Source: an uncultured Gammaproteobacteria bacterium (GTDB lineage Bacteria; Pseudomonadota; Gammaproteobacteria; Nitrosococcales; Methylophagaceae). Taken from it: 32,020 bases of DNA. Position numbers and translations under genes: made by a program. The DNA is taken from the NCBI GenBank assembly GCA_937900515.1, contig CALCCU010000258.1, positions 1 to 32,020 of the forward strand, written 5' to 3'. Positions 1 through 32,020 of this stretch are shown here, piece by piece. The stretch's first letter is position 1. Every line of letters starts with the position of its first letter. Under the pieces are notes generated by a model. It was given only the letters and a program-made list of their open reading frames with translations, searched no databases and was not told the DNA's origin.

Positions 1-343
1 CTTGGGCAGTTTGTCGTGTTTCGTCAAACAAATATGGGAAGTTAAAGTTTTGCTCTTGTGCAACACGCTGCATGTTCTCAAAAGAGTCTTCGTCATAATC
101 AGCGGGGTCATTAGACATGATCGCCACTGTATTTATACCAAGTTGTTTTAATTCGTTGGTATCTCGAATAAGCCGATCTAGAATAGCCTTTACATATGGG
201 CAATGATTACAAATAAACATCACCAAAAGACCATTTTCACCTCGACATTCTTCTAATGTCCAAGTCCTTCCATCAGTACCAGGCAATGAAAAATCAATCG
301 CAGGCAGGTCAAAATCACATACAGGCGTTTCTAAACTAACCAT
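1..343 (-). CDS. Thioredoxin/peroxiredoxin-like family protein (3' part cut by window edge)
   Basis: An open frame reads leftward from an ATG at 343 to the window edge (114 codons, no stop). The N-terminus has a peroxiredoxin/TlpA-like start (DFDLPAIDFSLPGTDGRTW) and then the motif CNHCPYVKAI with cysteines at residues 45 and 48. This CxxC within a CNHCPYV signature is typical of the thioredoxin-like group related to AhpC/TSA that is usually annotated simply as thioredoxin family protein. No signal peptide is visible, so a cytoplasmic redox role is likely. The substrate is unknown. The gene is divergent from gltB, 540 bases away, with no evident functional link. The C-terminus lies outside the window, so full length and family membership cannot be verified. 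Confidence 0.82.
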   Translation of the reverse strand, partial: MVSLETPVCDFDLPAIDFSLPGTDGRTWTLEECRGENGLLVMFICNHCPYVKAILDRLIRDTNELKQLGINTVAIMSNDPADYDEDSFENMQRVAQEQNFNFPYLFDETRQTAQ

Positions 344-496
344 AGGCTCTCGCGTAAATTACAGATTTATATCCTTCATTATCTAGATATAAAACTTTTT
401 AGTAGGGATGCTTTCGTAACAGGTAATTTTATCAGACAAACAAAAATAATGCGATCTCAATCAATCATTCCAGTAAATTCAATCACTTAAAAACAC

Positions 497-532
497 TAAA
501 GACTTGTAACTACCATTGAGTTAAAGTCTTTA
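497..532. repeat. 9-bp inverted repeat upstream of gltB
   Basis: TAAAGACTT (497-505) and AAGTCTTTA (524-532) are perfect complements separated by 18 bases, and TTTAATTA-like sequence follows on the plus strand. It could form a weak hairpin or be an operator. No gene ends just before it on either strand, so a terminator role is not obvious. Confidence 0.45.
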
Positions 533-564
533 ATTATCAAAGCTTAGAATATTACTAGTTAATT

Positions 565-599
565 TAGAGCATTAATATGACACTAATATTAATGCTCTA
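565..599. repeat. Perfect 14-bp hairpin in the divergent spacer
   Basis: The left arm TAGAGCATTAATAT (565-578) is exactly complementary to ATATTAATGCTCTA (586-599), with a 7-base loop GACACTA. No gene ends nearby: both flanking genes start on either side of this spacer. It is therefore not an ordinary terminator of an annotated gene. It may be a regulator site, the terminator of an unseen small RNA, or a repeat-family copy. Confidence 0.7.
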
Positions 600-771
600 T
601 GTAAATATGCGCTTTGATGAGTACTCTATTCTCATAGTCATCAACTCGCCTGATATATAATAAGGCAGCAACCTATATACAATCGACTATTGATACATTA
701 TAGTTTTGTTAAACTCTGTGGAAAAACACACCACAAAATTAGGCTATAAGTCTTAATATTTCCGCTTAATA

Positions 772-800
772 TTGAAGCGTAGATACATAACGTCTATAAT
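772..800 (+). promoter_or_regulatory. Sigma-70 type promoter for gltBD
   Basis: TTGAAG (772-777) and TATAAT (795-800) are separated by exactly 17 bases, a near-consensus housekeeping promoter. Transcription would start near 807 and leave a leader of about 75 bases before the gltB ATG at 884. The leader holds a small hairpin, ACCC-GATGA-AGGGT-like, near 820-834. I see no clear NtrC or Lrp site. Confidence 0.65.
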
Positions 801-883
801 GCTAGATCCATTTTTTGCGACCCGATGAAGGGTTAGTCCTCACTATGTACATAGCTAGTTAGGGTGTTCGTTAACAAAATTAC

Positions 884-3800
884 ATGAAGGTACGTGACGT
901 GAGTCAGCCAACAGAATTAACACAAGGTCTTTATCGGCCTGAATTTGAAAAAGACAACTGCGGTTTCGGTCTAATTGCTCAAATGGACGGAAAGCCTAGC
1001 CATTGGTTAGTTGAAACGGCCATTGAAGCATTAGGCAACCTAACCCATCGCGGTGCTATCGGTGCTGATGGTAAAACAGGTGACGGCTGCGGTTTGTTAA
1101 TGAAAAAACCCGATGGGTTTTTCCGTGCTATTGCCGATGAACTGGGCTTCAACCTAGCTGATAACTATGCTGTTGGTATGGTATTTTTATCGCAAGATAA
1201 TGACAAAGCTCAAGCAAACCAAAATGTAGTTACAGAAAAATTAACTGAACAAGGTCTTGAAGTTTTGGGGTGGCGAGATGTGCCCGTTGATGCTGAAACT
1301 GCCTGCGGTAAAACTGCTTTAGATTTATTACCTATCATGCGCCAAGTATTTGTTAATGCTGCTGCAGATATGGATGATGCTACGTTTGAACGTCACTTAT
1401 ACATCGCGCGCCGTTTATCTGAAAAAGCAGTTTCTAACGATGATGCTTTTTATATTCCAACCTTATCTTCACAAGTTGTGTCGTATAAAGGTTTGGTTAT
1501 GCCTTCATACTTACCAATCTTTTATAAAGATTTGAACGACAAACGTATGGAAACAGCTATTTGTGTTTTCCATCAACGCTTCTCAACGAATACATGGCCA
1601 CAATGGAAATTGGCACAGCCTTTCCGTTATTTGGCTCACAATGGTGAAATCAATACAGTTCGTGGTAACCGCAACTGGGCACTTGCTCGTGGCGCCAAAT
1701 TTGCTACCAAACTAATTGATAATATGGATGATATTCGTCCATTGGTAAACGTCACAGGTTCTGATTCTTCCAGCATGGATAATATGTTGGAAGCAATGAT
1801 GGCTGGCGGTATCAATATGTTCCGTGCAATGCGTTTGTTAGTGCCCGCTGCGTGGCAAAATGACAACACCATGGACCAAGATTTAAAAGCGTTCTATGAT
1901 TACAACTCCATGCATATGGAACCATGGGATGGCCCAGCTGGCGTAGTATTAACAAATGGTCGCTATGCAGCATGTACGCTTGATCGTAATGGACTTCGTC
2001 CAGCTCGTTATGTAATCACAAAAGATCGTCATATTACGATCGCTTCTGAAGTCGGTGTTTACAAATATGAGCCTGAAGATGTTATTGCAAAAGGCCGCTT
2101 AAAACCAGGCCAAATGTTAGCAGTAGATACATCAAATGGTGAGTTGTTATTGCCTGATGATATCAATGAAACATTGAAAAAAGCACAGCCATACCGTGAA
2201 TGGATTGAAACAAACCTTAAGCGTTTAGAAGATGGGGCTGATGATGAAACTCGCCCTACTCTTGAAGATGAACTGTTAAAGAGTTACGAAAAACTATTCC
2301 AAGTCAGCTTTGAAGAACGTGACCAAGTTATTCGCGTATTAGGCGAAGCAGGCCAAGAAGCTACTGGCTCGATGGGTGATGACACGCCTTTTGCCGTGAT
2401 GTCTCAAAAAGAACGTTCACTATTCGATTACTTCCGTCAGCAATTCGCACAAGTAACTAATCCACCAATTGATCCACTACGTGAAAATATTGTCATGTCG
2501 TTGGAAACTTGTTTCGGCCAAGAAAACAACTTGTTCGAAGAAACTGAAGATCATGCTGAGCGTGTAGTCGTTGATTCACCTGTATTATCTGAAAGCCGCT
2601 TTCACCAGCTCCTAGAATTAGGAAAAACTGATGTAAACTATAAATCAAGCACTATTTCACTAGCTTACAAAGAAGAAACTGGCTTAGAAACAGCTCTTGA
2701 TTCAATAGTTGAGCAGACTGTACAAGCCGTACGTGATGGCAGCGTCATCATTGTGTTATCAGATCGTGATCTTGATAACAGTAGTTTGCCCGTACATGCT
2801 TTACTTGTCACAGGTGCTGTTCACCAAAGATTAATTACTGAAGGCCTTCGATGTGATGCAAATATTGTAGTCGAAACAGCTACAGCTCGTGACTCTCATC
2901 ATTTTGCAGTTCTATTAGGTAACGGCGCTACAGCGGTATACCCATACCTAGCTTACGCATGTCTAAATGACATGATTAAAACTGGTGAGATTAAAGACCT
3001 AACGCGTTCTGAAGTCTGCGCTCGCTACCGTAAAGGTATCAATAAAGGTTTGTTCAAAGTAACATCAAAAATGGGTATTTCAACCATTGCGAGTTACCGT
3101 GGTGCACAGCTTTATGAAATTGTTGGTTTAAACGAAGATGTTGTGAGCAAATGTTTCACAGCTACAACCAGTCGTATTGGTGGTACAAGTTTTGAAGAAC
3201 TACACACAGAACAATTAGCACTCGCAGATCGTGCCTGGAATAAGCGTAAAAAACGTGAGCAGGGTGGTCTATTGAAATTTGTTCATGGCAGTGAATACCA
3301 TGCTTATAATCCTGATGTAATCGCTACATTACAGAAAGCAGTTCAAGGCGGAAGTTATGATGACTATAAAGCTTACGCTCAGTTAGTTAATGAACGCCCA
3401 GCGATGGTTTTACGTGATTTACTAGAAATCAAACCTGCAAATAAACCATTATCACTAGATGAAGTAGAACCTGTTGGCAATATCTTATCGCGTTTTGATA
3501 GTGCTGGTATGTCTCTAGGCGCCTTATCTCCTGAAGCTCATGAAGCAATGGCGACAGCAATGAACCGCTTAGGTGGTCGTTCTAACTCAGGTGAGGGTGG
3601 TGAAGATCCTGCTCGCTTCGGTACTGAACGCGTATCTAAAATCAAGCAAATTGCATCAGGACGTTTTGGTGTCACTCCGAACTACCTCGTGAATGCTGAA
3701 GTTCTACAGATCAAAGTAGCACAAGGTGCTAAACCTGGTGAAGGTGGTCAATTACCAGGTGGTAAAGTCAATCAAATGATTGCGACATTGCGCCACTCAG

Positions 3801-5368
3801 TACCAGGCGTAACGCTTATTTCACCTCCGCCGCATCACGATATTTATTCAATTGAAGACTTAGCTCAGCTTATTTTCGATTTGAAACAAGTTAACCCAGA
3901 TGCATTAATTTCAGTGAAATTAGTATCAGAAGCTGGCGTAGGCACAATCGCTGCAGGTGTAGCTAAAGCGTATGCTGATTTAATTACTATCTCTGGTTAC
4001 GATGGTGGTACAGCAGCTAGCCCATTAACCTCGGTTAAGTATGCAGGTGGCCCATGGGAATTAGGTTTATCTGAAACTCACCAAACACTTCGCGCTAATG
4101 ACTTACGCGATAAAGTGCGTCTACAAACAGATGGTGGCTTGAAAACTGGTTTGGATGTTATTAAAGCAGGTATTTTGGGGGCAGAAAGTTTCGCATTTGG
4201 TACAGGTCCAATGGTAGCCCTAGGTTGTAAATTCTTACGAATCTGCCACTTGAACAACTGCGCGACCGGTGTTGCAACTCAGAATGAGACTTTGCGTAGC
4301 AGCCACTTTATCGGTTTGCCGCAGATGGTGATGAACTACTTCCAGTTTGTTGCCCGTGAGACCCAAGAATGGTTAGCCATTTTGGGTGTTAGTAATATGG
4401 CTGACTTGATTGGTCGAACTGATTTATTGAAAATCCTGCCAGGAACAACTGACAAGCAACGTAAATTGGATCTAGAACCACTATTGTCTACTGCAGGTGT
4501 TGCAGCTGATAAGCCTCAGTACTGTATTGCACCGAAAAATGAACCTTATGATAAAGGTGAATTAGCGGAGCAAATGATTGTCGACATGCAAGAAGCAATT
4601 GCTAATAAAACTGGCGGTTTCTTTGAGTATGATGTCCGCAATATCCATCGCTCAATCGGCGGACGAATTTCTGGTGAAATTGCTCGCCACCATGGTAACT
4701 ATGGCATGTCTGACACGCCAATTCGCTTGCAATTGAAAGGTTCTGCAGGTCAGAGTTTTGGTGTCTGGAATGCTGGTGGTCTTGAAATTCGCCTTGAAGG
4801 TGACGCCAATGACTATGTGGGTAAAGGTATGGCTGCAGGGAAACTCAGCATTTACCCATCGCCGGAAAGTCACTTCGCTACGCAAGAAGCAAGCATCATG
4901 GGTAACACCTGTTTATATGGTGCAACTGGTGGTGAGCTTTATGCCTCAGGTATGGCTGGTGAACGTTTTGCTGTACGAAACTCAGGTGCAACTGCGGTTG
5001 TAGAAGGCATCGGCGATCATGGTTGTGAATACATGACAGGTGGTGTTGTAGCTGTACTCGGTGAGTCGGGCCTAAACTTCGGTGCAGGTATGACGGGTGG
5101 TTTTGCTTATGTGCTGGATTTAGATGACACATTCTCAGAACGCTATAACCCTGAATTAGTTGAACTAGTACGTATGGATGGCGCTGAATTATCAGCACAT
5201 GCACTGTATTTGAAAACATTGATTGAAAACCATGTGCGTGAAACAAATAGTACATGGGGTAATGAGTTACTCGATATGTTTGAGCAGCGCTTAAGCCAAT
5301 TCTGGTTAGTTAAACCTAAAGCAGCCGCATTAGATAGTTTGTTAGAACTAGCCAACAAAGCAGCATAA
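884..5368 (+). CDS. gltB: Glutamate synthase (NADPH) large subunit
   Basis: The large subunit of GOGAT (1494 aa) transfers the glutamine amide to 2-oxoglutarate, giving two glutamates, with electrons from the GltD subunit. The class II amidotransferase nucleophile is Cys26 in DNCGFGL. The first 25 residues are a propeptide presumably removed to expose it, as in E. coli GltB. The order is amidotransferase (about 26-430), central domain (about 475-765), FMN/synthase domain (about 825-1195, with [12 protein letters not shown] near 951) and the GXGXG beta-helix (from about 1260). The 3Fe-4S cysteines are C1115, C1121 and C1126 (Cx5Cx4C). Length and motifs are normal. The ATG at 884 lacks a clear Shine-Dalgarno, but the next residues align with family N-termini. 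gltD follows after 21 bases. Confidence 0.97.
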
Positions 5369-6791
<1,423 letters not shown>

Positions 6792-6793
<2 letters not shown>

Positions 6794-6821
6794 CTAAGCT
6801 TGCTTGACTACCCGCTTAGTT
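6792..6821 (+). terminator. Possible weak hairpin terminator after gltD
   Basis: AACTAAGC (6792-6799) and GCTTAGTT (6814-6821) are perfect complements around a 14-base loop, starting inside the gltD stop codon. There is no T-run after it, so it is at best a weak or Rho-assisted stop between gltD and hemE. Confidence 0.35.
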
Positions 6822-6934
6822 GATCTACATCAGCTAACTATAAGGCTTCATGATGTCGGAAAGTATTTTCGAGTATTATGGAGCCTTATTTATATCTGTA
6901 CTATTTGTGTATTTTATTTGTGAGGATGTTGTAC

Positions 6935-8002
6935 GTGGCAGAATTAAAAAATGATCGCTATTTAAAGGCTTTATTGCGTCAACCTGTCGATAAAACGCCT
7001 GTATGGATCATGCGTCAAGCAGGAAGATATTTACCAGAGTACCGTGAAGTCCGTGCAAAAGCTGGTGATTTTATGACTTTGTGCTCTACCCCCGAGCTTG
7101 CTTGTGAAGTTACATTACAACCTTTACGTCGCTTTGATTTAGATGCTGCAATTATTTTCTCTGATATCCTGACTATTCCTGATGCTATGGGGTTAGGCTT
7201 ACATTTTGTTGCTGGCGAAGGTCCTAAATTCAACTCAGTAATTCAATCAGCAGCTGACATAGCTAAATTAGGCGTTCCAGATATGGAAGATAACCTAGGC
7301 TATGTGATGGATGCCATTCGTTTAACTCGTCGCGAAATCAATGGTAAAGTACCTTTAATTGGGTTCAGCGGTAGTCCCTGGACACTTGCATGCTATATGG
7401 TTGAAGGCGGGTCAAGCAAAGACTTTGCTAAAGTAAAAGGTATGATGTTCGACGAGCCAAAACAAATGCATGCATTACTTGATGTATTAGCAGATTCGGT
7501 TATCGCTTACTTAAATGCTCAAATTGCAGCTGGAGCTCAATCAATCATGTTATTTGATACATGGGGCGGAGCACTAAGCAGAGAAAATTACCAAGAGTTC
7601 TCATTAGCTTATATGCAGAAAATTGTATCTGGATTAACGCGTGAAGCTGAAGGTAGAACAGTACCTGTAACCTTATTTACGAAAGGTGGAGGTCAATGGT
7701 TAGAGCTAATGGCTAATACAGGTGTTGATGCTGTTGGCCTTGATTGGACAACTGATATTGCCACAGCACGCCAACGAGTAGGAGAAAAAGTGACTCTGCA
7801 AGGCAATATGGATCCTTGTGTACTTTATGCTTCAGCTGATCGTGTTGAGCAAGAAGTCGCCAACGTGTTAGCAGGCTTCGGTCAAGGAAACACAGGTCAC
7901 GTATTCAATTTAGGTCACGGTATCCACCCAACTATTGCACCAGAAAACATGAGTCGCTTAGTCGATTCAGTTCATAATATCAGCGAACAATACCACCGCT
8001 AA
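6935..8002 (+). CDS. hemE: Uroporphyrinogen decarboxylase
   Basis: HemE removes four acetate carboxyls from uroporphyrinogen III to make coproporphyrinogen III, a soluble step of haem synthesis. The protein begins [17 protein letters not shown] and carries the signature [11 protein letters not shown] (residues 27-37) and the active-site aspartate D77 in [14 protein letters not shown]. An ATG at 6878 extends the frame by 19 residues, but that extension is hydrophobic and unlike the family. The GTG at 6935 has GAGG (6922-6925) nine bases upstream and aligns with the E. coli N-terminus, giving 355 aa against about 354. It lies 141 bases after gltD with a weak hairpin between them, so it may have its own promoter. 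Confidence 0.95.
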
Positions 8003-8013
8003 AACAGAGTTAA

Positions 8014-8061
8014 CTCTATGATTTTGGCTTGAATAATCTATCTAAGGTCAAAATCATAGAG
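8014..8061 (+). terminator. Long hairpin between hemE and the DMT transporter gene
   Basis: CTCTATGATTTTG (8014-8026) is exactly complementary to CAAAATCATAGAG (8049-8061). In RNA the stem extends inward through a G-U, C-G, U-G and U-A to 17 pairs with a 13-base loop. It lies 11 bases after the hemE stop and 7 bases before the next ATG. There is no T-run, so it may be a Rho-type stop, an RNA-stability element or a translational control hairpin. The right arm contains AGAG, the only Shine-Dalgarno-like bases for the next gene. Confidence 0.6.
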
Positions 8062-8068
8062 ATCTAAT

Positions 8069-8971
8069 ATGCAAAATACCTCTCCATATAAAAGCCAGTT
8101 GATAGGGTTTAGCCTAGCTATTACAGGCACGTTACTTTTTTCACTAAAATCGATATTTATAAAGTATCTTTATCAGCAAGGCTTAAACGCTGACTCCGTA
8201 TTAGTATTAAGAATGGCACTAGCGCTACCCATCTATATCGCAATATTGATTGCAGCGTTACGAACTCAAAGCCAAATTACACTTAATAGCAAGACAACAA
8301 CAACAGTCTTCTTTCTCGGCTTTATAGGGTACTATCTAGCATCATTATTCGACTTGATGGGCCTTGAACTTATTACGGCTCAACTCGAACGACTCAGCTT
8401 ATTTACCTACCCTTTTCTAGTTGCGATACTCGGCTTTCTCTTCTTTAAAGAACCGATTACACGTAAAGTACTCTTCGCGTTTATTACTAGCTATGCAGGT
8501 CTATGGATAGTCATGGGGCAGGAACTTGCTCTAACAGGCAATAATGTCCTTCAAGGTGTTAGTTTAGTACTCGCTTCTGCACTTAGCTTCTCATTTTATG
8601 TGCTTTTTAGCCGGCCATTAATCAAACGGTTAACCAGTGTTTTGTTCACAAGCCTTGCGATGGTCTCTTCTAGCATCTTTGCTCTATTACATGGTGTAGT
8701 CATCATTGACTGGAATTCGCTGTTCATAACCGATGTAGCTTGGCTCTGGCTTGTTCTTTTAGTAATTCTAAGTACAGTAATTCCAAGTTTTATGATGACA
8801 GAGTCAATACAACGAATAGGACCGACTCAGACAGGAATTGCTGGTATGCTTGGGCCTATTTTCACTATCGCACTAGCGGTGTATCTACTATCAGAACCAT
8901 TTACCTTAGAAATAGCACTAGGCGTTGCATTAGTTATTACAGGCGTACTCAGCCTGATGATTAGAAAATAG
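8069..8971 (+). CDS. EamA/DMT-family membrane transporter
   Basis: A 300-residue, strongly hydrophobic protein with about ten predicted membrane helices in two similar halves, as in the drug/metabolite transporter superfamily (EamA). The first half runs through GFSLAITGTLLFSLKSIFIKYL and ends near FLFFKEPITRKVLFAF. The second half repeats this, with GIAGMLGPIFTIALAVYLL-type and EPFTLEIALGVALVITGV-type segments, matching the typical LxEPxT element after helix 4 or 9. The family exports or imports small metabolites and amino acids. The substrate cannot be told from sequence. The only ATG-proximal SD-like bases lie inside a hairpin (8014-8061). It follows hemE on the same strand by 66 bases. Confidence 0.88.
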   Translation: MQNTSPYKSQLIGFSLAITGTLLFSLKSIFIKYLYQQGLNADSVLVLRMALALPIYIAILIAALRTQSQITLNSKTTTTVFFLGFIGYYLASLFDLMGLELITAQLERLSLFTYPFLVAILGFLFFKEPITRKVLFAFITSYAGLWIVMGQELALTGNNVLQGVSLVLASALSFSFYVLFSRPLIKRLTSVLFTSLAMVSSSIFALLHGVVIIDWNSLFITDVAWLWLVLLVILSTVIPSFMMTESIQRIGPTQTGIAGMLGPIFTIALAVYLLSEPFTLEIALGVALVITGVLSLMIRK

Positions 8972-9288
8972 TTTTACTATCATCGGCCATCATTTCGCAG
9001 GCGAACATGCTTAACCCTGGCCTGGCGTTGAGCTCTAAGATGAACTTAAAAGTAGGAAGTTGCATTTAGGATGCCTATGCTGCCCGATAAGAAGTAAGTT
9101 CACGAACCAGAGATATAAACTCTAGTTGATATGCCTTCCTAATGCTATATAACTAAATGCAGTATGTAATAAACTACATTCACAGTTCGTCAGCTTTTAT
9201 CATATACATGTAAAGTTATACTTCTATATGACTTCTTGAAAGAGCCTGAGTATTTTATTTAAGGAGGAAAATCATTTATAAATGGCAG
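8972..9288. other. Spacer with possible structured RNA, no gene recognised
   Basis: No ORF of convincing quality is present on either strand. The part around 8985-9115 looks richer in G+C than the flanking spacers and can fold: TTCG/CGAA at 8994-9005, an 8-bp perfect pair TGAACTTA (9041-9048) with TAAGTTCA (9095-9102), GCAT/ATGC inside it (9062-9074), and CTCT/AGAG outside it (9033-9036, 9109-9112). I compared it by eye with 6S, 4.5S, tmRNA and RNase P RNA and did not recognise any. The right part (9120-9260) is AT-rich and featureless. Confidence 0.4.
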
Positions 9289-9330
9289 AAACAAGAAACC
9301 CTGCTAATGCAGGGCTTTAGTTTCTTGTTT
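9289..9330 (-). terminator. Intrinsic terminator of tRNA-Met
   Basis: Read on the minus strand, the hairpin CCCTGC-ATTA-GCAGGG (9314-9299) is followed at once by TTTCTTGTTT (9298-9289), a standard Rho-independent terminator 20-50 bases after the tRNA 3' end. The outer AAACAAGAAA and TTTCTTGTTT (9321-9330) can also pair with a 6-base bulge, so the structure could also stop plus-strand transcripts. Confidence 0.75.
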
Positions 9331-9350
9331 ATTTTAATGATGAGTTATGG

Positions 9351-9427
9351 TGGTGGCTATACCTAGATTCGAACTAGGGACCCCATCATTATGAGTGATG
9401 TGCTCTAACCAACTGAGCTATATAGCC
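9351..9427 (-). tRNA. tRNA-Met (CAT), elongator
   Basis: The 77-base cloverleaf is complete: acceptor GGCTATA pairs with TATAGCC, discriminator A, and CCA is encoded (9353-9351). The anticodon arm is CATCA-CTCATAA-TGATG with anticodon CAT. The D arm and anticodon region match the E. coli elongator tRNA-Met. Lack of an initiator-type acceptor mismatch and the D-arm sequence argue against initiator tRNA or tRNA-Ile2, although a CAT anticodon alone cannot exclude the latter. It follows pldA by 57 bases on the same strand and ends at a clear terminator. Confidence 0.95.
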
Positions 9428-9484
9428 ATACCAAGCGGAGAATTCTACGATGTTAGCTAGTAAATATCAATCTTTTTTTTAAAA

Positions 9485-10519
9485 TTAAAGCCAATCACTT
9501 AATTTGACACCAACACCAATACTATTTGAATGCGAATTATAGTCTATTAAGTTTTCACCATAACCATTAAACCACTGTACATAGCCATTAATTTTATGAC
9601 TTATAGGGAAGGTCCAACCAAATTCAAATGCGCCATGATTATCACTAAAATCAAGGTTATTACGTGTCATAAAACTAAACGATTGATTGCCCATTTTATA
9701 AACACCACTCAGCTCGAAGTTACCTAAGTAATCATCAATATCTGGGTTATCATCATTATCAGTATCTTCAGGTAACCTTATCCAAGGTTTAAAGGAAAAG
9801 TAAGCGTTACCTTTTTCTACAATAAAGTCGGCAAAGACTCTATTCCAGCTGCGCGATAAAGAGCCAGCTTGACCATTAGACTGATGCACAATGCCTGTGC
9901 GAATGATTGAGCTACGAAACCCCCATAACTCGCTATCATTTTTAAATGATAGCCATACTTCAGGTTCATGGTTTGTTTCTCTAAACGGCGAAGAACTCTC
10001 TTTATTAAACTGCTGCCAAAAAAAACGTCCCGTATAAGCGGCATAAAGATCGCCATGGTGATTAAATACCCCCCTAATTAAAGGAACTTTAACACTAATC
10101 TGAAACTTTGTTTCCCATGGCTGCAAATGTACATCTCGGCTAGGAAATGCAGTACTAAAAGGTTCTTCATTTGGCTCAGAGAGATTATTACTAATTAGAA
10201 TATAATTTGGCTTATGTGGAATGAGTGAAAAAGTCGATGCTTCGCCTTTCCGTTCCATTCTCAGCCTGTGCTCTATTGCAGATTGTGGCTTTACTGCTTC
10301 AGCTAAATTTAAGCTCTCAGGCTCGGCGCTATCAGCAGCGACTATACCCCCAACACGACTAGATTTATCCTGACAAAAGTCTTTTAACTCACCAACAGTG
10401 ATACTATCATTTGCATTGAGTAGCTGCGCTTGCAAACATTCACTTAAGGAATCAGCAGCATTCGCTTGCCACGCTAACGGTATCATCGCGATTAATAATA
10501 AATTTGAAACAATTTTCAT
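9485..10519 (-). CDS. pldA: Outer membrane phospholipase A (OMPLA)
   Basis: OMPLA hydrolyses acyl esters of phospholipids that reach the outer leaflet. It is an outer-membrane beta barrel active as a calcium-dependent dimer. A signal peptide is visible (residues 1-21, ending WQANA-AD). The catalytic triad is H212, S214 (HQSNGQ) and N226 (SWNRV), with the same 2- and 12-residue spacing as His142/Ser144/Asn156 of mature E. coli OMPLA. The C-terminus has GYGENLIDYN and ends ...KLSDWL, a barrel-type aromatic end region. At 344 aa it is about 55 longer than E. coli PldA. The excess lies in a soluble N-terminal segment with Cys28 and Cys49, which could form a disulfide. It starts 42 bases after ychF. 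Confidence 0.93.
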   Translation of the reverse strand: MKIVSNLLLIAMIPLAWQANAADSLSECLQAQLLNANDSITVGELKDFCQDKSSRVGGIVAADSAEPESLNLAEAVKPQSAIEHRLRMERKGEASTFSLIPHKPNYILISNNLSEPNEEPFSTAFPSRDVHLQPWETKFQISVKVPLIRGVFNHHGDLYAAYTGRFFWQQFNKESSSPFRETNHEPEVWLSFKNDSELWGFRSSIIRTGIVHQSNGQAGSLSRSWNRVFADFIVEKGNAYFSFKPWIRLPEDTDNDDNPDIDDYLGNFELSGVYKMGNQSFSFMTRNNLDFSDNHGAFEFGWTFPISHKINGYVQWFNGYGENLIDYNSHSNSIGVGVKLSDWL

Positions 10520-10561
10520 TGAATCATCATTTTCAATGCTTTTACTAAAACTGAAGATGAA

Positions 10562-11653
10562 CTAAACGTTAAAACGGAAGTGCATCACATCACCATCTTG
10601 AATGATGTACTCCTTGCCTTCTAAGCGCCATTTACCTGCATCTTTAGCTCCAGCTTCACCTTTATATTCAACAAAATCTTCATAACTTATAACTTCTGCA
10701 CGAATGAAGCCCTTTTCAAAGTCAGTATGAATTACGCCTGCGCCTTGAGGCGCTGTTGCACCAATCTGCACGGTCCATGCTCGTACTTCTTTAACACCAG
10801 CAGTGAAATAAGTCTGTAAGCCTAATAATGCATAACCACTACGAATCACACGGTTTAAGCCAGGCTCATCTTGGCCTATTTCTTCTAAGAACTCAGCTTT
10901 TTCTTCTGCATCTAACTCAGCGATCTCAGATTCCATTGCCGCACAAATACTCACAATAGATGCATTTTCCTTTTGAGCTAGTTCAGCAACAGCATCTAAC
11001 AATGGGTTATTTTCAAAACCATCTTCAGCTACATTGGCTATGTACATAGTAGGCTTAATAGTCAGTAAGTGAAGTTCTGTTAATAAACCTAGTTGGTCTT
11101 CATCTAAGTTCATACCGCGAACAGGCTTGCCTTCGTTAAGTACTTCAGACATTTGTTTGAGTAATTCTAAACGAGCTTTTGCAACTTTATCGCCACCTTT
11201 AGCATCACGAGTTGTTTTAGTAATGGCTTTTTCAACACTCTCAAGATCAGCCAAAGCTAATTCAGTATTAATCACTTCGATATCATCAATCGGAGAAATT
11301 TTATTTGCAACATGAATGACATTATCATCTTCAAAACAACGTACTACATGTGCAATGGCATCTGTTTCACGAATATTCGCTAAGAATTTGTTACCTAAAC
11401 CTTCACCTTTTGATGCACCTGCTACCAAGCCCGCGATATCAACAAACTCCATCGTTGTCGGCAATACACGTTCTGGAACAACAATTTCAGCCAAAGCATT
11501 CATTCGAGGGTCAGGTACAGGAACAATGCCAACATTAGGTTCAATAGTACAAAATGGGTAGTTCTGAGCCTCAATACCAGCCTCAGTAAGTGCGTTAAAT
11601 AACGTTGATTTACCTACGTTTGGTAGGCCAACAATGCCACATTTAAATCCCAT
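10562..11653 (-). CDS. ychF: Redox-regulated ATPase YchF
   Basis: YchF/OLA1 is a universally conserved Obg-family P-loop protein that binds ribosomes and prefers ATP over GTP. The G1 motif GLPNVGKST is at 9-17 and the G3-like region is [19 protein letters not shown]. The G4 position is NVAE (207-210) instead of NKxD, the known cause of ATP preference. A coiled-coil insert lies at about 130-200 and the C-terminal TGS domain has [13 protein letters not shown] onward. Length (363 aa) is exactly that of the family. AGGA precedes the ATG at a good distance. It follows pth by 10 bases, a conserved pairing, so the two are surely cotranscribed. Confidence 0.96.
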
Positions 11654-11663
11654 GGTACTTTTC

Positions 11664-12236
11664 CTATTGTGAGTGCAGCCAATTCATGGCTTTATCTAAA
11701 TTACCTGTTAGAACATCTGGTAACACTCTTAACGAGTCATCAATTGCATGAACAATTTGCTGACGATCTGGTTGTGAGGGTTTACTGAGTACATAATCAG
11801 ATACTTGACGACTATCGCCTGGATGATTAATACCAAGGCGACAACGTAAAAAATCTTTTCCACCTGCTTGAGAAATAATATCGCGTAAGCCATTGTGACC
11901 GCCATGACCACCACCACGTTTTAATCGTGCAGTGCCTGTAGGCAGATCAAGTTCATCGTGAACAACGATAATATTTGAGAGGGGAATTTTATAAAAATTT
12001 GCGAGTGCTGCCACAGATTGACCACTGCGATTCATAAAAACGAGTGGCTTTAACAGGAACAGCTTATGTTCTGATAATTGGCCCTGGGCCAACTGACCAT
12101 GAAATTTATTTTCAACAGAGAATGTTGTATTTAAATCATGGGCCAGTTGATCCAGCCACCAAAACCCAACGTTGTGTCGGGTTTGTTCATATTGAGGGCC
12201 TGGATTACCCAATCCTGCGATTAACCAGTTAGCCAT
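11664..12236 (-). CDS. pth: Peptidyl-tRNA hydrolase
   Basis: Pth cleaves peptidyl-tRNAs that drop off ribosomes, recycling tRNA. The N-terminal [17 protein letters not shown] contains Asn11 and the catalytic His21. [11 protein letters not shown] supplies Asp94, and GHNGLRDI supplies Asn115. Each is one residue later than in E. coli Pth (N10, H20, D93, N114). The length, 190 aa, is normal (E. coli 194). GAGG lies 6-7 bases before the ATG. It is 25 bases downstream of rplY and 10 upstream of ychF, in the common rplY-pth-ychF order. Confidence 0.96.
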
Positions 12237-12261
12237 AGCTAGCCCTCAATATTAACTGAGA

Positions 12262-12933
12262 TTACTCTTCAGTCGCAGCTTCTTCTTCAGCTGCTTCAGC
12301 ATCATCATCTTCTTCAACTACACCACGTGGAGCGTGGATGCTTACTACCGCTTGATCATAAGCTGAACGAGCACCTTCTTCTAGCTCTTCATCTTGAGCA
12401 TGAGTTAATGCAGTTAATGTAACACCTTCTGGTAATACAAGTTCAGACAAATGGATACTACCATCAAGTTCGATCGCTGATGTATCAACTTCGATGAACT
12501 CAGGTAAATCTTTTGGTAAACAAGAGATCTCAACATCTGTCATTAAGTGAGAAACTTTACCGCCAGCTTTAACACCAGGTGCAACATCATCACCAACAAA
12601 GTGAAGTTGTACACTCATTGTCATTGCATGTTTCGCATCTACACGTAAGAAATCTGCATGCATGATTTTTACATCACTTGCAGGATGGCGTTGTAGATCT
12701 TTTAATACTACTTGATGTTTTTTACCATCAACAACAATCGTTAAGATATGAGCGTAAAACGCTTCTTCTTGTAGGTGACGTAGAAATTTGTTGTGATCTA
12801 ATGCCAATGATACAGGCGCATCATCACCACCATACATGATTGCTGGAACTTTACCCGCGTGACGTAGGCGGCGGCTCGCACCCTTCCCTTCGTCTGTACG
12901 TAGTTCAGCTTGAACTTCAAATAAATTTTTCAT
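12262..12933 (-). CDS. rplY: 50S ribosomal protein L25/general stress protein Ctc
   Basis: L25 binds 5S rRNA in the large subunit. This is the long (CTC/TL5) form of 223 aa: an N-terminal L25 domain (about 1-95, MKNLFEVQAELR...KGASRRLRHAGKVPAIMYG) and a C-terminal beta domain, ending in a very acidic tail (EEDDDAEAAEEEAATEE). E. coli L25 has only the first domain. The open frame extends to a TTG at 12945, but that codon overlaps the Shine-Dalgarno GGAG. The ATG at 12933, six bases after GGAG, is the right start. A terminator-like hairpin lies about 50 bases upstream, between prs and rplY, so it may be expressed by read-through or its own promoter. Confidence 0.95.
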   Translation of the reverse strand: MKNLFEVQAELRTDEGKGASRRLRHAGKVPAIMYGGDDAPVSLALDHNKFLRHLQEEAFYAHILTIVVDGKKHQVVLKDLQRHPASDVKIMHADFLRVDAKHAMTMSVQLHFVGDDVAPGVKAGGKVSHLMTDVEISCLPKDLPEFIEVDTSAIELDGSIHLSELVLPEGVTLTALTHAQDEELEEGARSAYDQAVVSIHAPRGVVEEDDDAEAAEEEAATEE

Positions 12934-12983
12934 TTTCTTCTCCAAAAATCATGAGTAAAACCATAGTTTCACCCATTAAAAAT

Positions 12984-13000
12984 GCCGCCTAAACGGCGGC
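12984..13000 (-). terminator. Terminator after prs
   Basis: GCCGCC (12984-12989) pairs with GGCGGC (12995-13000) around a 5-base loop. On the minus strand GGCGGC is followed by ATTTTT, a standard intrinsic terminator about 80 bases after the prs stop. AATG and CATT outside the core can add pairs. Since rplY follows on the same strand, this may work as an attenuator between the two genes. Confidence 0.75.
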
Positions 13001-13079
13001 GCATTGTTTACTCTTGCGACCAGAGCAAACTAATAGTCGTTCTAAAAATCAGCACGACTATAAATACACTTCAGTGTAT

Positions 13080-14015
13080 TTAATCCATATACAAGGAGCT
13101 AACTGACTCCTCATTACTAATTCGGTTCATTGCTTCAGCTAACATTTCAGCAATGCTTAAAGGTCTAATTTTCGCACATGCAGCAGCATGCGGCTGTAGT
13201 GGAATAGTATCTGTTACCACCAACTCATCTAGTACAGAGTTTTCTATATTATCAACAGCAGGTCCTGATAAAACTGGGTGCGTACAGTAAGCTACAACGC
13301 GTGTTGCGCCATGCTCTTTCAAAGCTGCAGCAGCGGCACATAAAGTACCTGCCGTATCAACCATATCGTCAATCAGTACACATACGCGGCCTTCAACATC
13401 ACCAATAATATTCATTACTTTTGCTACATTGGCTTTTGGGCGACGTTTATCAATAATTGCCAACTCAACACCAAGGTGTTTCGCTAAAGCACGAGCCCGA
13501 ACTACACCACCAATATCAGGTGATACAACAACCAGATCTTCGTATTTGTGCTTCCATACATCACCTAATAAAACGGGTGAGGCATAAACATTATCAACTG
13601 GGCAGTCAAAAAAGCCTTGAATTTGATCTGCATGCAAATCAACGGTAAGAATTCTATCTGCGCCTACGCCAGTAAGCATATTGGCAACAACTTTAGCAGT
13701 GATTGCAACTCGAGCTGAGCGAGGTCGACGATCTTGGCGTGAATAGCCAAAGTAAGGAACAACTAGCGTAATTCGTTTTGCTGATGAACGACGAATCGCA
13801 TCGGTCATCACCATTAATTCCATCAAGTTATCATTAGCAGGCATTGATGTTGGCTGAACGATGAACACGTCTTTACCACGTACATTGTCCAAAATTTCGA
13901 CCATAACTTCGCCATCGCTGAATTTTTCAACGGTTGCTTTGCCTAATGGCACATTAAGAAAGTTGGCAATCTTTTTCGATAATGCACGATTGGAATTGCC
14001 TGAGAAAACCATCAT
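13080..14015 (-). CDS. prs: Ribose-phosphate pyrophosphokinase
   Basis: Prs transfers pyrophosphate from ATP to ribose 5-phosphate, giving PRPP for purine, pyrimidine, histidine, tryptophan and NAD synthesis. Visible signatures are [41 protein letters not shown], the divalent-ion loop [12 protein letters not shown] and the PRPP loop [13 protein letters not shown] chose the ATG at 14015, which gives MMVFSGNSN aligned to MKLFAGNA of E. coli (311 aa against 315). The frame also runs upstream to a GTG at 14063 with 16 extra residues but no ribosome binding site, so the start is not certain. tRNA-Gln lies upstream and ispE beyond it, a common gammaproteobacterial arrangement. Confidence 0.93.
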
Positions 14016-14097
14016 ACGGCTATCTGCAGTGCGTTCTTGTAACTCGAGAAGTCTATTTTTCACGAAAGCTGGGGGCTCAATTGCAAAACAAAAAAAG

Positions 14098-14172
14098 TGG
14101 CTGGGGTACCAGGATTCGAACCTGGGAATGCAAGGATCAAAACCTTGTGCCTTACCGCTTGGCGATACCCCA
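14098..14172 (-). tRNA. tRNA-Gln (TTG)
   Basis: A complete 75-base tRNA: acceptor TGGGGTA pairs with TACCCCA, discriminator G, and CCA is encoded (14100-14098). The anticodon arm is CAAGG-TTTTGAT-CCTTG with anticodon TTG. The D arm and T arm (GGTTCGAATCC) match E. coli tRNA-Gln almost base for base. It sits in the 160-216-base gap between ispE and prs, so it is probably processed from a polycistronic transcript as well as having its own promoter. Confidence 0.97.
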
Positions 14173-14231
14173 ACAGAAAAACTTATTTTAACATCTTGCA
14201 GTATGTCTTTGCTTCTTTTTTTTCAAAGAAA

Positions 14232-15056
14232 TCAATTCTGATAAAGCGGTGATTGATTACAGCCTCTAGCAACAAATGCTTGCCATTTACTCGGCAACTT
14301 ATTCATTACTTTTTGCGCCTCTAACTTATTTTCAAAGCTAGCAAACACACAAGCTCCTGTTCCGGTCATTGTTGGCTTCGCATAACTTGCTAACCAATCC
14401 ATTGCCTCGGCAACAGGTGGGTAATCATTTTTTACCACCTCTTCGCAGACATTCCTGCCTTCCCCCGAAAGGAAGCCGGCTATTTTCATCGACTTGCAGT
14501 TTCTTGTCAACCCTGGAGATGAAAAAACTTTCGCGGTAGAAACATGGCAGTCTGGAATAAGTACTAAAAACCATGGTTCCACTGGATTTATATCAGTAAA
14601 TTTTTCTCCAACACCTTCAGCCCAAGCAGCATGGCCGTATATAAAAACCGGAACATCCGCGCCCAAACTTAATCCTAATTTGGCTAATTCGTGTTTCGAC
14701 AGTCCACATTTCCATAACTGATTTAAGGCAACTAAAGTCGTTGCAGCATTAGAGCTTCCACCACCTAAGCCGCCGCCCATGGGTAAGCGTTTATCTAACT
14801 TGATAGAAACACCAGCGTCTACTTGAGCATGATTCTTTAAGAGTTTTGCGGCACGAACGATAAGGTTATCGTCATTCTCAACACCTTCAATCGGCGTAAT
14901 AAGCGAGATCTGTCCATCACCTGCCTCATTAAAAGATAAATAGTCGCAATAATCTAAGAACTGAAAGGCTGTCTGTAACTCGTGATAACCATCATTGCGG
15001 CGACCAGTAATATGTAAGAACAGGTTTATTTTTGCAGGTGAATGCCATCGTTTCAT
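14232..15056 (-). CDS. ispE: 4-(cytidine 5'-diphospho)-2-C-methyl-D-erythritol kinase
   Basis: IspE phosphorylates CDP-methylerythritol in the non-mevalonate (MEP) isoprenoid pathway, using ATP. It is a GHMP kinase: substrate motif SPAKINLFLH (Lys9), the ATP loop LPMGGGLGGGSSNAATTL and LGADVPVFIYG with the catalytic Asp. The C-terminal GHMP motif is MTGTGACVFASF. The frame can be opened back to a GTG at 15071, but MKRWHSPAKINLF aligns with other IspE N-termini. This ATG overlaps the lolB stop as TAATG, which suggests translational coupling. The length is 274 aa (E. coli 283). lolB is upstream and tRNA-Gln-prs downstream. Confidence 0.95.
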   Translation of the reverse strand: MKRWHSPAKINLFLHITGRRNDGYHELQTAFQFLDYCDYLSFNEAGDGQISLITPIEGVENDDNLIVRAAKLLKNHAQVDAGVSIKLDKRLPMGGGLGGGSSNAATTLVALNQLWKCGLSKHELAKLGLSLGADVPVFIYGHAAWAEGVGEKFTDINPVEPWFLVLIPDCHVSTAKVFSSPGLTRNCKSMKIAGFLSGEGRNVCEEVVKNDYPPVAEAMDWLASYAKPTMTGTGACVFASFENKLEAQKVMNKLPSKWQAFVARGCNQSPLYQN

Positions 15057-15691
15057 TATAAGCCCATCCACTCAATCGCTTGCTGTTTGCTGGTTAACTC
15101 CCAGTCCAAAATAATGATACGCAGGCCTTGATCAGCTTTCTTAATAAATATCTTTCCTGGCATTGAATAATCTTTAAATGGTATGTATCGCTTATAGTCA
15201 ACCTGCCAACCCTGTTGCAGTAATGATACTATTCGCCCTTGCTCATCGAATTCAATCTCTTCATACTTTTCTTTCGCAAAAGGAATGCCTCTAACCCAAT
15301 CTCGTAATGCCTCTAAAGGGAGTGGAATTCCAAGAGTCTCTTTAATTAGTGCATCTGGATTTGCTGATGAAATCCGTTGACCATCATCTAAAATGAGTGA
15401 AACCGTATTCTTGTCACCTTTTAAAACTGCTCCACCCTGCGCAAATGGACCTTGTAATTTCACCTGAAATAATCCATCAAATTCCTGCCAAACGAGCCCT
15501 ACATTCCATCCCTCTGATTTTTGAGAAATCACTGACCGCCCCTTAATTTCCCAGTTATTTAGTGCTATTAACTCAGGGTAGCGACTCTTCCAAAAAACAT
15601 CTTCACTGTTCTGTTCGATAGGTTTCTGTTGCCATACGGGTACACATGCTGTCATTAATAAAGACAGAGACAGAATAAAAAGAACTCTCAT
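15056..15691 (-). CDS. lolB: Outer membrane lipoprotein receptor LolB
   Basis: LolB accepts lipoproteins from the periplasmic carrier LolA and inserts them in the outer membrane. It is itself a lipoprotein: the signal peptide MRVLFILSLSLLMTAC has lipobox LMTA-C with lipidated Cys16. The residue after Cys is Val, not Asp, as expected for outer-membrane sorting. The body shows the LolB pattern NWEIKGRSVISQ near residue 45 and LEALRDWVRGIP near 130. Length is 211 aa (E. coli 207). Start and stop overlap the neighbours as TAATG on both sides (TPR gene and ispE), so the three genes form a tightly coupled operon. Confidence 0.93.
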   Translation of the reverse strand: MRVLFILSLSLLMTACVPVWQQKPIEQNSEDVFWKSRYPELIALNNWEIKGRSVISQKSEGWNVGLVWQEFDGLFQVKLQGPFAQGGAVLKGDKNTVSLILDDGQRISSANPDALIKETLGIPLPLEALRDWVRGIPFAKEKYEEIEFDEQGRIVSLLQQGWQVDYKRYIPFKDYSMPGKIFIKKADQGLRIIILDWELTSKQQAIEWMGL

Positions 15692-17466
15692 TACTGACCA
15701 AATCTCTGCATCGTCTCTTTCAACAATTTATTATCAGGTGCTGCTTTTATACCTTGTTGCCAAATCTGTTTTGCTTGTTCTCTTTGACCTTGCTGCCACA
15801 ACACTTCGCCATAGTGGGCAATAAATTCAGGATCAGGCTTGATTGCAACAGCTTGTTTTAAATACTCACTGGCTTTTTCTAAATCACCTAGACGGTAGTA
15901 GACCCAACCCAAGCTATCTATATAAAACGGGTCATTAGGTGAAATTGCGATTGCGCGCTCAATCAATACTAAAGCTTCTTGATGCCGGTCAGTACGGTCG
16001 GTAAGGGTATAGCCCAGAGCATTTAATACCGTCGCATTATTGGGGTCTAACTCTAGGATCTTATTCAGATCATGTTCAAATGCCGCTATTTGATTCAGTG
16101 ACTCAGCAACCATCGCACGGCCATATAATAATTCTTGGTTTGCAGGATATAGAACTAAAGCTTCGCTATATAAATCAAAGGCTGCTTGCTTTTGCTTCCT
16201 ATCTCTCAGAAAGGCGCCTTCGAAATTATAATACTGCTCAGCGCGACTAGGATGCTCTTTGCGTAATAATTTTAAATGCAGTCTCGCTTTCTCTAACTGA
16301 CCATTATCAGCAAGTAAATTAACATATCGTGCTTGTGCTGCTTGGAAGCGACTACTATCGGCAGGCACTGAGGCAAACCAAATAAGTGCTGCTTCTGTAT
16401 TCTTTTCGAGCTCTTCAGCAAGCGCCATGAAATAAGCCGCTTGCTTACCTCGATCCCCCATAGAAATTAGCTGACTAAAATACTGTTTTGCAACTTCGCC
16501 CTGTTTTTGTTCCAGCCCTAATAAACCAAGCGCAAAAATTACCTCTTCATTTTCAGGTAATTTGCTATTCAATTTCTCAAAAATAGCTTTTGCCTGTGCC
16601 GTTTTATCATTTTCACCAAGTAATTTAGCGTAAGCAAAAAGTAAGTCATCGCTTGCGTCTTTTTTAGATGCTGACTTCTTTAGAATAGAAAGAGCCTCAT
16701 TACTTTCCCCTTGTCTTTGTAAAATCTCGGCTTTCAAGATAAGCGCATCTTCTCTGCCTGCTTGCAGTTCTAATACCTGATTAATATCGATCAATGCAGG
16801 CTCATATTTTTGGTAATAAGCGGCTAATTTGGCAGAAACAAATAATGCTTCTGGATTGCGCTGTTTATACAGTTCAAGACCTTGTATTGCTGACATCCCA
16901 GATTCAGGCTGTGCCAATTCACTCAAGCTATCTGCTACTTGAACCAAAATCTGCTGAGTTTTTTCAGGTTCGAGTTGTAATGCAGTATTCATTGATTCAA
17001 TCAAACCATCAAAATCACCTTTCATAATTAAAAAAGGTAATTGCATCACATACACGCCAGCATTATCAGGATCAACTTCTAGCCAACGGTCTAAAGCTCG
17101 ACTAATGCGTGCTCTGTCGCGTGTAAAATTTGCCACTTCAGCAGAGCGACTTGCCAATATGGGAGAATCAATAACCATTGCAGCTTTACTATAAAGTTCA
17201 GTAGCAACGCCAATTTGGCCTCGCTGCCCAGCCAATTCAGCAGTCAAAATGTAATAAACTAGTTCAGCATTAAAAGGGAGACTAGCAACTTCTTCTGGCT
17301 CAACTTCCGCAGAAACCTCTTCTAGTTCGGGCTGACTAGCACTTTGCTCCGAACTATTAACTGAACTAACGCCTGCACAGGCTGTAAGTGACATTACGGC
17401 GGATAGCAACAAGTAAGGCTTAACTAGCTGATACTTTTTTTGCCACAAAAATTGTAATAAATCCAT
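15691..17466 (-). CDS. Tetratricopeptide-repeat lipoprotein
   Basis: A 591-residue protein with a lipoprotein signal (lipobox SLTA-C, Cys30) and an acidic, low-complexity stretch (about 38-62), then TPR-type helical pairs to the end. Repeats are clearest at about 465-590, for example NALGYTLTDR and DSLGWVYYRLGDLEKASEYL. It is likely anchored at a membrane and acts as a protein-interaction scaffold. No partner or enzymatic role is known to me. An equivalent TPR gene lies between hemA and lolB in Pseudomonas (the PA4667 position, from memory), so its place is conserved. Its stop overlaps the lolB start (TAATG). The ATG at 17466 has no strong ribosome binding site. It is divergent from hemA by 128 bases. 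Confidence 0.9.
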   Translation of the reverse strand: MDLLQFLWQKKYQLVKPYLLLSAVMSLTACAGVSSVNSSEQSASQPELEEVSAEVEPEEVASLPFNAELVYYILTAELAGQRGQIGVATELYSKAAMVIDSPILASRSAEVANFTRDRARISRALDRWLEVDPDNAGVYVMQLPFLIMKGDFDGLIESMNTALQLEPEKTQQILVQVADSLSELAQPESGMSAIQGLELYKQRNPEALFVSAKLAAYYQKYEPALIDINQVLELQAGREDALILKAEILQRQGESNEALSILKKSASKKDASDDLLFAYAKLLGENDKTAQAKAIFEKLNSKLPENEEVIFALGLLGLEQKQGEVAKQYFSQLISMGDRGKQAAYFMALAEELEKNTEAALIWFASVPADSSRFQAAQARYVNLLADNGQLEKARLHLKLLRKEHPSRAEQYYNFEGAFLRDRKQKQAAFDLYSEALVLYPANQELLYGRAMVAESLNQIAAFEHDLNKILELDPNNATVLNALGYTLTDRTDRHQEALVLIERAIAISPNDPFYIDSLGWVYYRLGDLEKASEYLKQAVAIKPDPEFIAHYGEVLWQQGQREQAKQIWQQGIKAAPDNKLLKETMQRFGQ

Positions 17467-17594
17467 AATAAAACGACCTGACTGACTGATTTTGTTAGAA
17501 TGGCAAACTGTCCTTACGCCCGACTAACACTAAATAGTTAATAGTGGGCTGTAAGTTTACCAGTATTTTAAAGACGATTAATCATCAATACGAT

Positions 17595-18848
17595 ATGCAA
17601 CTTGTCACCATTGGCATAAATCATACGACTGCACCCGTTGAAATTCGGGAGCAAATTGCATTTGACGCGGAAAAGCTACCTTCTGCCTTAGCATCGTTAC
17701 ATCTGTTGCCTGGAGTTGTTGAGACTTCGATCATCTCTACCTGTAATCGTACTGAAATTTATTGTCATATAAGTGATGACTCTGACTGCGATATTCGTCA
17801 ATGGTTGCATGACTTTCATCAGCAACCAACAGATTTATTAAACCAATACCTATATCAACACCATGATAAAGACGCCATTCACCATTTATTCCGCGTTGCC
17901 TGCGGCTTAGATTCAATGGTATTGGGTGAACCGCAAATTTTAGGGCAAATTAAAACGGCCTATAGTCAGGCTCTCAACGCAAAAACACTAGGTAAAACAC
18001 TGGGCCGTCTTTTTCAACATGCCTTTACGGTTGCGAAACAAGTGCGCACCGACACTGAAATTGGTAGTAGTCCCGTATCAGTTGCCTTTGCAGCAGTAAG
18101 CCTAGCCAAACAAATATTTTCTAATCTTGCAGACTCAACTGCACTATTGATTGGTGCTGGAGAGACTATTGAGCTTGCTGCTCGCCATCTACACGATAAT
18201 GGTATTGGGCGAATTATAATTGCCAACCGTACTTTAGAACGAGCGCATCATTTAGCTGAACAAGTTAATGGCTACGCAATTAGTTTAAGTGAAATGCCAA
18301 ACCATCTTGCTGAAGCAGATATTGTCATTAGTTCAACTGCGAGCCAATTACCTATTTTAGGTAAAGGCACGGTTGAAAGAGCATTAAAGCAACGTAAACG
18401 CCGTCCGATTTTTATGGTTGATATTGCTGTGCCCCGCGATATCGAAGCCGAAGTATCGACACTTGAAGACATCTACCTCTATTGTGTTGATGATTTACAC
18501 GAAATTATTGAAGAAAACCTACAATCTCGACGAGATGCAGCGCTTCAAGCTGAAGATATCGTTGAAACACAAGTCGAAAACTTTACTGCATGGCTACGTA
18601 CACAAGATGCAGTGCCAGTTATTCGTGCCATCCGTGAAATAGCTGAAAAAGAAAGTGAACACTTACTAAAAAAATCACTCAAGCAACTTGAACTGGGCCA
18701 TGATGCAGAATATGTGCTCAATGAACTTGCTAGAACTCTAACCAATAAATTACTGCATGAGCCAAGCAGACAACTCCGTCAATCTGGCTTTAACACTGAT
18801 AACAATCTGATTGAAGCGGCCCGTAGCCTCTTTAATATCAAGGACTAA
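17595..18848 (+). CDS. hemA: Glutamyl-tRNA reductase
   Basis: HemA reduces Glu-tRNA(Glu) to glutamate-1-semialdehyde with NADPH, the first committed step of the C5 haem pathway. MQLVTIGINHTTAPVEIREQ is the family N-terminus. The catalytic nucleophile is Cys50 in STCNRTEIY. VACGLDSMVLGEPQILGQIK and the Rossmann motif LLIGAGETIELAARHL follow. The C-terminal dimerisation helices end in ARSLFNIKD. The frame can be extended to a GTG at 17544, but the ATG at 17595 matches E. coli exactly and gives 417 aa (E. coli 418). prfA follows after 3 bases. The 128-base spacer shared with the TPR gene carries both promoters. No clear hexamers stand out except a possible TAGAAT near 17495. Confidence 0.95.
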   Translation: MQLVTIGINHTTAPVEIREQIAFDAEKLPSALASLHLLPGVVETSIISTCNRTEIYCHISDDSDCDIRQWLHDFHQQPTDLLNQYLYQHHDKDAIHHLFRVACGLDSMVLGEPQILGQIKTAYSQALNAKTLGKTLGRLFQHAFTVAKQVRTDTEIGSSPVSVAFAAVSLAKQIFSNLADSTALLIGAGETIELAARHLHDNGIGRIIIANRTLERAHHLAEQVNGYAISLSEMPNHLAEADIVISSTASQLPILGKGTVERALKQRKRRPIFMVDIAVPRDIEAEVSTLEDIYLYCVDDLHEIIEENLQSRRDAALQAEDIVETQVENFTAWLRTQDAVPVIRAIREIAEKESEHLLKKSLKQLELGHDAEYVLNELARTLTNKLLHEPSRQLRQSGFNTDNNLIEAARSLFNIKD

Positions 18849-18851
18849 GCT

Positions 18852-19943
18852 GTGAAAGAGTCAATAAAACACAAACTGGAAACACTAGTAGAAAGACACG
18901 AAGAAATTTCAGGATTACTTTCTGAGCCAGAAACGATGGCCGATCAAAATAAATTCCGTGAATTATCGCAAGAGTACGCACAACTAGAACCAGTAGTTAA
19001 TAACTTCAATCGCTATCAAGACTGCATCGTCGCAATTGAAGATGCTAAAGTCATGCTCAAAGACGATGATAAAGAAATGCGTGAAATGGCTAAAGAAGAG
19101 TTAGCCGAAGCTCAGGAAACTGAACAAGCACTCGAACTCGAACTTCAAAAATTATTATTACCGAAAGATCCAAACGATCAGCGCAATATATTCCTTGAGG
19201 TGAGAGCAGGAACTGGTGGTGATGAAGCGGCATTATTTGCAGGTGATCTTTACCGCATGTATACACGCTATGCTGAATCACGTCGTTGGACTGTTGAACT
19301 CATCAATGCTCAAGAAAGTGAACATGGTGGCTATAAAGAAGTCATTATCCGTATTGTCGGTGAAGGCGCATTCTCTCGCTTGAAATTTGAATCAGGTGGT
19401 CACCGAGTACAACGCGTACCAGAAACTGAATCTCAAGGTCGCATCCACACTTCAGCATGTACTGTTGCAATAATGCCTGAAGCGGATGAAGTTGACCAAA
19501 TTGATATTAACCCGTCAGATCTGCGTGTCGATACCTTCCGCGCCTCAGGTGCCGGCGGTCAGCATGTTAATAAAACTGATTCTGCGATTCGAATCACTCA
19601 TATTCCAACAGGTATTGTGGTGGAATGTCAGGATCAACGTTCACAGCATAAAAACAGAGCGCAGGCTATGTCGGTATTACAGTCACGCATCATGGCTGAA
19701 CAGCAAGAAAAAATCGATTCAGAACAAGCTGAAACACGTAAGTTACAAGTTGGTACTGGTGATCGTAGTGAACGTGTCCGCACATATAACTACCCACAAG
19801 GTAGACTCACAGAGCACCGTATCAACTTAACTTTATATAAATTAGCCGAAATAATGAGCGGTGAACTTGATCAGGTTATTGAACCGCTTATCAATGAATA
19901 TCAGGCGGATCAATTAGCCGCCTTAGCTAACGAAGGCCAATAA
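18852..19943 (+). CDS. prfA: Peptide chain release factor 1
   Basis: RF1 recognises UAA and UAG and triggers release of the finished peptide. [20 protein letters not shown] aligns with E. coli RF1 from the first residue. The peptidyl-tRNA hydrolysis motif GGQ is at 235-237 (E. coli 233-235), preceded by the conserved [19 protein letters not shown] segment. Length is 363 aa (E. coli 360). The start is GTG, with AGGA seven bases upstream inside the end of hemA. hemA and prfA are 3 bases apart and cotranscribed. The RF1 methyltransferase gene prmC, often next in this operon, is not here; a minus-strand gene begins 4 bases beyond the stop. Confidence 0.96.
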
Positions 19944-19947
19944 GCTA

Positions 19948-21760
<1,813 letters not shown>

Positions 21761-21779
21761 TTCATCACTTTAATACAAC

Positions 21780-21801
21780 AATGCCGCTATTTAGCGGCAT
21801 T
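21780..21801 (-). terminator. Terminator after the phosphoribulokinase gene
   Basis: AATGCCGCTA and TAGCGGCATT are perfectly complementary 10-bp arms around TT (effective loop 4-6 bases). On the minus strand it lies about 30 bases after the phosphoribulokinase stop and is followed by a moderately T-rich stretch (GTTGTATT). It separates this gene from tsaC. The stem sequence resembles the terminator after prs. Confidence 0.7.
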
Positions 21802-21829
21802 ACATATTGAAACCAAAAATAACGATACC

Positions 21830-22702
21830 TTATCCACGCTGGCGCTTTTTAATCATCATTTCTTCAATGAATGGCGTCAAAATAACTTCCATCGCAAGCC
21901 CTAGTTTAACCGCAGGAATAACCAAATTATTAGGACGAGACATAAATGAATCTCTCAGCATACTTAAATAATATGGGAAATCAGCCATCTTGGGGTCTTT
22001 GAATCGAATTACGATCAAACTTTCATCTGGAGAGGGGATTTCTCGCATAACAAATGGGTTAGAGGTATCGATTAAAGGCACACGTTGAAAGTTGATATGC
22101 GTACGCGAAAATTGTGGCGTGATATGGTGAATATAATCAGGCATACGCTTAAGAATAATATCTACAACGGCTTCTGTTGAATAACCGCGATTAGAGCAAT
22201 CACGCTTAATCTTCTGGATCCACTCAAGATTAATAACGGGTACAACACCAATCAATAGATCGGTAAATTGCGCTATATTGACGTCATCTGTCACGATACC
22301 GCCATGAAGCCCTTCATAAAATAGTAAGTCAGTATTACCATCAATTTCTTCCCATGGTGTAAAAGTACCAGCGGGTTGACCAAATGGGAGTCCTTCAGCA
22401 TCACTGTGAATGTAAAAACGTCGTTCCCCGCGACCTGTTTCAGAATAGTTTTGAAATAAACGCTCAAGGCTTTCAAGATCATTACCTTCTGGACCAAAAT
22501 GCGTTAACACTCGATTTTCAGCTTCAGCTTGTGCCGTCGCCTCACGCATTCCTGCTCGATCATATCTATGAAAACTATCACCTTCAACAATGACAGGCTT
22601 AATACCACCGCGTCGAAAAATATCTTCAAATGCATGTTTAACAGTCGATGTTCCTGCACCAGATGAACCAGTAACAGCTACGATTGGATGGGCTACTGAC
22701 AT
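21830..22702 (-). CDS. Phosphoribulokinase
   Basis: This kinase (290 aa) phosphorylates ribulose 5-phosphate to ribulose 1,5-bisphosphate with ATP. The P-loop is GSSGAGTST (12-20). EGDSFHRYDR, FYEGLHGG, VVPVINLEWIQKIKRD, PQFSRTHINFQRVP and DTSNPF follow the proteobacterial family closely. Both E. coli PrkB and Calvin-cycle PRKs have this length. TSTVKHAFEDIFRR, NLEWIQKIKRD and RGYSTEAVVDIILKRM resemble the Rhodobacter-type Calvin enzyme more than PrkB, which suggests an autotrophic function. No RubisCO gene is in the window, so this rests on resemblance recalled from memory. It follows purD by 32 bases and is probably cotranscribed with it. Confidence 0.92.
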   Translation of the reverse strand: MSVAHPIVAVTGSSGAGTSTVKHAFEDIFRRGGIKPVIVEGDSFHRYDRAGMREATAQAEAENRVLTHFGPEGNDLESLERLFQNYSETGRGERRFYIHSDAEGLPFGQPAGTFTPWEEIDGNTDLLFYEGLHGGIVTDDVNIAQFTDLLIGVVPVINLEWIQKIKRDCSNRGYSTEAVVDIILKRMPDYIHHITPQFSRTHINFQRVPLIDTSNPFVMREIPSPDESLIVIRFKDPKMADFPYYLSMLRDSFMSRPNNLVIPAVKLGLAMEVILTPFIEEMMIKKRQRG

Positions 22703-22734
22703 TAGCCTAACTCCTTAAAATCTGAACGTTAAAA

Positions 22735-24024
22735 TTATTTTTGTTGCTCACGTGCAATCGCACGATAGGCAATATCAGTACGAAAATACTTGTCATCCCA
22801 ATCAATGCTTTCTATTGCGCTATAGGCTTTCTTCTGTGCTTCAGCAACCGTATTCCCTAATGCAGTTGCACATAAAACACGACCACCAGCAGTAACAACA
22901 TTACCATCATTTAATGATGTGCCAGCATGGAACACTTTCGCATCCTCATTATCCGCAACACTTAAACCACTAATAATATCGCCTTTACGGTAGGTATCAG
23001 GATAACCACCAGCGGCTAACACGACACCAACAGCGGCACGAGAATCCCACTGAGCTTCAGCGCTATCAAGCTTGCCATCTAAAGCTGCTTCACATAGTTC
23101 CACTAAATCAGATTGTAAACGCATCATAATCGGCTGCGTCTCAGGGTCTCCAAATCGGCAGTTATATTCCACTACTCGAGGCGCACCAGAATCATCAATC
23201 ATCAAGCCTGCATACAAGAAGCCCGTATATGGGCGCCCATCAGCAGCCATACCTTCTACAGTTGGCTCAATCACCTCAGCCATAATTCTATTGAATACTT
23301 CCTCGGTAACAACTGGAGCAGGAGAATAAGCCCCCATACCACCTGTATTAGGGCCCTTATCACCATTATCACGTGCTTTGTGATCTTGTGATGTCGCCAG
23401 TGGAAGAATATTTTTACCGTCAACCATAACGATGAAACTTGCTTCTTCACCGACCATGAATTCTTCAATAACAACACGACTGCCTGCATCACCAAAGGCA
23501 TTACCTGACAGCATATCTTCGACAGCATCAATTGCTTGCTGCTCCGTCATAGCAACAATTACGCCCTTACCTGCAGCCAAACCATCCGCTTTAACAACAA
23601 TAGGAGCACCTTGCTGTTTAATATAATCAACTGCAGCTGGAACTTCAGTGAATGCTTGATAATCAGCAGTAGGGATCTTATGGCGGGCTAAAAATTCTTT
23701 CGTAAAGTTTTTAGACGCCTCTAATTGAGCCGCTTCTTGTGATGGGCCAAAGCAACGTAAACCCTCAGCTTCGAATGCATCAACCACGCCGAGAACTAAA
23801 GGTACTTCAGGGCCTACAACGGTTAACTCAATTTCATTCTCTTTTGCGAAAGCAACAAGACCTGCTGTATCTTCAACAGAAATTGCCACATTTTCGATAT
23901 TAGCCTCACTTGCGCTACCAGGATTTCCTGGTGCAACGAAAACCTGAGAGCAACGCGGTGATTGAATAAGTTTCCACGCCAAAGCATGTTCTCTACCACC
24001 ACCACCAATAACTAAAACCTTCAT
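22735..24024 (-). CDS. purD: Phosphoribosylamine-glycine ligase (GAR synthetase)
   Basis: PurD joins 5-phosphoribosylamine and glycine with ATP, the second step of purine synthesis. It is an ATP-grasp enzyme: N-domain MKVLVIGGGGREHALAWKL, the ATP-grasp loop VVKADGLAAGKGVIVA, the signature RFGDPETQ and C-domain GYP. The open frame reaches a further nine codons upstream (start 24051), but the ATG at 24024 matches the family start and gives 429 aa, exactly the E. coli length. It is not next to purH, its usual partner; phosphoribulokinase follows instead. It is divergent from the LOG-family gene. Confidence 0.95.
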   Translation of the reverse strand: MKVLVIGGGGREHALAWKLIQSPRCSQVFVAPGNPGSASEANIENVAISVEDTAGLVAFAKENEIELTVVGPEVPLVLGVVDAFEAEGLRCFGPSQEAAQLEASKNFTKEFLARHKIPTADYQAFTEVPAAVDYIKQQGAPIVVKADGLAAGKGVIVAMTEQQAIDAVEDMLSGNAFGDAGSRVVIEEFMVGEEASFIVMVDGKNILPLATSQDHKARDNGDKGPNTGGMGAYSPAPVVTEEVFNRIMAEVIEPTVEGMAADGRPYTGFLYAGLMIDDSGAPRVVEYNCRFGDPETQPIMMRLQSDLVELCEAALDGKLDSAEAQWDSRAAVGVVLAAGGYPDTYRKGDIISGLSVADNEDAKVFHAGTSLNDGNVVTAGGRVLCATALGNTVAEAQKKAYSAIESIDWDDKYFRTDIAYRAIAREQQK

Positions 24025-24127
24025 ATAAAGCTTACCAATTAATCCAGACAATCTGCCATGATACCCCAGATAAACTAATAACTGAATTGGATAAGTAGCA
24101 ACATAGTTTATAAATCAAGGTGTTTGC

Positions 24128-24161
24128 TGGCTAAACCCACACTATTTGCAATGTTTAGCCA
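24128..24161. repeat. 9-bp inverted repeat in the purD/LOG divergent spacer
   Basis: TGGCTAAAC (24128-24136) and GTTTAGCCA (24153-24161) are perfect complements 16 bases apart, lying between the divergently transcribed purD and LOG-family genes. The right arm overlaps the spacer of a possible promoter for the LOG gene (TTGCAA at 24147-24152, TATCGT about 17 bases later). It may be an operator. It does not resemble the E. coli PurR box. Confidence 0.45.
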
Positions 24162-24205
24162 ATTTATTTATCGTGCAGATAGCCTAAATTTTTAGAGGAT
24201 ATAAA

Positions 24206-24877
24206 GTGGAAGACTTACAAACATCCGAAGCATGGCGGGTTTTTCGTATTCAATCAGAACTGATTGATGGCATTGAAACGCTCAATAATATTGGCCCAGC
24301 TGTGTCGATCTTCGGCAGCGCGCGCCTTTCTGAGTCATCCCCTTACTATCGTGATGCCATTACCGTTGCCTCAAATATATCTAAAGCTAATTTATCGGTT
24401 ATTAGTGGTGGAGGCCCCGGCATAATGGGAGCAGCCAATAAAGGCGCATTCAAATATAAAGGTCAATCTATCGGATTAAATATCGCACTTCCTCAAGAGC
24501 AAGTACCCAATCCAGATCAAGATATTAACCTTACTTTTCGCTACTTCTTTGTTCGGAAATTAATGTTTGTAAAATACTCTATGGGCTATGTCGTTTTTCC
24601 TGGAGGTTTTGGTACCTTAGATGAATTTTTTGAATCTCTCACATTGATTCAAACCCATAAAATTCGCCAGTTCCCTGTTATTTTATATGGCTCGTCGTAC
24701 TGGCAAGGTTTGATTAATTGGTTAAAAGATCAAGCACTGACACTTGGTTGTATTGATAAAGAAGACTTATCACTATTTCATCTTGTTGATACACCGGCAG
24801 AAGTGCAATCCATCATCGAGCACTATCACAAACACTTAAAAGAACACCCTCAAGATGAGAATCGCCTGACCGTATGA
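24206..24877 (+). CDS. LOG family protein (nucleotide 5'-monophosphate phosphoribohydrolase-like)
   Basis: A 223-residue Rossmann-fold protein of the TIGR00730/LOG family. The two diagnostic motifs are present: SGGGPGIMGAANKGA and PGGFGTLDEFFE. Characterised members hydrolyse the N-glycosidic bond of nucleoside monophosphates (cytokinin-activating LOG in plants; purine/pyrimidine nucleotide hydrolases in bacteria). The old label lysine decarboxylase is wrong for this family. The GTG start at 24206 has AGAGG seven bases upstream. hemN follows 91 bases later on the same strand. The physiological substrate cannot be assigned. Confidence 0.88.
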   Translation: MEDLQTSEAWRVFRIQSELIDGIETLNNIGPAVSIFGSARLSESSPYYRDAITVASNISKANLSVISGGGPGIMGAANKGAFKYKGQSIGLNIALPQEQVPNPDQDINLTFRYFFVRKLMFVKYSMGYVVFPGGFGTLDEFFESLTLIQTHKIRQFPVILYGSSYWQGLINWLKDQALTLGCIDKEDLSLFHLVDTPAEVQSIIEHYHKHLKEHPQDENRLTV

Positions 24878-24968
24878 TCTATATCAACAAATATAGATTT
24901 AATATTAAGCTAAGGTCTAAGCTCGTTATAATGGCGTAATAAACCACCCGCTTTTCAGGAATACTATT

Positions 24969-26351
24969 TTGGAACAATCAGTTACTTTTGATCTTGATCT
25001 TATAAAACGCTATGACAAAGCGGGGCCTCGTTATACTTCTTACCCTACAGCGGTCGAATTTAACGAGAACTTTAACGCTAAGCATTATAAAGAGCAGATA
25101 ACACTATCTAACCAGCGTGGTGGCCCGCTTTCACTTTATTTCCACATCCCCTTTTGTGATACGGTCTGTTTCTACTGCGCCTGCAATAAAATCATCACAA
25201 AAAATCGTAAACATGCCGAACCGTATCTAGCTAACCTACATAAAGAAATCGCATTACAAGCGGCTCTTTTTGGATCCGATCGTGTGGTAGAGCAATTACA
25301 CTGGGGTGGCGGCACACCAACGTTTATCAGTCACGATCAGATGCGTGAATTAATGGCGGTCACGCGCGAACACTTCAACTTAGCAGATGATGATAACGGC
25401 GAATTTTCAATTGAAATCGATCCTCGTGAAGCGAGTGCTGAAACAATTAAGGTGCTACGTGAAATCGGCTTCAACCGCATAAGCTTAGGTGTGCAGGACT
25501 TTAATCCTAAAGTCCAAAAAGCAGTGAATCGAATTCAGTCTGAAGAAGAAACTTTTGCCGTTATTGATGCAGCTAGAGCATCAGGATTCCGGTCTGTGAG
25601 TCTTGATTTGATCTATGGCTTACCTCATCAAACACCTGATAGTTTTGCAGAAACATTAGACAAAGTTATTGCTGTTAACCCTGATCGCCTATCTGTTTTC
25701 AACTATGCTCATATGCCTGAACGCTTCAAAGTTCAACGCCAAATGAATAGTGAAGACATGCCCAAGCCAGAGATTAAACTTGAAATCCTACAGCGTTCAA
25801 TTGAACAGCTTACTGCTGCTGGCTATGTGTATATAGGTATGGATCACTTTGCCAAACCAGAAGATGAACTGGCTATTGCACAACGAGAAAATAAACTTTA
25901 TAGAAACTTTCAAGGTTACTCAACTCACTCAGAGTGTGACTTGATTGGCTTAGGCGTTACATCAATAGGCAGTGTGGGAAATTCCTACTCACAAAATCAA
26001 CGTACATTGGAAGACTACAATAACTGCCTAGATAACAATGAACTACCTGTTTTCCGAGGCTTTGAACTTAATGATGATGACAAAATCCGTCGCGTAGTTA
26101 TCACTCGACTTATTTGTCACTTCTCTTTAGATATTAAAGCCGTTGAACAAGAGCTTAATATTAACTTCAAAGAATACTTTACTGATGCCTACCCACAATT
26201 AGAACAGTTTGCTAGTGATGGCTTACTCTCTTTTAATGATAATGAAATTAGTGTTCTGCCTGCAGGGCATCTATTGATTAGAAATATCTGTATGGCATTT
26301 GATTTTTATATTCAACAGAAAACTAATCAGCACTTTTCAAAGGTTATTTAA
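24969..26351 (+). CDS. hemN: Oxygen-independent coproporphyrinogen III oxidase
   Basis: HemN is the radical-SAM enzyme that makes protoporphyrinogen IX without oxygen. The 4Fe-4S ligands are C63, C67 and C70 (HIPFCDTVCFYCAC), followed by a fourth cysteine C72, all as in E. coli HemN (C62, C66, C69, C71). LHWGGGTPT, SIEIDPRE, GVQDFNPKVQKAVNR and YIGMDHFAKPEDELA are also conserved, and the C-terminus has the HemN-specific domain (LIRNICMAFD). Length is 460 aa (E. coli 457). The start is TTG at 24969 with AGGA eight bases upstream, a rare codon suggesting modest translation. With hemF elsewhere in the window the cell can make haem with or without oxygen. A run of nine C bases begins 3 bases after the stop. 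Confidence 0.95.
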   Translation: MEQSVTFDLDLIKRYDKAGPRYTSYPTAVEFNENFNAKHYKEQITLSNQRGGPLSLYFHIPFCDTVCFYCACNKIITKNRKHAEPYLANLHKEIALQAALFGSDRVVEQLHWGGGTPTFISHDQMRELMAVTREHFNLADDDNGEFSIEIDPREASAETIKVLREIGFNRISLGVQDFNPKVQKAVNRIQSEEETFAVIDAARASGFRSVSLDLIYGLPHQTPDSFAETLDKVIAVNPDRLSVFNYAHMPERFKVQRQMNSEDMPKPEIKLEILQRSIEQLTAAGYVYIGMDHFAKPEDELAIAQRENKLYRNFQGYSTHSECDLIGLGVTSIGSVGNSYSQNQRTLEDYNNCLDNNELPVFRGFELNDDDKIRRVVITRLICHFSLDIKAVEQELNINFKEYFTDAYPQLEQFASDGLLSFNDNEISVLPAGHLLIRNICMAFDFYIQQKTNQHFSKVI

Positions 26352-26364
26352 TACCCCCCCCCTC

Positions 26365-26407
26365 TTAGCTCTGTTCTCAATTCCCAACAATGAGAACTGA
26401 GCTCTAA
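26365..26407 (+). terminator. Imperfect hairpin after hemN
   Basis: The left arm (26365-26379, ...GTTCTCA) and right arm (26391-26407, TGAGAAC...) pair over 7 bp at the tip, then CTC/GAG after a mismatch, then TTAG/CTAA after a 2-base bulge. It lies 14 bases after the hemN stop and is followed by weakly T-rich sequence, so it is a likely but not classical terminator. Confidence 0.5.
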
Positions 26408-26439
26408 AATATACCTATTTTAAGTAGATAGACCCTACA

Positions 26440-26478
26440 TTGATCCAGATCATTGTTTTAAAAACCTAACCCTATAGA
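26440..26478 (+). promoter_or_regulatory. FNR/ANR-type promoter
   Basis: TTGAT-CCAG-ATCAT (26440-26453) matches the FNR consensus TTGAT-N4-ATCAA at 9 of 10 positions. A -10-like TATAGA (26473-26478, within TATAGACTAT) lies 19 bases beyond it. A start near 26485-26488 would put the site centre (26446.5) close to -40, the usual class II activating position. It would drive rightward transcription toward the small ORF and the GGDEF-EAL gene, making this an inferred low-oxygen promoter. Confidence 0.6.
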
Positions 26479-26594
26479 CTATGCGCCCAGTATGATTGGT
26501 CACTAATATAATGTTACCAGTCGAATTACGCGTATCAATGTAATAACGCTAGCATAATTTGGACATGCTTCTTACACATTCACAAGAGGTATTT

Positions 26595-26648
26595 ATGCAA
26601 ATTATCCCTATCAGCTCAGTGTTAGCAAAACAGCTTAAACAACATTAA
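26595..26648 (+). CDS. Possible 17-residue peptide ORF
   Basis: The frame ATG...TAA encodes MQIIPISSVLAKQLKQH. It is preceded by AAGAGG (26584-26589) five bases before the ATG, the best ribosome binding site in this spacer, and lies about 110 bases after the predicted FNR-type transcription start. It could be a leader peptide, a small protein or chance. The sequence has an amphipathic look (hydrophobic first half, basic second half). I know no homologue. Confidence 0.3.
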   Translation: MQIIPISSVLAKQLKQH

Positions 26649-26797
26649 CTTACCTACTTTAAGCGTAGTCTCTCTCGCTATTTTCTGATTAATACCAAGC
26701 AAAAGTATTTCATGTACTTGAGCAGACCATTAGCAAATTGTAATCAACACTGATTCGAGAATAAAGCCACGATGCCACTAATCGATAAAATGAAATA

Positions 26798-29700
26798 ATG
26801 GAAAAACCTACTTTTTCTAATCCATACTACCGCACAGCAATTGCGATCAGTTTGAGCTATGCCTTGTTTGCATCATTATGGGTTCTACTCTCAGATCAAT
26901 TATTACTTTCAATGATTGATGACCCAAAATTACTGACACTAATACAATCATTGAAAGGTGCACTGTTTGTCATTATTAGTGGCATTTTTCTTTATGGTCT
27001 ACTCCATAAAGCAATAGATAAGCTGCGACATTCCGAAAATAGTTATCTAAAGATATTTGACTCTACTATAGAGGCTTTTTTTATTCATGATCGTCATACA
27101 GGTCAAATTGTGGCAGTCAATCAGGCTGCAATTAATATGTTTGGCTACAGTAAAGTAGAAGCAAAACAGTTAACCATCAATAACCTTCAACTCGACGTTT
27201 TAGCGAGCGATATTGAATTTTCACCTCAGCCTAATAATGCATCCCCAGCCCCATTTTTCCGACAAAGTAAGAAGAAAAATGGTGATACGTTTTGGGTCGA
27301 AGTATCAACTCAACATTTAGATATTAAAGGCAAGCATCTCAATATGACCACCGTAAGAGATATTACCTTTCGAAAACAAACAGATGATATATTACGCGCC
27401 TTAGCAGAATCAGCCACGCTAGTAGATAATGAAATCTACCAAACCATCGTCCATCAGATAGCCTCTTCTCTAGATATTAGGTATGTATTATTAGCTGTTA
27501 TTAGCCCTCACGATTCAACTAAACTGGAAACAATAGTAGCTTGGGACACAGACAGGTTCATTGAAAAAATTCAATATAAAATTATCAATTCACCGTGTGC
27601 TAACGTTATAAAAGACGGAATGTGCTGGTACCCAGATAAGTTAGCGCAACTATTTCCAAAAGATCAGTTTATTACTGATTTAAACCTATGTAGCTATCTC
27701 GGCGTACCATTAAAAAATAGCAACAATGACGTTCTAGGTGTCATGTGTTTAATCGATGATAAACCGATGAAAAATAACCAAGCTATTGATTTAATCAATA
27801 GCTTGGCCGTAAGAGCAAGTATTGAACTTGAACGGCAAGAGTCCAATGAGAAACATAAACTATCATCTCGCGTATTTACTGATTCACATGAAGGGATAGT
27901 GATTACCGATACACAAGGTAATATTATCGATGTAAACCCCACTTTTTGTTCCGTGACGGGTTACAGCCATGATGAAGTCATAGGTAAGACTCCCCAATTA
28001 TTACGTTCAGGAAAGCATGATCAGAATTTTTATAATGACATGTGGACTAAACTGAATAAAGACGGTCATTGGCAAGGTGAAATCTCAAACCGGAAAAAAA
28101 ATGGCGAGCTTTATATAGAACTACTGAAAATTTCATCGTTAAAAAATAAGTCAGGTGAAATCATAAATTATGTAGGTATATTCACTGACATCACTCAAAG
28201 TAAAGAACAACAACGTCAATTAGAGCTCATGGCTCATTATGATGTACTTACTAAATTGCCAAATCGCATCTTATTCGCCGATCGATTCAAGCAAGCTAGT
28301 GCAAATAGTCGACGAACTGACACCTTATTGGCTGTTTGCTTCCTCGACCTAGATAATTTTAAACCGGTTAATGACACATATGGGCATACTACTGGTGATA
28401 AATTATTGATTGAAGTAGCAAAGCGTATTAAAGCAACTATTCGCGAAGAAGATACTGTATCTCGACAGGGCGGCGATGAATTTGCCATTCTACTTGTTAA
28501 TCTAGCCTCACCTTTTGAGAGCGATCAACTGCTGAGTCGAGTTCACCAAAGCCTAGCACAACCTTATTATATAGATAGCCATGTCATCTCCATCAGTGCT
28601 TCAATGGGTATTACGCTTTACCCTGTCGATGACAAAGACTTAGATATCTTGCTACGCCATGCAGATCAGGCTATGTATCAAGCAAAACTAAAGGGTCGAA
28701 ATAATTACGAGTATTTTAATATCGAAGACGATCAAAAAACGCTTAATAATCATCTTCGTTTACAAAAGGTTGCCTTCGCCTTAGATAATCAACAACTTTG
28801 CCTGTATTACCAACCGAAGCTCAATATGCGTACAGGCAAAATTGTAGGTGCAGAAGCACTAATTCGTTGGAATCACCCTGAACATGGACTTATTCCGCCA
28901 ATGGAATTTTTACCTATCATTGAAGGTACGAATCTAGAAATTAAGGTTGGTAACTGGGTTATCGAACAAGCCGTTAAACAAATAGGGCAATGGCAGGACC
29001 AAGGAATCAACTTAGAAATAAGTGTTAATATTTCTTCACAGCACCTATTAAATATCAATTTCCATGATGAATTAGACTCTATTTTCAATAAGCACCCTAA
29101 TGTAGACCAAAAATTATTACAATTAGAAATTCTTGAAACCAGCGTTCTTAGTGATCTAGAGCTAATCAACCAAACACTCCAAGACTGCCAAAACCGCTTC
29201 AATATAAGTTTTGCTTTAGATGATTTTGGTACCGGTTATTCATCCTTAACCCATTTGCGTAACTTGCCCGTTAATACTCTTAAAATTGATCAATCCTTCG
29301 TTCGAGATATGCTAATTGATCCTAATGATTATGCCATCATTGATGGTGTTATTGGTTTAACTCAGAGCTTTGATCTTGAGCTAATCGCTGAAGGAGTAGA
29401 AACAACAGAGCATGGCTTAATTCTGCTTATGATGGGCTGCGACTTGGCCCAAGGTTACGGTATAGCGAAACCTATGCCCACCAGCAAGTTTGACGAGTGG
29501 TTAAACAACTATACTCCGAATCCCATCTGGCAAAACCATGCGAATGAAGCGCTCGATATAAAACAAAAGCATCTTAAACTATTAAAAATGACGCTTACAA
29601 AATGGTTGGAAAAATTCAACGATAATATTTTAAGCACTACGAGCGCACAAGATTGGCCTATCCTCGATCCAACAAAATGTCATTGCAACTCATGGATAAA

Positions 29701-29893
29701 AAAAGAAAAACAAGGGCAAATATTCAATTTAGCATGGTTAAGTGAACTTGAAGGGTTACATGAAAAATTGCATAACACTGCTAATGAGATATACCACACC
29801 TATCAACAAGGTAATCAAAAGCAGGCTAAGTTAGAACTGACTCGATTAGATGACATTGTAGTTCAAATTAATGATGTATTACTTTTATCATAA
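26798..29893 (+). CDS. PAS-GAF-PAS diguanylate cyclase/phosphodiesterase with C-terminal CZB domain
   Basis: A 1031-residue inner-membrane c-di-GMP protein. Two membrane helices (about 14-35 and 50-70) are followed by PAS (about 80-195), GAF (about 205-345), PAS (about 355-470), GGDEF, EAL and a C-terminal helical region. GGDEF is intact at 558-562 with the inhibitory I-site RxxD at 549-552. EAL is intact at 686-688, with DDFGTGYSS (808-816) and AEGVET, so both synthesis and breakdown of c-di-GMP are possible. The tail (about 915-1028) resembles a chemoreceptor zinc-binding (CZB) domain, with candidate ligands H925, C961 or C963, H988 and H992, and CNSW near C963. The ATG at 26798 has no clear ribosome binding site and overlaps the stop of a 9-codon upstream frame (TAATG). 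Confidence 0.9.
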   Translation: MEKPTFSNPYYRTAIAISLSYALFASLWVLLSDQLLLSMIDDPKLLTLIQSLKGALFVIISGIFLYGLLHKAIDKLRHSENSYLKIFDSTIEAFFIHDRHTGQIVAVNQAAINMFGYSKVEAKQLTINNLQLDVLASDIEFSPQPNNASPAPFFRQSKKKNGDTFWVEVSTQHLDIKGKHLNMTTVRDITFRKQTDDILRALAESATLVDNEIYQTIVHQIASSLDIRYVLLAVISPHDSTKLETIVAWDTDRFIEKIQYKIINSPCANVIKDGMCWYPDKLAQLFPKDQFITDLNLCSYLGVPLKNSNNDVLGVMCLIDDKPMKNNQAIDLINSLAVRASIELERQESNEKHKLSSRVFTDSHEGIVITDTQGNIIDVNPTFCSVTGYSHDEVIGKTPQLLRSGKHDQNFYNDMWTKLNKDGHWQGEISNRKKNGELYIELLKISSLKNKSGEIINYVGIFTDITQSKEQQRQLELMAHYDVLTKLPNRILFADRFKQASANSRRTDTLLAVCFLDLDNFKPVNDTYGHTTGDKLLIEVAKRIKATIREEDTVSRQGGDEFAILLVNLASPFESDQLLSRVHQSLAQPYYIDSHVISISASMGITLYPVDDKDLDILLRHADQAMYQAKLKGRNNYEYFNIEDDQKTLNNHLRLQKVAFALDNQQLCLYYQPKLNMRTGKIVGAEALIRWNHPEHGLIPPMEFLPIIEGTNLEIKVGNWVIEQAVKQIGQWQDQGINLEISVNISSQHLLNINFHDELDSIFNKHPNVDQKLLQLEILETSVLSDLELINQTLQDCQNRFNISFALDDFGTGYSSLTHLRNLPVNTLKIDQSFVRDMLIDPNDYAIIDGVIGLTQSFDLELIAEGVETTEHGLILLMMGCDLAQGYGIAKPMPTSKFDEWLNNYTPNPIWQNHANEALDIKQKHLKLLKMTLTKWLEKFNDNILSTTSAQDWPILDPTKCHCNSWIKKEKQGQIFNLAWLSELEGLHEKLHNTANEIYHTYQQGNQKQAKLELTRLDDIVVQINDVLLLS

Positions 29894-29911
29894 AAACAAA
29901 CGCTTAATACC

Positions 29912-29946
29912 AGCACTATTATGATGAATAGTGCTTTACCTTTTTC
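29912..29946 (+). terminator. Intrinsic terminator after the GGDEF-EAL gene
   Basis: AGCACTATT (29912-29920) and AATAGTGCT (29927-29935) pair perfectly around ATGATG, followed by TTACCTTTTT. It lies 18 bases after the stop at 29893, a convincing Rho-independent terminator. Confidence 0.85.
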
Positions 29947-30061
29947 CTCGTATCAAAAAGGGCACATTTAATATAAAGTAACATTTAGATACTGTTTATT
30001 AGTAATCGCACAGTGAGTCCTGCGACCTTGACATCATTTTAAAATAAATAAACCCAAGCCA

Positions 30062-31777
30062 ATGATTGAGCGGATACGACAATATTTCATTCTTGATGAT
30101 TCACAACTAAAGCTTTATTTACTTGCTGTGGTAACAGGCCTATTGGCAGGTGGTGTGATAGTACTATTCCGTCTTACAATTACCACAACCCAACTACACT
30201 TAATCCCTTCTGGCGAAATAGAGGGCTTCTCAAGCTTGCCTTGGACATGGATCCTTGGGCTTCCTGTGCTAAGTGGCTTGCTTATCGGTCTTATTTTTGG
30301 TCGACTAAGCAGTGAAGAAAGAAGTATCGGCGTAGTCCATATCATCGAACGTCTTTCCTATCATGAAGGACGATTACCTTGGCGTAATGCCGTCCTACAA
30401 TTCTTTGGCTCAGCACTGGCACTTATTTCTGGTCATTCTGTTGGTAGAGAAGGTCCTAGCGTTCATCTCGGTGCTGCTAGTGGCAGCATACTTGGTGCAA
30501 ACTTAGATCTCCCTAATAATAGTGTTCGAGTTCTGGTAGCAGCCGGATCAGCAGCAGCTATCGCCGCATCATTTAATACCCCCATTGCAGGCGTTATTTT
30601 TGCTATGGAAGTAATTATGATGGAATACCATATCGCCACTTTCATCCCCATTATATTAGCTTCTGTCAGTGGTACCGTTATCAACCGACTCGTATTTGGC
30701 GAAGAGCATTTCTTTGGGCAATTAGCTGCTGAAATGCATTCTTTATGGGAAATACCCTACATAATCTTCCTTGGCATACTACTTGGATTTATCGCTACCT
30801 TTTTTATTCATTGCCTTAAGTACTTCTCCAATTTTCTTGCTGAACACTCTCTTTGGAAAAGGACAACATTAGCTGGCGTTTTGGTTGGTTTAGGGGGACT
30901 TATCATGCCTGATGTAATGGGTATGAGCTCTCATATAACGAACAGCTCCATCATTGCTGAAATGACTGTTGCCAGTCTACTTCTCTTACTGTTTCTTAAA
31001 CTAATCCTATCCTCCGCTTGCATAGGGTTGGGTATTCCCGGTGGATTAATCGGCCCTACAATGATCATCGGTGCAATAGCAGGCGCAATACTTGGTATTA
31101 TAGGTAACTACTTCTTCCCTGACCTATCATCTTCTACCGGTTTTTACGCCATGATTGGCATGTGCGCCATGATGGGTGCCACAATAAAAGCCCCTCTAGC
31201 AGCCCTTATGGCACTGCTTGAACTTACAGCCAACCCTCATATTATTATGCCGGGTATGTTGGCAATAGTATTCTCAAGTATTATCGTCTCGGACCTTTTC
31301 AAACAAGATTTCATCTTCCTAAGCTTACTGAGAGCAAGGGGGCTAGATTATCGTAACGATCCTATTTCACAAACACTCCGTCGAATTAGTGTATCTAAAG
31401 CCATGCAACGCAATTTTGTTATTCTTCCAGAAGAAATATCCCGCGAAGGAGCTAAACATGCCCTTAGCTCGAGTCCTTTGTGGATTATTGTTCAACAAGA
31501 TACAACTCCGACCTCGCTTTTACCTGCGAGCGATCTCGCTCGAGCTGTAGCTGAACAAAACATAGATGTCATTAATCTATTCAAAATCCCTGCATCACGA
31601 CAAAACTTGGTCAAAGCTTCATTGCATGACAGCCTGCAAGAAGCACAAGATATTCTTAATAAGAACAATGCAGAAGCTCTGTATATCTCTCGCGTCACCG
31701 CCCCAATGATTGAGCGTACTTATGGCATATTAACGAGGCAGGCCATTGAGTCCTATTATCAAGTACCTAAAAATTGA
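30062..31777 (+). CDS. ClC-family chloride channel/transporter
   Basis: A 571-residue ClC protein: a membrane part of about 430 residues with many helices, then a soluble C-terminal region (about 440-565) that looks like a degenerate CBS pair. Ion-pathway motifs are GREGPSVHLG (128-137, gating glutamate E130, equivalent to E148 of ClC-ec1), AAAIAASFNTPIAGVIFAMEV and GLGIPGGLIGPT. The first selectivity motif, normally GSGIP, is replaced by RSIGV-like sequence near residues 91-96. The internal proton glutamate (E203 in ClC-ec1) aligns with Val184. Both differences suggest a channel or weakly coupled transporter. This is inference. No strong ribosome binding site precedes the ATG. It follows a terminator, so it is a separate unit. 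Confidence 0.9.
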   Translation: MIERIRQYFILDDSQLKLYLLAVVTGLLAGGVIVLFRLTITTTQLHLIPSGEIEGFSSLPWTWILGLPVLSGLLIGLIFGRLSSEERSIGVVHIIERLSYHEGRLPWRNAVLQFFGSALALISGHSVGREGPSVHLGAASGSILGANLDLPNNSVRVLVAAGSAAAIAASFNTPIAGVIFAMEVIMMEYHIATFIPIILASVSGTVINRLVFGEEHFFGQLAAEMHSLWEIPYIIFLGILLGFIATFFIHCLKYFSNFLAEHSLWKRTTLAGVLVGLGGLIMPDVMGMSSHITNSSIIAEMTVASLLLLLFLKLILSSACIGLGIPGGLIGPTMIIGAIAGAILGIIGNYFFPDLSSSTGFYAMIGMCAMMGATIKAPLAALMALLELTANPHIIMPGMLAIVFSSIIVSDLFKQDFIFLSLLRARGLDYRNDPISQTLRRISVSKAMQRNFVILPEEISREGAKHALSSSPLWIIVQQDTTPTSLLPASDLARAVAEQNIDVINLFKIPASRQNLVKASLHDSLQEAQDILNKNNAEALYISRVTAPMIERTYGILTRQAIESYYQVPKN

Positions 31778-31968
31778 CCTACACTCATTTCTATCCTAGA
31801 AACACTTAAAACTGGTAGTAAAAACAATAGATTACTATCTAAAGCTATTAGGCATGAATATTACACGCTCACTTACCTAATTACAGAGTCCCCACTATCA
31901 AGTTTCGGTTAATTTAAACAAAAGCTTCTAAAACAACCTCAGATTATGTAGACTCTCACCCCGTTGAT

Positions 31969-32020
31969 GCCTGGGTGGTGAAATTGGTAGACACAAGGGA
32001 CTTAAAATCCCTCGGCTTCA
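31969..32020 (+). tRNA. tRNA-Leu (TAA), 3' part beyond window
   Basis: The 5' acceptor GCCTGGG, the D arm (GGTGAAATTGGTAGACAC) and the complete anticodon arm AGGGA-CTTAAAA-TCCCT with anticodon TAA are present, very close to E. coli tRNA-Leu(UAA). The window ends in the variable arm, so the T arm, 3' acceptor and CCA are not seen. Just upstream is a possible -10 (TATGTA, 31945-31950) and a C-rich stretch. Confidence 0.92.

Follow-up and report, generated by a model that had tools for sequence, protein, structure and literature searches.

The window (the whole stretch of DNA analyzed here, 32,020 nt) carries hemN, encoding an oxygen-independent coproporphyrinogen III oxidase, and, 446 nt further on, a gene for a large GGDEF-EAL protein, which is followed in turn by a ClC-family gene. 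The spacer between hemN and the GGDEF-EAL gene holds a strong hairpin, a putative binding site for the oxygen regulator FNR, several candidate -10 hexamers, and a 17-codon open reading frame (ORF) (Table 1).

Table 1. Features of the hemN to GGDEF-EAL region; positions are those of the window, and gaps are counted from the 26440 site to the hexamer.
Feature	Position	Strand	Score or support
FNR site of hemN (positive control)	24874..24887		18.3 bits
hemN, oxygen-independent coproporphyrinogen III oxidase	24969..26351	+	TIGR00538, 646.5 bits
Strong hairpin 3' of hemN	26367..26403	+	No T run
Putative FNR binding site, TTGATCCAGATCAT	26440..26453		9/10 to consensus; 19.2 bits
Candidate class II -10, TAGACT, gap 21 bases	26475..26480	+	4/6
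Alternative -10, TATGAT, gap 37 bases	26491..26496	+	5/6
Alternative -10, TATAAT, gap 53 bases (class I-like distance)	26507..26512	+	6/6
17-codon ORF, MQIIPISSVLAKQLKQH + stop	26595..26648	+	Shine-Dalgarno (SD) GAGGT
GAF-PAS-GGDEF-EAL protein, 1031 aa, CZB-like C-terminus	26798..29893	+	Pfam; GGDEF and EAL motifs

The motifs of the enzyme that we take to be catalytic, namely RQGGDEF preceded by RxxD, together with EAL, DDFG, KIDQ, and AEGVE, fit an intact, predicted bifunctional GGDEF-EAL c-di-GMP enzyme, and 2 hydrophobic stretches were recognized by eye. Behind the GGDEF-EAL part, at 29600-29791, lies a CZB-like zinc-binding domain, whose Pfam match of 26.4 bits is below the curated cut-off of 29.4 and whose Cys was found by eye in 22 of 24 aligned relatives. 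The first 350 residues of the enzyme matched in 20 of the 29 genomes of the genus, at no more than 47% identity outside its own genome. Among the matches listed, the only near full-length one outside its own genome (53% over residues 8-1028) came from another genus of the family (G033), where the relative stands behind a chemoreceptor-like gene without an FNR site. The enzyme has no clear ortholog in its genus.

The sequence at 26345-26440, which includes the hairpin behind hemN, folds with -19.6 kcal/mol (z -6.3), and none of 200 shuffles equaled this value. The hairpin lacks a T run and is therefore not called a terminator; it probably marks the end of the hemN transcript, which makes a separate promoter for the enzyme gene reasonable. 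Gene order was compared at the hemN loci of 29 relatives, 3 of which have less than 700 nt of sequence 3' of hemN and one of which has none. No relative of the enzyme follows hemN at these loci (ORFs of at least 90 codons, up to 1.5 kb 3'), and the ClC-family gene lies 6-138 nt behind hemN in 5 of them. Since this gene comes after the enzyme gene in the window, it looks as if the enzyme gene was inserted between hemN and the ClC-family gene, or was lost in the other genomes. In one genome (G015), a protein with 53% identity to the enzyme over residues 91-912 is encoded on the strand opposite to hemN, at a distance of about 1.8 kb, and no 8/10 FNR site occurs in the 450 bases upstream of its first start codon; this inverted neighbor counts against a simple species-specific reading. 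The spacer DNA itself matched only its own genome among the 29 of the genus and none of the 28 others.

The probable FNR site and its counterparts in relatives

The consensus for FNR binding is TTGATNNNNATCAA, and the spacer sequence TTGATCCAGATCAT agrees with it at 9 of 10 positions, as the first-pass annotation had stated. We dropped this plain match as evidence for the site, because such matches are common: with at most 1 mismatch, the window has 5 against 2.8 expected (10 of 100 shuffles have as many), and the whole genome has 429 against 175 for the reversed pattern, a rough control whose base words differ. Many of the 429 are therefore due to chance. As the plain-consensus score is not striking, we built a family-specific matrix from the sites found upstream of hemN in 18 members of the family, accepted if they fitted at least 8 of 10 positions and lay between -110 and -60, with the window's own hemN site excluded. 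The 26440 site has the top matrix score in the window, ahead of the hemN site. With bases taken as independent, the 446-nt spacer would be expected to contain about 9e-5 matches this good; this estimate was used instead of a 2-Mb order-3 Markov sequence, in which 0 matches were as good. By this score, the sequence at 26440-26453 is very probably a genuine FNR site.

The gene for the regulator is present in the same genome, split across contigs C68 and C188, with an identical overlap of 35 residues. The C68 piece contains C-x2-C-x5-C, and the C188 piece a later Cys and the helix VETVSR; by their positions in Escherichia coli FNR, we take these to be the cluster cysteines and the recognition helix. 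Judged by its sequence, then, the genome encodes a canonical FNR with 4 cluster cysteines and an FNR-type helix, the C188 piece alone scoring 214.2 bits with the NCBIfam Fnr model, below its cut-off of 228. An FNR piece from this genome matched in 27 of the 29 genus genomes; 23 relatives are 68-90% identical, and the remaining matches are weak.

Sites equivalent to that of hemN in the window were found upstream of hemN in 18 of 21 relatives, a count that drops the own locus and 8 relatives of less than 65% identity, 5 of which have a site of at least 8/10 at -110 to -60. When the hemN-built matrix was applied outside its training set, to the OmpW-type gene behind fnr, 18 of 23 relatives had an upstream site of at least 15 bits, and none of the 23 had a best site below 13.0 bits. 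Sixteen of these 23 sites end in ATCAT, the same as the 26440 site, and the own genome has a 20.9-bit site between fnr and the OmpW-type gene. The OmpW family was assigned by Pfam in the 2 cases tested (own genome and L122) and by eye from the first residues in the others; the counts leave out L146, a match of less than 60% identity, and the own partial piece L147.

Strong matches to the matrix are rare at other loci of relatives. No site of at least 15 bits occurs in the 29 loci with GGDEF relatives (149 kb), 7 of which have no DNA before the open frame, and the best upstream site among them scores 13.6 bits, 209 bases before the first start codon of the relative in G009 (L010). Likewise, the 24 hemE loci of relatives (97 kb) contain no site of at least 15 bits. 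The window has a 15.2-bit FNR-like site upstream of its hemE, at 6820-6833, which has a counterpart of at least 12 bits in none of the 24 relatives; 2 loci (L163 and L164) have a weaker site of 9.1 bits at almost the same distance. Good-looking FNR sites can thus be species-specific.

Promoter candidates and the 17-codon ORF

From the end of the 26440 site it is 344 nt to the enzyme's start codon and 141 nt to the ATG of the 17-codon ORF, compared with 59-87 nt from site to start codon for hemN in the family. It had been proposed that the site stands at the class II distance from a plausible -10, and the hexamers give a mixed answer: TAGACT lies at the 21-base gap found in the ompW promoters of relatives, but matches at 4 of 6 positions, and better hexamers are placed at the less usual gaps of 37 and 53 bases, so that the start is uncertain, at about 26485-26520. 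TATAAT is the sole perfect hexamer in the 344-nt stretch 3' of the site, and a hexamer as good as TAGACT is present in about 9% of the 3-position slots of the spacer. A consensus promoter scan of 26300-26900 returned no promoter made of these -10 elements and 4 promoter-like sites against 2.5 expected. A class II promoter at the 26440 site is, on these hexamers, a plausible but weak prediction.

The promoters of relatives provide a frame for these distances. By eye, a -10 of at least 4/6 stands exactly 21 bases from the site in 20 of the 23 ompW promoters, and a 21st (L128) has the same gap when counted from the second copy of its site. The arrangement of an FNR site and a TATGAT-like -10 at a 21-base gap, between fnr and the OmpW-type gene, recurs in the genus (L120-L142). 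Upstream of hemN (L050-L070 and L079), the site takes 2 distances from the -10, with a gap of 22 bases in 5 of 18 promoters and 39-40 bases in 13 of 18, another hexamer tying in 2 of them; the pattern is suggestive of a switch from one class of control to the other, class II or class I, within the family.

Of the 14 start codons scanned between the site and the enzyme gene, the ATG of the 17-codon ORF alone has an SD, 4 bases upstream of it; the same scan found none at the start of the GGDEF-EAL gene. The first-pass annotation was thus correct in assigning this ORF the best ribosome binding site of the spacer and in placing the enzyme start (26798) 149 bases past the ORF stop (26648). Among 3000 shuffles, an ATG ORF with such an SD arose in 1.2% (17-60 codons) or 2.3% (10-60 codons), and 5.1% contained a comparable ORF with an SD when GTG and TTG starts were included. 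The window as a background yields, per 344 nt, about 0.11 ATG ORFs in the 10-60 codon range that are preceded by an SD of this kind on the plus strand (the 17-codon ORF included) and about 0.05 on the minus strand. The ORF does not exceed chance by a convincing margin. Its first eight residues, searched as an exact motif, occur in 1 of 57 family genomes, its own, and in none of the 56 others, and none of the 28 other genus genomes matched the spacer in which the frame could be compared between species.

The suggested small peptide or structured leader was not supported: no conserved frame was found in the genomes searched, no Rfam match was obtained at gathering score or E<=1, the fold has a z of -1.6 with 6 of 100 shuffles as good, and 26300-26900 contains no terminator-like site. 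A leader-peptide attenuator was rejected for lack of such a site and in view of the z of the fold. We regard the 17-codon ORF as probably incidental and not a gene. A separate, 8-codon ORF, MPLIDKMK (26772-26798), runs into the GGDEF-EAL gene: its stop and the start codon of the enzyme overlap in the sequence TAATG, which could couple translation of the two.

Probable oxygen-dependent control of the c-di-GMP enzyme

The proposal that FNR controls the GGDEF-EAL gene in response to oxygen is well supported at the level of sequence, by the score of the site, the FNR gene, and the sites of relatives, and FNR acting at the 26440 site probably controls the c-di-GMP enzyme. We give a probability of roughly two-thirds to the reading that the site at 26440-26453 activates a downstream promoter at low oxygen and that the transcript reaches the GGDEF-EAL gene, the 17-codon ORF being incidental. 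The sequence itself shows a site of marked rarity, a canonical FNR gene, recurrent hemN and ompW sites in relatives, and the domains of the enzyme; the hairpin between hemN and the site, TAGACT at the gap of the relatives' ompW promoters, and the precedent of E. coli yfgF also speak for this reading. Against it count the long distance from the site to the enzyme's start codon, a spacer that no relative shares, the lack of sites of at least 15 bits at the 29 GGDEF loci, the nonconserved hemE site, and a weak -10 at the class II gap, where the consensus scan calls no promoter. FNR, a [4Fe-4S] oxygen sensor, would bind the site when oxygen is scarce and activate a promoter just 3' of it; the transcript would start at about 26485-26520 and run as a single mRNA, with a leader of about 280-310 nt, into the gene at 26798. 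Low oxygen would then increase the amount of a single c-di-GMP enzyme and also that of HemN, by way of the separate FNR site of hemN; the direction of the change in c-di-GMP is inferred.

The main competitors differ in what they make of the site. It may be a chance or relict match, or act on a target other than the enzyme gene, as the abundance of plain-consensus sites in the genome and the nonconserved hemE site would allow; we hold this to be unlikely, since a match with such a family-specific score would hardly arise by chance within the spacer. The enzyme gene may instead be transcribed chiefly from the hemN promoter, whose widely shared FNR site would then provide the oxygen control, the 26440 site contributing little. 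The ClC-family gene behind hemN in 5 of the 29 relatives suggests that a hemN transcript may at one time have extended further downstream, but the long spacer and the strong hairpin directly behind hemN stand against this rival, which seems distinctly improbable.

Two further possibilities give the 17-codon ORF a function. That it is translated and relevant, either in the form of a small protein or by tuning the downstream gene under FNR as a leader peptide, is favored by its ATG, its good SD at good spacing next to an enzyme start without SD, and a distance of 141 nt from the site that is closer to the usual one than that of the enzyme start; against it stand the shuffle and background frequencies given above, the absence of the motif from the 56 other family genomes and of the spacer from the 28 other genus genomes, and the missing terminator-like site, and we consider it very unlikely. 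Slimmer still is the chance that the 17-residue peptide of an FNR-driven leader, translated from its strong SD under oxygen limitation, determines how much of the following GGDEF-EAL-CZB gene, which lacks an SD, is translated; if that were true, a single mRNA would tie a small peptide and c-di-GMP to oxygen sensing.

Comparison with known systems

No description of a peptide between an FNR site and a GGDEF-EAL gene was found in the titles and abstract beginnings of the open-access papers listed. The claim that the arrangement as a whole is undescribed fails for its core: E. coli yfgF encodes a GGDEF-EAL phosphodiesterase and is activated by FNR at a class II promoter, whose box lies at -41.5 and whose -10 is TAGAAT (PMC3718329). 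The likeness extends to the order of an FNR box before the gene of a membrane GGDEF-EAL protein, and to TAGAAT there and TAGACT here at a comparable distance. The input domain of YfgF is MASE1 and its GGDEF motif is degenerate (PMC3718329), whereas the protein of the window has 2 hydrophobic stretches, PAS, GAF, and a CZB-like domain, and an intact GGDEF motif; the leader here is long, with a predicted start.

Two other systems touch on parts of the locus. E. coli ompW is a member of the FNR regulon (PMC4886647), and an FNR site also precedes an OmpW-type gene in the own genome and its relatives, with 21 bases between site and -10; the 26440 site has another target gene, and the distance from site to start codon is much shorter at ompW. 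EAL-containing diguanylate cyclases are one group described among CZB-containing c-di-GMP proteins (PMC8262984), and the enzyme resembles these proteins in joining CZB to GGDEF and EAL, with a CZB match here that is below the Pfam cut-off. At its core, the finding adds another example to a known kind: the control logic is already known from E. coli yfgF, and the locus allows low-oxygen control of a c-di-GMP enzyme to be tested in this lineage.
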